Source: Thermococcus barossii (GTDB lineage Archaea; Methanobacteriota_B; Thermococci; Thermococcales; Thermococcaceae). Taken from it: 64,000 bases of DNA. Of this stretch, positions 1 to 64,000 are shown one piece after another; within the stretch, counting starts at the first letter, position 1, and each line of letters opens with the position of its first letter. The stretch lies in contig NZ_CP015101.1 in the NCBI RefSeq assembly GCF_002214465.1, positions 751,013 through 815,012 of the forward strand, in the 5' to 3' direction. The notes under the pieces are model-generated. The model was not told the origin of the DNA, searched no databases, and saw nothing but the letters and a program-made list of their open reading frames with translations. The position numbers were made by a program, and so were the translations under genes.

Positions 1-332
1 TCGACGCACTTCTGGAGGAACTTCTCGGGCTGGTCTTTGCTTATTCCGAACTCCTTCTCCACCTTGAGCTCCGTCGGAAGCCCATGGTTGTCGAAGCCCT
101 GCGGGAAGAGCACGTTGTAGCCGGTCATTCTCTTGTAGCGCGCTATGATGTCAATCCAGGTGTGGCTGAGCACATGACCAAGGTGGAGCGTTCCGCTCGT
201 GAAGGGGGGAGGCGTGTCTATCGCGTAGCTTGGCCTCTTCTCGTCGAGCTCGTACTTGTAAATCTTCTCCTCCAGCCAGAACTTCTGCCATTTCGGCTCA
301 ATCTCGTTCGGGTCGTAGGTCTTGGGAAGCAT
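1..332 (-). CDS. valS: Valyl-tRNA synthetase, N-terminal part (runs off the window)
   Basis: Charges tRNA-Val with valine in the cytoplasm. Only the first 110 codons lie in the window. The class I signature HLGH (variant of HIGH) is at residues 50-53, after PPPFTSGT and before a stretch typical of ValS (IARYKRMTGYNVLFPQG, then DNHGLPTE). The ATG at 332 is preceded by a GGTGAT ribosome binding site and, about 50 bp upstream, by a TATA-like GATTTTTAAGC near 381-391. Family assignment is strong; the rest of the enzyme is outside the window. Confidence 0.95.
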   Translation of the reverse strand, partial: MLPKTYDPNEIEPKWQKFWLEEKIYKYELDEKRPSYAIDTPPPFTSGTLHLGHVLSHTWIDIIARYKRMTGYNVLFPQGFDNHGLPTELKVEKEFGISKDQPEKFLQKCV

Positions 333-530
333 GGGTATCACCCTTTTGGATTTTTGAAGATGGGTTACCCTCAGAAGGGCGGCTTAAAAATCTTAGCAAC
401 GCCGGTGGTGCCGGAGTAGAGGCTAACCAAGAAGCGCGGAAGGCTTTACTAAAGGTCGAAATCAGCGTTACGGTGGACGATAGGCACCACCGAGGTATAG
501 AAATGAGCCCGAGGTTTAAAAAGTTTGGGG

Positions 531-1277
531 TTACTTCACAGCCACCAGCCAGTACCTTCTGTCGTTTGGCCTAAGCTCATGGAGGTCTCCGTAGATTTTG
601 ACCTTCCTGAAGTGCCCCTCAGCTAAAAGCCTCAGCTCTCTCGGTGTGTAGATGTTCAGTTCATCGTCCACCATGAAGGCCCTAACGCTCCCGTCGGGCG
701 TCATTATCTGCACGAGTCTCTTGAAGTGGAGCTTCTGGAAGGCAGGCTCGACCTCGCGCCAGTCGGTTATGATTAACCGCTCATCGCCCTTCCGCTCGTC
801 CCACACTATTGGCTCATTCCCTCCGACGATGTTCCACCCGGGTGTGTCCGCAATGAAAACGCCCCCAGGTTTCAGCGCCCGTTTTACAGAATTAAATAAT
901 TGTTGAATTGCAGAATCGTCGAAATACATAATGCTGGAGAAAAACATCGTCACGGCGTCGAACTCCTCCTCGAAGTCTATCTCAAGCGCATTTCCATGAA
1001 TGAACTCGACGCTAAGCCCTTCCCTTTCGGCCTTTCTTCTCGCAACGGCAAGCATCTCCTCATGGAGGTCGAGGCCGACCACCTCGTAACCGCGCCCCGC
1101 CAGTTCGAGCGTTGGGATTCCGGTTCCACATGCTAGGTCAAGGATTCGCCGCACTTCCCTTTCCGCATCCTCCCTAAAGAGTTCCTCCACGAAGTCTATC
1201 TCCTTCCCAACGCGCTCGGCCCTTCTCCGGTAGATCGCGTCGTAGTACTCGGCAAGGACCGTGTAGAGCTCATACAT
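531..1277 (-). CDS. Class I SAM-dependent methyltransferase
   Basis: A 248-aa Rossmann-fold methyltransferase of unknown substrate. Motif I is ILDLACGTGIPTLELA at about residues 45-60, followed by the acidic motif II (VVGLDLHEEML), motif III around EFIHGNALEIDF and the motif IV region DAVTMFFSSIMYFD. The ATG at 1277 was chosen because a GGTGGT ribosome binding site lies a few bases upstream; an in-frame upstream extension to 1343 would overlap the end of the next gene and is not methyltransferase-like. It is downstream of the cobD-like gene on the same strand, 31 bp away, so the two may be co-transcribed. Whether it acts on a small molecule, RNA or protein cannot be told from the sequence. 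Confidence 0.85.
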   Translation of the reverse strand: MYELYTVLAEYYDAIYRRRAERVGKEIDFVEELFREDAEREVRRILDLACGTGIPTLELAGRGYEVVGLDLHEEMLAVARRKAEREGLSVEFIHGNALEIDFEEEFDAVTMFFSSIMYFDDSAIQQLFNSVKRALKPGGVFIADTPGWNIVGGNEPIVWDERKGDERLIITDWREVEPAFQKLHFKRLVQIMTPDGSVRAFMVDDELNIYTPRELRLLAEGHFRKVKIYGDLHELRPNDRRYWLVAVK

Positions 1278-1308
1278 GGTACCACCAGAAGTGAATGTCC
1301 CTTCAGAT

Positions 1309-2277
1309 TTAAAACCCTTCTCCCAGCTCCCGAAAGGCTTCAATCAGCCTCCCGTTCTCCTCCGGCCTTCTGACGGAGAAGCGGACGAACTCCGGCAGGC
1401 TAAAGCTCTCACAGCTCCTCACAAGGATTCCGTACCTCTTGAGAGCCTCGGCGAATTCTTTCGCGTCTCCAACGCGCTTGATGAAGAAGTTAGCGTCACT
1501 TTTAACCCTGAGCCCCTTCTCCAGCCTCTCCTTTTCCCGCCAGATCAGGGGCATCGTCTTCCGCAAATGCTCGAAGCTGTCCCTGAGCAGGAACTCAAGG
1601 AAAGCAACTCCGGTTGAGCCTATGCTCCACGGCATTCTAACGCTCCTGAAGGCATTGCTGAAGCCGAGAACGTAACCAACCCTTATCCCGGGCAGACCGT
1701 AGCTCTTGGTGAAGGTTCTGAGCTTTACGATGTTCTCCCTTTCGGGGCTGTCGGCATCTTTGACAAAGTCTATAAAGGCCTCGTCAAGGATTAGGAGGGC
1801 TTTTCTGTCCTCCACTGCATCGAGGAGGGGTTTCAGCTCTTTAACGCGGTAGAATCTCCCGTCCGGGTTGTTCGGATTGCAGAAAAACACCACGGAGTCC
1901 CTCTCGACCAGCTCCGCAAGCTTATCCGGCCCGTTCGGGCCCTTAACAACCTCCGCCCCAAAGATTCTGGCAACGCGCTCGTACTCGCCGTAGGTGTGGC
2001 GCGGGATCACCACCTTCCTCCCGCGGAGCGCGAGCGTTCCGAGGAGGTAGAGGGCCTCCGTAATGCCCGCCGTAATCGTTACCTGCCCTCCCACAAGTTC
2101 TCCAAGCCCCTCCTCAAGCTCCTCGTAGTAGGGGTAGCGGTTGCTAAGCTCCTTTGCACGCTCGAACATTTCGTCGAGCCATTCCGGTGGATATGGGTTC
2201 AGCGAGGCCGAGAAGTCGAGGAGGCCCTCTTCCCTGCTCCCGCCGTGGTAAGTTGAGAACTTCACGGGCTCAAGCAT
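1309..2277 (-). CDS. cobD: CobD-like threonine-phosphate decarboxylase (PLP aminotransferase fold)
   Basis: A 322-aa fold-type I PLP protein. CobD makes (R)-1-amino-2-propanol O-2-phosphate from L-threonine phosphate, the linker that CbiB attaches to the corrin ring. The N-terminus [21 protein letters not shown] matches the CobD pattern (HGG, then DFSANINPLGPP). Also present are FCNPNNPDG, the aspartate of [10 protein letters not shown], and the PLP-binding lysine in [14 protein letters not shown] at about residue 200. Its start overlaps the last 16 bases of cbiB, which supports the cobamide role. HisC, a histidinol-phosphate aminotransferase of the same family, is the alternative; context favours CobD. 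Confidence 0.82.
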
Positions 2278-3146
2278 GGAAACACCCCCGTTGCAATGAG
2301 TAGAGCGACGATAATTATCCACTCGGCAACTATGAGCCAGTAAGCCCTCAGGGCGCGCCTTATGTCGTCGTTGACCGGCTCCCTTCCGGGAAAGCGGTAG
2401 AAACCGGGCTTTTCGAGCATGACCCCAAGAACCGCTGACATGGCCGCAATTGGCTTGTCGGAGTTGAGCTTGAAGCGAGCGAGGCGGTAGTATTTCAAAA
2501 CCCTCCGTCCGCTGAACGGGAGGTAGAGGAGAACGGTTAAGCGGGCCGGGACGAAGTTGAGGAGGTCGTCGAGCCTCGCCGGGAACTTGCCGAAGAACTC
2601 GTAGCGCTCGTTTCTGTAACCCAGCATCGCGTCGAGAGTATTAGCGGCGCGGTAAACCAGCGCCCCTGGAAGGCCGAAGAGGAGGAAGTAGAAGAGCGGC
2701 GCAATCACCGAGTCGTTAAGGTTCTCGGCGAGGCTCTCTATCGCTGCCGAGTTGAGATGCGCCTCGTCGAGCTCAGTCACGTCCCTGCTGACTATCATCG
2801 AGACGGCCTTCCTCTTTTCCTCGATGTCACCGGTTACCGCCCTTGAAACGTGCTCGTGGAGGCTCCTTATCGCGAAGGAGCTCTTGAGGAGGTAAACCGC
2901 GAGAGCGTAGTTAAGGGGAAAGGGGAGATGACGGGGAATGAAAGCGAGGAGCAGAGAAAGAGAAACAATGGCCAACGCCGTGAGCGTACCGGCCAGGAAA
3001 TCCATAGCCGGGCTTCTCCTCCCCCAGATGCCGTCAAAAAACTCCGCCAGCTTACCGAACCACACAACCGGGTGGACTAACGCCGGCGGCTCTCCAATGA
3101 GCAGGTCCCAGAGGAGGGCGAGTAGAAAAACCGTCAGAACCTCCAT
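2262..3146 (-). CDS. cbiB: Adenosylcobinamide-phosphate synthase CbiB/CobD family
   Basis: A 294-aa integral membrane enzyme that condenses adenosylcobyric acid with the aminopropanol (phosphate) linker. Typical sequence runs from [19 protein letters not shown] near the N-terminus, through [30 protein letters not shown] in the middle, to [19 protein letters not shown]. Several hydrophobic segments alternate with these loops. The ATG at 3146 overlaps the stop of the upstream glycosylase-like gene by 13 bases and its own stop overlaps the cobD-like start, giving a translationally coupled three-gene operon. Confidence 0.92.
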
Positions 3147-3880
3147 TCCCCGAAGGCCTCCTTTATCACCGAGTACTCCTCCATCATCTCCTCCCCCGGT
3201 TCCCTCACGCCCCTGCGCACGTACCAAGCGGGGTGCCGGAGGTAGACGGCCTCATAGCCAAGCCTTTTCAGGGCCTTCTCCGCCGTTCTGCCGATGGCAA
3301 ACATGGCCTCTGGCTTCAGGATTTCAAGCTCCCGCTGGAGGAGACCAAGCTCGCCCTCACCGAAGCCCCTCAACCTGTTCTCCGGCGGATTGCACTTGAC
3401 AACGTTGGTGATGTAGACGAAGTCAGGGTTAATGCCGAGCTGGAAGAGTGTCTTCCTGAGCAGCATTCCGGAGGCGTCGCGGTAGAAGCATATCCCCGTC
3501 TTTCCGCAGCCTTTCCTTCCCGGCGCCTCCCCCACGAGCACCACTCCCGAGCCGGGCCAGCCGTTGGCGAATGGTAAGCCATCAAACTCGCCCACCTCAA
3601 GCTGGTAGTGGTAGTACTCCTCGCGGCAGAACCGCAGGGGCCGACGGAGAAGCTCCCGGTAAAGGGCCTCAAGCTCCCCCGCGAGCTTTTCATCTTTTCT
3701 GTCCACAGCGAGAAAGCGCTCTCCGGGGTTGTAAATCGTCCGGGCGTAGAGGCCGTAAGTCCTCTCATCGAGGCCCAGAAGGTCCCTCCAGTCCCGGATA
3801 AAGAGGGGTTCAACCCTGAAGTTCCGGGGGTTTATGTAAACGTCGCCGACTTTTCTTAGCTCTTCAAACCTCAGGAGCAT
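3134..3880 (-). CDS. Uracil-DNA glycosylase superfamily protein, divergent cysteine pattern
   Basis: A 248-aa protein with the UDG-superfamily core: motif [12 protein letters not shown], the loop [13 protein letters not shown], the strand [13 protein letters not shown] and a C-terminal [11 protein letters not shown] that matches the HPS/A-type motif of family 4 and 5 enzymes. An extra N-terminal region of about 100 residues precedes the core. Family 4 enzymes carry four cysteines for a [4Fe-4S] cluster; here cysteines are seen only in [18 protein letters not shown] and VVKCNPP, in different spacing, so the canonical cluster is doubtful. It probably removes uracil or a related base from DNA, but the substrate is inferred. 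It leads the cbiB-cobD operon, which may only reflect compactness. Confidence 0.75.
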
Positions 3881-3922
3881 AATGGATAAAAAGTCCAGGG
3901 GGTTTATAGGTTTGGTGGTTGC

Positions 3923-4333
3923 ATGGACATTGAAAGCCTCCTTGGCCGGCTTGAATCAAAGGGCATAACCCTCAACGGCATGCTCAATACAGCGATGGAG
4001 CTCTACATCGGCGAGGAAGAGGAGAAAGTCCGCGAGGAACTCAAAAACCTCATGCTGAGATACCTAGACGACATCAACGTCCGGGCTCTGCTCATGGCCG
4101 CGCTCCTCCTTGAGGAGAACTTCGAGGTTGAAGGTGACCCTGTGAACTTAGTCGCCGATGAGCTCATCGGAATAAGCATTGCCGAGTACATCGGCGGCAA
4201 GATGGCGCTCTTCAACTTCTTCTACTACGACACGAGAAAGCCCGGGATTTTAAAGGAGCTTCCTCCATTCCTCGATGATGCCATCGGCGGCTTCATAGCT
4301 GGCTGTATGACGAGGTTGTTCGAGGGGGACTAA
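3923..4333 (+). CDS. cobZ: Alpha-ribazole-5'-phosphate phosphatase, CobZ type (PgpA-like)
   Basis: A 136-aa mostly helical protein resembling phosphatidylglycerophosphatase A. The archaeal CobZ of Methanosarcina belongs to this family and removes the 5'-phosphate of alpha-ribazole phosphate or of AdoCbl-phosphate. The stretch [18 protein letters not shown] carries the acidic residues conserved in the family. The call rests on size, fold type and the position one base before cobS. A GGTGGT ribosome binding site precedes the ATG. Another phosphatase role in lipid synthesis is possible, but the adjacency makes CobZ much more likely. Confidence 0.82.
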
Positions 4334-4334
4334 C

Positions 4335-5036
4335 ATGAAGAACCTCCTACCGTTCCTGACAAGGATTCCAGTAAAAGGAGACTTCGAGAAGGCCAGGGAA
4401 GAACTCTGGGCTTTTCCTTTCCTCTCCATGGTTACTTCAGCCCTCCCGACGGCTGTTCTTTACCTCAGACTCCCCCTCGCCAACGTTCTTGCACTCCTCT
4501 CGCTCTACCTCACCATAGGCCTCCTGCACCTTGACGGCCTCGCCGACTGGGCCGATGGGATAATGGTGAAGGGCGATCGCGAGAAGAAAATAAAGGCAAT
4601 GAAGGATCTGAACACCGGAATAGCGGGCCTCTTCGCGGTGGTCATGGTTCTGCTCCTTCAGGTTTACTCGCTCCCGCTCGTTCCCTTCTACGCGCTCTTT
4701 TTGGCCGAACTCAACTCCAAGTTCGCCATGCTCCTCGCACTGGCAACGAGAAAACCCCTAGGCTCCGGTTTGGGGGCATACTTCATGGAGGGGATGAACC
4801 AAAAACAGATGGCCATCGGAACGGCCCTTTACCTCCTCCTGCTGATCCCCTTTGTCTTAATCGAACCCTCCTCGCTTGCATCTCTCCTCGGCCTTTTGGC
4901 AGGGGTTTATGTCATACACATCTCGCTGAAGAACTTCGGCGGCCTTAACGGCGACTGCATAGGGGCAGTGGCGGAGATAACGAGGGCCGGGACGCTTTTG
5001 GTCATGGCATTCCTGTGGGCTTACCTCGGCGGCTGA
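4335..5036 (+). CDS. cobS: Adenosylcobinamide-GDP ribazoletransferase
   Basis: A 233-aa polytopic membrane enzyme that joins AdoCbi-GDP with alpha-ribazole (phosphate), the step completing the nucleotide loop. The family signature [11 protein letters not shown] is at about residues 65-75, followed by [11 protein letters not shown]; the C-terminal part has [16 protein letters not shown], also typical. Strong hydrophobic stretches lie between these. The ATG follows the cobZ stop by one base. The 3' end overlaps the convergent lipoprotein gene by 16 bp. Confidence 0.95.
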
Positions 5037-6121
5037 ACCCCTGGAATCACATTAAGCTCGTCCAGCTCCCTGTCTTCGAGTGCCGCGTAGGGTACGTATC
5101 CCCTCTCCCTGGCCTTTTCAATGAAGTCGAGGATTCTCGCAAGGTCTTCCCCGCTCCTCGTCCCGTCATCGAGGTAATCCACAACCAGAACAACTTTTCC
5201 CGCCTTAACAACCCTGTCCAGGAGGGGGACTTTCTCGTCCGTCCAAAGGCTCGGTTTGAGGCCGTCGTAGAAGACATCTTCACTCGCCCAGCCGGAGACG
5301 GTCTTCAGAAGGCTCCCGTTGTCGTAGTTGAGGAGCCACTCCCCGTTCTGAGGGATTACAATGAAATCCTCACCCGCCTTAGAGCGGGCGTAGTTGGCTA
5401 TCTGGAGTATGAACTCGATCATCTGCCCCGCAGTCCAGTTCTCGTCGTAGCCGTTCTCAGCCCAGAACCAGTACTCGTCAACCTTGTCGAGATAAACCCC
5501 TCTAAAGCCCTGAGCGATGATTCTATCGAGGTACTCAAAGACTATCCTCCTCCAGCCCTCCTCCCAGTATTTGACGGCGTAGTTGCCCTCCCACTCGGGG
5601 TTCTCCGGGCCGAGCCAATCCGGTGGCTCCGTCTTCCAGCTTTCGTTCCAGTAGAAGCGGTAGTCCGCAGCTTCGCCGATGCTGATGTAGGCTATGGGAA
5701 TTACCCCGGCCCTCTTAATCCCGGCTATTTCCTCCCGCGTGTAGGCTGTCTCATCGCCCCCGTCCCTTGAGTAGTCCATGACAATCAGGTCGAAGCCGCT
5801 CTTCGCTATAACCTCCGGGCTGGCGTTCTGCAGCCAGTAGGCCCAGCTCCTAACCGAGGAGAGGTTCAGTGTTCTCTTATGTTGGATTTGGCTTGAGTTT
5901 TCACGTTTTGGAGTGGTCTGGGTCGTTGATGTTACGTTTTGCTGGGATATTTTGGGAGAGGTTGCGTTCGATAGAGCTGGAGGGGAAGAAGGTGTCGTCT
6001 CAGGTGTATGGGGGGAAGGGACTGAAGTCGTGCCGGTTTTCTCCCCGGCTGGAGCGTTTGAGAGACAGGCAGATGCCAAAACTATGAGGAGCGAGAGGAA
6101 CATCACGCCGACAGACCGCAT
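5021..6121 (-). CDS. Predicted lipoprotein with GH114-like (TM1410/MJ1477) TIM-barrel domain
   Basis: A 366-aa exported protein. Residues 1-20 form a signal sequence ending in the lipobox-like LASACLSN, so it is probably membrane-anchored. A Ser/Thr/Pro-rich linker of about 70 residues follows. The remaining part reads as the TM1410/MJ1477 family (related to GH114 endo-alpha-1,4-polygalactosaminidases): [48 protein letters not shown] and [10 protein letters not shown]. The acidic residues in MDYS and YLDKVDEY fit a glycosidase-type active site. Substrate is unknown. It is convergent with cobS and divergent from cobY, so context gives no hint of a shared pathway. Confidence 0.8.
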
Positions 6122-6172
6122 AGGTAATAACTGGACGGAAGGCCTTTTAACCGTTGCCCGCTATTCCCTTCC

Positions 6173-6748
6173 ATGATAATCATCATGGCCGGCGGGCGGT
6201 CGAGCAGAATGGGCCGGGAGAAGCCCGTCCTGAAGGTAGGGGGCAGGCCGATGCTCCTGCGCGTTTATGGGGAGGCGGAAAAGGTAGGGGAAGTGCTCGT
6301 TGCCGTCTCCAGAAACGCGCCGAAGACGAGGGAGCTCTGCCTCCGCGAGGGGATTCCCATCGTTGAAACGCCAGGCAGGGGCTACGTGGAGGACACCCTT
6401 TTCCTCCTCCGCGAGTTCGGGCCCTTCATAAGCGTCTCCGCTGATTTGCCCTTCCTGAAGGCGAGCGATGTGATGGCTCTCAGAAAGGCCTTCGACGGGA
6501 GGGCGAGTTTAACGGGCGTTCTCCCACTTGACAGGGTGCCAAAGGACCTGCACCCCCTCACCTACAGGGGCTACGCAATAATCGGCCTCAACGCCGTTGG
6601 AACCGAGGGAGAAAAGTTCTTCGAGCTGAGCAACCCCCTGCTAGCGTTGAACGTGAACACTCCCGAGGAGTTAAAGCTCGCCGGGAGGATAGCGAGGCTG
6701 GTGGAAAAACCATTTAAGGCCTTCCGCGAACTTCATGGAGGTGGTTGA
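6173..6748 (+). CDS. cobY: Adenosylcobinamide-phosphate guanylyltransferase, archaeal CobY
   Basis: A 191-aa nucleotidyltransferase that activates AdoCbi-phosphate with GTP, the archaeal non-orthologous replacement of bacterial CobU. The N-terminal MIIIMAGGRSSRMGREKPVLKVGGRP is the MobA-like GTP-binding loop (AGG..SRMG, then KP), and SVSADLPFL supplies the metal-binding aspartate. The C-terminal NPLLALNVNTPEEL is typical of CobY. A TATA-like CCTTTTAACC lies about 25 bp upstream of the ATG, so the mRNA may be leaderless. Confidence 0.9.
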   Translation: MIIIMAGGRSSRMGREKPVLKVGGRPMLLRVYGEAEKVGEVLVAVSRNAPKTRELCLREGIPIVETPGRGYVEDTLFLLREFGPFISVSADLPFLKASDVMALRKAFDGRASLTGVLPLDRVPKDLHPLTYRGYAIIGLNAVGTEGEKFFELSNPLLALNVNTPEELKLAGRIARLVEKPFKAFRELHGGG

Positions 6749-6967
6749 ATGGAAGGCTCAGGGTCGTCCATCGGCGGTTTCTTGATGTTCATTGCCCTTG
6801 CAATAATCGGCGTGATAATCATACTGGGCCTTCTCCTCTTCGCGGCCGCGTTCCTGGTGGTCCTGGTCCCGCTGATAGTAATCCTGCTCGTTGTCGGAGC
6901 GGCCAAGGGGTGGTGGAAGAAGAGACACCCTCCCAAGGAGCTTGAGAGCCCCGAGGATTATTTCTAA
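6749..6967 (+). CDS. Small membrane protein of unknown function
   Basis: A 72-aa protein starting directly after the cobY stop, with a GAGGTG ribosome binding site inside the end of cobY. It has a Gly/Ser-rich start, two nearly contiguous hydrophobic segments (about residues 11-32 and 34-50) and a positively charged C-terminal tail ([19 protein letters not shown]), predicting an inner-side C-terminus. No family recognised. The tight coupling to cobY suggests co-expression only; a role in cobamide handling is not shown. Its stop overlaps the convergent cbiP stop by four bases. Confidence 0.7.
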
Positions 6968-8415
6968 ACCCCCAGCTCCTCCAAGATCCTCTCCACGTCG
7001 AGGTGTCTCTCAACGACCCTTGAGAGCCTCTCTATCTCCTCCTCCATGCTCCAGCCTTCGATGGAAACCGGTTCGAGACCCCTCTCCGCCCAGAGGGAGT
7101 TGAGGAACCGTTCGGTGAAGGCGAAGTTGTGGAAGATGCCGTGCAGGTAGGTGCCGAAGGCCCTCTTGCCAATCGCCCCCTCAGGCTCAAAGGTTTTCAC
7201 CCCGTTTACTGCCGTTATCACCGAGAAAGGCTTTGCAGAGGTGCTCCTGCCGAAGCGTATCTCGTAGCCCTCAACCGCCAGTCCCTTAGCAGGCCCCCAT
7301 AGAACTTCTGCCCTCAGGTGGTTCGTCCTCTTGACCTTCCCGAAGAAGGTCTTGGCCGGCAGAAGGCCAATGCCCCTGATCGTTCCGCGCTTCGATTCGA
7401 CGGTGTCTGTTATCTTCTCGCCCAGTATCTGGAAGCCCCCACAGATTCCGACGACGAAAGAGCCTTCGCGGTGAGCCTCCAGTATAGCATCTTCAAAGCC
7501 ATTTTCACGGAGCCAGAGCAAATCCTCGACAGTGTTCTTGCTCCCGGGGATTATGATAACGTCGCCCTTGATTTCCTCCGCTTTGGTGACGTAATCAACG
7601 CCGTTGGCCCAGTGGAGGGGCTCAAAATCTGTAAAGTTGCTTATGTGGGGGAGCTTGATTATCTGAATGTGAGGCTCGCCCTTCACCTTCGGGAACTCCG
7701 CCAGGGAGTCCTCTTCCGGTAGGCGATGCTCGACGTAGGGGATAACGCCGAGGGTAGGCTTCCCGTAGCGCCTCTCCAGGTACTCAAAGCCAGGCCGGAG
7801 GAGGGAAGCGTCCCCGCGGAACTTGTTGAAGACGAAGCCGATTATCGCTTCCCTCTCGCGTTCATTCAAAAGCTCCATCGTGCCCACTATGCTGGCGAAG
7901 CTCCCTCCACGGTCTATGTCCGTAACGAGGATTCCCTTGGCCTTTGCGTGGAGCATGACGCGGGTGTTGGCTATGTCGTAGTCTTTGAGGTTAATCTCGA
8001 CCGGACTGCCTGCGCCCTCGATTATCACCAGGTCGTGGTCCTCCTTGAGCCCGTCTAGAACTTCCATCGCCTTCCTGAAGAGTTCCTCCTTCCGGGAGAG
8101 CATGTACTCTCTGGCCGAAACGCTACCTATTGGCTTCCCCATGAAGACGACCTGGCTCCTCATGTTGCCCTCGGGCTTGAGGAGGATCGGGTTGAACTTC
8201 ACCGACGGCCTCTTCCGGCAGGCTATCGCCTGCAAATACTGTGCCCTGCTTATCTCGCCGCCCTCTATGCTCGGCGCCGAGTTCAGGCTCATGTTCTGGC
8301 TCTTGAAGGGGACGACGTCGTAACCGAGGTTCGAGAAAATCCGGCATAGTGCGGTAACGAGGAGCGACTTGCCGGCTCCGGACGAGGTTCCGAGCACCAT
8401 CAGGGCCCTTCCCAT
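6964..8415 (-). CDS. cbiP: Cobyric acid synthase (glutamine-hydrolysing)
   Basis: A 483-aa two-domain enzyme that amidates side chains b, d, e and g of adenosylcobyrinic acid a,c-diamide. The N-terminal dethiobiotin-synthetase-like domain has the P-loop GTSSGAGKS at about residues 8-16 and the DIDRGGSFA motif. The C-terminal glutaminase domain has [12 protein letters not shown] with the catalytic cysteine and a terminal YLHGIFHN histidine. The ATG at 8415 was chosen because [17 protein letters not shown] is the usual start. It is divergent from the CobT-like gene across a 68-bp region with a shared, nearly symmetric TATA element. In this neighbourhood it would serve partial cobamide synthesis or salvage after CbiZ. 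Confidence 0.95.
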
Positions 8416-8439
8416 TCTCCCACCGTTCCCAGTTGGCCG

Positions 8440-8457
8440 AAGGGCATATAAACCCTT
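8440..8457. promoter_or_regulatory. Shared TATA element of the divergent cbiP / cobT-like pair
   Basis: GCATATAAACC read on either strand gives a good archaeal TATA box (TTTATATG on the minus strand). It is bracketed by inverted arms AAGGG (8440-8444) and CCCTT (8453-8457). It lies 25-40 bp from both start codons, so one element may drive both genes. This is seen in sequence; use in both directions is inferred. Confidence 0.55.
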
Positions 8458-8483
8458 GGATAAAAACTCCAGCGGTGGTTGGA

Positions 8484-9494
8484 ATGGAGAGCCTCTTCCT
8501 TCTCGTCTTGGGGAACACAGAGATAAGCACCGTACCCGGAATAAGCGTCGCCGGGGCAACCCCTGAGCTGACGAAGCTCACACCGGTGGCCGATGCGGAA
8601 TACCTCTTCCACGAGAAGCCCCTGACCATAGACGTGATTCCCGTAACGCCCGAAGGACATCCAACACCCGCGATAATAACCAAGGCCGCGAGGGAGCTCG
8701 CGAACTTCCCTGTTCTGGTCGTGAGGGGCGGAACTTATCTCGCTCCCCTCGTCCCGCACGTGCACGTCAGCGACGCCATTGGGAGAGACTTCAGAAAGGG
8801 GCCGGCTTTACCCGAATTCGGGGAGATAATAAAGCGCGCCAAGCTGTTCGGCGAGGAGCTCAACAAACTGCCGATCAAAGAGCTTGTAATCGGAGAATCA
8901 ACGCCAGGAGGAACGACGACGGCCCAGGCGGTACTCTGGGCACTCGGCTACGACGCGAAGACCAGTTCAGCCTCGCCTAACAACCCGCAGGGTCTCAAGG
9001 AGAGGGTAATCGGAGAGGCCTTCGAGAGGGCCGGAATCGAGAAAGGTCAACTGAAGGACAACCCGCTTGAGGCCCTGAGGCAGTTCGGCGACCCCATGAT
9101 GGCAACGGTGGTGGGCATCTCCCTCGGCTTCAGGAAGAGCGTCGTCTTAGCTGGAGGAACGCAGATGCTGGCCGTCTCAGCCCTGTTAAAGGCCCTCGGC
9201 GAGGATTTAAACAGGTTCATGATAGCGACCACCAAGTGGGTGGTCAATGACAGAAGCGCCACATTCCTAGAAACGGCGAAGGAAATCGGGATAATAACTT
9301 ATTCCGCCGATCTCGACTTCTCCAAGAGCGAGTTCGAGGGCCTCAGGGACTACGAGAACGGCTACGTCAAGGAAGGCGTCGGCGCGGGAGGAGCGACGTG
9401 GCTGGCCGTTAAGGCGGGTTTCTCACCGGAAGAGGTGAGCGAAAAGGTCGAGGAGCTTTACAGGAGGCTCATGGAGATGAAGGCGTCTCCTTGA
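8484..9494 (+). CDS. CobT-like protein (TIGR00303/UPF0284 family)
   Basis: A 336-aa member of the archaeal/cyanobacterial relatives of nicotinate-nucleotide:dimethylbenzimidazole phosphoribosyltransferase. The glycine-rich loop [22 protein letters not shown] near residues 140-160 and the C-terminal [17 protein letters not shown] are characteristic. It is expected to make alpha-ribazole phosphate or an analogue for CobS, filling the CobT step in this gene set. The ATG at 8484 follows GGTGGTTGGA; the upstream in-frame codon would run into the divergent promoter. Biochemical function is inferred from family and context. Confidence 0.85.
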
Positions 9495-10085
9495 TTATTT
9501 TTCCCTCGTTTTCTCCCACTTTCTCAGGCTCTCTTTAAGCGCCTTTCTTACCACCCTTCCGATGCTTATCCCGAGCTCCGTCGCGGTTCCTGCCCACTCC
9601 TTTTCCCCTTCGAAAGCGAAGACGCCGATGCCGTCGCTCGTCGTCCCCGTCGCGTTGTAGCCAAGGCTGAGGAGAGTGTAGGTTTTTGCCTCGGTTGCCG
9701 TCATTATCGCGTTGGTCATAGCACCAACGGTTAGTCCCTCGTTTATCCCGAGCGCGATGTTTATCGTCCCCGGCTTCCAGGGAGGCGGCACATCGCCTGC
9801 TATCGCCGGGTTGGTGATTCCAGCAGTGATGTAGGCCGTAACGCTCCCGCTCCTTGCGACCGATAAAACCTTCGCTACGTCAGCGGCCGTCATGAAGCCA
9901 ACGAAGTTCTCAAGGCCGTTCTCCCGCTCGAAGGCGAGGCAATCAGCCCTGTAGTCGCCGGAGTAGTTCTTGTGAACCATCATGAAGAAGAAGCCGTTGG
10001 CCCTCGTAAGGCCTCCTCTGTGGGGCGCGTTGCTGAGGGCGAGCATCGGCTCATCGAATGGGAGGATAAAGTGTTTGAACCCCAT
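9495..10085 (-). CDS. cbiZ: Adenosylcobinamide amidohydrolase CbiZ
   Basis: A 196-aa enzyme of the CbiZ family, which cleaves the aminopropanol side chain of (adenosyl)cobinamide to give cobyric acid, allowing salvage of foreign cobamides. Seen: LALSNAPHRGGLTRANGFFFMMVHKNY near the N-terminus, VGFMTAADVAKV, the threonine/glycine-rich TAYITAGITNPA and MTNAIMTATEAKTYTL, and GTTSDGIGVFA near the C-terminus. The ATG at 10085 was preferred because AAGGAGA precedes it and a TATA box (GGTTATATTT) lies about 25 bp upstream; longer in-frame starts reach into the divergent moaB promoter. Its stop directly abuts that of the CobT-like gene. Confidence 0.9.
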   Translation of the reverse strand: MGFKHFILPFDEPMLALSNAPHRGGLTRANGFFFMMVHKNYSGDYRADCLAFERENGLENFVGFMTAADVAKVLSVARSGSVTAYITAGITNPAIAGDVPPPWKPGTINIALGINEGLTVGAMTNAIMTATEAKTYTLLSLGYNATGTTSDGIGVFAFEGEKEWAGTATELGISIGRVVRKALKESLRKWEKTREK

Positions 10086-10184
10086 GACTTTCTCCTTGGC
10101 TTCCCGAAATATAACCCTAGTGTTAAACGCTTCCGTTTGCTGAAAGGTTATTAAGTTCCGGGACGAGCTTACTCCGGTGGTAGC

Positions 10185-10700
10185 ATGGGAGCGGAGGAGC
10201 ATAAGAGGAAGGCCCCAAAAAAGTTCCGCTTCGCGGTCATAACCGTTAGCGACACCGCGAGCAGGGGGGAGAAGGAGGACAAAAGCGGGAAGTTCCTCGT
10301 GGAGGAGCTTGAAAAGGCGGGGCACGAGAGGGTTCTCTACAGAATCGTGCCCGACGAGAAGATGGCTATAATAGGGGCCGTCGTTGAGGCCTTCGAGAAA
10401 GGTGCCGATGTGGTTGTCACCTCGGGCGGAACTGGAATCGCGAGCAGGGACGTCACGATAGAGAGCCTAAGGTCCCTTTTCGACAAAGAGCTTACCGGCT
10501 TCGGTGAAATATTCAGGCTCCTCAGCTACGAGGAGATTGGAACGGCCGCGGTTATGACGAGGGCCACAGCTGGAGTAATCCGTAGCTCGGGGAGGGCAAT
10601 GGCGGTCTTCTGCCTGCCGGGAAGCTTCGGAGCGGCTAAGACCGGAATAAAGATCATCCTCAACGAGGCCGGCCACGTGCTGAAGCACGGGAGGGAATGA
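10185..10700 (+). CDS. moaB: Molybdopterin adenylyltransferase, MoaB type
   Basis: A 171-aa MoaB/MogA-family protein acting in molybdenum or tungsten cofactor synthesis; archaeal MoaB adenylylates molybdopterin. Motifs: AVITVSDTASRGEKEDKSG, VVTSGGTGIASRDVT and the C-terminal VFCLPGSFGAAKTG. A GGTGGT site precedes the ATG. It overlaps nothing and is followed by moeA after a single base, so the two form an operon. In Thermococcales the cofactor serves mainly tungsten oxidoreductases (family knowledge). Confidence 0.95.
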   Translation: MGAEEHKRKAPKKFRFAVITVSDTASRGEKEDKSGKFLVEELEKAGHERVLYRIVPDEKMAIIGAVVEAFEKGADVVVTSGGTGIASRDVTIESLRSLFDKELTGFGEIFRLLSYEEIGTAAVMTRATAGVIRSSGRAMAVFCLPGSFGAAKTGIKIILNEAGHVLKHGRE

Positions 10701-10701
10701 G

Positions 10702-11892
10702 ATGAGGGAATTCAAGCGCCTCACCCCCTACCGCGAGGCCCTGAAGCTCCTTCTCGACGATCTGAGCGAGATTCCGGAGGTGGAGAAGGTTCCGCTCGAC
10801 GAGGCGCTCGGCAGGATTCTGGCCGAGGACATTGTTTCACCGATAGACAGCCCCCCCTTCGACCGCTCTGCCGTGGACGGCTATGCTTTGCGCGCGGAGG
10901 ACACCTTCCAGGCGAGGGAGTACAGCCCCATCGAGCTGAAGGTCATTGACGAGATAGTCGCCGGAGAGGAGAGCGGGGCGAAGGTGGAACCGGGCACGGC
11001 CGTGAAGCTCATGACCGGCTCGAAGATGCCGGAGGGGGCCAACGCAGTTCTCATGCAGGAGATGGCCGAGCGCGAAGGCGACACCATAAGGGTTCTCCGT
11101 CCGGTTGCGCCGGGCCAGAACGTGGCCTTTGCCGGCGAGGACGTGAAGAAGGGCGAGGTAATCCTGCGGAAGGGGCAGATTCTAAGACCACAGGATCTGG
11201 CCCTCCTCAAGAGCATAGGGTTCAAAACGGTCAAAGTCAAGAGAAAGCCCCGCGTCGGGATAGTAGTTACGGGCGACGAGCTGATCGAAGATTTCGACGA
11301 GGAAGCGCTAAAGGGGGGCAAAATCCTCGAGAGCAACTCGGTGATGCTGAAAGGCCTTGTGAAGCAGTACTTCGGCGAGCCCCTCTTTTACGGTGTAGTT
11401 CCCGACAACGAGGAAGCTATAAGGGGAGTGATAGAGAGGGCAAAGGCCGAGAACGACCTCGTCCTCGTCACCGGCGGTTCCGCCTTCGGTGATAAAGATT
11501 TCGCACACCGCTTCGTTAAGCTCCTCTTCCACGGGACGACGATAAAGCCCGGCCGGCCAATAGGTTACGGGGAGAGGGTTTTCATAATGAGCGGTTATCC
11601 AGTGGCTGTCTTCGCTCAATTCCACCTCTACGTCAAGCACGCCCTGGCAAAGCTCGTCGGTGCTAAGAACTACGAGGTTTGTGTCAGGGCGACGCTCACC
11701 GAGCGTGTTCCCAGCCAGCTCGGGAGGCACGAGTTCGTGAAGGTCTGGTACGAGGACGGAAAAGCAAGGCCAATTAAGAAGAAGGGAAGCGGGATAATAA
11801 GCTCGCTCGTGGAGAGCAACGGTTACATTGAGATACCGGAGGACAGCGAGGGGTATCTTGAGGAGGAAACGGTTTACGTAACCCTGTACTGA
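10702..11892 (+). CDS. moeA: Molybdopterin molybdenumtransferase MoeA
   Basis: A 396-aa enzyme that inserts molybdate or tungstate into adenylylated molybdopterin. Domain order fits MoeA: linker segment with DSPPFDRSAVDGYALRA (residues about 50-66), domain II with PGTAVKLMTGSKMPEGANAV, the MoaB-like domain III with GIVVTGDEL and LVTGGSAFGDKD, then the C-terminal beta domain. Usual length is about 400 residues. Thermococcales often carry two MoeA paralogues with different metal preference; which this is cannot be read here. It ends exactly where the convergent small gene ends. Confidence 0.95.
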   Translation: MREFKRLTPYREALKLLLDDLSEIPEVEKVPLDEALGRILAEDIVSPIDSPPFDRSAVDGYALRAEDTFQAREYSPIELKVIDEIVAGEESGAKVEPGTAVKLMTGSKMPEGANAVLMQEMAEREGDTIRVLRPVAPGQNVAFAGEDVKKGEVILRKGQILRPQDLALLKSIGFKTVKVKRKPRVGIVVTGDELIEDFDEEALKGGKILESNSVMLKGLVKQYFGEPLFYGVVPDNEEAIRGVIERAKAENDLVLVTGGSAFGDKDFAHRFVKLLFHGTTIKPGRPIGYGERVFIMSGYPVAVFAQFHLYVKHALAKLVGAKNYEVCVRATLTERVPSQLGRHEFVKVWYEDGKARPIKKKGSGIISSLVESNGYIEIPEDSEGYLEEETVYVTLY

Positions 11893-12171
11893 CTAAGCCT
11901 CTTGGAGAAACGATTCGAGCTTAATGAACTTCAAAATGGCACGGACATCCTCCGGGAGGTCATTAAGCTTCCTGGGGTCACCCAGCATCTCAAATACCTC
12001 AATCAGCTCGGTCGTTTTTCTTTCCTTCCTCTTCTTGGGAGGATACCCCTGCCAGGGGGGATAATACTTCAAAAGAATTTCCCACTTGTTTCTGCCTGCA
12101 ATTCTCATAGTCTTCTCCGTGTGTCTTTTCCCCCAGCACTTAATAAACTTTTTCAGCACATCAGGGAACAT
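11893..12171 (-). CDS. Small hypothetical protein downstream of the structured RNA
   Basis: A 92-aa basic reading frame (MFPDVLKKFIKCWGK to ESFLQEA). It has a central lysine-rich patch (PPKKRKERKT) and a helical C-terminus. No family recognised. The ATG at 12171 lies 24 bp after the end of the third RNA hairpin, and directly behind a short inverted repeat CGTCGAA/TTCGACG (12172-12190 on the minus strand). No separate promoter is evident, so it may be read through from the RNA promoter. The frame continues upstream through the RNA, but that extension is judged spurious. It could be a real small gene or chance; codon use is compatible with coding. Confidence 0.5.
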   Translation of the reverse strand: MFPDVLKKFIKCWGKRHTEKTMRIAGRNKWEILLKYYPPWQGYPPKKRKERKTTELIEVFEMLGDPRKLNDLPEDVRAILKFIKLESFLQEA

Positions 12172-12195
12172 CGTCGAAGATGTTTCGACGAAGCG

Positions 12196-12411
12196 TCTAT
12201 GGCCCGCCCGTAACACCCGCCCCCATCGGTGCCGAACGGCGAACTCGGGCGGGTTAACCCAGGCGGGCCTGATTGTGCTCGGCCTGGGTTTCCCGCGGTC
12301 ATCGCGCTCCGTAACGCGGAAGGCCCTCCCGCGGGGACCTCGCTGAGGCCGAGCTGTAGCCCCCGCATCGCCCCCCGGTTCATTCTCCCCGGGGTCCTCG
12401 CGCAGGGGCGT
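12196..12411 (-). ncRNA. Three-hairpin H/ACA box guide RNA
   Basis: A GC-rich transcript of about 215 nt with three consecutive archaeal H/ACA units. Unit 1: lower stem 12402-12409 with 12359-12366, internal pocket, upper stem CCCCGG/CCGGGG capped by a GA...TGA kink-loop, then ACA at 12355-12357. Unit 2: perfect 9-bp lower stem 12346-12354 with 12277-12285, upper stem CCCGCGG/CCGCGGG containing a GATGA kink-turn, followed directly by ACA (12274-12276). Unit 3: lower stem 12262-12269 with 12201-12208, upper stem CCCGCCC/GGGCGGG, followed by ATA (12198-12200). Each unit has an asymmetric pocket that could guide pseudouridylation. Three-unit H/ACA RNAs are known in Pyrococcus. RNase P and SRP RNA motifs were looked for and not found. 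Confidence 0.85.
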
Positions 12412-12430
12412 TATAAGGTTAAGAGAAAAG

Positions 12431-12439
12431 GTATATAAA
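12431..12439 (-). promoter_or_regulatory. TATA box of the H/ACA RNA gene
   Basis: The minus strand reads GCTTTATATACC, a near-ideal archaeal TATA box. Its distance of about 22-27 bp predicts transcription starting close to 12410, exactly at the first lower stem of the guide RNA. Confidence 0.8.
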
Positions 12440-12445
12440 GCTGTC

Positions 12446-13540
12446 TCACTCCATGAGCTTCCTGAGCTGGGCGTAGAGTCTGTTCTCAAGGCTCTCCTTC
12501 TCGATGACGAGTATCAGGGTACCCTTGTTGATTATCACAAAGTCCCTGAGCTTCGACAGGAACTTCATGAGGCTCTCCCATGAGTTGTAGACTGTAAGGT
12601 ACTCAAGGCAGTCGATGACTATTATCCCCTGACCACCCATTTTGGCAAACTCCTCCAGGTACTTGTACGAGAGCTCGGTCATCCTGGCGAGATTAGTCGG
12701 ATTTATCGTGTTCTTGAACCTCCCCTGGAAGGGTATCGTCGTGACAAAGTAGTACTGCCATCCCTCCGGAACCTGGGTAACGTCCCTGACGAAGGCCAGA
12801 ACCGGTCTGTCTTTGAGCTTCTCCTTGAGCTTCTGATACTCTTTTCCGTTGACTATAACAACCCCTGGCTTCAGGTCAACAGGTGCTGCAGTTCTCCCCC
12901 TCCTCGGTGTAAATGACTCAGAGGATGTGAGTTTTACCATGGCCACTACCATGCTGACTATCAGTATTGTGGAGAGCGTAAAACCAACGGCCTTATACCA
13001 CTCCTCAATACCAAAGAGTGCAGCAGGAATCAGGTGCAGTCCAAAGAGAATTATGCTGATGTAGAGGTATTTGACCGCGCTCTTGTAAATTTCCTCGGTC
13101 TCCTTAAGAAGGAGTCCCCCCGCTATGACAAACACACCAGTTATGCCGAGGGTGGCGGCACTCGTTATTGTCCATACAGCGTCCCCGGTGTAAAGGTAAA
13201 CCCCTACCATATATATCATGAATGCTACTGGCATTATCGCCAGCGCGCTCAGGGTTCTGTACCTAACGGCAATGGATTCTTCCTCCAAGAACTTCACTGC
13301 ACCGTAGAATATTAAGCCGGAGAACGCGGGCAGTAGAAGAACACCCATCAGCTGTGCGGTGGGGTTCGCAATGGTTGTTAAAAGAATAGCCAGGAAATCG
13401 AAGATCCACGCCAACGAGAAGGCCAGGGCTGATTTTCTCCGGTTACGGAGGTATATACGGAATATCCATCCCGCGGCCACTAAGTCCGCAATCAGGACCA
13501 TCACGGCCTCGACAAACACCAACGCATGGATGCCATCCAA
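12446..13540 (-). CDS. DUF835-domain integral membrane protein
   Basis: A 364-aa protein. The first about 210 residues contain six to seven hydrophobic segments; the C-terminal cytosolic part reads as DUF835 (KPGVVIVNGKEYQKLKEKL, LAFVRDVTQVPEGW, GIIVIDCLEYLTVYNSWES, FVIINKGTLILVIEKESLE). DUF835 proteins are frequent in Thermococcales, and the fold resembles a P-loop-less RecA/KaiC-like domain; the function is unknown. The start lies 6 bp after the stop of the upstream adenylate-forming enzyme gene, indicating an operon. Its 3' end is close to the TATA box of the guide RNA. Confidence 0.85.
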   Translation of the reverse strand: MDGIHALVFVEAVMVLIADLVAAGWIFRIYLRNRRKSALAFSLAWIFDFLAILLTTIANPTAQLMGVLLLPAFSGLIFYGAVKFLEEESIAVRYRTLSALAIMPVAFMIYMVGVYLYTGDAVWTITSAATLGITGVFVIAGGLLLKETEEIYKSAVKYLYISIILFGLHLIPAALFGIEEWYKAVGFTLSTILIVSMVVAMVKLTSSESFTPRRGRTAAPVDLKPGVVIVNGKEYQKLKEKLKDRPVLAFVRDVTQVPEGWQYYFVTTIPFQGRFKNTINPTNLARMTELSYKYLEEFAKMGGQGIIVIDCLEYLTVYNSWESLMKFLSKLRDFVIINKGTLILVIEKESLENRLYAQLRKLME

Positions 13541-13546
13541 TACATC

Positions 13547-14605
13547 TCACCTCACTTTCCTTTCGGGGTCTCCGAATCCATCCCATTTAAACGGCCCATA
13601 TGGGGGGGTTCTGAATGCCGTTTCGTCCTCAAATTTGACGACCAAAACTTCTGGTCTAGCTATCAACATGGCCACCCTTCCACGCTCGGAGCGCTTCACT
13701 ATTCTATACCTGCCCTCCTCTTTCTTCATGGGGAACACTACTGTGAACGGATAGTTAGGGTAGTACCAGAACTCCCTGCCCCGGTGTATACCCATCAGGT
13801 CGCCAATAAGATAATACCCATAAAGGGGTATAAGCTTTGCGCCCTTGAATTTAGCACCGAGTTCCTCGAAGAATTCATGGTTTATGCCCACGCCGCTTAT
13901 TATCGCCGTCTCAATTTCCTCGCTGTACGGTTCAAAAAGTGCCATCAACGGAGGCGCCGACCGTACGGTGTTTATGGAATCGCGCTCCATAACTCGGTGG
14001 GTGTATCTGACCAGCGGATCCAGCATCCTCAAAACCGCGGGTAAGCCCTGGGTTTCGTAGACCTTTTTCAGTCCATCTGTCTCCATGCCTATGAAATACA
14101 GCAAACCTCCGTAGCTCCACACCAGCTCGCTTATCTCTTCCTGAAACCATCCGTAGGGACCGTGGGCGATAGTTCTCATCCGGTGATCCTCACCGTAGGT
14201 CTTGTCAAGAGCGTAAATTTCGTCGAGGGAGGTTCTCAGATACCTGTGGACAGCAAAAAGGTACTCCCTGTCCCAGTGCCCAATGGCCCGCTCCCTCGTG
14301 GTTCCGGAGGATTGATAGAACCTTATCCTCCCGGTGTAGCCCTCGGGAACGAATTCCACCCAGTTGTGTCTGAGGTATTCCTCATCCACGGCAAGCCCGG
14401 AGTTAAAAATGTTCTCGAAAATTTCCTCCAGCGTCCCCTGGAATATTGAATCCAAGTCCGGTCGAAGCTCGGTGGAAATTCTCCTCCAGTAAGGGGTGGT
14501 TTGAAAATGAAACTCAAAAACCTCTCTGAGGTACTCCTTCATATCGGAACCATCTATTTTCAACGGATTCTTGTAGAGGTTATCCAATATTTCCCGATAG
14601 TTCAT
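13547..14605 (-). CDS. Adenylate-forming enzyme relative (PaaK/LuxE type), lacking the usual C-terminal subdomain
   Basis: A 352-aa protein. The phosphate-binding loop FYQSSGTTRERAIGHW (about residue 95) matches the A3 motif of acyl/aryl-CoA ligases and LuxE-type acyl-protein synthetases. PLYGYYLIGDLMG could be the degenerate A5 motif. The sequence ends at KWDGFGDPERKVR, and I see no A8 hinge or C-terminal lid, unlike the divergent neighbour. It may activate a carboxylate but not transfer it, or work with a partner. It heads an operon with the DUF835 gene. A TATA-like TTTTTATAC about 25 bp upstream of the ATG suggests a short or absent leader. Confidence 0.7.
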   Translation of the reverse strand: MNYREILDNLYKNPLKIDGSDMKEYLREVFEFHFQTTPYWRRISTELRPDLDSIFQGTLEEIFENIFNSGLAVDEEYLRHNWVEFVPEGYTGRIRFYQSSGTTRERAIGHWDREYLFAVHRYLRTSLDEIYALDKTYGEDHRMRTIAHGPYGWFQEEISELVWSYGGLLYFIGMETDGLKKVYETQGLPAVLRMLDPLVRYTHRVMERDSINTVRSAPPLMALFEPYSEEIETAIISGVGINHEFFEELGAKFKGAKLIPLYGYYLIGDLMGIHRGREFWYYPNYPFTVVFPMKKEEGRYRIVKRSERGRVAMLIARPEVLVVKFEDETAFRTPPYGPFKWDGFGDPERKVR

Positions 14606-14641
14606 GGGGGTAATTTAACAGGAACTGTATAAAAACCTTTC

Positions 14642-14690
14642 TTGTTGGAATCTATCCATATTTGGTTGGACAAACCCCAACAATTATATA
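14642..14690. promoter_or_regulatory. Divergent promoter region with inverted repeat between two adenylate-forming enzyme genes
   Basis: TTGTTGG (14642-14648) and CCAACAA (14677-14683) form a perfect 7-bp inverted repeat. The second arm abuts the TATA box TTATATA (14684-14690) of the plus-strand gene; the minus-strand TATA (GTATAAAAA) is at 14627-14635. A regulator binding the two arms could control both genes. Repeat and TATA boxes are seen; regulation is inferred. Confidence 0.5.
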
Positions 14691-14724
14691 CCATTAGCGC
14701 GATTTATTGTTCCGGTGAGTGTAC

Positions 14725-16008
14725 ATGACTTTGATTGTTGGAAGGGTTGATAGGGAGGGGGTTGATGACTTTAGGTACACCCTCAGAAAAGCCTTAGAAA
14801 CGACGAAGTTCTGGCAGGAGAAGTTCTCAGGTGTTGACCCCGATGGGCTGTCCCTCGATGAGCTAGCCAATCTTGCCGATACCGTAAAGATAACCCCGCA
14901 CGACCTCTATGCCATCGATAAGGTATGGCCCGACTACATACAAGAAACGCGGGTATTCTACACAGTCATGAGAACGAGCGGTACGACTGGACAACCCAAA
15001 AGGATTCCATACACTCGCGACGACCGTTTCAGAACGGCCCGACAGGTCGAACCGTGGATCCGAGAGTACATGGACAAAGGGGACAGGATAGCCTCGTTCT
15101 TCCCACCACTGCCCTCCTCATCGGGTATGTTTGCCTTCGGAAGCTTTGAGGCGCTCAACGCCAAGTCTGCATACTATCAGATACCAATCCAGTATCTCCT
15201 TGACAAGGACATGCTCCTCAAAGAGCTGAGCTACATAAAGCCCACAGCCCTCTTCTGCCTCACTGCCACGGCCTACAACCTGGGCCTCGTTCTTCCCGAG
15301 TCCATAAAGAAGGACATCCAGACCATAGTCGTCGGGGGCGAAACACTAACCCCTGAACTCGCGAGGGCTACCCTTGAACTGTTCGAGAACGCAGTGATAA
15401 TAGACAACTTCGGCTCGACGGAGGATGCCATAACGGGCTACCGCGTCATTACTCGGAAGAAAGCAACGAAGTTCAACTTCGAGGAATCAATAGTCGTCCT
15501 CAAGGACAACGGGGACGGCTACGATGACTACAAGCGCATTTACATAACCAAAGTCATGAGAGAGGGAGAGCTTACCGGTCTGCCCCTCTTTAACTATGAC
15601 ATCGGCGACCTTGCAAGGATTGAAAACGGAGAAGTCAGGAACATAATCCGCATCAAGGACGTTGTAACGCTAGCCGGAGCCAAACTCCACATCGATCAAG
15701 TGATGGAGATAGTTTACGACCACCCGGCACTCCTTGACTTCGTGATAATTTACTACCCACTCTCACCGGAGAATCCCAAACCGAAGGCAATACTGCGCGT
15801 CGCTTACAGTGGAGAAAAGCCGGCGGGAATAGAGGATGAGGTCAGGGAGCTCATCTACGAGGCGAACAACCCCGTTCGCTATGAGGTGGAGGAGTCCAAG
15901 CAGGCCGAGTTGATTATCGAGGCTGTGCCGCTTGAGAAGCTCAGGGCAGACCTTCCAAAGAAGCTCGGGAAAACGAAGAGGATATACATCGTTGGCAAGG
16001 ATCTCTGA
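14725..16008 (+). CDS. Adenylate-forming enzyme, phenylacetate-CoA ligase (PaaK)-like
   Basis: A 427-aa AMP-binding protein. Motifs in order: A3 loop RTSGTTGQPKRIPYT (about residue 90), A5 IDNFGSTED, A7 NYDIGDLARIENGE, A8 hinge IRIKDVVTLAGAKLHIDQVME, and a C-terminal lid domain ending in LPKKLGKTKRIYIV with a candidate catalytic lysine. It should activate a carboxylic acid as acyl-AMP and pass it to CoA or another acceptor; the substrate is unknown. The ATG at 14725 has GGTGA at good spacing; a GTG two codons earlier is possible. Divergent from a relative that lacks the lid. Confidence 0.82.
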   Translation: MTLIVGRVDREGVDDFRYTLRKALETTKFWQEKFSGVDPDGLSLDELANLADTVKITPHDLYAIDKVWPDYIQETRVFYTVMRTSGTTGQPKRIPYTRDDRFRTARQVEPWIREYMDKGDRIASFFPPLPSSSGMFAFGSFEALNAKSAYYQIPIQYLLDKDMLLKELSYIKPTALFCLTATAYNLGLVLPESIKKDIQTIVVGGETLTPELARATLELFENAVIIDNFGSTEDAITGYRVITRKKATKFNFEESIVVLKDNGDGYDDYKRIYITKVMREGELTGLPLFNYDIGDLARIENGEVRNIIRIKDVVTLAGAKLHIDQVMEIVYDHPALLDFVIIYYPLSPENPKPKAILRVAYSGEKPAGIEDEVRELIYEANNPVRYEVEESKQAELIIEAVPLEKLRADLPKKLGKTKRIYIVGKDL

Positions 16009-16091
16009 TTCCGCCCTCTTTTCCCTTCCAATTTTGTCATAACGCCGAAAATTTATATAAGGCTCTTCTCAAAATTCCAGCGGTGGTGTCA

Positions 16092-17342
16092 ATGGATGGG
16101 AAGATTATTCACGACGGCATACACGGTAGCATGAAGCTCACCGGTATTATCCTCGACCTCGTTAAAACCCCCGAGTTTCAGAGGCTCAGGAACATAAGAC
16201 AGCTCGGCCTGGCCTACCTTGTCTATCCCGGTGCCAACCACAGCCGCTTTGAGCATTCGCTCGGTGCATGGCATCTCGCCAAGAGGCTCTCGCAGGAAGT
16301 CGGCCTGGACGAGAACGAGAGCATGCTCCTGCAGGTCGGGGCGCTGCTTCACGACATCGGTCACGGACCCTTCAGCCACACATTTGAGAGCATATACAAG
16401 CACTACGTCAAGGAGCACGACCACATGCACCTGGGCCAGGATATGGTGCTGGGAAAGGTGAACATAACCGAGAGCGAAAACGGAGGAAGGATTCCGGAGA
16501 TAATCGAGACCTACGGCTACGATTTCACACCCAAGGACGTTGCCAACCTCATACGCGGGAAGCACGAAACCCACTACCTCGGTCACATGCTGCACGGCGA
16601 CGTTGACGTTGACCAGCTCGACTACCTCGTGAGGGATGCCCACTACACCGGCGTTGCCCACGGCATAATAGACCTTGAGAGACTGCTGAAGGTGCTCAGG
16701 ATTCACGATGGCGAACTCGTCGTCGATGAGAAGGGCATAGAGGCCGTTGAGGGCATGATGGTGGCCCGCTCGCTAATGTACTCCAGGGTTTACTTCCACC
16801 ACACGGTCAAGATAGCCGAGGGCATGCTCACGAGGGCCCTTGAATTCGCCCTGGAGGAGGGCTACCTCTGGGACTTCTGGCGCATGACCGACTGCAGGGT
16901 TCTGGTTGAGCTGGAGGACCTCGAAGGCTTCCCTGCGGAGATGGTGAGGCGCATAAAGTACCGCGAGCTTTACAAGGCTGCCGTTTTGGCAAGCGCGGAC
17001 GAGCTGACAAGCGAGGAGAAGAGAGAGCTCCTGGCTGCCTATAGAAATGTGAAACGCAGACAGGAGATAGAGAGAACCCTCGCGGACATGGTCGGCGCGA
17101 AGGAGGGGGAGGTCATTCTGGAGTTCAGTATAGCGGACCTCATGCTCAGCGAGCCAAGGCTCAAGGCAACGGAGATAAACGTCCTCCTGAGCAACGGAGA
17201 GCTCCAGCCTCTGACCAAGGTAACACCGCTCGCCAACGCTCTCAAGAGACGGCAAACGCCGCGCTGGGCAGTCCTCATAGCCGCGCCCAGGGAATACGTC
17301 CCGAAGGTGCGGGAGGTCTGGAGAAAAGTTCTCTTCAGCTGA
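16092..17342 (+). CDS. HD-domain phosphohydrolase (dGTPase/SAMHD1-like)
   Basis: A 416-aa protein of the HD superfamily. The metal-binding set reads RFEHSLGAWHLA, then ALLHDIGHGPFSHTFE with the HD pair, and later VDVDQLDYLVRDAHYTG. This pattern is that of deoxynucleoside triphosphohydrolases and SAMHD1 relatives, so it may control dNTP pools; the exact substrate is inferred. The ATG at 16092 has a GGTGGT site five bases upstream, and a TATA box AAATTTATATAAGG lies near 16048-16062. Its 3' end overlaps the convergent regulator gene by 8 bp. Confidence 0.88.
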   Translation: MDGKIIHDGIHGSMKLTGIILDLVKTPEFQRLRNIRQLGLAYLVYPGANHSRFEHSLGAWHLAKRLSQEVGLDENESMLLQVGALLHDIGHGPFSHTFESIYKHYVKEHDHMHLGQDMVLGKVNITESENGGRIPEIIETYGYDFTPKDVANLIRGKHETHYLGHMLHGDVDVDQLDYLVRDAHYTGVAHGIIDLERLLKVLRIHDGELVVDEKGIEAVEGMMVARSLMYSRVYFHHTVKIAEGMLTRALEFALEEGYLWDFWRMTDCRVLVELEDLEGFPAEMVRRIKYRELYKAAVLASADELTSEEKRELLAAYRNVKRRQEIERTLADMVGAKEGEVILEFSIADLMLSEPRLKATEINVLLSNGELQPLTKVTPLANALKRRQTPRWAVLIAAPREYVPKVREVWRKVLFS

Positions 17343-18294
17343 ACAGCTGCTTCTTTATCTCCTTCTTGAGCTCCTCTATCATCTCTATGAGTTCATCGGC
17401 GTCCCTAACTTCCTTGAGACTTTCCTTCGGTATCAGGGGAACCTCCCCGACCACCTCGGTCCTGGTCTTCTCAAGAATGAAAACGCCGTCGCTGTTGATT
17501 ATCCTACTGACCTCAGTCACCATCTCGGCCCTCCTGACCGTTGAACGGGTTTTCGTCTCGTCTATTCCGGTGAGAATGTTGAACTCGTCCTCCTTGGACA
17601 CGGCGTTGAAGGGCGCCTTCTTGACCTTTACGACTCCGAGGCCAAGTCCCTTGAGGCGCTCAAAAATTTCCTTTTCGAGGGGACTCTCGGGGGTCACGTC
17701 GAGGTTCGCCTCGACCGTCGAGTGGAGTATGTCAATCGGCTCGGCCAGGGGCTCGTCGAACAGCTCCTCAAGCCGTATCGCGACCTCAAGAGATACAGCC
17801 TGCTCCCCGCGCTCGTAGTTTATCAGGCTCTTGCGCGAGACCCCCAGGAGCTGGGCAAGCTCGTTCACGGAGTAACCGTGCTTCTCCCTCAACCGCCTCA
17901 GGAGACCGCCGTTTATCCTCACGTAGAAGCCGCCGCGTTCGGCAAATATCGCCGGCAACTCGTTCTCGACGAGGACGTCGTAGAGCGTCTCAGGCCTTAG
18001 GGCGTAGATGCCGAATCTCTCGTAAACGACACCCTCCTCAAGCTCGGCGTTCTTCGTCTTGAGCCCGACTATCAGCGGTGACGCCTTGAAGAACTTGGAC
18101 AGGCGCTTAAGGTCCTCGGCCTGCTCCTCGGTAACGGTGTCTATGTTGGTGGCAACTTTGACGAAGAGCAGGAGGAGTAACCTGCTCGCCACTATGTCGA
18201 AGCACGAGCCCTTGAAGTCCATCCGTGCCGTTTTATAGCCCGTGCCCCTGAGTATCGCCTCGACGGTTCTTATGAGCCTCTCCCTGTCCATCAT
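17335..18294 (-). CDS. Predicted XRE-type transcriptional regulator (COG1395 type)
   Basis: A 319-aa protein conserved in Euryarchaeota (family knowledge). A helix-turn-helix is clear at about residues 132-170: LREKHGYSVNELAQLLGVSRKSLINYERG. The N-terminal 115 residues (FDIVASRLLLLLFVKV and following strands) look like a degenerate restriction-endonuclease-type fold without a full catalytic set. The C-terminal part is unassigned (EKEIFERLKGLGLG to EIKKQLFS). Starts at ATG 18294 or 18291; the TATA-like CTTTATTAA about 25 bp upstream suggests a leaderless mRNA. Target genes unknown. Confidence 0.8.
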   Translation of the reverse strand: MMDRERLIRTVEAILRGTGYKTARMDFKGSCFDIVASRLLLLLFVKVATNIDTVTEEQAEDLKRLSKFFKASPLIVGLKTKNAELEEGVVYERFGIYALRPETLYDVLVENELPAIFAERGGFYVRINGGLLRRLREKHGYSVNELAQLLGVSRKSLINYERGEQAVSLEVAIRLEELFDEPLAEPIDILHSTVEANLDVTPESPLEKEIFERLKGLGLGVVKVKKAPFNAVSKEDEFNILTGIDETKTRSTVRRAEMVTEVSRIINSDGVFILEKTRTEVVGEVPLIPKESLKEVRDADELIEMIEELKKEIKKQLFS

Positions 18295-18335
18295 TTTTAA
18301 ATACGCAAAGGACTTAATAAAGTTAAGGTGTTCGC

Positions 18336-18866
18336 ATGAGACCGGTAATACTCCGAGGCAATCTTGTTTCCCTCAGCATGCTCCTCCGCGAGGATTTAAA
18401 ACACGTGTGGCTATGGTACAACGACCGCGATGTGAGAAAATACCTCTCCTTCCCGGAGGAGATATTCTTCTACGAAGACGAGCTGGAATGGTACGAGGCT
18501 CTCCGGAGAGAGAAGAAGCACGAGAAGGTCTTCGCAATCCTGGAAAATTCCTCGCGCTCCCTCGTCGGACTCGTTGGCCTTCACAGGATAGACCACCACA
18601 ACGGTCGTGCCGAGCTGGGCTACTTTCTGGCCAAGGAGCACTGGGGGCACGGCTACGCGAGCGAGGCGGTAAAGCTCGCCCTCAAATACGCCTTTGAGTG
18701 GCTCAACCTGCGGAAGGTCTACGCCCACGTCTTCGAGACAAACATCGCATCGATAAGGGTTCTTGAAAAGAACGGCTTTCAGCTCGCCGGCCGCTGGAGA
18801 AAACACCAGTACGTCCCCGGAGAAGGCTTCGTTGATGTGCTATGCTACGAGAGGTTCAGGGAATGA
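18336..18866 (+). CDS. GNAT-family N-acetyltransferase (RimJ/RimL-like)
   Basis: A 176-aa acetyltransferase. The acetyl-CoA-binding region [29 protein letters not shown] (about residues 95-123) and [25 protein letters not shown] are typical of RimJ/RimL-type enzymes. The acceptor may be a protein N-terminus or a small amine; sequence does not decide. AAGGTG precedes the ATG. The stop lies 44 bp before the tiaS start, with the tiaS TATA box in between. Confidence 0.85.
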
Positions 18867-18910
18867 ACGTTGCCGTTTGCTTTTTAAACCCCCATCTCGT
18901 TTCTTCACCC

Positions 18911-20185
18911 ATGCTCCTCCACATCGGAATCGACGACACGGATTCACCCAACGGCATGTGCACCACCTACCTCGGTGCCCTCCTCTACCGCGAGCTGTCC
19001 CGCTTAGCGGAGCCTATGGACCTGCCGAGGCTCATCAGGCTCAACCCGAACATACCCTACAAGACCCGCGGTAACGGGGCCGTTTCCATGACCTTCGAGG
19101 TCGAGGAGGGGCTGATTCCGGAGATCAAAAACGCGGTCCTCTTCTACGTGAACCAGCTCGCAGATTTTACCCACGAGAACACCAACCCCGGCGTTGTTTT
19201 CCTGGAAGGGGCTATTCCGGAGGAACTCCGTGAGTTCTCTCTGAGGGCCCTGAGGGAGCACGTCACCATCGAGGAAGCTGAAAGGGTCGCGGGGAAAGTC
19301 GGGGCCGAGTACTTCAAGTTCAAGCTCGGGAGGGGTATAATCGGCGCGCTCGCTTCAATCGGCTATCCTCTCGAACGTTTCACCTACGAGCTGCTAGCTT
19401 ACCGCGAAAGGGAGAACTGGGGAAGGCCGAGAAGGGTCGATTCGGAGAGCGTTTTCATGGCAGACCGCTGGAGCTATCCCTTCACCTACGACAACGTGGA
19501 TCCATACAAAAAGACCGTCCTCATAACCCCGCACGGCAAGGATCCCGTCCTCGCTGGAATCCGCGGGGTTGATGCGGGGAAGGTTCTCCAGACCTTCGAG
19601 ATGGTTCGTTTTGAGGAGCCCGTCGCTTTCCACCAGCTCTACAAGACCAACCAGAACACCGACGACCACCTAACGCCGAAGAAAATCGGCGAGCTGAAGC
19701 TCTACGACAGCGCGGTCGTGAGGGGCAGAGTGGCCAAACCCTACTGGGAGCGCGGGAGGCACGTATTCTTTGAGCTGGAGGACGAGACGGGAAGGATCCG
19801 CGTCGCTGCATTCGAACCGACGAAGAAGTTCAGGAATTACGTTAGAAAGCTCCTGCCGGGCGATGAGATTATCGCTGCCGGAGGAGTTAAGGAGCACGAG
19901 GGCGTTCTGACGCTCAACCTCGAAAAGTTCTACCCGGTGAAGCTCGTCCCCAAAGTAGAATATCAGAAGCCGAAGTGTCCACGTTGCGGTGGGACAATGA
20001 AGAGCAAGGGCGACTATCTCAAGTGCAAGCGCTGTGGCTATAGAATGCCGAAAAAGCTCATTCCAGTTGAAGTCCCGCGCGGGCTGGAGAGGAAGATCTA
20101 CGAGGTTCCGCCCGATGCCAGGAAGCACCTGTCGAGGCCCCTCGTCCTGCCGGGTGGAGAGGAGAGGATTCTGGGACTCCTGTGA
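18911..20185 (+). CDS. tiaS: tRNA(Ile2) 2-agmatinylcytidine synthetase TiaS
   Basis: A 424-aa archaeal enzyme that converts C34 of the CAU-anticodon tRNA-Ile to agmatidine using ATP and agmatine, so that AUA is read as isoleucine. Seen: [19 protein letters not shown] at the N-terminus, an OB-fold segment ([24 protein letters not shown]) around residues 280-305, and a zinc ribbon CPRCGG...CKRCGYRM near residue 360. The ATG at 18911 was chosen over upstream starts because the protein begins [12 protein letters not shown] in the family and a TATA-like GCTTTTTAAAC sits about 25 bp upstream (leaderless). Confidence 0.95.
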
Positions 20186-20197
20186 AGTGGGAGAATT

Positions 20198-20228
20198 GAT
20201 AATCACGATTATCATAACGGTGATTATC
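20198..20228. repeat. Cluster of GATAATC/GATTATC half-sites between convergent genes
   Basis: GATAATC (20198-20204) and GATTATC (20207-20213) face each other across two bases, and a third GATTATC is at 20222-20228. GATAATCAC (20198-20206) and GTGATTATC (20220-20228) are also a perfect 9-bp inverted repeat. It follows the tiaS stop by 12 bp. It may be a protein-binding site, or fold in the 3' UTR. Confidence 0.5.
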
Positions 20229-20263
20229 GTTGGTTGATTTGCACTTCCACCGCAAAGGGATTT

Positions 20264-20269
20264 AAAAAA
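20264..20269 (-). terminator. T-tract terminator candidate of the deoxyhypusine synthase gene
   Basis: Six consecutive T residues on the minus strand about 22 bp after the stop codon, within a T-rich stretch (ACTTTTTTAAATCCC). Archaeal termination uses such T tracts without a required hairpin. Confidence 0.45.
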
Positions 20270-20290
20270 GTTTGGAGTAGCGGTGCAAAC

Positions 20291-21346
<1,056 letters not shown>

Positions 21347-21372
21347 TTATTCTCCAGCCCCAACTCTCCCAC

Positions 21373-22179
21373 ATGCCAGTGGAGATAAATCTGGACAACC
21401 TTGGGGTCATAGTTACGGCCTCATCGCGCGGCATCGGCTTCAACGTCGCGCGCGAGCTGTTGAAGAGGAACGCACGCGTGGTAATAAGCTCCAGGAGCGA
21501 GGAGAACCTGAAGAAGGCCCTTGACGAACTCTCAAGCTATGGAGAGGTTTACGCGGTCCGGGCGAATCTCTTCGACCAGCGCGATCTGGAGAACCTCGTC
21601 AAAGAGGGCTGGGAGCTCCTCGGTGGAATCGACGCCCTCGTCTGGAACGCTCCCAACGTTCGCTGTGAACCCTGCCTCCTCCACGAGGCAAGCTACATAG
21701 ACTGGATTGAAGCTTCCGCACTTCACACGGTCGCCCCGGGCTACCTCACAACGCTTCTCGTCCAGGTGTGGCTTGAGAGGAAAAGGAAGGGCACGTTGAT
21801 TTACCTCAACTCCGTCTCGATAAAGGAGCCGATGCCGCCGCTGGTTCTGGCGGACGTTACGAGGGCCGGCCTCCTCCAGCTGGCGAAGAGCGTTTCGAGA
21901 ACATACGGAAAGCACGGAATAAGGGCTTACAGCGTTCTGCTCGGCAGCTTCGATACACCCGGAGCGAGGGAGAACCTGAAGCGGGTCGCCGAGGCGAGGG
22001 GAGAACCCTTTGAGGAGACCTGGGAGCGGGAAGTGCTCGGCAGAACACCGCTCCACAGGACCGGCAGGTGGGAGGAACTCGGCTCGCTCGTGGCTTTCCT
22101 CCTGAGCAAGGAAGCGGAATACATGCTCGGCTCGACCGTCCTCATAGACGGCGCGATGACGAGGGGGATAGACATTTAA
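21373..22179 (+). CDS. Short-chain dehydrogenase/reductase without the YxxxK pair
   Basis: A 268-aa SDR. The nucleotide-binding loop VTASSRGIGFNVA at residues 14-26 and the catalytic-serine region LIYLNSVSIKEP are clear. Where the family has Tyr-x-x-x-Lys, this protein reads LVLADVTRAGLLQLAKS, so neither the tyrosine nor the lysine is in place. The C-terminal HRTGRWEELGSLVAFLLSKEAEYMLGSTVLIDGAM is canonical. SDRs with this kind of substitution exist and their chemistry is poorly known. First gene of a tightly spaced four-gene set; the next start is 23 bp away. A TATA-like GCGTTTTATTC lies upstream near 21343-21353. Confidence 0.85.
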   Translation: MPVEINLDNLGVIVTASSRGIGFNVARELLKRNARVVISSRSEENLKKALDELSSYGEVYAVRANLFDQRDLENLVKEGWELLGGIDALVWNAPNVRCEPCLLHEASYIDWIEASALHTVAPGYLTTLLVQVWLERKRKGTLIYLNSVSIKEPMPPLVLADVTRAGLLQLAKSVSRTYGKHGIRAYSVLLGSFDTPGARENLKRVAEARGEPFEETWEREVLGRTPLHRTGRWEELGSLVAFLLSKEAEYMLGSTVLIDGAMTRGIDI

Positions 22180-22202
22180 GCCCACCCTCCCTTCTCACGC
22201 CC

Positions 22203-22835
22203 ATGAAGGAGGACTACTTCACCGGGGAATTCATAGCTGAGATGAGGGAGAGGTACTTCAGGCCGAGGAAGTGGGAGAAGGTCAAACCGTTCCGGAAGGC
22301 GGCGGTTCTGGCGATAGACCCTCAGGCGTATTTCCTCAAGCCCGAGAGCAGGGCGTTCCTGCCTTCCGCGCCGCGCTTCGTTCCCGGGCTTGTGGAGTTT
22401 TACAGAGAGGCGGAGAGGCTCGGCGTTCCGCTAATCTTCACCCGTCATTTCCACCAGAACGACATCATGACCCGCTGGTGGGGCGGAGACATGCCGAAGA
22501 ACGACCCGTTGAACGAACTTCTTGAAGAGTTCAAGCCCTTCGCCGGAACCGTCATTGAGAAGAAGACCTACGACGCCTTCCACGGCACTGACCTGGAGAG
22601 GAGGCTCAGAAAGCTCGGCATCGAGACAGTCATCGTAACCGGCGTCATGACCCACCTCTGCTGCGAGACCACCGCCAGAGAGGCCTTCGTGAGGGGCTTT
22701 AACGTGGTATTTCCGGTCGATGGGACGCTGACCCAGAACAGGTTTTTCCACGAGGCAACGCTCAGAAACCTCTCCCACGGCTTCGCGGTCACGCCCCTGC
22801 TAAAGGAGGTGCTGGAATGGCTCTCGTCGGGATAA
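22203..22835 (+). CDS. Isochorismatase-superfamily hydrolase
   Basis: A 210-aa cysteine hydrolase of the isochorismatase/nicotinamidase superfamily. The triad is present: Asp39 in VLAIDPQAYF, Lys121 in IEKKTYDAFHGTDL and Cys153 in GVMTHLCCETTAREAF. An N-terminal extension of about 30 residues (MKEDYFTGEFIAEMRERYF) precedes the core. It probably hydrolyses an amide or related bond of a small metabolite; true nicotinamidases have a different metal-site pattern, so I do not assign that name. Its end overlaps the flavoprotein start by 19 bases. Confidence 0.85.
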   Translation: MKEDYFTGEFIAEMRERYFRPRKWEKVKPFRKAAVLAIDPQAYFLKPESRAFLPSAPRFVPGLVEFYREAERLGVPLIFTRHFHQNDIMTRWWGGDMPKNDPLNELLEEFKPFAGTVIEKKTYDAFHGTDLERRLRKLGIETVIVTGVMTHLCCETTAREAFVRGFNVVFPVDGTLTQNRFFHEATLRNLSHGFAVTPLLKEVLEWLSSG

Positions 22836-23641
22836 TCGGGGCTGGAATAGGGGGCATAGCGACGGCGGTGCAGCTGGCGCGCTACGGGATAGAGAGCGTG
22901 ATTTTCGAGCGCGACCGAATAGGCGGGCTGATAAGGAACGCCTCCTCCGTCGAGAACACGATGTTCTTCCCGGACGGAATAAAGGGAGCGAAAGTTGTTG
23001 AAATTCTTGAAGAATACGTGAAGAAGTACGACCTGAAAATCCTCTACGAGGAGGTCCGGTCCGTTAAGAAGGCCGGCGGACTCTTTGAAGTTGAAACCGC
23101 GAGCGGGGTTCACCGCTTCAAGTACCTCGTGGTGGCAACAGGAACGAGGCCGAGAAGGCTCCCCTTCGATGGGATAACCTACCACGTCGCCGAAGTTCCG
23201 GAGAGACACTACGGGAGGGTCCTCATCATCGGCGGCGGCGATGTGGCCTTTGACTACGCGCTCACAATGAGCGAGAGGAGCGACGAGGTGATAATTCTCA
23301 TGAGGAGCGAGCCGAAGGCCCTGCCCTACCTCCAGGAACTCGTGAGGAAGCGCTCAAACATCAAAACGCTGATGGGACAGGTATGGGAAATAAGGCCTAT
23401 AAGCGGGAAGCAAAAGCTTTTAGCCAGAACGAGCGCCGGCAACTTTGAGGCTGACCTGGTGCTCGGTGCCATCGGCAGGGTGCCGAACATCGAGCTGGTG
23501 GAGGGCATTGAAGACGATAACCTTTTCCTGGTCGGGGACGTTAAGAACGGAATCTACCGCCAGACGGCCCTGGCGATAGCGGACGGAATCAAAACCGCGA
23601 TGGTGATATGGAGGAGGGAGAGATATGGAGATACTGAGTGA
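22817..23641 (+). CDS. Thioredoxin-reductase-like flavoprotein lacking cysteines
   Basis: A 274-aa FAD/NAD(P)-dependent oxidoreductase with two Rossmann loops: GIIGAGIGGIATA (residues 5-17) for FAD and VLIIGGGDVAFDYA (about 136-149) for NAD(P)H, plus LVVATGTRPRRLP and NLFLVGDVKNG. No cysteine occurs anywhere in the protein, so the CxxC redox pair of thioredoxin reductase is absent; it resembles ferredoxin/flavodoxin reductase-type or two-domain NADH oxidoreductases instead. The gene overlaps its neighbours by 19 and 17 bases. In this operon it could supply electrons to the radical SAM enzyme or the SDR (inference). Confidence 0.85.
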   Translation: MALVGIIGAGIGGIATAVQLARYGIESVIFERDRIGGLIRNASSVENTMFFPDGIKGAKVVEILEEYVKKYDLKILYEEVRSVKKAGGLFEVETASGVHRFKYLVVATGTRPRRLPFDGITYHVAEVPERHYGRVLIIGGGDVAFDYALTMSERSDEVIILMRSEPKALPYLQELVRKRSNIKTLMGQVWEIRPISGKQKLLARTSAGNFEADLVLGAIGRVPNIELVEGIEDDNLFLVGDVKNGIYRQTALAIADGIKTAMVIWRRERYGDTE

Positions 23642-24572
23642 GGTTGGAGACCCGAACGTTGCGGTCGTTTACATCGGGAAAACTTCGAAGGGCAACATAG
23701 TGGAGTTCGTCGAGTCAATCCCTACCTACAATCCGGCCGAGAAGTGGGTGCTCATAGTATCATCGCTCAACGGCTGTCCCGTGGGCTGCAAGATGTGCGA
23801 CGCCGGCTTCTTCTACAAGGGGAGGCTCGGGCTGGACGAGCTGATGGAGCAGATAGAGTACCCGATAACCAGGCGCTGGAACGGAAAGCCGAAAACCAGG
23901 AAGTTCAAGGTGCAGTTCGCGCGCATGGGCGAGCCGAGCTTCAACATGGCGGTGATAGAGGCGATGCGCATTTTGGGCGAGCGCTACGAGAACTTCCACC
24001 CATCGCTCTCCACCGTTGCCCCGATAGGAACCGATAAGTTCTTCGAGGCCCTCCTCGAGCTCAAGAAGGAGATGTTCCCGACCAACTTCCAGCTCCAGTT
24101 CTCGATACACTCCACCAGCCCGGAGCAGAGGGACGAGATAATCCCGGTCAGAAAGTGGGACTTCGGGAGGATAGCCGAGTACGGAAAGGCCTTCTACGAC
24201 GAGGGCGGCAAGAAGATTACGCTCAACTTCGCCCTGGCGAGGGAGAACAAGGCCGATGCAGAGGTCATAGCCGAGCACTTTCCGAAGGAGTACTTTCTCA
24301 TCAAGATAACGCCGCTCAACCCGACGGTGAGCGCCCTGAAGAACAAGCTCACCAACGATGTGGGCCTTGAGACTGGCCTTCCGATGAAGCACAGGAAGTT
24401 CGTTGATGACCTCAGGAGGCTCGGCTACGACGTCATCATCTCCGTCGGTGACACGAGGGAGAACCTCATCGGCTCGAACTGCGGCCAGTACATCCTCCGC
24501 TTCCTCAAGGAGAGGCCAGAGCTTAGGGAAGCCTACACCTTCGCGAGGGGATTTGAGTTCAGGGTGAGCTGA
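23625..24572 (+). CDS. RlmN/Cfr-family radical SAM protein with altered catalytic cysteines
   Basis: A 315-aa radical SAM protein. The cluster ligands are Cys51, Cys55 and Cys58 (NGCPVGCKMCDAG). Alignment by eye to E. coli RlmN is extensive: ARMGEPSFN to MGMGEPLLN, FSIHSTSPEQRDEIIPV to ISLHAPNDEIRDEIVPI, IKITPLNP to INLIPWNP, and GSNCGQY to AACGQ. Cys286 therefore matches the methyl-carrying cysteine (RlmN Cys355). The second catalytic cysteine (RlmN Cys118, in LCVSSQ) is Ile44 here (LIVSSL). The RNA-binding N-terminal domain of RlmN is also missing. So it is probably not a standard adenine-C2 rRNA methylase. Last gene of the operon. Confidence 0.85.
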   Translation: MEILSEVGDPNVAVVYIGKTSKGNIVEFVESIPTYNPAEKWVLIVSSLNGCPVGCKMCDAGFFYKGRLGLDELMEQIEYPITRRWNGKPKTRKFKVQFARMGEPSFNMAVIEAMRILGERYENFHPSLSTVAPIGTDKFFEALLELKKEMFPTNFQLQFSIHSTSPEQRDEIIPVRKWDFGRIAEYGKAFYDEGGKKITLNFALARENKADAEVIAEHFPKEYFLIKITPLNPTVSALKNKLTNDVGLETGLPMKHRKFVDDLRRLGYDVIISVGDTRENLIGSNCGQYILRFLKERPELREAYTFARGFEFRVS

Positions 24573-24608
24573 GGGCTTTTCTCTTCTTTAAAATTGTAAA
24601 AAGAAAAC

Positions 24609-25751
24609 TCACCAATCCGCCTCGTGAATCAGCTCGCCCTCAGCAAATACGTGCGTCGGGTAGTTCTCCAGGTGAAACGGGTCGCCGTTCCAGACGACGA
24701 GCGAGGCCCACTTGCCCCTCTCTACGCTTCCAAGCTTATCATCAACTCCGAGTATCTTCGCGTTGTTGTTGGTGATGACCTTTATCGCCTCCTCCCTGCT
24801 CATGCCGAGCCTTATGAAGTGCCTGAGCTGGAGGTAGAGGTTGGCCTGGAGCGTAACCGGGTGGTCGCTCATCAGCCCGAAGAGGGGCCTGACCTCGAGC
24901 AGGTAGCGGGCGTTCTTCCAGTCCTCGTGCTTTAGCTCAACCTTGTATGGGTGGGCGTCGAAGGGGCCGTAGATGACCGGAACGCCCTCGGCCTTAATCT
25001 TCTCAAAGGTCTCCCTGCTGTGGACGTCGCCGGCGTGCTCGATGGTTATCTTGAGCCCGAACTTCCGCTTTATCATGAGGAGAGCGGCAATGTCGTCCTC
25101 CTTGTGGACGTGGACGCGGAGGGGAACTTCGCCCTTCAGGACAGGAATCAGGGCTTCAACGGTGGGCTCAACCTCTTCCGGCTCCTTCTTGCCCTTCTCA
25201 AGGAGCGCTATCGTCTTCTGAGTCTTTATGAGCCAGCTGAGGAGGATTCCTATCGCGCCCATTCTCGTGCTCGGTCTCGTCCCCTTCCAGCTCGTTGTCG
25301 AGCGCGGGTTGTAGCCGAAGGCGGCCTTAACGCCGGCGTACTTGATGAATGCATCCTCAATGTCCCTTCCGTAGTTCCTGATGAAGACCGCCTTTCCGCC
25401 GATTATGTTCCCGCTTCCCGGCAGAACCGAGGAATACAGCACGCCGAACTCTATCGAGTGCTTGAAGGCCTTGTCGTCCATGTAGATGGAGTATAGGGCA
25501 TCCACCAGGGGGAGAACCGCGTCCATCTGCTCGTTGGCCTCACCCTCCTGGTAGGGCTCCCCATAGCGGTCCATCCCTATATGGCTGTGCCCGTCTATGA
25601 AGGCAGGCGTTACGACGCCTTCGGCTATTATCTCGGCTTCCTTCGGCTTCTCCTTCGTCACGTCAACGATGTCTCTATCAAAAACGACGTAGACGTCCCT
25701 CAGAACGTTCCCCAAACCATCGTAGAGAAGACTAGCCTTGACGGCTTTCAC
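24609..25751 (-). CDS. Amidohydrolase-superfamily metal hydrolase
   Basis: A 380-aa imidazolonepropionase-like amidohydrolase. Metal-site signatures: FIDGHSHIGMDR (HxH), VPLRVHVHKEDD, ITIEHAGD and LMSDHPVTLQAN with the terminal aspartate. The C-terminal VERGKWASLVVWNGDPF is the usual beta-sandwich return. Substrate unknown; several archaeal members are predicted deacetylases or dipeptidases. The start was set to the GTG at 25751 because GGTGGTGA is placed correctly for it; an upstream GTG would overlap that site. A TATA box GCATTTAAACG lies near 25780-25790. Monocistronic by context. Confidence 0.8.
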   Translation of the reverse strand: MKAVKASLLYDGLGNVLRDVYVVFDRDIVDVTKEKPKEAEIIAEGVVTPAFIDGHSHIGMDRYGEPYQEGEANEQMDAVLPLVDALYSIYMDDKAFKHSIEFGVLYSSVLPGSGNIIGGKAVFIRNYGRDIEDAFIKYAGVKAAFGYNPRSTTSWKGTRPSTRMGAIGILLSWLIKTQKTIALLEKGKKEPEEVEPTVEALIPVLKGEVPLRVHVHKEDDIAALLMIKRKFGLKITIEHAGDVHSRETFEKIKAEGVPVIYGPFDAHPYKVELKHEDWKNARYLLEVRPLFGLMSDHPVTLQANLYLQLRHFIRLGMSREEAIKVITNNNAKILGVDDKLGSVERGKWASLVVWNGDPFHLENYPTHVFAEGELIHEADW

Positions 25752-25861
25752 GTTCACCACCGTTAAGAGATGTGCACTAACGTTTAAATGCTTATCGACT
25801 CTGGAATTAAGGGATTATGCAATTCAACAACTATCCACAAAAGATAGGGGAAAGAAACGGC

Positions 25862-26767
25862 TCAGTAGGGGAACTCGACGCCCATCTCCTTCGCTATCTC
25901 GCGGAGGTGGGCTATCCTCTCCTCCGTCGGAGGGTGGGTTGCGAAGAGCCTCGAAACGCGGTCGCCCTCGAAGTGGTTCACGATGAAGAGGTGGGCCAGC
26001 CCCGGGTTGCCGAGGGGCTTTTTCTTCTTCGCCTCCGCCTCCTTCTGGAGCTTCTTTACCGCCTCGTCGAGCTTCAGCAGTGCGCTCGCGAGCGCCCAGG
26101 GCTTGCCGCTTAGCCTCGCGCCACCTTCATCGGCCGCGAACTCCCTGCGCCTGCTTATCGCCGAGCGGATTATTATCGCCGCTATCGGAGCAGTTATGGT
26201 AATCAGCAGGGCGTAGAAGAACCTGTCGAGGCTGAGGTCGCCGAATATGGCCTTGAAGAAGGCGAGGTACTTGGTGAAGTAGGCTATGTAGACGACCGCA
26301 CCCGCCAGTGCGCCGGCGATGGTGCCGACGAGTATGTCGTGGTTCTTTATGTGGGTCAGCTCGTGACCGAGGACGCCTTCAAGTTCGTCCTTGTCAAGGA
26401 GTTCGAGGATTCCGGTCGTCACCGTCACGAGGGCGTGCTTGGCGTTCCTTCCCGTTGCGAAGGCGTTTGGCGTCGGGTCGTCTATTATAGCTATCCTGGG
26501 CATCGGAAGGCCCGCCCTCTTGCTGAGCTTCTCGACTATCTCGTATAACTCAGGTGCCTCCTCCCTGCTGACCAGCTTTGCCTTCATCATCTTGATCACG
26601 AGCTTGTCGCTGTACCAGAAGGCGAGGAAGCTCATTATGACGGCGAACCAGAACATGTAGGTCATCCATCTCGCTCCACCGAGGAGATAGCCCATGGCCA
26701 TCAGAAGGCCCGTCAGGAGGGCTATCATGAACGTCGTTCTGAGGAACAGCCAGAGTTTCACATCCAT
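25862..26767 (-). CDS. htpX: Membrane zinc metalloprotease HtpX (copy 1)
   Basis: A 301-aa integral membrane protease of the M48B family that degrades misfolded membrane proteins. The zinc site is [14 protein letters not shown] (about residues 136-149) with the third ligand region RRREFAADEGGARLSG. Four hydrophobic segments: two at the N-terminus, two after the HELTH motif. The ATG at 26767 follows GAGGTG. It is the downstream member of a tandem pair with a paralogue, with 75 bp between; NAFATGR and THPPTEERI are conserved in both. Confidence 0.93.
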   Translation of the reverse strand: MDVKLWLFLRTTFMIALLTGLLMAMGYLLGGARWMTYMFWFAVIMSFLAFWYSDKLVIKMMKAKLVSREEAPELYEIVEKLSKRAGLPMPRIAIIDDPTPNAFATGRNAKHALVTVTTGILELLDKDELEGVLGHELTHIKNHDILVGTIAGALAGAVVYIAYFTKYLAFFKAIFGDLSLDRFFYALLITITAPIAAIIIRSAISRRREFAADEGGARLSGKPWALASALLKLDEAVKKLQKEAEAKKKKPLGNPGLAHLFIVNHFEGDRVSRLFATHPPTEERIAHLREIAKEMGVEFPY

Positions 26768-26842
26768 CACCTCTTTGGTTTACCTTTCAAACCGCCTTTA
26801 CAAAGCTTTCGTTCGCTTCAAACAATGGACAGAAATGGGGAA

Positions 26843-27715
26843 TCAGAAAGTCGGGGCGTAGCCCATCTCCTCGGCTATCTTCCTGAGGCGCTCAATCCTC
26901 TTCTCGGTCGGCGGGTGAGTCGAGAAGAGGCTCGCCAGGCTGCTTTCTTTGAAGGGGTTCACGATGAACATGTGGGCAGTTGCTGGGTTCCCCTCACGCA
27001 TCGGCCGGTAGCTGACGGCGCGTTCTATCTTCAGCAGCGCACTCGCGAGCGCCCAGGGCTTGCCGCTTATCTTTGCCCCGCCTTCATCCGCCAAGTATTC
27101 CCTCGACCTGCTCACCGCGGCCTGGATGAGCATGGCCGCTATTGGGGCAAGGACCGCTATGAGAAGGGCCGCAAGGACGTTGTCGCCGTCCCTGTCGTCA
27201 TAGCTACCGAAGATGGCGATCCAGCGCGCCCAGTATGCGAGCTGAATTATTGCCCCTGCAAGGGCCGCGGCAAAAGTCCCGATGAGGATGTCCCTGTTCT
27301 TGACGTGGGTGAGCTCGTGGCCGAGGACACCCTCAAGCTCGTCCCTGTTGAGGATTCTGAGAAGGCCAGCCGTGACCGCAACGACTGCGCGCTTCGGGTC
27401 CCTCCCCGTGGCGAAAGCATTTGGTGTCTCGCTGGGGATTATCGCTATCCTCGGCATCGGAAGCCCGGCCCTCTCGGCGAGGCTCCTCACTATGGCGTAG
27501 AGCTCGGGAGCCTCGGCCTCATCCACCACCCTCGCGTTGTACCAGCTCAGGACGATTCTATCGCTGTACCAGTAGGTGATGAAGTTGAATGCCATCGAGA
27601 ACAGGAACATCATGAATGCCACGCTGGGGCCTCCAAAGACGTAGCCGATGGCCATGAGTAGCCCGGTCAGCACGGCCATCAGAAGGCCCGTTCTGAGCCA
27701 CAGTCCAAGCCCCAT
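26843..27715 (-). CDS. htpX: Membrane zinc metalloprotease HtpX (copy 2)
   Basis: A 290-aa paralogue of the neighbouring protease, with [54 protein letters not shown] and [14 protein letters not shown]. Two N-terminal and two central hydrophobic segments. Divergence from copy 1 is substantial outside the motifs, so the duplication is not recent. GGGTGAGA precedes the ATG. It lies downstream of the thermosome gene on the same strand, fitting a protein-quality-control neighbourhood; co-transcription is not shown. Confidence 0.93.
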
Positions 27716-27794
27716 GCTCTCACCCCCTCATCCCAGAAGAAGTGACGAATCTGGAAATAAAAATTTTTGGTGCAAAAGTGAATAAAAGATGGGC

Positions 27795-29450
27795 TCACAT
27801 GCCCATGTCCATGCCGCCCATTCCGCCCATGCCGCCGGGCATTCCGCCGGCCTGGCCGCCTTCGGGCTTGCTTATCTTGGCGGCGATGACGTCGTCGATC
27901 CTGAGGATCATTATGGCAGCCTCGCTGGCACTCTTGATGGCCTGCTTCTTGACGCGGAGCGGCTCGATGATGCCCTTGGCGAGCATGTCCGCCGGCTCGC
28001 CCTCGAAGACGTCGATGCCGATGTTCCTGCCCCTGTTCTTGTGCTCGCTGATGACCTTGACGAGGGTCTCGACGGTGTCGAGGCCGGCGTTCTCGGCGAG
28101 GGTCTTCGGGATTATCTTGAGGGCATCGGCAAAGTTCTCGATGGCAAGGGCTTCCTTTCCGCCGACGGCCTTGGCGTACTCGTCGAGCTTGATGCTGAGC
28201 TCTATCTCGCCGGCACCTCCGGCCGGAAGGACGTAGCCGTCCTCCATTACGTCCTTGACGACCTTGATAGCATCTTCCAGGGCGCGCTCAACCTCGTCGA
28301 TGACGTGCTCGGTTCCACCGCGGATGAGTATAGTCACAGCCTTCGGGTTCTTGCAGCCCTCAACGAAGATCATGCTCTCGCCGGCGATCTTGCGCTCCTC
28401 AACGAGGTCGGCGTGGCCGAGGTCCTCGGCGGTGAGATCCTTGACGTTGGTGACGATCTTGGCACCGGTGGCCTTGGCGAGCTTCTCCATGTCGCTCTTC
28501 TTGACGCGCCTGACGGCGAGGATGCCGTACTTGGCGAGGTAGTGCTGGGCGAGGTCATCAATACCCTTCTGGACAAAGAGAACATTCGCACCGGTGGCGG
28601 CTATCTGGTCGACCATTTCCTTGAGCATCTTCTCCTCCTGCTCAAGGAAGCTCATGAGCTGGTCCGGGCTGGTGATGTTTATCTTGGCATCGGTCTCGGT
28701 TTTCTTGACCTCGAGGGCCTCGTTGATGAGGGCTATCTTAGCGTTCTCAATTCTCTTCGGCATCCTGGGGTGGACGCGCTCCTTGTCGATGACGACGCCG
28801 CGAACGAGCTCGCTCTCCTCGACGCTCTCGCCGGCCTTCTTCTCTATCTTGATGTTGTCTATGTCCACGACATACTTCCCGTCCTTCTTCTCCGCTACCT
28901 GCTTAACCGCCTCGACGGCAAGCCTGGCGAAGAGCTCCTTGTGGCTCTCGGCGTTCTTGCCGGTTATCGAGGTCATGGCTATCTTCATGAGGGTCTCCTC
29001 GTCGTCCGGGGTAACCTCGATGGCTATCTCCTGAAGTATCTCCTGGGCCTTCTCGGCGGCCATCGTGTAACCCTTGACGATTATGCTTGGGTGGATGTTC
29101 TGGTCGAGGAGTTCTTCAGCCTTCCTGAGGAGCTCGCCGGCGATGACGACGGCAGTGGTGGTACCATCACCGGCCTCCTTGTCCTGGGTCTTCGCAACCT
29201 CAACCATCATCTTCGCGGCCGGGTGCTGGAGGTCGATCCTGTCAAGTATAGTGGCTCCATCGTTGGTGACAACGACGTCACCGAGGCTGTCGACGAGCAT
29301 CTTGTCCATTCCCTTCGGACCGAGGGTGGTCCTAACAGTCTCGGCTATAATCCTCGCGGCGAGAATGTTGAGCCTCTGAGCATCCCTACCAACGTACCTC
29401 TGAGTCCCCTCGGGCAGAATAACAACCGGCTGTCCGCTAAGCTGTGCCAT
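27795..29450 (-). CDS. ths: Thermosome (group II chaperonin) subunit
   Basis: A 551-aa CCT/TRiC-like subunit forming the double-ring ATP-dependent folding machine. Seen: [36 protein letters not shown] in the equatorial domain and a C-terminal GGM-repeat tail that projects into the cavity. Thermococcus species usually encode two subunits, one cold-inducible and one heat-inducible; the methionine/glycine-repeat tail is seen, but I cannot safely say which subunit this is. The promoter region carries a striking inverted repeat at the TATA box. Confidence 0.98.
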
Positions 29451-29502
29451 TTGACATTCCTCCTATCAGATTCCTTTTTGCAGAAACGCTTCGTCAGCGC
29501 TG

Positions 29503-29528
29503 CATATAAATTTTTGGGTCAAAAATTT
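29503..29528 (-). promoter_or_regulatory. Thermosome promoter with inverted repeat over BRE/TATA
   Basis: On the minus strand the TATA box is TTTATATG (29503-29511 region). Immediately upstream and overlapping it is AAATTTTTG-N3-CAAAAATTT (29508-29528), a perfect 9-bp inverted repeat covering the BRE position. About 12 bp further upstream is a second small palindrome CAGA-TAT-TCTG (about 29539-29551). I did not find a clear match to the Phr heat-shock operator. Sequence observation is firm; regulatory meaning inferred. Confidence 0.65.
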
Positions 29529-29627
29529 CAAAAAATATCAGAATATCTGAACAAATGACAGAAACTATGGCCAAAACTGGGGGAAAGGGCTAAAACCCTG
29601 AGAACCAAGACACCGCCGGTGGAAGCG

Positions 29628-29939
29628 ATGGGACCTGAGGTATATCCCCTAACCCGCGAGAAGGCCCTTCACGTTCTTGGCTCGATAGAGGATTACGGCG
29701 TCGTGAGCGTGGATGTCGATAACGCCGCTTCGATTCTCGATGATATACTGGACTCTAACTCCAGAAAGCTCCAGTACGCCCGTAGAATTCTCGACGATGG
29801 AAACGTTGATAAGGCCGTTTTAGTTGTACGGGATAACGAGGGAATTCTGGTCATCAAGATGGAAAACGTCGTTGAGATAAGGGTTGTGGTTAGAAACTAC
29901 CGCCGGCTGATGCAGGATCTCTCGCTTGAGGTGGGGTGA
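29628..29939 (+). CDS. Conserved-looking small protein ahead of Bud32
   Basis: A 103-aa acidic protein (MGPEVYPLTREKALHVLG to LMQDLSLEVG), predicted alpha/beta with a strand-rich C-terminal half (KAVLVVRDNEGILVIKMENVVEIRVVV). No family recognised. The ATG at 29628 is set by a GGTGG site just upstream. The stop is 4 bp before the bud32 start, so both are almost certainly co-transcribed. KEOPS small subunits (Pcc1, Cgi121) were considered, but the sequence does not match either pattern I know. Confidence 0.75.
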   Translation: MGPEVYPLTREKALHVLGSIEDYGVVSVDVDNAASILDDILDSNSRKLQYARRILDDGNVDKAVLVVRDNEGILVIKMENVVEIRVVVRNYRRLMQDLSLEVG

Positions 29940-29943
29940 GCGA

Positions 29944-30612
29944 ATGAAGCTGATAAAGCAGGGGGCAGAGGCCAAGATATACCTGGCTGGATTCGGAGAG
30001 TACTTTGGAACCGAGCTCCTTCCCGGGGAGAGGGTCATCGTCAAGCACAGGATTCCGAAGCGCTACCGGATAAGGGAGATAGACGAGAAACTGAGAAAGG
30101 AGAGGACCGTCCGCGAAGCCAGGGTTCTGCACCGGGCAAAGGAGTTCGGCGTGAACTGCCCCTACGTTTACGAGGTGAACCTGAAGGACATGGTAATCGT
30201 CATGGAGTTCATCGAGGGGGATAGGCTGAAGGAGCTTCTGGAGCGGCTGGGGACGGACGAAAGGCTCTCCCTCTGCCGTGAAATCGGGAGGCAGATTGGA
30301 AGGCTCCACGAGGCGGGGATAGTCCACGGCGATCTGACAACATCCAACATGATACTCCGGAATGGAAAGGTTTACCTGATTGATTTTGGCCTAGCGGACT
30401 TCGACCCGACGCTGGAGGCACAGGGTGTTGACCTGCACCTCCTCAAGCGCGCAATGGAGAGCACCCACTATACATGGTTTGAGAAGGGCTTTGAGGCAGT
30501 TCTGGAGGGTTATGCTGAGATCAGGGGCAGGGAGAAGGCAGAGGAAGTCAAAGCCAAGATAGAAGAGATCGAGAGCCGCGGCAGGTACAGGGAGAGGAGC
30601 TGGGTCGGCTAA
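29944..30612 (+). CDS. bud32: KEOPS complex kinase/ATPase Bud32
   Basis: A 222-aa minimal protein kinase-like ATPase that drives t6A37 tRNA modification with Kae1. Motifs: IKQGAEAKIYLA (nucleotide loop), VIVKHRIPKRYR, the catalytic loop IVHGDLTTSNMIL and the DFG-equivalent LIDFGLADFD, then the C-terminal ESRGRYRERSWVG typical of Bud32. It is not fused to Kae1, as is usual in Thermococcales. The ATG at 29944 gives the standard MKLIKQGAEA start. Confidence 0.95.
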   Translation: MKLIKQGAEAKIYLAGFGEYFGTELLPGERVIVKHRIPKRYRIREIDEKLRKERTVREARVLHRAKEFGVNCPYVYEVNLKDMVIVMEFIEGDRLKELLERLGTDERLSLCREIGRQIGRLHEAGIVHGDLTTSNMILRNGKVYLIDFGLADFDPTLEAQGVDLHLLKRAMESTHYTWFEKGFEAVLEGYAEIRGREKAEEVKAKIEEIESRGRYRERSWVG

Positions 30613-30654
30613 TTAGAAAAAGAGTGGAATTCCGTTCCGGCACAAAGACAATGC

Positions 30655-32391
30655 TCAGCCGTGCTCCCTTCTGAAAGCCCGTAGAACCCTCTCGAAAATC
30701 TCCCTCTCCTTCCCGTGCTTTTTCCTCGCGAGGCTCTCAACTATTAGCTCCGGCGTGCTCCTGCCGAGCTTTCCAAAGACCGGCTGCCTGTCGACGATGA
30801 GGTTGAGCCTCTCGTCCAAACCCCTCGCCTCTATTCCATCGACCCTCGCGAAGGGGAGCTCTTTCCTGAGGTCCTCGCCGAGGTGTGACACTATGACAAC
30901 GTAGAAGCCCTTCTCGTGGGCTATTTTGAGGAGTTCGCCGATTATCTTAACGGCCGCACCTGGCTCGGTTATGGCCTCGAACTCGTCGATGAGAATGAGC
31001 TTCCTGCCGGAGCCTTTGAGCGCGCGGACGAAGGAGCGTAAGGCCGTCTCAAACGCCCCGGCACCGTAGGCGCTCCTCTTCCGCCTGAAGAAGAAGAGCT
31101 CATCGAGGGGCTCGACCCAGGCCCTTTCAGCAGGAACCGGGAGACCCATATGAGCGAGAACCGCTATCTGGGTCATAAGCTCTAAAAGGCTGGTCTTTCC
31201 ACCGCTGTTGGCTCCGGTCAGAATGACAACCCTCTCGTCCCCAACGTTTTCGACACCGAAAGCATCAAAGCCTTCCGGCCTTTTACCGACAACGTAGCTT
31301 ACGGGCTGGGGGTTTTCGATGAAGATGTGCCGTCCGTTGACGAACGCCATTCCTCCCTCCCAGAGCTCGGGGAAGGAGAATCCCTCTGCGAAATTCCTGA
31401 CCGCCAGCAGAAAGTCCAGTTCGTGAACCCGGCCGAGTTCTTCCTTAAGTCTAGGAAGAAGGGGCATGATTCTCTCAAGTACCTCTCTGCTCTTGAGGTA
31501 AAGCTCGACCTTCAGCTCCCTCTCCAGCTCCTCACGGAGCATCTCAACCCTCTCGGGAGGAACGGTTACGGGATAAAGCTCCTCCCTGGAGAAGAGCTCT
31601 ACCGTGATGCCGAGACTCTCGCTGAGTTGGTTCTCGGCCTCGTTTATCAGGTCGAGAATTTCACCCTCGACCTCACCGAAGTGCCTGAATATCGCCTCGT
31701 AGTTCCCGGCCTTGAGCTCGCCGAGGAAGTCGAGCAACTCCTTCCCGCTCAGCGTTAGGCTGAACTTCTCAAGCTTCTCGGATATCCTCTCGTTCAGTTC
31801 ACGCTCCTTCTCTGCAACCAGCTCCTCAAGGCTATCGAGGAGTCTCTGCCTTTTCATAACCTCCTCGAGTTCCTTCAGCTCACGGAGGATCTCCGAGGCA
31901 ACGCTGTCCTCACCGATTAGCTCGCCGATTTTTGCTAGGGCATCAAGCGTTTCTCTGTTCTCCCAGAGGGGTATGATGTACAGCTCAGGGGCTATCTGGG
32001 ACGGCGTAAGTTCGATATCGATGCCGTAGCCGACGGTGCTGAGCACGAGAGGATAGTCTTCGGAGTCCTCCAGAGTAGTTGAGACCTCACAGAGGCCAAG
32101 GCCCTCTGCTTTTTCGAGCTCGCTCTCCTCAACTATCAGAACCCTGTCATGGAGGTAATCCCTCCTGAACTTTATCGGTCTGACCATGGAAAGATAGTCC
32201 TGCAGTTCGGGCCGGATTTTAGGGGGATTCTCGCGGAAGTAAATCTGTCTGCGGAGAATCTCCTCCCGGTCCGAAGTTGGCTCAAACATATCGAGAAAAG
32301 ACGAACTCCCAGGGAGGACTAGCCGTTTCTTTATCTCCTCGCGGATTGAGCGGTATATCGCTTTAGCCTCAGGGTTCAGCTTGAGCGTCAT
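30655..32391 (-). CDS. MutS-like ATPase (archaeal MutS2/MutS5 group)
   Basis: A 578-aa protein with the MutS ATPase at its C-terminus: VVILTGANSGGKTSLLELM (Walker A, about residue 400), LILIDEFEAITEPGAA (Walker B) and VIVSHLGEDL. The N-terminal 370 residues are rich in charged helices and coiled coil (for example LEELVAEKERELNERISEKLEKF), matching the clamp/lever part; no mismatch-recognition domain I is seen. MutS2-type Smr nuclease is absent. Likely acts on branched or recombining DNA (family inference). Convergent with bud32. Start at ATG 32391. Confidence 0.85.
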   Translation of the reverse strand: MTLKLNPEAKAIYRSIREEIKKRLVLPGSSSFLDMFEPTSDREEILRRQIYFRENPPKIRPELQDYLSMVRPIKFRRDYLHDRVLIVEESELEKAEGLGLCEVSTTLEDSEDYPLVLSTVGYGIDIELTPSQIAPELYIIPLWENRETLDALAKIGELIGEDSVASEILRELKELEEVMKRQRLLDSLEELVAEKERELNERISEKLEKFSLTLSGKELLDFLGELKAGNYEAIFRHFGEVEGEILDLINEAENQLSESLGITVELFSREELYPVTVPPERVEMLREELERELKVELYLKSREVLERIMPLLPRLKEELGRVHELDFLLAVRNFAEGFSFPELWEGGMAFVNGRHIFIENPQPVSYVVGKRPEGFDAFGVENVGDERVVILTGANSGGKTSLLELMTQIAVLAHMGLPVPAERAWVEPLDELFFFRRKRSAYGAGAFETALRSFVRALKGSGRKLILIDEFEAITEPGAAVKIIGELLKIAHEKGFYVVIVSHLGEDLRKELPFARVDGIEARGLDERLNLIVDRQPVFGKLGRSTPELIVESLARKKHGKEREIFERVLRAFRREHG

Positions 32392-32497
32392 CGCTAAGGG
32401 AATGTCCAAAGGGCTAAAAAAGTTACCTGAAGCCCAGAAACGGCAAATTTTATAAACTTGTGGAGTAATATTCAGACAATGTTCCCGGGTGATGCGA

Positions 32498-33007
32498 ATG
32501 ATAGTCGAGAGGCTTCTCAGCCCCAGCTACCGCATCAGGGTCCTCAATATGGGTAAATTCGAGCCGGGGGAGATAGTTGATGGATTTCGCCAGCGGGGGG
32601 CTTACATTATGGAGTTCCCAAGGGACATAGACCCCGAACTCGCCATAGAATCTTTTATGGCCTCAAGCTACGGCCCCTACGTCTACGTCCTGAAGTTCCC
32701 AAAGGGCAGACTGTTTCTTGCGAGACATACCACGTGGGTGTTCGAAAAGAAATGGCCAAGTCCAGAGCGCTACATTGCCCGGGATGAGAGCGGACTCAAG
32801 CGCTTTCTTCTCAAGGAGGCCTCCCGGAAGTCCATGATTCTCATGGAGGTGCCCGCCATGCTCATCTGGGGGGTGGTATGGTGGCTGATCTGGAAGTACT
32901 CCAGGGAGTATCCCCTCGCCACGTTTCTGCTGTTCTTCCTCGGCTTTCTCCTGAACGACCTCGCGAAGGTCTTTGAGTACTTCGTCCTCGGTTACTGTAA
33001 GGAATGA
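32498..33007 (+). CDS. Hypothetical protein with C-terminal membrane hairpin
   Basis: A 169-aa protein. The first about 105 residues are soluble alpha/beta (MIVERLLSPSYRIRVL, GPYVYVLKFPKGRLFLARH). Two hydrophobic segments follow (ILMEVPAMLIWGVVWWLIW and LATFLLFFLGFLL), predicting a tail hairpin with both ends in the cytoplasm. No family recognised. GGTGA sits at good spacing to the ATG at 32498; a TATA box AATTTTATAAAC lies at about 32447-32458. It stands alone, ending 2 bp before the convergent moaC stop. Confidence 0.7.
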   Translation: MIVERLLSPSYRIRVLNMGKFEPGEIVDGFRQRGAYIMEFPRDIDPELAIESFMASSYGPYVYVLKFPKGRLFLARHTTWVFEKKWPSPERYIARDESGLKRFLLKEASRKSMILMEVPAMLIWGVVWWLIWKYSREYPLATFLLFFLGFLLNDLAKVFEYFVLGYCKE

Positions 33008-33009
33008 GC

Positions 33010-33477
33010 CTACTCCCCTTTCACCTTCTCGACAACGTGGACATCCTCGATCCTCGTGAATGGGTACTGGCCGTTTTCGTCCTTTTCGACGGCTTTGACC
33101 ATGTCCCATATCGTCAGCAGGGCAACCGTAACGCCGGTCAGGGCCTCCATCTCAACTCCCGTCTTGTAAGTGGCACGAACTTCACAGGTGGCCTCGATGT
33201 AATCTTCGCCGAACTCGAATGAGACGTCAACCCCTGTGAGGGGTATCGGGTGGCAGAGCGGAATCAGCTCCGGCGTCTTCTTTACCGCCAGGATGCCCGC
33301 TATCTGCGCGGTGGCTATAACGTTGCCTTTCTTCGTCTTTCCGGACTTTATCAGCTCTATTGTCTCCGGTCTGAGCCTTATCCTCCCCCTAGCGACCGCC
33401 CTCCGAAAAACTTCCTTCTTGTGGCCGACCTCTACCATCTTGACGCCCCTTTCATCAACGTGAGTAAGTTCCTTCAT
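33010..33477 (-). CDS. moaC: Cyclic pyranopterin monophosphate synthase MoaC
   Basis: A 155-aa enzyme that, with MoaA, forms cyclic pyranopterin monophosphate in molybdenum/tungsten cofactor synthesis. Signatures: [16 protein letters not shown] at the N-terminus, [24 protein letters not shown] and [26 protein letters not shown]. The start at 33477 (MKELTHVDE) fits the family and has a GGGG-type site; an ATG four codons upstream is possible. A perfect palindrome TGTGTACACA (33492-33501) lies between its TATA box and start. Divergent from the ABC operon. Confidence 0.95.
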
Positions 33478-33574
33478 GGCATTCCCCAAGCTGTGTACAC
33501 AATCCCCTTTTAAAACCTCACTCCGTAATCCTTTTAAGTTATGCCCTCCTTACTATCGCCGGAGGTGGTAGTGT

Positions 33575-34504
33575 ATGCCATCACCCGCTATACTCATTGA
33601 GAACCTTACCAAATCGTACGGAACGTTGAGAGCAGTGGATTCCCTCACCTTGGAGGTTAACAAGGGGGAGATCTTCGGTTTTCTAGGGCCCAACGGCGCG
33701 GGTAAAACAACCACCATCCTCAGCATGCTTAACCTTGTCATTCCAGACTCGGGGAGGGTGGAGATTCTCGGGATGGATGTAACAAAGGATTCAATTCGAA
33801 TAAAGGAAAAACTCGGATATCTCCCGGAGAATGCCACGATATATGGTGAACTCACCGCATGGAAAAACCTCGAATTCTTCGCCAACTTTTACAGAATGTC
33901 AAATGCCGAGAAGGAGAGGCGAATAACCGAGCTCCTGAAGATGGTTGGCCTCTGGGATGCCCGCTACCGGAAGGCAAAGACTTTCTCCAAGGGCATGAAA
34001 CAGCGGCTTCTCATAGCCCAGACGTTCATAAACGACCCCGAACTGCTCATTCTTGACGAACCGACGAGCGGCCTTGACCCTGAGGGGGCCCACCTCGTCA
34101 AGAGGCTTATCCGGGAGGCAAAGACGGATGGAAGAACCGTCTTTTTCTCATCCCATGTACTCAGTGAGGTCGAAGAGCTCAGCGACAGGGTCGGGATAAT
34201 TGTGAAGGGAAAGCTGAAGGCCGTTGGAACTCTTGGAGAGATAAAAAGGCAGTTCATGGAGCTCGAAGGCTATGAGATAAAGGTCGAGACAAAGGAACCG
34301 CTACCGGAGATAGAGCACCCGGAGATAACAAGGATCGAGGTGATCCAACCAAATCGGGCTATAATATTTGCCCGCTCGGACATCAGGGAGGAGCTGTCGA
34401 GATACTTCACTGAGAAAGGCCTCACGATTCTCAAGCTCGATGTTGAGGAGCCGAGCTTGGAGGATGTCTTTCTCAAAACCATCTACGGGAGGGAGGAGGA
34501 ATGA
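33575..34504 (+). CDS. ABC transporter ATP-binding protein
   Basis: A 309-aa ATPase of the ABC-2 / NosF-like class. Walker A FLGPNGAGKTTTILSML (about residues 37-53), signature SKGMKQRLLIAQTFI, Walker B LLILDEPTSGLDPEGAH, H-loop FFSSHVLSEVEELSD, and a C-terminal extension of about 90 residues typical of this class. Overlaps the next gene by four bases (ATGA), with the permease third in the operon. Substrate is unknown. Confidence 0.93.
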   Translation: MPSPAILIENLTKSYGTLRAVDSLTLEVNKGEIFGFLGPNGAGKTTTILSMLNLVIPDSGRVEILGMDVTKDSIRIKEKLGYLPENATIYGELTAWKNLEFFANFYRMSNAEKERRITELLKMVGLWDARYRKAKTFSKGMKQRLLIAQTFINDPELLILDEPTSGLDPEGAHLVKRLIREAKTDGRTVFFSSHVLSEVEELSDRVGIIVKGKLKAVGTLGEIKRQFMELEGYEIKVETKEPLPEIEHPEITRIEVIQPNRAIIFARSDIREELSRYFTEKGLTILKLDVEEPSLEDVFLKTIYGREEE

Positions 34505-36630
34505 AGAGGTTTTTGGTAGTGCTCCTTTCGCTGGTTCTCTTGTCTTCACTCGTTGCGGCACAGCCATACGTGACCGTGTTCGAGGGAAGGATCTCCACGG
34601 GACAGACGGTTGCCGTTGGGAACTGCACGATAACAGTCGTTCAGGCCGCCGACGGAAGCTACTACCTCATGCTCAGGAACGGGAGCAGGATACTGGAACT
34701 GAAGCCCTTCGCCTTTGGAACCGAGATAGAGCGTGACGGCCTTAAGATACTCCTCGGAAGCTACACAGCGCAGGGCGGTTTCATAGTTGTATCGGTGAAG
34801 CCGGACTTCGTTACATCACTTAGGCCAGAGGTCGGCGCCAGGGCCTCCTTCAACGGCAACGTCGTCGAGATAACGGCTGTGGGCAACAGAACTATCGACG
34901 TCTCCGTAAACGGTGTTGCACGAACCCTGGAGGTAAACAAAAGTGTTGTCGTTGACTTGATAGCGGTTGAGTATGATGGAAACGCTATCAACATCTACGC
35001 TGCCAAACCCGCATCCGAAACTGTAAGCATGGAATACTCTGTGTTCTATCCCTACGGGAAGATAAGGGTCTCCGGACCTGTTGACGTGCCGATAACCATA
35101 ACCAGCACATCGGACTCTGAGCTCAGCCTGAGTCTCAAGGTCACCTCAATACCTGAGGGCTGGAGAGCAAGCTTCCGATACGAAGGAGTTGAGGTGGAGG
35201 AGATAACACTTCCTCCGAAGGGTTCGGTAACCCTTAGCCTTCATATTGAAGCAGCCGGTAGCGGAACTGTTGGATTCGTCATTGGCGACTTTCCGGGAAG
35301 CATTCAAGTGGAGGCCGCCGCCGTTGATGTCTCGATTCCATATCTGAGCCTGGAGGCTGAGGCCGGACAGAGACTCGCGATTCCGGTAACATTCACCGGA
35401 AGCGGCACCGTGGAGTTCGAGCCGAAAGAGGTTCCAGCGGGATGGACAATGTATCTAACGGACGGGCAATACAGGCTCAGGAGCTTTACCGTTTCTGGAA
35501 CCTTCAGCGCCACCCTGTTAATCGAGATACCCAGAAACGCTACCCTCGGGGACCATAGGCTGAGCTTCACGGTAAACGGTGAGGAACACGGTCTAACGGT
35601 CCAGGTATACAAGACCTACCTGGGTCAGCCGGCAAGACTGACGGTAATCCTGACTGATGAGAGTGGAAACCCCGTGAGGGGCTGGGTCAGCGTTGGCGGA
35701 AAGAACATCACAACATCTGCCGCAGGCAGCATAACAGTTGAGCTCCCGGCTGGAGAGTACAGACTTACCGCCAGCGCCCCAGGGGCTATTCCAAAGGAAG
35801 AAAAGATAAAGCTAGGGGACGGCGAGGAGAAAACTCTCAGAATAACCCTTGCGAGGGCTCCCTACTATTTTGAGGCCAAAGTCCAGAACGATGTTCTTAC
35901 GGTGCAGGCGGGAGCGAGTGCCACCACTGAGATAACAGTCACCAACCTCGGCTCTAACGAAGACGAGTACAGAATCACGCTTGAGGGCCTTGAAGCCGGA
36001 TGGAGCTACGTGGTGAGTCAGGATCCCAGCGGCGCCACTCCCATTGGGAGCCTGAAGGTGGATCCCGGTGAGAGTGTCAGCGCATATCTCGTCGTCATAG
36101 CTCCGTTCAACGTTGCGTCGGGAGAGATAAACGCCAGACTCGTAATCACAGGGAAGGAAACCAAGAGAGAAATACCCGTCACGATTAAAATTGAGAACCC
36201 CGCAACCCTCTCCCTCGATGTGGACTATCCAACGCTTACGGTTAAGGCGGGAGGCTCAACGGCCACCAAGATATGGGTTGACAGCATGGGAACCACAGTT
36301 ACCAATGTTAAGATAACCGCCCAGGCTCCGAACGGCTGGGAAGTTGAAGCTGTTCCCGCTATGATACCCCGTGTAGGGCCCACCCGTGAGGGGAACATGA
36401 TCATCAGCGAGGGTCCCACCAATGTTGAGTTGAGAATCAGGGTTCCGAAGTCGGCCCCGGCAGGAACCTACACCATCACCGTGACCGCCACTGGCGATCA
36501 GGCAAAGGCGGAAACCGTGATAACGGTCAGAGTTACGCAGGGCTCAAGCAGTGCCTACATAGGCATCGTTTTGCTGGTGGTGGTCTTTGGCATTGTAATA
36601 TGGCTGATGAGGAGGGTCGGTAGGAGATGA
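34501..36630 (+). CDS. Secreted, membrane-anchored NEW3-type beta-sandwich protein of the ABC operon
   Basis: A 709-aa protein. Residues 1-20 form a signal peptide (MKRFLVVLLSLVLLSSLVAA) and residues about 684-703 a C-terminal transmembrane anchor followed by RRVGRR, so the bulk is outside. Domains by eye: an N-terminal beta domain, repeated Ig-like segments with COG1470/NEW3-type phrases (VSVSVKPDF, PEGWRASFRYE, LEAGWSYVVSQ, NGWEVEAVP), a PEGA/carboxypeptidase-regulatory-like unit near 375-450 (LTVILTDESGNPVRG, AGEYRLTASAPG), and two C-terminal NEW3 units. It starts inside the end of the ATPase gene and ends inside the start of the permease gene, so it is an integral part of the transporter operon. 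Confidence 0.82.
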   Translation: MKRFLVVLLSLVLLSSLVAAQPYVTVFEGRISTGQTVAVGNCTITVVQAADGSYYLMLRNGSRILELKPFAFGTEIERDGLKILLGSYTAQGGFIVVSVKPDFVTSLRPEVGARASFNGNVVEITAVGNRTIDVSVNGVARTLEVNKSVVVDLIAVEYDGNAINIYAAKPASETVSMEYSVFYPYGKIRVSGPVDVPITITSTSDSELSLSLKVTSIPEGWRASFRYEGVEVEEITLPPKGSVTLSLHIEAAGSGTVGFVIGDFPGSIQVEAAAVDVSIPYLSLEAEAGQRLAIPVTFTGSGTVEFEPKEVPAGWTMYLTDGQYRLRSFTVSGTFSATLLIEIPRNATLGDHRLSFTVNGEEHGLTVQVYKTYLGQPARLTVILTDESGNPVRGWVSVGGKNITTSAAGSITVELPAGEYRLTASAPGAIPKEEKIKLGDGEEKTLRITLARAPYYFEAKVQNDVLTVQAGASATTEITVTNLGSNEDEYRITLEGLEAGWSYVVSQDPSGATPIGSLKVDPGESVSAYLVVIAPFNVASGEINARLVITGKETKREIPVTIKIENPATLSLDVDYPTLTVKAGGSTATKIWVDSMGTTVTNVKITAQAPNGWEVEAVPAMIPRVGPTREGNMIISEGPTNVELRIRVPKSAPAGTYTITVTATGDQAKAETVITVRVTQGSSSAYIGIVLLVVVFGIVIWLMRRVGRR

Positions 36631-37553
36631 ACCCGGCTTGGAACATAGCCACAAAAGAGCTTTATACCGCAGTGAAGAGCAAGAGATTCATCGTCATCAT
36701 GGCCCTCTACCTCCTCATTTTTGGCCTCGCGGTCTACGGTATCAAGGACTACCTGATCCAGATGGGCGTCCCCAGAGTGGAATCCAACGAACTTGGCCTG
36801 TGGGGTGCCACAGGCGAGGTCTACATGACACCACTTTCAATGCTCTTCATGATAAACATGATGATCATCACCATCATAGGGGCGGTCTTGGGTGCGGCAC
36901 TGGGCGCGGATGCAATAAACAGGGAGGTAGAAACCGGAACAGCCAAAGTTCTCCTTGGTCATCCGGTTTACAGGGACGAGGTCATCAACGGCAAGTTCAT
37001 AGGCATGGGAATCCTGATAGTTCTCACCAATATCGTGGTCTATGTGGCCATTGTCGCCGTGATGCTCATGCTGGGAATTCCAATGGACGGCGACTCTCTC
37101 TTCAGGGGGTTCCTCGCGATCCTGGCGACGATGCTTTACACGCTGACTTTCCTTTCAATCGGCGTTCTGTTCTCAACGCTCTTTAAAAAGCCGGAGACTT
37201 CAATGCTCGCTGCCGTTGGTCTGGCGATATTCCTTACTGTATTCTACGGCATAGTGGTTGGAATCGTCGCGCCCAAGCTGGCCGGCCCAGAGCCCCCATG
37301 GGGGACGAGCGCCCACGATGTCTGGCAGGAAACTGTGAACACCTGGATGGCAAGGCTGCACTTTCTCAATCCAGCGCACCACTACGTCCAACTCGTTCAA
37401 TACATCTTCGGAGGCGACAAATTCCTCAACTACTACCTTCCGCTGGGCGATTCCTTCACATATGGCTTCAACAACCTGGCAATGCTACTGGTCATGCTCT
37501 TTCTGCCCTTCGCGTTCGCCTACATCAGATTCATGACCAGCGACATAAATTGA
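36627..37553 (+). CDS. ABC-2 type transporter permease (NosY-like)
   Basis: A 308-aa membrane protein with about six hydrophobic segments. The pattern of ABC-2 permeases is present: an N-terminal NIATKELYTAVKSKRFIVIMALYLLIF, then MMIITIIGAVLGAALGADAINREVETGTAKVLLGHPVYRDEVINGKF, where the GADAINREVETGTAKVLLG stretch is the coupling-helix region. It probably dimerises and pairs with the upstream ATPase. Export of a cell-envelope component or lantibiotic-type resistance are both seen in the family; neither is shown here. Confidence 0.9.
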   Translation: MNPAWNIATKELYTAVKSKRFIVIMALYLLIFGLAVYGIKDYLIQMGVPRVESNELGLWGATGEVYMTPLSMLFMINMMIITIIGAVLGAALGADAINREVETGTAKVLLGHPVYRDEVINGKFIGMGILIVLTNIVVYVAIVAVMLMLGIPMDGDSLFRGFLAILATMLYTLTFLSIGVLFSTLFKKPETSMLAAVGLAIFLTVFYGIVVGIVAPKLAGPEPPWGTSAHDVWQETVNTWMARLHFLNPAHHYVQLVQYIFGGDKFLNYYLPLGDSFTYGFNNLAMLLVMLFLPFAFAYIRFMTSDIN

Positions 37554-37589
37554 CCTCTCATTTTCATTTTAAGAAAAGGAAAACCAAAA

Positions 37590-39029
37590 TCAACCCTTGG
37601 CGACACCCATCGGGCGCATTCTCGCGACGAGCTTTGCTATCCCTGCCTGATGGACGACGCTAACCACGTTGTCCACGCTCTTGTATGCGCCCGGCGCCTC
37701 CTCGGCAACGACCCTGAGCGAGGCGGCTCTAATGTAGATACCCTGCCTCATGAGTTCGTTCCTGAGCCTGTCGCCACGATACTGCCTCGTCGCAGCCTTC
37801 CTGCTGAGCAACCTACCGGCACCGTGACAGGTTGAACCGAAGGTCTCCCTCATCGAGCCCTCCGCCCCGGCCAGGACGTAGCTCGCGGTTCCCATCGAGC
37901 CCGGAATCAGAACCGGCTGGCCAACGTCACGGTAAGCCCTTGGCACATCGGGGTGGCCGGCCGGGAATGCCCTCGTCGCCCCCTTCCTGTGAACAACGAC
38001 CTTGACTTTCTTCCCATCGACCTCGTGCTCCTCGACCTTTGCTATGTTGTGGGCGACGTCGTAGACGATGCTCATCTCCATGTCCTCCGCTTTACGCTTG
38101 AAGACCTCCTCGAAGCTCTCCCTGACCCAGTGGGTTATCATCTGCCTGTTGGCCCACGCAAAATTCGCAGCGGCCTTCATCGCGCTGAAGTACCTCTGCC
38201 CCTCCTCGGTCTGGAAGGGAACGCTGACAAGCTCGCGGTCGGGCCACGGAACCCCGTACTTCCTGTTGGCCTTCTCCATTATCCTGAGGTAGTCGCTCGC
38301 CACCTGATGGCCGAGACCCCTTGAACCGGTGTGGACCATCACAACGACCTGTCCCTTAAAGAGACCGTAGGCTTTCGCTATCTCCTCGTCAAAGATTTTA
38401 TCAACGACCTGAACCTCAAGGAAGTGGTTTCCAGAACCGAGGGAACCGAGCTGGGGTGCTCCGCGCTGCTTTGCCTTCTGGCTGACCGCGTTCGGGTCTG
38501 CACCCTCCATTCTGCCGCCTTCCTCAAGGTGTTCGAGGTCCTCCTTCCAGCCATAGCCGTTGTCAACGGCCCATTTGGCACCGTCCGCTAAGACATCATC
38601 CAGCTGGGTCCAGTGGAGCCTCACGCGTCCCTTGCTTCCAAGCCCGCTCGGCACGTTTCTGAAGAGCGTGTCCACGAGCTCCTTGATGTGGGGTCTTACC
38701 TCCTTCTCGGTCAGGTTCGTCCTTATGAGCCTGACGCCGCAGTTGATGTCGTATCCGACTCCCCCTGGACTTATGACACCCTCTTTAACGTCAAAGGCAG
38801 CTACCCCACCGATCGGGAAGCCGTAGCCCTGGTGGCCGTCGGGCATGACGATTGAGTACTTGTAGATGCCGGGGAGCATGGCTACGTTGGCCGCCTGCTC
38901 AAGCGTCCTGTCACCGCGCATCTTCTCGATGAGCTGGTCGTCAGCGTAAACCCTTCCCGGAACGCGCATTCTCTTGTCGAACTTCGGTATCTCCCAGCGT
39001 ATTTTATCTATCCTCTTCAGCGGTACCAT
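37590..39029 (-). CDS. rtcB: tRNA-splicing ligase RtcB
   Basis: A 479-aa GTP- and Mn-dependent RNA ligase joining 2',3'-cyclic phosphate and 5'-OH ends, needed for tRNA splicing. Metal and guanylylation residues lie in [36 protein letters not shown], and the histidine of [14 protein letters not shown], the site of covalent GMP. The length shows that no intein interrupts it, unlike some Pyrococcus orthologues. GGAGGTG precedes the ATG, with a TATA-like GCTTAAAATAAC upstream. Its activator archease is encoded 1.5 kb upstream on the same strand. Confidence 0.97.
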
Positions 39030-39089
39030 TCTCCCACCTCCGTTTTAGATTACCCTAACGTTATTTTAAGCTTTCGCGGGACGGAGCCA

Positions 39090-39539
39090 TCACTCAAGTT
39101 TCAGCCTTCTCTCCTTTGGCACGTAATTGATAAGCCTGCCCTCCTTGGCCTTGGCGGAGCCGAGGTAGTAGGAGCGCCACTTTAAGATTACCCAGCCGTT
39201 GAGTGCTTTGTCATAGATCTCGACGCTCTCACCAGCGAGATAACGCTTGGCCCCCTCATCGTCCAGCTCGATGACGTTCTTCGTCGCCTTTGGCCCGACG
39301 AGAAAGGCCCCCTCGATGCTGAGCCTTATCCCGTCGCTCTCCACCCTGCCGAAGTAGACCCCGTTCCTGTCCGGCCCGCTGAGGTTGAGGGCACAGGGCT
39401 TCCAGGCGTAGACCTTGTGGTAGCGCCCCCTGATCTCGTACATCAGCTCCGGTGCGTAGCCGTAGCTCTCCATGAGGAGCCTTTTGACGAGCTCGGCATC
39501 CGAGGTTTTCCCTATCTTGCTCCTCGGGTTCTCAGTCAT
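39090..39539 (-). CDS. PUA-like RNA-binding protein linked to Trm4
   Basis: A 149-aa protein resembling the stand-alone PUA-type domain found next to NOL1/NOP2/Fmu methyltransferases. Seen: ALNLSGPDRNGVYFGRVESDGIRLSIEGAFLVG and the terminal GWVILKWRSYYLGSAKAKEGRLINYVPKERRLK. The ATG at 39539 overlaps the trm4 stop, with GGTGATG inside the end of trm4 as ribosome binding site. It probably helps Trm4 or another enzyme bind structured RNA (inference). Confidence 0.78.
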   Translation of the reverse strand: MTENPRSKIGKTSDAELVKRLLMESYGYAPELMYEIRGRYHKVYAWKPCALNLSGPDRNGVYFGRVESDGIRLSIEGAFLVGPKATKNVIELDDEGAKRYLAGESVEIYDKALNGWVILKWRSYYLGSAKAKEGRLINYVPKERRLKLE

Positions 39540-40470
39540 CGGCATCACCCGGCTTCACGATTTTCGCTATGAAGAAGGCCTCTGTGTCGTTGTCGTTGGG
39601 GTGTATGCGGAGGGCTTTCTTCAGCTCCTCCGAGTAAACCCTGCCCTCCCACTCTAAAACAGGCTCGCTGGTCTTCACCGGCAGGTTTATGCGCTCAAGC
39701 CTCGCGTCCGTCTTCCTGAGGAGGTAATCAACGACCTCCTCATTCTCAAGGGGGTCTATCGTACAGGTGGAGTAGACAAGCGTTCCACCGGGCTTGAGGG
39801 CCTGATAAGCCGCCAAAATTAGCCTCTTCTGGATGTTCATGTACTTGATGACGCCCCTGAGCCTCCACTCTTCTAGGAACTTCAGCCTCTTCCTTATCAT
39901 TCCAACCGATGAGCACGGTGCGTCGAGCAGAACCCTGTCGAAGGTGTTCTCGAAGCGGGCGAAGTAGGCGCCGTCCTTGGTGGTAACGCGAGTGTTGAGA
40001 ACGCCCATCCTGTTGAGGTTCGCTATGAGGACGTTGGCCCTGCTGAGCTTCGGGTCGTTGGCTATCACACAGCCCTCGTTCTCCATGTACTGGGCTATCT
40101 GGCCGGTCTTCGAGCCAGGTGCAGCTGCCATGTCCAGAACCAGCTCGCCAGGTTTGGGTTCAAGGACTATGGGGGGAATCATCGAACTCGCTTCCTGGCC
40201 AAACACCAGGCCCAAACTGTGCTCCGGAACCTTTGCGAGGTTGTCAACGTTTATGAAAAAACCCTCCCGAACCCACGGAATTTGCTTCAACTCAAACTCT
40301 TCCTTCAGGCGCTCTACCACAACTTCAAGAGGGGCCTTCAGCGTGTTCACCCTTATACTCTGTCTCAGTGGCCTGACTATGAACTCCCAGAATTCATCCG
40401 TGTCTTCAAGTTTCGAGTACCTCTCATAAAACTCCGGGTTTGCTTCTCTAATCCTGTCCCTCGCGCTCAT
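39532..40470 (-). CDS. trm4: tRNA (cytosine-5-)-methyltransferase Trm4 (NSUN family)
   Basis: A 312-aa m5C methyltransferase. SAM-binding LVLDMAAAPGSKTGQIAQYM (motif I), motif IV LLDAPCSSVGMIRKR, and motif VI VYSTCTIDPLENEEVVDYL with the two functional cysteines. The N-terminal region (RQSIRVNTLKAPLEVVVERL) is the RRM-like part. The Pyrococcus abyssi orthologue methylates several tRNA cytosines and is made more specific by archease, encoded just upstream here with a 9-bp gap. Confidence 0.93.
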   Translation of the reverse strand: MSARDRIREANPEFYERYSKLEDTDEFWEFIVRPLRQSIRVNTLKAPLEVVVERLKEEFELKQIPWVREGFFINVDNLAKVPEHSLGLVFGQEASSMIPPIVLEPKPGELVLDMAAAPGSKTGQIAQYMENEGCVIANDPKLSRANVLIANLNRMGVLNTRVTTKDGAYFARFENTFDRVLLDAPCSSVGMIRKRLKFLEEWRLRGVIKYMNIQKRLILAAYQALKPGGTLVYSTCTIDPLENEEVVDYLLRKTDARLERINLPVKTSEPVLEWEGRVYSEELKKALRIHPNDNDTEAFFIAKIVKPGDADD

Positions 40471-40479
40471 GTAACCACC

Positions 40480-40908
40480 TCATATGTCCGGCACGAGCTG
40501 GGCCATCCATCTCCCGTCGGGCAGCTGTTCGATTTTCATTTCGTGGTAGGTTATCGCCTTCACTTCCTCCTTCGGCCCGTGCTTTTCGTAGTCCAGAACT
40601 TCACCGCAGGCCTTCGCCCTGAGCCGGTATCCCTCGACACTTTTTTCTATCTCGACTTCAACGTCCCCAAAGACCAGGCCCTCCACATCATGGAGCACCA
40701 GCAACTCCTCAAGGAAGGAGTAGAGAAGAGCCTCTAGGTCTTCCTCTTCAACTTCAACCTCCCTGCATTCTCTTGTCTCCACTTTCCTTACGTCAACCAT
40801 GACATCGAAGAGAGCCAGAGCAACGGCCTCGAAGGCCTCCTCCAGAGTTGAGCCGTATCCCCTAATTCCAACATCGGCCGTGTGGTCGTAGTGTTCCCAG
40901 GTTCTCAT
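40480..40908 (-). CDS. Archease
   Basis: A 142-aa protein of the archease family. [30 protein letters not shown] at the N-terminus includes the conserved HTADVG, and the C-terminal [25 protein letters not shown] ends in the typical acidic tail that binds metal. Archease prevents Trm4 aggregation and increases its specificity, and accelerates RtcB guanylylation and turnover; both partners are on the same strand downstream. The ATG at 40908 is preferred over a GTG nine bases upstream because GGGGGTGA then lies at correct spacing. Confidence 0.95.
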
Positions 40909-41088
40909 TTCGCTCACCCCCTAAATCCCTCTCTCACAATGATCAATCATCTCCCACCATCTCCGAACCTTAACGGGTTTAAAGGACAAATCCACTCATG
41001 TACATCCTATTCTCCCTCCGTCTCTTAATAAACCCAACCATCGAAACCGTTAATTAGACCTCCGCCCAAGGGCCATGGGTGGTGTGGC

Positions 41089-41946
41089 ATGAGGGAGATA
41101 ACACCTCGAAAAATAATCGAGATGAAGGGCAGGGAAAGGATAGCGATGGTAACAGCTTACGATTATCCCTCGGCGCTCATAGCCGACAGAGCAGGTATGG
41201 ACATCATCTTCATCGGCGATTCCCTGGGGATGGTCGTCTACGGAGAAGAAAACACCTTAAACGTTACAATGGACCAGATGGTCTTCCACACGCGGGCGGT
41301 TTCCAGAGCGGTGAAGAGGGCGCTCGTTCTCGCTGACATGCCCTTCGGGAGCTACGAGATAGACACCGACGATGCCCTTAGAAACGCGGTAAGGCTTATC
41401 CAGGCCGGTGCAGATGCCGTGAAAATCGAGGGCGGCTACGACCACCGAAAGCTCGTGAAGAAGCTGGTTCGCATGGGTATTCCCGTCATGGGGCACACCG
41501 GCCTGACCCCCCAGCGTTACCTCCGCCTCGGTGGATACCGGCTGATGGGGGAAACCGAGGAGGAGATTGAGGAAATCCTCCGCGATGCAAAGGCTCTGGA
41601 AAAAGCCGGAGCTTTTGCAGTCGTTATCGAGTTCACGCTCGCTGACGTTGCGAAGCTGGTGACCGAAGAGGTCTCAATCCCTACGATAGGAATTGGGGCC
41701 GGGCCTTACGTTGACGGCCAGGTCCTCGTATGGCACGACCTCCTGGGGATCTATGAGAATATCCCACCATTCGTCAAGAAGTACGCGGACATAGGCGGCA
41801 TGATAAGGCTGGCACTTGAAAACTACCGCGAGGAGGTAAAGAACGGCGCGTTCCCGGCGAGGGACCACTACTGGGAGTTCCTCGACAAGGACGACTTTCG
41901 GAGAAAAGCGGAGAGAGCCCTCGAAAGGCTCGGAGAGGATGAATAG
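41089..41946 (+). CDS. panB: 3-methyl-2-oxobutanoate hydroxymethyltransferase PanB
   Basis: A 285-aa TIM-barrel enzyme making ketopantoate for CoA synthesis. Motifs: [55 protein letters not shown], and [32 protein letters not shown] site precedes the ATG. Followed immediately by a glycosyltransferase gene starting at the next base; a functional link between the two is not obvious. CoA feedback control has been reported on the Thermococcus pathway at the ketopantoate reductase step, not here. Confidence 0.96.
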
Positions 41947-42615
41947 ATGCTGAAAGGTAGGAAAATCACGGTCATTATACCCGCGTACAATGAGGAGAAA
42001 AGACTCCCGGAGGTTCTCAGGAGGATTCCGGACTTCGTTGATGAGGTTATCGTCGTGGATGACGGCTCATGCGACGGGACTTGGGGGGTTGCCCTGAAAT
42101 TCTCAGAGAGGGACGGGAGAATACGGGCTATCCGGCTTGATAGGAACTGTGGCAAGGGCTGTGCAATGCGAGAGGGCATAAAGCACGCCACGGGCGATGT
42201 TGTAATCTTCATGGATGCAGACGGTCAGCACAGGCCTGAAGAGATAGCAAAGCTCGTCGAGCCAATACTAGCCGGCGAGGCAGATCTTGTCATAGGGGCG
42301 AGGAAGGTCGAGGAAGCCGGGAAGAGGCCCCTTCACCGAAGGCTCAGCAACATAATAACAACGCGCCTCATCCGCCTCAAACTGCGGCAGTATGTCTACG
42401 ACACCCAGAGCGGGTTCAGGGCCTTCAGAAGGGAATTTCTTCCCGAAGTAGAGAGCGACCGCTATGAGGTCGAGACGGAGATGTTGATAAAGGCCGCCAA
42501 GAAGGGGGCACGGATAAAGGAAGTGCCGGTGAGCATGATATACGACCCCTCGCGGGAGGGGCGCTTCGGCCCAAAGGATGTCCTCCGATTCATTAAAGCG
42601 CTGTTCCGGTTCTAA
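41947..42615 (+). CDS. Family 2 glycosyltransferase (dolichyl-phosphate sugar synthase-like)
   Basis: A 222-aa GT-A enzyme without a membrane segment. VTVIIPAYNEEKRLPEVL-type start (ITVIIPAYNEEKRLP), VIVVDDGSCDGTWGVA, NCGKGCAMREGIKHATGDVVIFMDADGQHRPEEI and DTQSGFRAFRREFLPE fit dolichyl-phosphate mannose/glucose synthases. It would charge the lipid carrier for N-glycosylation or envelope glycans; sugar identity is unknown. The ATG directly follows the panB stop. The end overlaps the convergent DMT transporter by 23 bp. Confidence 0.88.
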   Translation: MLKGRKITVIIPAYNEEKRLPEVLRRIPDFVDEVIVVDDGSCDGTWGVALKFSERDGRIRAIRLDRNCGKGCAMREGIKHATGDVVIFMDADGQHRPEEIAKLVEPILAGEADLVIGARKVEEAGKRPLHRRLSNIITTRLIRLKLRQYVYDTQSGFRAFRREFLPEVESDRYEVETEMLIKAAKKGARIKEVPVSMIYDPSREGRFGPKDVLRFIKALFRF

Positions 42616-43447
42616 GTTCACTTTTTGTCCTCACCGCACCGAGAGTTCCCAAGGTTATCAGGATAAAACCCACCGCATGGTAGAGTGTGAAACTCTCGCC
42701 GAGCATTATACTGAGACCTATGGCAACAGCTGGGGCGGGTGTTATTATCGCGGTGGCCTTTGAGAGGTTTATGAGCTTTATCGAACGGTACCAGACCAGC
42801 TGGCCAACGGCTATCACCAAGCCTTCGGCAATAACAAAGCGGGAGAACTCAAGACCTGTGGCGACCGCCAGTGGAAGGAGCAGAAGAAATCCGAAGGTGT
42901 TTCTCAGGGCCGCTATCGTGGGCGGGCTGTAGGGCAGTTTCTTGGCTATAACGTGACCAAGTTGCCAGAAGAGAGGGACCAGGAGAAGCAGGAAATCCCC
43001 GAGATGGAGCTCCATTGAACGTCCTTGAAGTATCACGACCACCAATCCAGCCAGTATGGCGGCAGAGTAACCAATCAGTCTCCGCGTTATTTTCTCCCCG
43101 AGAAAGAGCCATGAGAGGAAGAACGAGAAGAGCACCTCACTTCGCGTTATCAATGCCGCGTTTATTGCTGTACTCATCCGCGCACCAAAGGAATATGCCA
43201 GGTAAGCTAGTGCCGTTCCGAAGAGACCCATAAGGAAGGCCTTCTTCAGCCCGCTTCTCTCTTTCTCAATCTCTTTCCACCCACCGCTCCAGAGAAGGCT
43301 TCCCCAGAGGAAACCCGATGCCACGAGGGCGGAGAAGGCGGCAAAGCTTATGGGATTTGAGGGGTTGGACTTTATCACAACCGGTTCAAGACCATAGATG
43401 AATGTTCCGGCGACTGCAAAGAGCGCCCCCAGGGTTTCACGTCTCAT
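42593..43447 (-). CDS. EamA/DMT-family transporter
   Basis: A 284-aa membrane protein with about ten hydrophobic segments in two EamA halves: residues 8-135 (AVAGTFIYGLEPVV to FLSWLFLGEKITRRLIG) and 150-280 (ITPAPAVAIGLSIMLGESFTLYHAVGFILITLG). Members export amino acids or other metabolites. GAGGAGGAAGC is the ribosome binding site for the ATG at 43447; the upstream in-frame extension to 43606 has no membrane character and is left out. Confidence 0.87.
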   Translation of the reverse strand: MRRETLGALFAVAGTFIYGLEPVVIKSNPSNPISFAAFSALVASGFLWGSLLWSGGWKEIEKERSGLKKAFLMGLFGTALAYLAYSFGARMSTAINAALITRSEVLFSFFLSWLFLGEKITRRLIGYSAAILAGLVVVILQGRSMELHLGDFLLLLVPLFWQLGHVIAKKLPYSPPTIAALRNTFGFLLLLPLAVATGLEFSRFVIAEGLVIAVGQLVWYRSIKLINLSKATAIITPAPAVAIGLSIMLGESFTLYHAVGFILITLGTLGAVRTKSELRTGTAL

Positions 43448-43547
43448 GCTTCCTCCTCTGGCATTCATCTTAAAAAATCCTCGTAAAAATCTTCGGGTTT
43501 GACGCAGATTTCTATAGCCAATCAGAGCGCGAGTAAGGCTTCTCCAT

Positions 43548-43568
43548 ATCTTGGATTTTGTCCAAGAT
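43548..43568. repeat. Perfect inverted repeat in an AT-rich intergenic region
   Basis: ATCTTGGA-TTTTG-TCCAAGAT gives an 8-bp perfect stem with a 5-nt loop, within the 233-bp AT-richer gap between the DMT transporter and the small membrane protein gene. The rest of the gap holds the plus-strand TATA box GATTTAAATAC (about 43638-43648) and an A-rich tract at 43607-43630. The repeat may be an operator or a transcript hairpin. Confidence 0.5.
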
Positions 43569-43680
43569 GGTGGGCAGACTCCAGATTGTAGGGACATACG
43601 TAACAAAAAAAAATAAAATTAAAACTTAAAGTCACAAGATTTAAATACTGCAATAACAAGATTATAATGGGTGAATTTGG

Positions 43681-44112
43681 GTGGCGGCGATAACTATGGG
43701 GCCCCTCACGATAAAGAGGATAGAAGCGCTCGGATTCACAGTTCTAATCGTTGGTGCAATCCTCCTAGCCGCCACCCTGTGGGGAGTCTCATACAGGTTC
43801 CAGGAGAATATCGTAATACCCACTGACGGGTACTACGCATACAAGCTGGACGGTTATGAGTGGAGCGTGATACAGTTCTCCGTGAAGTCGGATAAGCCGG
43901 TGACTGTGTGCATAACAGATGACGTAGGCCTTAGAATTATTAAATCGGGCGATGGGGCGTTGTGTCTATTCAAGGTAGACGGTACCACGAAAATTGATAA
44001 AATCTGGCGGTTCCCGAAGAACGGCCCTCTCTACATGGTGATAATCCCCGACTCACGCGGTGGCCCCGTTTCGATTTCCCTTCGCTTGAAGGGTGGCCTG
44101 ATTCTGTGGTGA
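43681..44112 (+). CDS. Hypothetical single-span membrane protein
   Basis: A 143-aa protein: one N-terminal hydrophobic segment (about residues 16-36, ALGFTVLIVGAILLAATLWG), then a predicted extracytoplasmic beta domain (YAYKLDGYEWSVIQFSVKSDKPVTVCIT, LYMVIIPDSRGGPVSISLRLKGG). This layout resembles small archaeal proteins with an emp24-like beta sandwich, but no family is claimed. GTG at 43681 has GGGTGA at good spacing; the ATG at 43696 is the alternative. AT-rich upstream DNA contrasts with neighbours. Confidence 0.65.
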   Translation: MAAITMGPLTIKRIEALGFTVLIVGAILLAATLWGVSYRFQENIVIPTDGYYAYKLDGYEWSVIQFSVKSDKPVTVCITDDVGLRIIKSGDGALCLFKVDGTTKIDKIWRFPKNGPLYMVIIPDSRGGPVSISLRLKGGLILW

Positions 44113-44184
44113 GTTGAAATGGACAAAACCATTCTGATGGCGCTTTCACTTGAAAACCGGCCGTTTAGAAGTGAAGGGGGATTA

Positions 44185-44261
44185 TGGAGCCGGGAGCGGG
44201 ATTTGAACCCGCGACCTGCGGATTACGAGTCCGCCGCCCTGCCGAGCTAGGCTACCCCGGC
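44185..44261 (-). tRNA. tRNA-Thr (anticodon CGT), CCA encoded
   Basis: Seventy-seven nucleotides folding as a standard tRNA. Acceptor GCCGGGG pairs with TCCCGGC (last pair G-T), D arm GCCTAGCTCGGCAGGGC, anticodon loop CTCGTAA in the stem GCGGA/TCCGC, T arm GCGGGTTCAAATCCCGC. The discriminator is U, as expected for archaeal tRNA-Thr, and CCA is encoded (44185-44187). No intron. Confidence 0.96.
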
Positions 44262-44285
44262 ACCCGATGTTAAGGTTCACGGGAA

Positions 44286-44294
44286 GTTTATAAG
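44286..44294 (-). promoter_or_regulatory. TATA box of the tRNA-Thr gene
   Basis: The minus strand reads AACTTATAAACTT, centred about 29 bp before the first tRNA base. It lies only a few bases from the end of the upstream membrane enzyme gene on the same strand. Confidence 0.75.
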
Positions 44295-44300
44295 TTTTTC

Positions 44301-45116
44301 TCAGGGGGCTGTGAGAAGTCCGTTTATAATCTCCAGCCACCTATCGGGATTGGCAGCCACTATGAGAACGATTACCGCAAGGAGGAAATTCACCACAGTT
44401 ACCTTCCGCAGGGAGGCTACCTCCAGATTGTAGATGGTCTCTGGAATCCGGGTTGTTCTCCCGTCGGTAACTTTGGATATAAAAGCGCCGAGTGCTATGC
44501 CCGCCAGAACGTCGTAGACCCAGTGGTGGCCCAGAAAGACCGTTGCGAAGGGTATCAGCGTGTTCACCAGTATAAGGGTCTTACCACCGAGCTCTTTCCT
44601 GTATCTCCAGAGGGTCGCGATGTTTATCGTTATGATTGTGTTGTGAAGGGAGGGGAGGACGAACTCCTGCCTCGTCAGGAGCGTGTTCGACGAATTGTAT
44701 CCGGGCAAGTTGTAGACTATATGGGGTGCATATATGTGGAAGATGAGATATATTGAACCTGCCACGGCGTAGGCCATCAGATAGCGAATGAACAGTTCAT
44801 CTGAGGCCTTGAGGTCTTTCTTGTAGATGAGCAGATACACAACTATAAGGGCTATGGAGCCCGAGAAGCCCAGATAGTAAACAACCGTGAAGAGCGAGTA
44901 CAGCGGGGGAATGGCCTTCGTGAACTCAACGAGGCCCACAACAAAGTCTCTGGACGTTAAGGGTAGCCTGAGGAACTCGGGGGTCACATCAACGCTCCAG
45001 CGGCCAATAATGCCGTACAGAACCCCAAAGGCTATCCACCCAAAGTAGCTGAGGAAGAACGCGTTGAGCCGCACGAGCACCTCCGGGTCCTGAAGGCGGC
45101 GCTGGAGCAGGTTCAT
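44301..45116 (-). CDS. PAP2-superfamily membrane enzyme (inositol-phosphotransferase-like)
   Basis: A 271-aa protein with about six to seven membrane spans. The catalytic pattern of PAP2_3/Aur1-like enzymes is visible: QEFVLPSLHNTIITINIATLW with the first histidine and FLGHHWVYDVLAGIALG with the second histidine and aspartate. It may act on polar lipid phosphates or transfer a phospho-alcohol during archaeal lipid synthesis. GGAGGT precedes the ATG; TATA-like GGAATTAAAGG upstream. Confidence 0.82.
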   Translation of the reverse strand: MNLLQRRLQDPEVLVRLNAFFLSYFGWIAFGVLYGIIGRWSVDVTPEFLRLPLTSRDFVVGLVEFTKAIPPLYSLFTVVYYLGFSGSIALIVVYLLIYKKDLKASDELFIRYLMAYAVAGSIYLIFHIYAPHIVYNLPGYNSSNTLLTRQEFVLPSLHNTIITINIATLWRYRKELGGKTLILVNTLIPFATVFLGHHWVYDVLAGIALGAFISKVTDGRTTRIPETIYNLEVASLRKVTVVNFLLAVIVLIVAANPDRWLEIINGLLTAP

Positions 45117-45225
45117 AACTTTTACCTCCGGGTAGTCAAACCTTTAATTCCGCATTCTTGAACACACTATCGCCTTAGACTCCAACCCTTAAAAACCTTA
45201 CACTCGAATAACCGGTGGTGAGAAC

Positions 45226-45672
45226 ATGCGGATACCAAACTATGGGGAAATAATGGCCCAAACGGTTCTTTTCGACCTCAACGGGACACTTGGAGAAAGC
45301 GGCCGTGTGGACGAGGAGACCAAACATCTCCTGGAGAGGCTTGCAGACAAGTACACGGTCGTCGTTTTGAGCGCCGACACATTTGGAACGCTGGGAGAGG
45401 AATTCAGAGGGCTTCCCGTGCGGATAGAACGGGTTTCAAACGGTGCCGAGAAGGATGAGATAGCGAGGGGTTACGAGCCCTACATAGCGGTGGGTAACGG
45501 AAACAACGACGTTGCCATGCTTGAGGGGGCAGAGCTGGCCTTCTGCGTTGTTGGGCCGGAGGGGGCAACAATTGATGCGCTCCTCGCGAGCGACGTAGTG
45601 GTAAAGGACGTTAAGGACGCAATAGCAATGCTCCTCGACGAGAGGAAGCTGATAGCGACGCTCAGAGGGTGA
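45226..45672 (+). CDS. HAD-superfamily hydrolase, soluble P-type-ATPase-like
   Basis: A 148-aa minimal HAD phosphatase without cap domain. Motif I VLFDLNGTLGESG (nucleophile Asp), motif II VVLSADTFGT, motif III/IV around KDEIARGYEPYIAVGNGNNDVAMLE and a C-terminal VVKDVKDAIAMLLD. This pattern matches COG4087 proteins that resemble the P domain of cation ATPases. Substrate unknown. GGTGGTGA sits upstream of the ATG; the next gene starts 3 bp after the stop. Confidence 0.82.
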   Translation: MRIPNYGEIMAQTVLFDLNGTLGESGRVDEETKHLLERLADKYTVVVLSADTFGTLGEEFRGLPVRIERVSNGAEKDEIARGYEPYIAVGNGNNDVAMLEGAELAFCVVGPEGATIDALLASDVVVKDVKDAIAMLLDERKLIATLRG

Positions 45673-45675
45673 ATT

Positions 45676-46305
45676 ATGGGATACAGAACGCTGAAGGGAA
45701 TCGGAACGGCGGAGCTGGTGGTCAGGAAGTCGGTCTTCATAGGCTACGCCTCGCCGGCGGATACCGAGGAAGACGCCAGGGCGTTCATAGCGAAGATAAA
45801 GGCCCACCACAGCGATGCAACGCACAACGTCTCCGCCTATCTCATCAACGATGGGAAGAACTTCGCGGTTCGCTACGATGACGACGGCGAGCCGAAGGGC
45901 TCGGCCGGAAAGCCGGTTCTCAAAGTCATCCAGAACAAAGGGCTGAGCAACGTCGTCATCGTCGTCACCCGCTACTTCGGCGGGATAAAGCTCGGCTACG
46001 GCGGCCTCGTCAAGGCCTACAGCGATGCGGCAAGCCTTGCCGTTGAAAACGCGGGGATAGTTGAGGTCTATGAAATGGAACACTTTGAGGTTACCCTTCC
46101 ATACAGCTTTTTTCACACAGTCAGGGAAACGATCGAAAAGGCAGGAGGAAGGGTCGTCGGGGAGGAGTACGACGAAGTGGTCACCTTCACCGTCGAAACG
46201 AGGAAGGGCGAGGCCGAGAGACTGATGGAGCTTTTGAGGGAGCGGACGATGGGCAGGGCGCGGCTGAGAAGGCTCTTCATGGCTCCCTTCGAGGGGAACC
46301 TTTAA
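45676..46305 (+). CDS. IMPACT/YigZ-family protein
   Basis: A 209-aa UPF0029-type protein. The N-terminal half has the family core: KSVFIGYASPADTEEDARAFIAKIKAHHSDATHNVSAYL, DDGEPKGSAGKPVLKVI and VTRYFGGIKLGYGGLVKAYSDA. The C-terminal DUF1949-like part follows. Bacterial and eukaryotic relatives touch ribosomes or Gcn1; the archaeal role is unknown. GGGTGA in the preceding gene end serves as ribosome binding site, so it is coupled to the HAD gene. Confidence 0.9.
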   Translation: MGYRTLKGIGTAELVVRKSVFIGYASPADTEEDARAFIAKIKAHHSDATHNVSAYLINDGKNFAVRYDDDGEPKGSAGKPVLKVIQNKGLSNVVIVVTRYFGGIKLGYGGLVKAYSDAASLAVENAGIVEVYEMEHFEVTLPYSFFHTVRETIEKAGGRVVGEEYDEVVTFTVETRKGEAERLMELLRERTMGRARLRRLFMAPFEGNL

Positions 46306-46307
46306 AT

Positions 46308-46354
46308 TTACACGGCATGTAATTTACATGGGGTGTAAATTACATGGTATGTAA
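46308..46354. promoter_or_regulatory. Array of three TTACA-N5-TGTAA palindromes over promoter and start codon
   Basis: Three identical-arm palindromes follow each other with an exact 16-bp period: 46308-46322, 46324-46338 and 46340-46354. Each is TTACA, five variable bases, TGTAA. The first touches the TATA-like TTTAAATTT (46301-46309); the third contains the proposed ATG (46344). The central unit extends to TTTACA/TGTAAA, and the overlapping TGTAATTTACA/TGTAAATTACA is an 11-bp perfect inverted repeat. Such placement fits a repressor that blocks transcription of the ATPase gene. Confidence 0.75.
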
Positions 46355-47474
46355 AAAGTTCTTCCGGACGCGGCCGGTGATGGAGGCAGACTGCCTCTGG
46401 GGAGAGGGACATAAAAGGGCAGCGGAAGACGTTCTCAATGCGGTTCTCCGGGGCAATGCTGCAATACTTCTCGGACCGAGGAGGGTTGGAAAGACAAGCG
46501 TGGTCAGTGTGATGGCGGAAAAGCTGAAGAGGAAGCGCGGACATCACTACATCTACTTCAACTTCTCCAGATTCCTGGGAGCAAGGGCAATCTCAATATC
46601 TGATATAGAGCCAAGGAGAACGTCTTTGAAGATGATAACGGCTAGCAAGAGCTACACTGTATCGTTTAGGGGCATCAGCGTTGAGGTCAGGAAGACGAGC
46701 ATCGAAGAGTTCAGCAGGGACTTTTCAACACTGGTCAGGGTTCTTTCCCAGAACTCCCGGCTGGGCGTCCTGATATTCGATGAGGCCCAGGTTCTTGCGA
46801 GGCTGAAGAACCTTGACTTCAGGGGACTTCTGCAGGAGATAACGGACAGCTACCCCAACATCTCCCTCGTCTTCACGGGCTCAATGCCCGGAATGTTGAT
46901 TGAGTACCTGAACCCAGGCCCCTCAAAGCCCAACTTCATGCGCTCCGCTGAGGTGTTCACCCTACCTAGATGGAACAGCGAAGAGGGGAAGGCCTACCTC
47001 ATGGAGGGCTTCAGGAGCTACGGAATAAGGGTAACGAACGAACTGGAGCTGTCGAGGGCCGTCGAGGAGCTGGGGGGAGTTCCCGGCTTCATCTCCCATT
47101 ACGGCCTCACCGTTGTAAATCTCGTGAGAAATGGAAAAGACCCGAAAGAGGCGCTTCCGATGGCCCTTGAGGAGAGCAGGAGGTACGCGCTCGATGAGTG
47201 GCGGAAGGACATAGAGGCATTTCTAAACGTCTACAACAGCGAGGTATACATGGGTGTCCTTGAAGTGCTGGCCAAAGCATACCCCAGCGCCCTCAGGGGA
47301 GCCGAGGTTTACAGGAAGCTCCAATCCCTTGGCATTGCCCCTGCCAGGATACAACATGTCTATAAATACCTTGAAACACTGGAGAAAGCGGGCTTCGTCC
47401 GCTCCGCGGAGAAGAGGTACTGGATTGAAGACCCACTTCTTCGTGAGGTCGTTGAAAAATTCAGTCTCCACTGA
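46344..47474 (+). CDS. Archaeal ATPase (ATPase_2 family) with C-terminal winged-helix-like region
   Basis: A 376-aa STAND-like P-loop ATPase of the family expanded in archaea. Walker A ILLGPRRVGKTSVVS (about residues 41-55), Walker B LGVLIFDEAQVLA, sensor-1-type LVFTGSMPGML, and a lid with EELGGVPGFISHYG. The last 90 residues (EVYRKLQSLGIAPARIQHVYKYLETLEKAGFV) look like a winged helix, so the protein could bind DNA, possibly the palindrome array overlapping its own start. ATG 46344 has GGGGTG 8 nt upstream; an ATG at 46380 is the alternative and would leave the array entirely in the leader. Confidence 0.82.
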   Translation: MVCKKFFRTRPVMEADCLWGEGHKRAAEDVLNAVLRGNAAILLGPRRVGKTSVVSVMAEKLKRKRGHHYIYFNFSRFLGARAISISDIEPRRTSLKMITASKSYTVSFRGISVEVRKTSIEEFSRDFSTLVRVLSQNSRLGVLIFDEAQVLARLKNLDFRGLLQEITDSYPNISLVFTGSMPGMLIEYLNPGPSKPNFMRSAEVFTLPRWNSEEGKAYLMEGFRSYGIRVTNELELSRAVEELGGVPGFISHYGLTVVNLVRNGKDPKEALPMALEESRRYALDEWRKDIEAFLNVYNSEVYMGVLEVLAKAYPSALRGAEVYRKLQSLGIAPARIQHVYKYLETLEKAGFVRSAEKRYWIEDPLLREVVEKFSLH

Positions 47475-50160
47475 AGTTCTCCCCTCCTACTTTCAAAATC
47501 TTCTCCCACACCCTTATAGCCATCCACTTGTCAAGGAACTCGTTGAAGGTGCCGCACCTCGGAGAGAGGGTGCAGACAGGGCATCCATCCCTGCACGAGC
47601 AGGAGCTGAGGTGTTCAAGGCTCTTTTCCATCAGCCTCTCGGCATTCTCGTACAGTATTGCCGTCAGACCCGCACCGCCTTCGTTGCCGTCGTAGATGAA
47701 GACAACCGGCCTCCCTGCGTGCGGCAGGCCTGGAAAGCTCGCGTAACTGTAGCCCCCAAGCTCCCTGCTGTCCACGTAGGTGAATATGGGGGCAATCTTT
47801 ATCAGATTGTGTTCTATTGCATGGAGCGCCGAGCCGATTCCGTCCTTGCTGTCAACCATCTTCTTTATCGCGAAGGCCAGCTCTTCATCCCGCACTCTGA
47901 GCCTCTGAAGGGCGTCGCCGATGGCCTTTCTTATGACGTGAGTTGTCGTCCCAAGGTAGAGGGGGAAGAGCTTTCTCCTGTCCAGGTTGCTGTACAGGGT
48001 GAAGGCAAGGTCTTCAAACCCCTTTTCGGCTGCCACTCCAAAGAACTCCCTGAATTCTTCACCTGCAACCTCCCTTATCGAATCCGGAAAGACGAGCCAG
48101 ACTCCATCGGTCTCAAACTCCCGGACGTGGGGCTCCTCAAACTCCACCTTAGCGAATTTTTCCCAGTTGAGGATTGAGAAGTCCTCATCGGCATTGATAC
48201 TCTTCCCTCTCACCGGGGAGTGTATCTCACCCCGCAGGACACCGTCCTCCTTCAGCCTAATCAGTTCGGCGACGTAGTTTCCAACGTCGCTGCCCTTAAT
48301 GGCGAACCCGGTGTAGATGTGCCTGACCCTCAGCCGGCCGAGATGAATCTCAACTCCCATGTGGATCTTCTCCTCCCTGCTCTCCAGTATCTCGACCTCC
48401 TCCCTCTTGGCCGCGAGGGTCTCAACGTCCCATAGCCTGTTGAGGGGCCTCGCGAAGACGAAGTGGAACTTTCCGAGGCTGAGCCTTTCCCCTGCCATGT
48501 ATAGGTCTCCCCTCGAAAAGTAGGCCATTCCCGGGAGGAGCGAGCGGTGGTACTCGGCCGAATCGACCTCCTCCACGATGTAGCCCTTGAGCTTGAGCCA
48601 GTTTATGAAGTTGAGGAGCTCCCTGAGCGAGGACTTCTCCATCAGCTTCCCCCTTATCCATGGCTCGTCCTTGACGAGGAAGAACGTCTCGTCGCTCGCC
48701 GTCCTCAGCGAGGAATAGCTTAGAGCAGGCCTTCTGAGCCGTAGCTCAAGTTTTCCGGTAAGTGGGTTCTTTTTCAGGTCTGCCTTCCGCTCGATGACGA
48801 GCCTCTCGGCGATTCTCCTCTCGAACTCGGCGAGCTCCTCCCACTCCACCACTCCGAGCTCCGTGAGGAGGTAGTGGATGTGCTTCTCCGCTATGCGCTC
48901 ATTTTCGATGTTCACGGGCATGTATTCGATTATTCCCCTCTCAAGCTTCTCAACGAGCTCGTCGAAGTGCTCCCTGTAATAGTAGTCGAGGCCGTTCTTT
49001 CTGAGGACTATTGCGTTTAGGGCCTCCCTGTCGGCCTTTCTTCCGGCCCTGCCGAAGCGCTGTATCAGGGAGAAGAGGCCGTCCGGAGGGATACCGTAGT
49101 TCACGACGGCGTCGAGGTCACCTATGTCTATGCCAAGCTCAAGGGCGTTGGTGGTGAGCAGAGCGAGGAGCTTCCCCTCCTTGAAGTCCTGCTCTATCTC
49201 CCAGCGGACGTTCTTCGGCAGGGTTCCCTTGTAGGTGCTCGTTCTGTGAAATGCCGGCGAGCCGAGGAGGAAGCGGAGGAGCTTTTCGGTACCCTTTCTG
49301 CTGTCGAAGAAGACCAGAGTCTTGATGCCCTCATCCACGAGCCTCTCGATGACGCTCCTCATCAGCTGCCTCTCGTCGAGGTTCCTCGGCTCGAAGAGGA
49401 CGAGATACCTCCTTGGAAAGGGATTCGTGGCACCGCTCACCGCCTCGAACTCCCTTCTGAAGAGCCTTTCCGCGAACTCCTTGGGGTTTCTCAGCGTCGC
49501 CGAAAGAGTTATGAGCTGGGGCCTTGCTCCCAGACGTTTAAGCCGGAAGTCCAGCCGTCTGAAGAGGTATGCCGCGTTGCTCCCGAAGACGCCCCGGTAG
49601 ACGTGGAGCTCGTCAACCACCACGTAGCGGAGGTTCCGCAGGAGCCACTCGTAATCCCGCCATCTCTTCAGAATGTTGTAGTGGAGCATGTCAGGGGTTG
49701 TGAAGATAACCCTCGGTCTCTCCCTGAGGATTTGCCTCCTCTCCTCCCAAGGCACGTCTCCTGTGAGAATTCTTGCGCTCACTCGCTTCCCGGTGAGGCG
49801 GTAAAGCACGAGGTTCTGGAGCGAGAACTTTTCGAGCTGGTTGTTTATGAGGGCCCTCGTGGGATAGATGAGCAGGTATGTCGCGCGGGGATTCGAGAGG
49901 TATGAGTCGAAAATCGCCAGCCGGAATATCTCGCTCTTTCCGCTGGCGGTTGGAGTCGTCACGACGATGTTTTTCCCCGAGTAGAGCCTCTCAAGGGCTT
50001 CAACCTGGTGGCGGTAGAGGGTGAAGCCGAGCTCTTCAAGGAGTCCATTCACCTCGGGGTTGTTGAACCGGAACTCGGCGAATTCACCCGGCTCGGGAGG
50101 GAAGACATGAACCCTCGCCATCTCGGACTTGAAGGATTTGAGGGTCTCGAAGAGGGACAT
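47461..50160 (-). CDS. DEAD/DEAH-box helicase with C-terminal DUF1998 (Hrq1-like)
   Basis: An 899-aa superfamily 2 helicase. Motifs: Q-motif-like LGFTLYRHQVEAL, Walker A VVTTPTASGKSEIFRLA (about residues 78-92), motif II YVVVDELHVYRG, motif III TLSATLRNP, and motif VI SLIQRFGRAGRKADRE. The C-terminal region ends with a four-cysteine cluster CSCRDGCPVCTLSPRCG, the DUF1998 signature that probably binds metal. Relatives (Hrq1, MrfA) act in DNA crosslink or UV repair. The ATG at 50160 gives MSLFETLKSF; an upstream start is less likely. Convergent overlap of 14 bp with the ATPase gene. Confidence 0.92.
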   Translation of the reverse strand: MSLFETLKSFKSEMARVHVFPPEPGEFAEFRFNNPEVNGLLEELGFTLYRHQVEALERLYSGKNIVVTTPTASGKSEIFRLAIFDSYLSNPRATYLLIYPTRALINNQLEKFSLQNLVLYRLTGKRVSARILTGDVPWEERRQILRERPRVIFTTPDMLHYNILKRWRDYEWLLRNLRYVVVDELHVYRGVFGSNAAYLFRRLDFRLKRLGARPQLITLSATLRNPKEFAERLFRREFEAVSGATNPFPRRYLVLFEPRNLDERQLMRSVIERLVDEGIKTLVFFDSRKGTEKLLRFLLGSPAFHRTSTYKGTLPKNVRWEIEQDFKEGKLLALLTTNALELGIDIGDLDAVVNYGIPPDGLFSLIQRFGRAGRKADREALNAIVLRKNGLDYYYREHFDELVEKLERGIIEYMPVNIENERIAEKHIHYLLTELGVVEWEELAEFERRIAERLVIERKADLKKNPLTGKLELRLRRPALSYSSLRTASDETFFLVKDEPWIRGKLMEKSSLRELLNFINWLKLKGYIVEEVDSAEYHRSLLPGMAYFSRGDLYMAGERLSLGKFHFVFARPLNRLWDVETLAAKREEVEILESREEKIHMGVEIHLGRLRVRHIYTGFAIKGSDVGNYVAELIRLKEDGVLRGEIHSPVRGKSINADEDFSILNWEKFAKVEFEEPHVREFETDGVWLVFPDSIREVAGEEFREFFGVAAEKGFEDLAFTLYSNLDRRKLFPLYLGTTTHVIRKAIGDALQRLRVRDEELAFAIKKMVDSKDGIGSALHAIEHNLIKIAPIFTYVDSRELGGYSYASFPGLPHAGRPVVFIYDGNEGGAGLTAILYENAERLMEKSLEHLSSCSCRDGCPVCTLSPRCGTFNEFLDKWMAIRVWEKILKVGGENFSGD

Positions 50161-50198
50161 GGGAATAAATTGGAAAGGGGGGCTAAAAAACGTAAGGG

Positions 50199-51074
50199 TC
50201 ATCCGCTGCTTCCGGAGCTCGTGTCAGCGGGGCCGGGTTTCTTCGTTGCCATCGCCGAGTAGGCAATCCCGAAGCCCTCGATGAGGATTTTCCTCGCCTT
50301 TTCGAGCTCACCCTTGGAGGCGAGCGATTCCGCGCTCTCCACCTTTCCGATGACGAGGGCCCTGGTGGCGTCGTCCCCTATCCCCCTCGACAGGGCTTTT
50401 AGCCGGGATACCGAGAGGCTCAGTGCCTTGAGCTCGTCCGCCTCCATGACGCTGCAGTTCGAGCAGGGCAGACTCCCGTTGGAGGCATCGACGAGCGTGG
50501 GATACACGTAGACCGAGCGGCCGTAGCCCGTGGCCGATGCCATCTTGTTCGTCAGGCCGCTCTTCTCGTGGATGGCATTGACGAGGTCGTGGTGCGGGAG
50601 GGCAAAGATGATGGCGTTTTCATCGCTCTGAAGGACGTAGAGTATCGAGCCCTCGTCCCAGCCGTCGAGGAGGTAGAGGTCTCCCTTGACCCTGTATCCC
50701 CCGTCAATTATCCAGTTCAGCACCGTCTCAGATGTCTCCGCGCGGTCTTCGCCGGCTATCCTCGTGACCTTTATTCCCTTGGCATTGAGGTTCTCGGCGT
50801 AGTCCTCGGGAACCGCCACCGGGCCGCCTATGATGATGACCTCGCCCGGGGCCAGGGAGAGAACCTTTTGAACAACGCTATCGTCGAACCTGCCCCAGAG
50901 GGAGGTGATTATCTCCGCCCCTGTGGCGGAGGAGACCGCCCTGGCCGCCGCGTAGTCTGCGGCGTTGTCGCTTACGAGGATTATCACATTGTCACCGGCC
51001 TTCACAGGCCACCAGAAGGCGCCGCCAATAATCAGGAAGGCGACGAAAATGGAGAGTGGTTTCAGACCCATCAT
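50199..51074 (-). CDS. Secreted protein with cell-wall-binding-repeat-2-like fold
   Basis: A 291-aa protein with a signal peptide (about residues 1-26). The following part has repeated phrases of the CW_binding_2 type: VIILVSDNAADYAAARAVSSATGAEIITSLWG, EVIIIGGPVAVPEDYAENLNAKGIKVTRIAGEDRAETSETVLN. A charged helical C-terminus follows, rich in Lys/Glu. It shares VILVSDN.AD and IGGP.AV with the 393-aa protein encoded at 53193, so the two are paralogues flanking ABCE1. Likely an S-layer- or envelope-associated component (inference). Confidence 0.78.
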   Translation of the reverse strand: MMGLKPLSIFVAFLIIGGAFWWPVKAGDNVIILVSDNAADYAAARAVSSATGAEIITSLWGRFDDSVVQKVLSLAPGEVIIIGGPVAVPEDYAENLNAKGIKVTRIAGEDRAETSETVLNWIIDGGYRVKGDLYLLDGWDEGSILYVLQSDENAIIFALPHHDLVNAIHEKSGLTNKMASATGYGRSVYVYPTLVDASNGSLPCSNCSVMEADELKALSLSVSRLKALSRGIGDDATRALVIGKVESAESLASKGELEKARKILIEGFGIAYSAMATKKPGPADTSSGSSG

Positions 51075-51199
51075 AAAGTTCCCTTCCCAACGTGTAAGGC
51101 GTCAGAGTATAAAAGGGCTCCGAATGAGGAAGAATTCACCCGGCGGGCATCGTGGTAACCTTTTAAAACCCTCTCCCTCAGCCTAACCCGGTGGTGGGA

Positions 51200-52975
51200 A
51201 TGAGGATAGCGGTCATCGATTACGACAGGTGTAACCCTGACAAGTGCGGTAACTTCCTGTGCGAGCGGGTTTGTCCCGTCAACCGAATGGGTGGAGAGGC
51301 GATAATAATAGACGAGGAGAACTACCGGCCGGTAATTCAGGAGGCGAGCTGTACCGGCTGTGGGATCTGCGTCCACAAGTGCCCCTTCAACGCGATAACC
51401 ATAGTGAACCTCCCGGAGGAGCTTGAAGAAGGCTGCGTGCACCGCTACGGCGTGAACGCCTTCGTCCTCTACCGCCTCCCCGTGGTCAAGGACGGCATGG
51501 TCGTTGGCATACTCGGACCGAACGGAACCGGTAAGACAACGGCCGTTAAAATCCTCGCGGGCCAGCTCCTGCCGAACCTCTGCGGCGACAACGAGAGCTG
51601 GGACAACGTGATCAGGGCCTTCCGGGGCAACGAGCTCCAGACCTACTTCGAGAGGCTCAGGGACGGCGAGATCAGGCCGGTGGTGAAGCCCCAGTACGTC
51701 GATTTGATCCCCAAGGCCGTTAAGGGCAAGGTCAGGGATCTGCTCAAGAGGGCTGACGAGGTTGGCGCCTTCGACGATGTTGTCAGGGAGCTTGAGCTTG
51801 AGAACGTCCTCGACAGGGATATAAAACACCTCTCCGGCGGTGAGTTGCAGAGGGTTGCGATAGCCGCGGCCATACTGAGGAAGGCCCACTTCTACTTCTT
51901 CGACGAGCCCTCGAGCTACCTCGACATAAGGCAGCGCCTGAAGGTGGCGAGGATAATCAGGAAGCTCGCCGATTCTGGAAAGTCCGTCCTCACCGTGGAG
52001 CACGACCTGGCGGTGCTCGACTACCTGAGCGACGTGATTCACGTCGTCTACGGCAAGCCAGGAGCTTACGGTATATTCTCCCAGCCGAAGGGCACGCGCA
52101 ACGGGATAAACGAGTTCCTGCGCGGCTACCTTAGGGACGAAAACGTCCGCTTCAGGCCCTACGAGATAAGGTTCACGAAATCCAGCGAGAGGCAGAGCCA
52201 GGCGAGTGACGTGCTCGTCCAGTACCCGCGCCTCGTGAAGGACTACGGGGGCTTCAAGCTTGAGGTCGAGCCGGGGGAGCTCTACATGGGCGAGGTGGTG
52301 AGCATAGTTGGACCAAACGGTATCGGCAAGACAACCTTCGTGAAGATGCTGGCCGGCGTGGAGGAGCCGACCAAGGGCGAAGTGGACTGGGAGCTCAAGG
52401 TCTCCTACAAGCCCCAGTACATCAAGGCCGACTACGAGGGCACGGTTTACGAGCTTCTGAGCAGGATTGACGCGGCAAAGCTTCTCAACAGCTTCTACAA
52501 GACCGAACTGCTCAACCCCCTCGGAATCCCCGACCTCTACGACAAGCAGGTGAACGAGCTTTCGGGCGGTGAGCTTCAGCGCGTTGCCATAACGGCGGCT
52601 TTGATAAGGGATGCTGATCTTTACCTCCTCGACGAGCCCTCCGCTTACCTCGACGTCGAGCAGCGCTTGGCCGTTTCGAGGGCGATAAGGCACCTGATGG
52701 AGAAGGAAGGCAAGACCGCCCTGGTGGTCGAGCACGACGTGCTGATGATAGACTACATCAGCGACAGGCTGATGGTCTTCGAGGGCGAGCCAGGGAGGCA
52801 CGGAAGGGCCCTTCCGCCGATGGGGATGAGAGAAGGCATGAACCGCTTCCTGGCGTCGGTGGGGATAACCTTCCGCCGCGAGCCCGAGACGGGAAGGCCG
52901 AGGGCCAACAAAGAGGGGAGCGTGAAGGACAGGGAGCAGAAGGAGATGGGCGAGTACTACTACGTCTCGGCCTGA
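51200..52975 (+). CDS. abce1: Ribosome recycling ATPase ABCE1 (Rli1)
   Basis: A 591-aa twin-ATPase iron-sulfur protein that splits ribosomes after termination. Two [4Fe-4S] sites come from CNPDKCGNFLCERVCPVN and CTGCGICVHKCPFNAI. NBD1: GILGPNGTGKTT, HLSGGELQRVAIAAAIL, FFDEPSSYLDIRQR. NBD2: IVGPNGIGKTT, ELSGGELQRVAITAAL, LLDEPSAYLDVEQR. Near-universal in archaea and eukaryotes. The start is the ATG at 51200, after a GGTGGTG site; a GTG nine bases upstream is not needed. Confidence 0.98.
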   Translation: MRIAVIDYDRCNPDKCGNFLCERVCPVNRMGGEAIIIDEENYRPVIQEASCTGCGICVHKCPFNAITIVNLPEELEEGCVHRYGVNAFVLYRLPVVKDGMVVGILGPNGTGKTTAVKILAGQLLPNLCGDNESWDNVIRAFRGNELQTYFERLRDGEIRPVVKPQYVDLIPKAVKGKVRDLLKRADEVGAFDDVVRELELENVLDRDIKHLSGGELQRVAIAAAILRKAHFYFFDEPSSYLDIRQRLKVARIIRKLADSGKSVLTVEHDLAVLDYLSDVIHVVYGKPGAYGIFSQPKGTRNGINEFLRGYLRDENVRFRPYEIRFTKSSERQSQASDVLVQYPRLVKDYGGFKLEVEPGELYMGEVVSIVGPNGIGKTTFVKMLAGVEEPTKGEVDWELKVSYKPQYIKADYEGTVYELLSRIDAAKLLNSFYKTELLNPLGIPDLYDKQVNELSGGELQRVAITAALIRDADLYLLDEPSAYLDVEQRLAVSRAIRHLMEKEGKTALVVEHDVLMIDYISDRLMVFEGEPGRHGRALPPMGMREGMNRFLASVGITFRREPETGRPRANKEGSVKDREQKEMGEYYYVSA

Positions 52976-53140
52976 ATAGGCCCACTGTTCCTTTTCCATA
53001 CTCGTATATGCTGGCTGGCCCTTCTCCTTTCCAGGTAAACCCAAATAAACGTTGACTAACGTTTTTTAACGGTGAAACCCGAAAATGCCTGAAAAAAGCA
53101 TTCGAATTAAACAAACGTGAATCTACGCAGACAATTTCGT

Positions 53141-53167
53141 GAAAAAAGCTTAAATATTGCTTTTTTC
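53141..53167 (+). promoter_or_regulatory. TATA box enclosed by a perfect 9-bp inverted repeat
   Basis: GAAAAAAGC (53141-53149), TTAAATATT, then GCTTTTTTC (53159-53167). The TATA box is inside the loop. A further copy of GAAAAAAGC lies at 53091-53099, exactly 50 bp upstream of the first arm. The start codon is 26 bp downstream of the repeat. The rest of the 217-bp gap from 52976 has only a small AACGTT-containing stretch (53048-53074). Candidate operator for the envelope protein gene. Confidence 0.6.
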
Positions 53168-53192
53168 ATAGAAACAATCGAGGTGAAGTACC

Positions 53193-54374
53193 ATGATGTG
53201 GAAAAAAGGCGTTGCATTGCTTTTTGGTTTGATGCTCGTTGCGGCCACGATGACCTTCGGAAAGGTTTCGGCCGAGAGTACATCGGTAACGGTGATTCTG
53301 GTCAGCGACAACGAGGCCGACTGCGCCCTGGCAGAATACCTGGCCAACGTTACGGGGGCTATCGTGGTAACAACGGAGTGGGGAACCTACAACCCGAACG
53401 TTACGGCGGAGATCATGAGTTACGCCCCGGACAATGTGATAGTAATCGGCGGTCCCGATGCGGTGGTCGAGCAGTACGTTGATGACCTCCAAGAGCTGGG
53501 CATCACGGTCGAGCGCTGGTGGGGCAAGAACAGGTACGAGACCAACGTGGCTGTCATTGGTAACGCAACGGTTAGGCTAAAGATAAAGTTTGAAAACAGC
53601 ATAATAATCGTTCCGGGTAACGACAGTGGGGCGATAAAGGAGGCCCTCAGGAGGGCTGTCAAGATCCACGGCATCATAATATTCGTCAACGAAACCACGG
53701 ACCCGATCAGAGTAATGGCAAAGTTTCAGATAATGCCAAAGAACGTTACCATAATCCACAGCCACGTGATGATGAACGTTGCCGAGAGGATCATGGAAAG
53801 GATGAAGATTCACGCCAACGTCACAGAGATTAAAGTAAACGTGACCCCTGAAATGGCGCTCGAAGCCATCAACATGAGCGAGGAGAGGGTGGCAACCGCA
53901 AAAGAGATGCTCCAGAACGTGAGCTTGGACGTCAGAGAGGAAAAGCTGGTGAGCAGGATGCTGGCCCTTGCAGAGAGGGAGCTGGAGAACGCCAAGGATG
54001 CCTACGAAATGGGCAAGTATGGAAGGGCCTACGGCCAGGCAATAGCGGCGAAAGCACATGCGGAGTTCGTGATACGTGTGGCCTCCGACGAGTGGGAAGT
54101 GAAGGTGCGTTTTGAACCGACGATGAGGGCACAGATATTCGTTCACCGCATCGAGATACAACTTAACGCCATGGAACGGGCAGGAATAAACGTTACCGAG
54201 CTGAGAGAGCTTGTGGAACAACTGAAAACGGCAATCAAAAACAAGGATTACGATGCAATCGATTCCCTCATGGAGCAGATACGGCGCGAACTGCTTGAGC
54301 TGTACGCAAACGGGAGGGGCAAGTTCAGAGAGCATGTAGTGCTTCCGGTCCATGGGAGCCACTCAAGGCCGTGA
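53193..54374 (+). CDS. Secreted, asparagine-glycosylation-rich envelope protein, paralogue of the 50.2 kb gene
   Basis: A 393-aa exported protein with a signal peptide (about residues 1-28, ending KVSAES). The next 170 residues have the same fold as the 291-aa paralogue: VTVILVSDNEADCALAEYLANVTGAIVVTTEWG, NVIVIGGPDAVVEQYVDDLQELGITVERWWGKNRYETNVAV. More than ten N-x-S/T sequons suggest heavy N-glycosylation. The C-terminal 170 residues are helical with heptad-like charge patterns. GAGGTGAAG precedes ATGATG. Likely an abundant surface or S-layer-associated protein; no enzymatic motif seen. Confidence 0.8.
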   Translation: MMWKKGVALLFGLMLVAATMTFGKVSAESTSVTVILVSDNEADCALAEYLANVTGAIVVTTEWGTYNPNVTAEIMSYAPDNVIVIGGPDAVVEQYVDDLQELGITVERWWGKNRYETNVAVIGNATVRLKIKFENSIIIVPGNDSGAIKEALRRAVKIHGIIIFVNETTDPIRVMAKFQIMPKNVTIIHSHVMMNVAERIMERMKIHANVTEIKVNVTPEMALEAINMSEERVATAKEMLQNVSLDVREEKLVSRMLALAERELENAKDAYEMGKYGRAYGQAIAAKAHAEFVIRVASDEWEVKVRFEPTMRAQIFVHRIEIQLNAMERAGINVTELRELVEQLKTAIKNKDYDAIDSLMEQIRRELLELYANGRGKFREHVVLPVHGSHSRP

Positions 54375-54565
54375 GCCCACTTTGGGATTTTCCTTCCTTT
54401 TTATTGCTTAGCCCCGTTCAAACGTGCCCCGCCTTTACAGCCTTTTCCCACTTCCGAATGCCTCTTTTTACAACATCTGCAAGTGTTTATTCGAAAGCTT
54501 TTTATCCCATCCTACTAACTCATGTAAGAGTCTACTGCCCTATGGAAGGTCAAGAGTGATGTGAA

Positions 54566-54862
54566 ATGGTCGAGAGCATCCAAGAGATAACAGTGGTTGC
54601 AGAGGCACTGAGTTCCCCCGTGAGGGTGAAAATACTCAAAATGCTCTGCGAAAAGGAGTGGTACGTCTACGAGCTCGCCAAGGCTCTCGGTATTTCCCGT
54701 CAGCTGCTCTACCTCCACCTCAAAAAGCTCGAAAAGGCAAACCTCGTCGAGAGCGAGCTCCGCCTTGAACCGAACGACCCCAGGGCAAAGAAGTACTACC
54801 GGGCAAAGCCCTTTAAGTTCGTCGTTGATAACGAGACCATAAAGAACCTTAAGGAGGTGTGA
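54566..54862 (+). CDS. ArsR-family winged-helix transcriptional regulator
   Basis: A 98-aa regulator: VAEALSSPVRVKILKMLCEKEWYVYELAKALGISRQLLYLHLKKLEKANLVESE is a complete winged helix (residues about 10-65), with the recognition helix at SRQLLYLHLKKL. No metal-binding cysteine pattern (one cysteine only, in MLCEKE), so a metal sensor is unlikely. TATA box GCTTTTTATC at about 54497-54506. It overlaps the small membrane gene and probably regulates its own operon. Confidence 0.88.
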   Translation: MVESIQEITVVAEALSSPVRVKILKMLCEKEWYVYELAKALGISRQLLYLHLKKLEKANLVESELRLEPNDPRAKKYYRAKPFKFVVDNETIKNLKEV

Positions 54863-54864
54863 TG

Positions 54865-55062
54865 ATGCCCTACGCATCGACCCCGAGCGGGTGGATAAGT
54901 ATAATCCTCGGGCTCATCCTGATAGCGATAATGGTTTTTGCCTTTTACCAGATGAACAAGACCCTTGGGGAGCTCAAGCTTGAGCTCGCCCAGCTGAGGA
55001 ACACGCTTGAGGAGACCAAGAGGCACACCGAGGAAGTCAAGAAGAAGCTTGAGGAAGTCTGA
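54865..55062 (+). CDS. Small membrane protein with C-terminal coiled coil
   Basis: A 65-aa protein: one transmembrane helix (about residues 9-29, SGWISIILGLILIAIMVFAF) followed by a cytoplasmic coiled coil with clear heptads (LGELKLELAQLRNTLEETKRHTEEVKKKLEEV). AGGAGGTG is positioned for the ATG at 54865; an ATG three bases earlier overlaps the regulator stop. The pair regulator plus membrane coiled coil suggests a membrane-tethered partner or scaffold; function unknown. Confidence 0.78.
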   Translation: MPYASTPSGWISIILGLILIAIMVFAFYQMNKTLGELKLELAQLRNTLEETKRHTEEVKKKLEEV

Positions 55063-55063
55063 A

Positions 55064-56056
55064 ATGTTGCCTCCAGGTAAAATCCCTCCGGAGAAGCTCA
55101 GGGAGCTGGTTTTTAACCATCTCGGGGCCAGGGGGGAGAGGGTTATAATTGGGTCAGATCTCGGTATAGACGCCGCTGCCATCGATTTCGGTCCTTCCGT
55201 TCTTGTGGCGTCAACGGACCCGATAACTGGAGCCGAGAAGGGAATAGGCTTCTACGCCGTCCACGTTAATGCCAACGACGTTGCAACCTTCGGGGCCAGA
55301 CCGAAGTGGTTCCTGGTGAGCATACTCCTCCCAGAGAGCGCCGATGAGAAAGTTCTCGCCGGGATAATGCGTGAGCTCCACGAGAGCGCCCTCAAGCTTG
55401 GCGTTGCCATAGTCGGCGGCCACACCGAGGTAACACCGGGACTGGAGAGGCCCATAGTAGTCGGAACGATGCTCGGTGAGGTCGAACGGGGGAAGCTCGT
55501 TACCTCGAACGGGGCCAGGCCCGGAGATGCCATTATCGTCACGAAGTGGGCCGGCCTTGAGGGGACTTCAATAATAGCAAGCGAGCGCAGTGAGGAGCTG
55601 GAGAGGGTCTTCGGAAGGGAATTTGTGGAGAGGGCTAGGGCCTTCATCGAAATGATAAGCGTCGTGGAGGATGCCCTCACGGCCAACGAGGTCGGGGTTC
55701 ACGCGATGCACGACCCGACGGAGGGGGGTATAGCCAACGGCCTCCACGAGATGGCCGATGCTGCCGGTCTGGGCTTCCGGGTTTACAGGGAGAGAATTCC
55801 AGTGCGCGAAGAGACGCTGGAAATATGCAGGTTCTACAACCTGAATCCGCTGGCTCTGATAAGCTCCGGGACGCTGATGATAGCGGCCCCCAAGGGACGG
55901 ATTGGCGACGTCGTTGAGGCTCTGAGAAAGAAGGGCATAAACGCCTCCGTAATAGGGGAGTTCGTTGAAGACCCAAGCGTAAAGGTGATCGTCGAGAACG
56001 GGAGGGAAAAACCCCTCAAGAGGCCCGAAAGCGACGAGCTCTGGAAGGTTCTCTAA
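55064..56056 (+). CDS. AIR-synthase/HypE-related protein, lacking the HypE C-terminal cysteine
   Basis: A 330-aa protein of the AIR synthase superfamily. LGIDAAAIDFG, STDPITGAEKGIGFYAVHVNANDVATFGARPKWFLVSILLPE, VGGHTEVTPGLERPIVVGTMLGEV and MHDPTEGGIANGLHEMADAAGLG match HypE-type proteins (COG1973). True HypE ends in a PRIC motif with the carbamoylated cysteine; this one ends SDELWKVL, so it is not a standard hydrogenase maturation factor. It follows the small membrane protein stop by one base. Probably an ATP-binding phosphotransfer enzyme of unknown substrate. Confidence 0.82.
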   Translation: MLPPGKIPPEKLRELVFNHLGARGERVIIGSDLGIDAAAIDFGPSVLVASTDPITGAEKGIGFYAVHVNANDVATFGARPKWFLVSILLPESADEKVLAGIMRELHESALKLGVAIVGGHTEVTPGLERPIVVGTMLGEVERGKLVTSNGARPGDAIIVTKWAGLEGTSIIASERSEELERVFGREFVERARAFIEMISVVEDALTANEVGVHAMHDPTEGGIANGLHEMADAAGLGFRVYRERIPVREETLEICRFYNLNPLALISSGTLMIAAPKGRIGDVVEALRKKGINASVIGEFVEDPSVKVIVENGREKPLKRPESDELWKVL

Positions 56057-56931
56057 AGCTCCACGGCTATTCTCAGCCTCTCCTCTTCCTCAAGCTTTCG
56101 GAGTATTTCAAGGGCGGTCTTGGGATCGAGCCGAACCGTCCTGAGGTGTTCGTACGCCTTTCGTATCTCCTCTCGCTGATAGCCCGATGAGGCCTTTTCC
56201 ATGTACAGCAGAACGGCAAGAAGAACGCCCTTGATGCTCTTTTCTGGCAAAGGCAGGAGCTTCCAGCCGTTGTCGTAAACGTAGGCAGCCCTGGGGGTTT
56301 CGTCTCCGCGGAGTTCAGCAACCGGAATCGCTGTGGAGCCCTCTCGGGAGATCAGGTACTCAACAATGGTCTTTTCAGAGTAGCCTTCCCTTTTCAGACC
56401 CTCAAAACTCAGCTCCAGCGCCTTGAGCAGGGAAGCCAGCTTCTCAACATCCCTTATCCGTGACTTGGAGAGCAGGGAGAGCTTAAGAACGATCCTCTCA
56501 AGGGGCTCTTCCTCCATGTTGACCGCGAAAAGAACCCTGTCCCACAGGTGAGAGCCTTCCTCAAAGGCCTTGACCGCTATCCAGACGGTGCCGTTGGTGA
56601 GGATGCCATATCTAACGCCGGAGTTGAAGCAGTAACGCGCCAGCTGACGCAGTGGTTCGTCCTTTTTAAGGATGTTCACTCCCATGTTCTTTGCCTCGAC
56701 GTAGGCGAAAACCTTTCCGTCAAGCATGAGTGCATAGTCTGCCCGCCCATCCTCCGTTCTGGCCTCTGGTCTGACCTCCTCCGGATTGTTCCAGTCCCAG
56801 CCGAGGGCCTGGAAGATTTCGCCGATTAGATGCTGCTTCACGGCCTCCTCGTTCTTGGTGTAGAGGCTCCTGTGAGCCCGCACCTTCCTGAGAACGTTGA
56901 TCACCGCGTCCCTGAGTTCATCCATCCCCAT
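56053..56931 (-). CDS. Stand-alone type I restriction HsdR N-terminal-like nuclease domain protein
   Basis: A 292-aa protein. The PD-(D/E)xK core is visible in the first 110 residues: KQHLIGEIFQALGWDWNNPEEVRPEARTEDGRADYALMLDGKVFAYVEAKNMG, with the aspartate of ADYAL and ExK of VEAK, then ILTNGTVWIAVKAFEEG. The C-terminal half is helical and lacks helicase motifs. No HsdM/HsdS genes are near, so it is an orphan, possibly a DNA repair or defence nuclease. Overlaps the previous gene end by four bases, convergently. Confidence 0.8.
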   Translation of the reverse strand: MGMDELRDAVINVLRKVRAHRSLYTKNEEAVKQHLIGEIFQALGWDWNNPEEVRPEARTEDGRADYALMLDGKVFAYVEAKNMGVNILKKDEPLRQLARYCFNSGVRYGILTNGTVWIAVKAFEEGSHLWDRVLFAVNMEEEPLERIVLKLSLLSKSRIRDVEKLASLLKALELSFEGLKREGYSEKTIVEYLISREGSTAIPVAELRGDETPRAAYVYDNGWKLLPLPEKSIKGVLLAVLLYMEKASSGYQREEIRKAYEHLRTVRLDPKTALEILRKLEEEERLRIAVEL

Positions 56932-57010
56932 ACCCCCAGCACGTAGGTTTCTGGTCCGGGCAACCTAAAAGCTTTTGGGATTGGCAGAGTAATATCGCCC
57001 GGTGGAGAAC

Positions 57011-57802
57011 ATGTGCCGAATCCTCTTTGCGACAGGATATGGGAGGGATATCATCCCCCTTCTGGACGCGCTGGTTAAGGCGTCCGAAAACGACCCCTAC
57101 AAGGAAAAGCGCGGAAGGGGGAAACAACATCGCGATGGATGGGGTTACGTGCTGCTCAAGAACGGAAACGTGAGACACTACAGGTCAATGAAGCCCGTGT
57201 TTGAGGAGACAGATGCGATTGAGTTCCTCAGGGGTGAGCTGGAGGGCTTCGTAACGCTCATGGTTCATGCCAGGGCGGCATCCCAGGGGATTAAGAGCCT
57301 GTTTAACGTTCAGCCCTTCGCGTTCTCCTCAAGGCACGGCTTCACCTTCTGGCTCATCCACAACGGCGACCTCGACAAGTCCAGAATAATACAGCTGGCG
57401 GACCTGGACGAGAACGAGCTGGAAAACGTCTCGGACACCTACGTCTTTGCGACATACCTGTGCAGAAAGCTTCAGAGCCCAACTCTGAGCAATCTGCTTG
57501 TTCACTACAGAACCATTGAAGAAACCACGAAATCCCTCTACAACACGGTGACGCTCTTCCATCGCTCGACTGGGGACTTCGTGGCCTTCATCACCGCAAG
57601 GATGAGCGACGAATACATGAAGAATCCCCTCAACTACGACTACGGCAAGCTCCTTGTACTGGAGAAGGAGAACCTCTTCGCGGCCGTCTCATCAACCTTG
57701 GAGCTCTATCATCCCGCGGAATACGAGGTAGCGCCGAATGAAACCGCGTTCTTTGTGCGCATCCACGAAGATTCCTTCGAGGTCAAGAGGGTTCACCTGT
57801 GA
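57011..57802 (+). CDS. Class II glutamine amidotransferase domain protein
   Basis: A 263-aa Ntn-hydrolase-type protein. The ATG at 57011 puts the nucleophilic cysteine at position 2 (MCRILFATGYG), as needed after removal of Met; GGTGG precedes it. Further motifs: HRDGWGYVLLKNG, LMVHARAASQG, FWLIHNGDLDKS and DTYVFATYL. It has no fused synthase domain, like YafJ-type proteins. The glutamine acceptor partner is unknown; the CBS gene follows in the operon. An AAAAGCTTTT palindrome (56967-56976) lies in the promoter region. Confidence 0.87.
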   Translation: MCRILFATGYGRDIIPLLDALVKASENDPYKEKRGRGKQHRDGWGYVLLKNGNVRHYRSMKPVFEETDAIEFLRGELEGFVTLMVHARAASQGIKSLFNVQPFAFSSRHGFTFWLIHNGDLDKSRIIQLADLDENELENVSDTYVFATYLCRKLQSPTLSNLLVHYRTIEETTKSLYNTVTLFHRSTGDFVAFITARMSDEYMKNPLNYDYGKLLVLEKENLFAAVSSTLELYHPAEYEVAPNETAFFVRIHEDSFEVKRVHL

Positions 57803-57846
57803 AACGTTATATACGATGTTCCCCTATTTTTATTTCGGGTGGTGGA

Positions 57847-58254
57847 ATGGACACGAATGCCCCTATCAAGGTCTACATGACTCGAAAGCTCATTGGAGTC
57901 GAGCCGGACGATACGATAAAGCGGGCCTGTGAGGTAATGGTGGAGTTCGACATCGGTTCTCTGGTCGTCATTGAGAACGGTGAAGTGGTTGGGTTCTTCA
58001 CAAAGAGCGACATCATACGACGCGTGGTCATTCCGGGGCTACCAAACACGACCCCGGTAAAGGACATAATGAGCAGCGAGCTGATAACGGTGGACTCAAA
58101 CACACCCCTCAGAGAGGTTTTGGATCTGATGGCGAAGAAGGGCATCAAGCACATGCTGATCAGGGAAGGAAGAAGAATCGTGGGAATCTTCTCCCTCAGC
58201 GACCTCCTCACTGCAAGCAGGAGAAGGCTTGAGACAGCCATAGCGGCTGAGTGA
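57847..58254 (+). CDS. Tandem CBS-domain protein
   Basis: A 135-aa protein consisting of two CBS motifs: residues 8-60 (VYMTRKLIGVEPDDTIKRACEVMVEFDIGSLVVIENGEVVGFFTKSDIIRRVV) and 70-125 (VKDIMSSELITVDSNTPLREVLDLMAKKGIKHMLIREGRRIVGIFSLSDLL). Such pairs bind adenine nucleotides and act as energy sensors. ATG at 57847 follows GGTGGTGG; a TATA-like GTTATATACG at about 57806-57815 could give it its own promoter. Confidence 0.9.
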   Translation: MDTNAPIKVYMTRKLIGVEPDDTIKRACEVMVEFDIGSLVVIENGEVVGFFTKSDIIRRVVIPGLPNTTPVKDIMSSELITVDSNTPLREVLDLMAKKGIKHMLIREGRRIVGIFSLSDLLTASRRRLETAIAAE

Positions 58255-58259
58255 TGGCC

Positions 58260-59795
58260 ATGATAAGGATAGCCCACATAAGCGACACCCACATAACGGG
58301 AGAGAGTGCCTACAAGGGGTACGCCTACGACCTCATAGTCAACGAGATAAACAGGGGAGATTTTGACTTTGTCATACACACGGGCGACGTGACCAACCAG
58401 GGACTCCGTGAGGAGTACGAGAGGGCCAGCTACGAGCTGAAAAAGATTCAGAAACCCCTCGTTGTCATTCCCGGAAACCACGACGTCAGAAACGTTGGCT
58501 ACACTCTCTTTGAGAGGTTCATCGGGCCGTTGAACGGCGTCTTTGAGTTCAAGGACGGCGTCGTGATATGGGTTGACTCCACGATTCCGGACCTCAGCGA
58601 CGGCCGCGTCGGCGGTCACAAGTTCAGGTGGCTCAAGAAAAAGCTTGAGGAGTACTCCGACAGGAAGTTCAAAATAGTGGCTGCCCATCACCACTTAGTG
58701 CCCCTCCCGGACACTGGACGGGAAAGGAACGTACTCTTCAACGCGGGCGATGTTCTGGACCTCCTCCTCAGGCACGAAGTCAACTTATACACCTGCGGAC
58801 ACAAGCACGTGCCCAACGTTTATCGCATCGAGGACATGGTGGTGGACAACGCGGGCTGCGCCTCCTGCAGGAAAACCCGCAAGGGTGATGTCAACAGCTA
58901 CAACATTATAACGCTCCACGACGACGGCAGAATAGAGGTCACGATAAGACGGGTGACGGGTGAGGAGCTCAGAAAGGAACACCGGCCGGTGAAGCCAAAG
59001 CTCTTCATTCCCCGGGGCAAACGGCTTCTTAGGGTAGTCCAGGTGAGCGAGAGCAACGTCTCGGACAGGATGTACTTCAGGCGCAAGGTCTTGGAGAACG
59101 CCCTCAGAACCATAAACGAGAAGCTTAAACCGGACATAGTTATCCACTGCGGCGATGTCGTTGACATGGGCATAGAGCGCTACTATGAGAGGGCCTACGA
59201 GTTCTATGAGAGGATAAAGACGGAGAAGCTCGTCGTTCCGGGCCACAACGACATAACCTACCTCGGCTACGACCTGTTTCTGGAGTACTTCGGCGAGCCG
59301 GAGATAAAGGAACTCGGGGGCTTCACATTCATTCCGGTTATAAGCGCCCAGTACGAAACGCCGATAGGAGTCGTGGGGAGAATAGGACAGAGAAAGCTCG
59401 CCCTTCGCCTGGAGGAGTACCGTGAGAGCTTCACGGTCGTTGTAATGCACCACAACATAGTCCCCATACCAAGGAGCAGGGAGGTTGGGTTTCTGGAAGA
59501 TGCCGGCGATGTTCTCCGCGTCATTACAAAACGGGAGGCGAACCTCGTTCTAACCGGACACGGCGGGAACTCCTTTGGAATCAAAGTCGAGAAAACCCCC
59601 ATCATCAACGCTGGCTCTATAAGCTGGGAGCTTCACAGAAACCCGTACGGAAATACGTTCAACGTGATAGACGTCTACCGGGACATGGTGGTCGTTTTCG
59701 AGATTCAAGCGACGTGGGGCTCCGGAAGGCTCGTGGGGATATGGAAGATAAAAGCACCGTTCAGGCCTTCATCTTTGTCTCCATCCTCTCCATGA
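58260..59795 (+). CDS. Double metallophosphoesterase-domain protein, second domain degenerate
   Basis: A 511-aa protein with two calcineurin-like domains. Domain 1 is intact: [54 protein letters not shown]. Domain 2 (from about residue 260) keeps [12 protein letters not shown] and [11 protein letters not shown] but reads [11 protein letters not shown] for motif [11 protein letters not shown] for GNHD and [10 protein letters not shown] for GHxH, so several metal ligands are gone. Duplication followed by decay of the second site is likely; it may now bind a substrate or partner. Probably a nucleotidase or phosphodiesterase. Overlaps the 2-PGK gene by 35 bp, convergently. Confidence 0.85.
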
Positions 59796-60651
59796 GCCTC
59801 CCCATTATGTCCTCCATTATCGCGTTGACAGTTTTCTCAAGCTCGACGTTGTTTATGACAGGTACCCTGTGTTCCCTGGCTCTTTCAACGATGAAATCCT
59901 GTATCTCCATTATCGCATCGAGGTGTTCCAGATAGTAATCGGCCGACCTCTTGCTGTAGCGCGCCCTCTCGTAGAACCTAGCCTCCAAATCCTTCCTACT
60001 GCCCACGGTTATCACGTACATGAAGCTGTTCTCCTTGAGTTCAACGTAGCCCGGAACGAGGTGAATGCCCTCAATTATCGCGTTGAACCCCTCCTTGTAG
60101 GCCCTGTCGAGAACCGCCGCTATGCCCACCGAGACGTGCTCGACCTGGTTTTTGAAGCCCTTTATCAGGGCGGACTCACTTCCCCCCTCCCGGGGTATGG
60201 CTTTCCAGGCCAGGAACGATGAGGTGTGGATGTCCGGGAGGAGCTCCGGCGCGATTATCTTCCGCATGACCTCCCTTATCGTGTCAGTCCCGATGACGCT
60301 CCGTATGCCGAGCCTGAAGGCCAGTTCGGTGGCTATCGTGGATTTTCCGACACCGGTTGCTCCTCCAAGGAGTATCGTTATGGGTATCTTAAGCCTCCTG
60401 AGCTGGCGCCAGAATAGGTAGCGCTTTGCCGCCTCGCCGAGTCCGTGCTCGATGAGCTTCCTGTAAGTTAGCTCGCGTATCTCCTCCGTCGTCACCAGTT
60501 TGCGCTTCTCTTCGTTAAGCTCCTTCTGAACCTCTGTGGCGATTATGTACGCTATGCCCACCTCAACGCCGGCGAGGGTTATTGAGCGCGTCAGGATGCC
60601 CCTCGAAAAGGGCAGGCGTATTTTTCTCTCAGGGTCCGTTACGATTATCAT
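59761..60651 (-). CDS. pgk2: 2-phosphoglycerate kinase
   Basis: A 296-aa kinase that makes 2,3-diphosphoglycerate from 2-phosphoglycerate, the first step to cyclic 2,3-diphosphoglycerate. An ATP-cone-like N-terminal part ([31 protein letters not shown]) is followed by the P-loop [23 protein letters not shown] (about residue 93) and the substrate-side [14 protein letters not shown] and [13 protein letters not shown]. It overlaps the stop of cPGS by four bases (ATGA), so the two are translated together. Confidence 0.94.
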
Positions 60652-61955
60652 CTCCCTCCCTCCAGAATCGAGCGTCCCAGTCTCAACACCGCCTCCCGCA
60701 GGTCTTTGCCGTCCACGTTAACCGGCTCGTTGTCCAGGTATATCACCTCGACCCCGTTCTCCAGCGCCCACCTGGTGACGACATCAACGGCGGCCGCCTT
60801 GAGCTCGACCGCCACGGCATCTATCCCGCTGAAGGCCTCCAGATCCTTAATGAGCAGACTCCTTTTGGAGAGGTTGGTGGAGGCGCACACTATTTCCGCC
60901 CCCAGCTTTTCAAGCCGCTCTCCCGCCTTCGGAAGGGCGTCGCTGGAGGTCATGACGAGGCCAAGCCTCTTTCCCGAAACGTCCCCGAGGGGCCTTGAAC
61001 GTAAGACCGTAAAATGTATGTCCGCATAGGGATTGATGGACTCTATGGCCTTTCTCAGAGCCCTGAGACGTCCCTCACTCACGGCATCCGCCATGGTAAC
61101 GACTACTATGTCCGCCAGGGCTATCCTGAAGGGGCCGAAGTAGCCCCCAATGAAGTCCAGCTTCTGCCTTGCGCTGGTTATTAGTATGTAGCCATCGGCG
61201 CGGTAGGCGGGAAAGGTTGCCCCGCTGCCTTCGAGGATTATTAGGTCGTGGGGAAGGCTCTCGGCGAGCTTTATGCCCTCGTCAACCATATCAAAGAATG
61301 AAAAGCCCGCCATACCTCCACCGCAACGACGACAGCCTATGGTCGTCACGCGTGATGTGAGGGCGTCCTCGAAGTGGTCCGAGGCGGCGTGCTTTCCGCT
61401 CTCCGAAAGTCTGAGGAGAAACTCAGGAGTTATCTCGAATTTCTCCCCGTCTATCAGCTCCGGCTCGGCCGGTCCACCGCGCCCCATCGTCACTATTACC
61501 GGCCTCGCTATCTCCTTCAGGGTTCGCGCTATGAATCCGCTCACTGCAGTCTTTCCGACCCTCTTTCCCGTCCCGATTACGGCCAAGCTGGGCTTCCGCG
61601 TCCTCTTGAGCGGGCGGGGGGTGAAGTGAAAATCGGCTCCCCTGTAGGGAACACCGTAGAACATGCAGAGGGAGGCTATTCTAAAGCGATCCTCGTAGTT
61701 GATAACCGGCTCGTCGCTTAGGTCAACGACCTCCGTTATTTCATTCTCGCTCAGGGCCCTCCGGAGGGCGGATAAATAATCGTGATCGTAATATACAGGA
61801 ATGCCGAGCTTGCGCTCTATCTCACCGATGCTCCCGATCTTCTCAGTCCCGCCGAGAAACACGGCACAGCAGACATCGCCCAGCTTTTCTACAGCCCAGG
61901 CGGTAACGTCTGGATAATGCTCGCCGTCAATCAGGACGAGCCTTCCCTTTCCCAT
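60648..61955 (-). CDS. cpgs: Cyclic 2,3-diphosphoglycerate synthetase
   Basis: A 435-aa enzyme that cyclises 2,3-diphosphoglycerate using ATP. P-loop [23 protein letters not shown] at about residue 129, [40 protein letters not shown] and [37 protein letters not shown] match the family described from Methanothermus. Cyclic DPG stabilises proteins at high temperature in methanogens; its presence in a Thermococcales-like genome is inferred from this operon. GGTGGTG precedes the ATG. Confidence 0.94.
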
Positions 61956-62067
61956 GACACCACCGTTAACATCTAATCTTAGGTGGATTTAACCTTTTGC
62001 CGGATTCCAGAAGGGGCACCTTCGAATTGGGACCGAAACGCACATCGCCCAAGGAACCGTAGGAAGG

Positions 62068-62119
62068 GTTATAAACCCCGGAGGGGTAAAATAAGTGGCA
62101 ACCGCCCCACGGCGGTGCC
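62068..62119 (+). promoter_or_regulatory. Promoter and 5'-terminal hairpin of the DUF1931 gene
   Basis: TATA box GTTATAAAC at 62068-62076 predicts a transcript starting at about 62095. It would begin with GGCAACCGCC-CCAC-GGCGGTGCC (62097-62119), a hairpin of nine pairs with one bulged A. The start codon follows 20 nt later behind GGAGGTG. The hairpin may stabilise the mRNA or control translation. Confidence 0.6.
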
Positions 62120-62138
62120 TGAGATGGAGGTGTTGGAA

Positions 62139-62318
62139 ATGGCTGAGCTGATAGTTAAGTCCAAGGTTAAGGAAGCCGTCAAGGCCATAGAGCCCGAGAT
62201 GAGGGTTAACCCAGAGTTCTACGAGGCCCTTGAGGCCGAGATCAAGGCTCTCATAGAGAAGGCCGTCAAGAGGGCCAAAGACGAGGGCAAGAAGACCCTC
62301 TACCCGAGGCACGTCTGA
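62139..62318 (+). CDS. DUF1931 family small protein (histone-fold-like)
   Basis: A 59-aa highly charged helical protein, MAELIVKSKVKEAVKAIEPEM to KKTLYPRHV. The pattern MAELIVKSKVKEA...R.NPEFYEALEAEIKALIEKAVKRAKDEGKKTL matches DUF1931, which has similarity to the archaeal histone fold and is near-universal in Thermococcales. It is shorter than HpkA/B-type histones and lacks their N-terminal sequence. GGAGGTG sits at ideal spacing. The strong promoter suggests high expression. DNA binding is inferred. Confidence 0.85.
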   Translation: MAELIVKSKVKEAVKAIEPEMRVNPEFYEALEAEIKALIEKAVKRAKDEGKKTLYPRHV

Positions 62319-62392
62319 TTTTTCCCTTCTTTTTCCTTGTGTTACCCCCGATGTCCTTTTATTCTCCTGCGCCTAATATCCTTGGTGGTATC

Positions 62393-63268
62393 ATGGGGCT
62401 GAGGAAGTTAGGAGATTCGGTTTATCTCTATCCCGGTAGCCCCTCAACACTGGTGAGGGTATCCGATGGGAAGGCCGTTCTCGTTGACCCGGGCCACGGG
62501 AGCGGAAGGCATAAGGACCTCAGGAGGGAGGTCAGAAAGCTTGGGCTTGAGATATATGCCCAGCTCGCAACGCACGGACACGCGGATCACATTGCTGTCG
62601 CGCCGAAGATAGATGCGCCGCTCTTCATGCACCGCTTTGAATTCTCCATCGCCGAGAGCCCGCTCAACAGGGAGCTTCTCACCTTCGGCTCGAAGGCACC
62701 GGAGGGGTTCCTCGTCTTCCAGTTTCCTGAGGAGGTTAAGGTTCACGCCGTATTCGAGTGGGGCGACGAACCCTTTGGTTTGAGAGCCATCAAGCTGAAC
62801 GGCCATTCGCCGGGGATGACGGGCTTTCTGGACGAGGAAAACGGGCTCATCTACGCAGGGGATGCGTTCTTCGGGGAGAGGGTGATAGAGGCCGTGGGAT
62901 TGCCGTATCTGGTCGATCCAGAACTCTTTAAAGCTTCAATTAAAGAATTACAGAATTATGCAGAGAAGGGCTTTCTGCTGATCCCCTCCCACGGGAAGGC
63001 GGTGGAGGGTGAGGAAGCGCTTGAACTCCTCAGCTTCAACATGAAGCGCGTTGAAGAAGTCGAGGGGCTGATCCTGGAGCTCCCCAAAGAGCCGATGAGT
63101 CTCGATGAACTTGCCTTCAGGATAATGGTGCACTACGGGGTCGAGCCAACGCCCCAGAAGCTCGCTCTGAACCTCGTTCCGCTCAGGGCATTTATAGCGA
63201 CGCTCTACAACGAGGGGAAAGTCGAGGCGAGGGTTGAGAGAGGTCTCAAGTGGGTGAGAAAGGAATAA
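62393..63268 (+). CDS. MBL-fold metallo-hydrolase
   Basis: A 291-aa metallo-beta-lactamase-fold protein: LVDPGHGSGRHK, then the metal motif ATHGHADHIAV (HxHxDH), LNGHSPGMTGFLDEENGLIYAGDAFFG and IPSHGKAVEG. The C-terminal 70 residues are helical (LSLDELAFRIMVHYGVEPTPQKLALNLVPLRAF-type), as in glyoxalase II-like and LACTB2-like proteins with a winged-helix tail. Substrate unknown. GGTGGT precedes the ATG at 62393. Confidence 0.88.
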   Translation: MGLRKLGDSVYLYPGSPSTLVRVSDGKAVLVDPGHGSGRHKDLRREVRKLGLEIYAQLATHGHADHIAVAPKIDAPLFMHRFEFSIAESPLNRELLTFGSKAPEGFLVFQFPEEVKVHAVFEWGDEPFGLRAIKLNGHSPGMTGFLDEENGLIYAGDAFFGERVIEAVGLPYLVDPELFKASIKELQNYAEKGFLLIPSHGKAVEGEEALELLSFNMKRVEEVEGLILELPKEPMSLDELAFRIMVHYGVEPTPQKLALNLVPLRAFIATLYNEGKVEARVERGLKWVRKE

Positions 63269-63276
63269 TCGTGAGC

Positions 63277-63915
63277 CTATTCCTCGTCCGGGTAGCACAG
63301 GTAGCGGTAGGGGCAGAAGCGACAAGCGTAGGAGTATTCGCCCCTCGGGGGCTTTCCCTTTTCGTAGGCCCTCTTGACGGAGTAGAAGTGCCTCAGCGTC
63401 TCGCGGAAGAGCTTACCGTCGTAGGGCACCTCAAAGGCCCTGAAGTTCGGTCCCCTGACTATCGGGAAGCGCGAGAAGTCTATTTTGTTTATAACCTTCA
63501 TGGGCTCCTCGTGGAGCTTGATGTAGTAGAGGTACCCGTACTCCGCCTCGGACCAGCGGAGGTACACGTTGAGCTGCGCCAGGTGGTAGTCGTAGGGACT
63601 CCGCGGAAGGCTCGTCTTCCCCTTGATTTCAATGGGAAAGTCCCTTATGGCATCAACCCGGCCGTGTATCTCGAAGCCGAGCCTGTTCGAGCGCAGAACC
63701 ATTCGCTTCTCAAGCTCAAATCCAAAGCGTTTCTGTAGAATCTCACCGAGGACGTTGTGGGTGTTTACCCCCTGGTTGAGCCTCACCTTAACGAACTCCG
63801 GCCATCTCTCGGGGTAACCCTTCAGCCGGAAGTATATTCGCCTGGGGCAGGTTAATGCCTCGCTGGCGTAAAACTCTATGAGTTCCCCACCCTCATCGTG
63901 ACCGTTGTTGCTCAT
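63277..63915 (-). CDS. Cas4-family PD-(D/E)xK nuclease, not next to a CRISPR locus
   Basis: A 212-aa Cas4/DUF83-type exonuclease. Cysteines at 23 (ALTCPRRIYF) and 198, 201, 207 (YACRFCPYRYLCYPD) form the expected [4Fe-4S] set. The nuclease core has HGRVDAIRDFPIEIKGKT (Asp, then ExK) and the RecB-type HLAQLNVYLRWS. No cas genes or repeat array occur in the window, so it is likely one of the solo Cas4-like nucleases common in archaea, with a role in DNA repair or recombination. Starts at ATG 63915 after GGAGGG. Weak reading frame or RNA signals upstream to 64000 are treated as findings. Confidence 0.85.
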   Translation of the reverse strand: MSNNGHDEGGELIEFYASEALTCPRRIYFRLKGYPERWPEFVKVRLNQGVNTHNVLGEILQKRFGFELEKRMVLRSNRLGFEIHGRVDAIRDFPIEIKGKTSLPRSPYDYHLAQLNVYLRWSEAEYGYLYYIKLHEEPMKVINKIDFSRFPIVRGPNFRAFEVPYDGKLFRETLRHFYSVKRAYEKGKPPRGEYSYACRFCPYRYLCYPDEE

Positions 63916-64000
63916 GGTGTTCCCTCCAGTGACGGGACGGGTCATCGGCCCGCGAACCTCTCCGCCCCTGCGTCAGCTAATACCGACGTCATCACCCATC

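Follow-up and report, generated by a model that had tools for sequence, protein, structure and literature searches.

Archaeal ATPases of the SSO1545/PABY2304 type (2FNA, 2QEN; ATPase_2/AAA_14) occur in multiple copies in many Thermococcales genomes, and to our knowledge they have no established role; in the literature we searched, we found no operator or DNA target for them. The ATPase considered here is like these proteins in combining an AAA+ core with a C-terminal winged helix, although it differs in that its match to PF01637 ATPase_2 (29.4 bits) lies below the curated cut-off of 33.2, and we therefore regard it as a relative rather than filing it as an ATPase_2 member. Archaeal Orc1/Cdc6 initiators, which recognize repeats in DNA, frequently close to the gene that encodes them, share the AAA+ domain and the winged helix but are a weaker fold match, and in comparison with their origin boxes the sites described below are short A+T-rich palindromes lying across a promoter and a start codon.

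Two further systems bear a likeness to this locus. The TrmBL1 motif, TATCAC-N5-GTGATA, likewise has arms of about 6 bp and an N5 spacing and lies over promoters; however, the arms here are TTACA/TGTAA rather than TATCAC/GTGATA, which sets the array apart from a TrmBL1 operator, and TrmBL1 has a regulon, whereas here there is one tandem for one gene. STAND-type regulators, such as MalT and the mycobacterial IniR (PMC5760070), likewise join a signal-type ATPase to a DNA-binding domain, and the AAA domain of IniR has been likened to SSO1545 (PMC5760070). These proteins regulate operons elsewhere and contain sensor domains, whereas the only visible target of our ATPase is its own promoter, and we found no sensor domain in it.

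The window, by which we mean the whole 64,000-nucleotide stretch of Thermococcus barossii DNA that we analyzed, contains three TTACA-N5-TGTAA palindromes with a period of exactly 16 bp between positions 46308 and 46354 (Table 1), as an earlier note on this sequence had claimed. The same note placed the first unit in contact with the TATA box and the start codon within the third, and both placements hold: the TATA box, CTTTAAATT, occupies 46300-46308 and the stop codon of the upstream gene, yigZ, falls inside it (46303-46305). The array thus starts at the TATA box and reaches into the fourth codon of the ATPase gene, and its sites overlap the promoter elements from TATA through the start codon. 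Of the six positions in the Thermococcus kodakarensis consensus GGDGRD (PMC4247193), the probable ribosome-binding site matches five. Since the median distance from TATA box to transcription start in T. kodakarensis is 23 bp and the median leader is 16 nt (PMC4247193), we predict that transcription of the ATPase gene starts near 46327-46331, inside unit 2.

Table 1. Features of the array and the ATPase gene in the window, with five recognition-helix/palindrome pairs of paralogues
Feature	Position	Strand	Details
BRE/TATA promoter of the ATPase gene	46294..46308	+	GGGGAAC-CTTTAAATT region; from sequence; same distance in most orthologues
Operator unit 1	46308..46322	+	TTACACGGCATGTAA; from sequence; orthologues keep the arms, center free
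Operator unit 2	46324..46338	+	TTACATGGGGTGTAA; from sequence; best-conserved unit among orthologues
GGGGTG, probable ribosome-binding site	46330..46335	+	Within unit 2, 8 nt 5' of the ATG
Operator unit 3	46340..46354	+	TTACATGGTATGTAA; holds start codon 46344-46346; ATGG constant in 20/21 distinct orthologous arrays
Archaeal AAA+ ATPase, proposed autoregulator	46344..47474	+	376 aa; P-loop GPRRVGKTS, Walker B LIFDE
C-terminal winged helix (predicted)	47241..47471	+	Residues 300-376; recognition helix 336-349, wing 353-360; AlphaFold2 model
Paralogue helix SERRAKEVLKNL			Palindrome GTGA..TCAC
Paralogue helix SDRSLTRILKNL			Palindrome TATGGA..TCCATA
Paralogue helix INDSNFSxLLENL			Palindrome ACTTGCA..TGCAAGT
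Paralogue helix INDAKFSxLLKNL			Palindrome ACTTACC..GTAAGT
Paralogue helix TNARLSALLKNL			Palindrome AGTATCG..CGATACT

When up to one mismatch was allowed, the window held 5 sites against an expected 0.39, a number that none of 100 shuffles reached. The genome-wide search for tandem palindromes that the note had recommended returned this locus alone in the 1.92-Mb genome, and in the absence of a second tandem there is no visible regulon. A reversed control pattern gave no matches in 61 genomes of the genus at up to two mismatches. A CRISPR or long tandem repeat was rejected as an identity for the array, which is just three 15-bp palindromes, and so was a plasmid or viral origin, as nothing in the plasmid or phage collections matched.

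We compared the promoters of 26 intact orthologues of the ATPase (56-97% identity) from four genera of Thermococcaceae. The note had held that absence of the array from such promoters would speak against its function; at least two units, with no more than one mismatch per pair and in the same 16-bp register, lie upstream of 25 of the 26, the exception (G050) retaining about 1.5 units. In other genera the ATPase gene is located away from yigZ and the array still stands in front of it: all 12 extra-genus genomes with an intact gene carry the array, and among the matches listed for these genomes none with up to one mismatch lies away from the ATPase gene. Given that the array precedes the orthologues even at unrelated loci, we conclude that it is linked to the gene.

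The note had also proposed that only the five central bases vary, which is true of the three units in the window but only in part among the 21 distinct orthologous arrays. There the center of unit 1 is free, while the center of unit 2 is a nearly invariant GGGG followed by TG, the GGGG being fixed in this unit only, and the ATGG of unit 3 is near-fixed. Since unit 2 carries the ribosome-binding site and unit 3 the start codon, the centers are set partly by translation signals, and the arms, which are strongly though not absolutely conserved, represent the constraint of the array itself. It is the sequence of the arms that is kept, and not mere complementarity. Positions 6 and 10 of the units are mostly a pyrimidine (C/T) and a purine (A/G), respectively, and do not pair (TG 21, TA 17, CA 7, CG 3, GA 1).

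The ATPase itself matches the Pfam family AAA_14 above its cut-off (41 versus 27 bits), and the residues G44, G49, K50, T51, D146, and E147 of its Walker A/B AAA+ core are invariant. Although the match of its C-terminus to HTH_69 is below the Pfam cut-off, the AlphaFold2 model (mean pLDDT 92.3) predicts this region with a block pLDDT of 94-96 over residues 301-370, as helices at 300-312, 319-328, and 336-349 followed by a two-strand wing, so that what the note had called a winged-helix-like C-terminus is now a confident winged helix-turn-helix prediction. The nearest structures are 2FNA and 2QEN by both sequence and fold, followed by Orc1/Cdc6 and RuvB by fold. With a Walker A/B core and, in the model, a C-terminal winged helix, the protein is an ATPase of the SSO1545/PABY2304 type. 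Known models of defense systems gave only weak P-loop matches to it. In all orthologues with TTACA arms the recognition helix is near-constant, QH[VI]YKYL.

Close members of the ATPase family number roughly 1 to 13 per Thermococcaceae genome, with none in some genomes, and 124 of them were aligned. Almost all of their promoters have a palindrome between the TATA box and the start, with arms that stay constant inside a recognition-helix class and differ from class to class; some 20 paralogue classes thus display different palindromes at the same position, and the list of helix/palindrome pairs runs beyond the five given in Table 1. In the genome of the window, the two nearest paralogues of the ATPase have pairs of their own: ACTTGCA..TGCAAGT occurs nowhere else in that genome, and a relaxed pattern for ACTTACC..GTAAGT matches at one additional site there. 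Among 33 representatives, no two of which reached 70% identity, the palindrome between TATA and start was significant at p<=0.05 in 23 and at p<=0.01 in 16, the remainder falling short of significance, compared to 2 of 53 other genes with a palindrome at p<=0.05 in a similar region, a control drawn from genes of the window only. In the window's genome, 10 of the 16 PF01637-type genes have a significant palindrome.

When recognition helices were at least 75% identical, their operators matched at 13.4 of 14 bases, as opposed to about 9.6-10.4 otherwise. Similarity of helices and similarity of operators were correlated (Mantel, p=0.0005), also when the AAA domain was controlled for (partial Mantel, correlation 0.230, p=0.0005); however, the AAA domain likewise correlates with the operator given the helix (0.256), so these correlations do not separate common descent from recognition. 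The results suggest that helix and operator have coevolved, with shared ancestry as a possible contributor, and the class of the ATPase's predicted DNA-binding domain matches the class of its operator, with ancestry not fully separated.

Some longer relatives in the window's genome (G000) also show palindromes. PF01637 genes with a frame of about 470 aa (for example, 1006839, 1747380, 185324, and 174676; L180, L183, L184, and L186) have shorter A+T-rich palindromes, GAGTATTATACTC, GATATTAAATATC, and GATTATCATAATC, immediately before or across the ATG. The palindrome rule may therefore reach these longer ATPases as well. Separately, class I genes (L154, L160, L162, L170, L173, and L210) have a hairpin 5' of the TATA box, the stem of which varies in sequence by genome and keeps its position (e.g., AACTTCGCAACGCGAAGTT and CAACCTTTGCTTGCGCAAAGGTTG).

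Taken together, the family-wide match of classes, the winged-helix model, and the linkage of array and gene make an array read by the ATPase itself the best explanation. We consider it probable that the array serves the ATPase gene as a private operator, which the protein would bind through its C-terminal winged helix to repress its own synthesis. As a dimer or higher oligomer, the ATPase would sit on each TTACA-N5-TGTAA site, with as many as three sites filled at intervals of 16 bp (about 1.5 turns). TATA box, predicted start of transcription, and start of translation would then all lie under bound protein, which would block transcription of the gene and hold the ATPase at a low level. Its ATP/ADP state would perhaps gate this repression. 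We infer the ATPase as the binder, repression as the effect, the cooperativity, and any nucleotide control. A 16-bp period places adjacent sites on near-opposite faces of the helix, an uncommon arrangement where cooperativity is of the simple side-by-side kind.

The autoregulation that the note had suggested for the ATPase gains strong support from the gene-linked unique array, from the winged-helix model, and from palindromes that follow helix class, but arrays that stand alone do not fit it in its simple form. Nine Thermococcus genomes without the ATPase (G007, G013, G014, G019, G021, G025, G035, G058, and G059; loci L045, L049, L082, L051, L053, L055, L059, L065, and L066) keep two or three units at the same junction between yigZ and a helicase gene with an MrfA Zn-binding domain. 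These orphan arrays have the symmetrized form GATTTTTACA-N5-TGTAA-n-TTACA-N5-TGTAAAAATC with T5/A5 flanks, the TATA box is gone, and yigZ and the helicase gene are convergent. In four two-unit orphans all 26 arm positions are identical, versus a third-codon identity of 0.50-0.55 in yigZ for most pairs, and the adjoining DNA is not alignable by eye; in G014, G019, and G035 some units are partly decayed. If autoregulation were the sole role, the array would be expected to vanish with the gene, and these nine genomes retain it. The orphans thus lessen the support for autoregulation only, which by itself does not explain them, and leave that for control of the promoter undiminished. The idea of a second protein with the same winged helix in the orphan genomes was rejected, the closest class-A-like winged helix elsewhere in them being a 36% partial match.

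In a yigZ tree, the deep support of which is weak, the orphans are scattered among ATPase carriers, and the orphan G021 is sister to the carrier G049. The yigZ of G021 (L053/L081) is near-identical to that of G049 (L076), while its array and helicase end match those of G058 (L080), which indicates that alleles have been exchanged; allele replacement through recombination with a breakpoint close to the array probably accounts for this. At a different locus in G029 (L250:2039-2085, G029:C8), some 20 codons of a decayed ATPase remain behind a two-unit array that is intact. The genome of the window itself holds, between convergent genes, a single operator, GTAAGTAACTTACGGGGGCATAAGTTCATG (L251:800-828; G000:C1, about 1867105), that belongs to another class and has no ATPase after it. 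Four ATPase pseudogenes were also found, among which the array is decayed in G005 and intact in G010 and G047. Considering the orphans, the G029 remnant, the lone operator, and the broken genes together, loss of the gene that leaves the operator behind is recurrent.

Intact arrays in genomes without the ATPase are what would be expected if an unrelated host transcription factor read TTACA-N5-TGTAA, the ATPase gene being merely its sole target in this genome, and in its N5 spacing the palindrome is like Thermococcales operators already known, among them the TrmBL1 motif. However, each of the roughly 20 paralogue classes would then need a dedicated factor of its own, and the array travels with the gene to other loci and, orphans aside, has no other target; we therefore regard it as unlikely. 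A position between convergent genes with T5/A5 flanks could also point to a function in RNA, either as a bidirectional terminator in the orphan form or, before the ATPase gene, as a leader hairpin that hides the ribosome-binding site, and the predicted folds are strong (at 37 C, -20.9 kcal/mol for the full array and -11 to -14 kcal/mol for the orphan form). Yet with transcription starting where predicted, the mRNA would include only some 30 nt from the 3' end of the array region, and the fold of a transcript begun in unit 2 is unstable (-2.0 kcal/mol). A stem would also permit compensating changes, whereas the arms have the same sequence across large divergence and positions 6 and 10 show no covariation, and A+U-rich stems would be weak near 85 C. 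The unstable transcript and the lack of 6/10 pairing argue for recognition of the array as DNA, and we give a role in RNA very little credence.

A mobile or replicative function seems just as improbable. The palindromes would here serve an Orc/Cdc6-like ATPase in the manner of iterons, or mark one end of an element that delivers the ATPase and leaves a scar upon its loss. It is true that Orc1/Cdc6 and RuvB are the next-closest folds, that the gene occupies different loci across genera, is often broken, and is missing from the same locus in close relatives, and that G029 has a decayed copy with an intact array elsewhere. On the 3' side of the gene, however, we saw by eye no matching inverted end or target duplication and found no full palindrome unit, and the plasmid and phage collections contained no match. 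Moreover, in most classes the sites are fitted to the TATA box, the ribosome-binding site, and the start codon, and ordinary recombination, as in G021 versus G049/G058, would be enough for gain and loss.

The reading that we favor, a private operator bound by the ATPase that it controls, rests on an ordinary principle, autoregulation. The array is new as a description within the open-access literature we searched, where we found no earlier account of it; the unusual points are the matched diversification across the family and an operator that outlasts its gene. More tentatively, and with doubt outweighing our confidence, the Thermococcaceae ATPases may be mutually insulated, self-binding AAA+ regulators, each copy diversifying its recognition helix in step with a private palindrome that lies across its own TATA box, ribosome-binding site, and start codon. 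The arrays might then also have a further function that persists after loss of the gene, given that alleles lacking the ATPase retain them in fully symmetrical form. The orphan arrays pose the question of what reads the same DNA once the ATPase is gone. A private operator at the start of each gene would give every ATPase a DNA target that can be read from sequence and tested, and some 20 natural recognition-helix/operator pairs would provide material for learning the specificity of winged helices.
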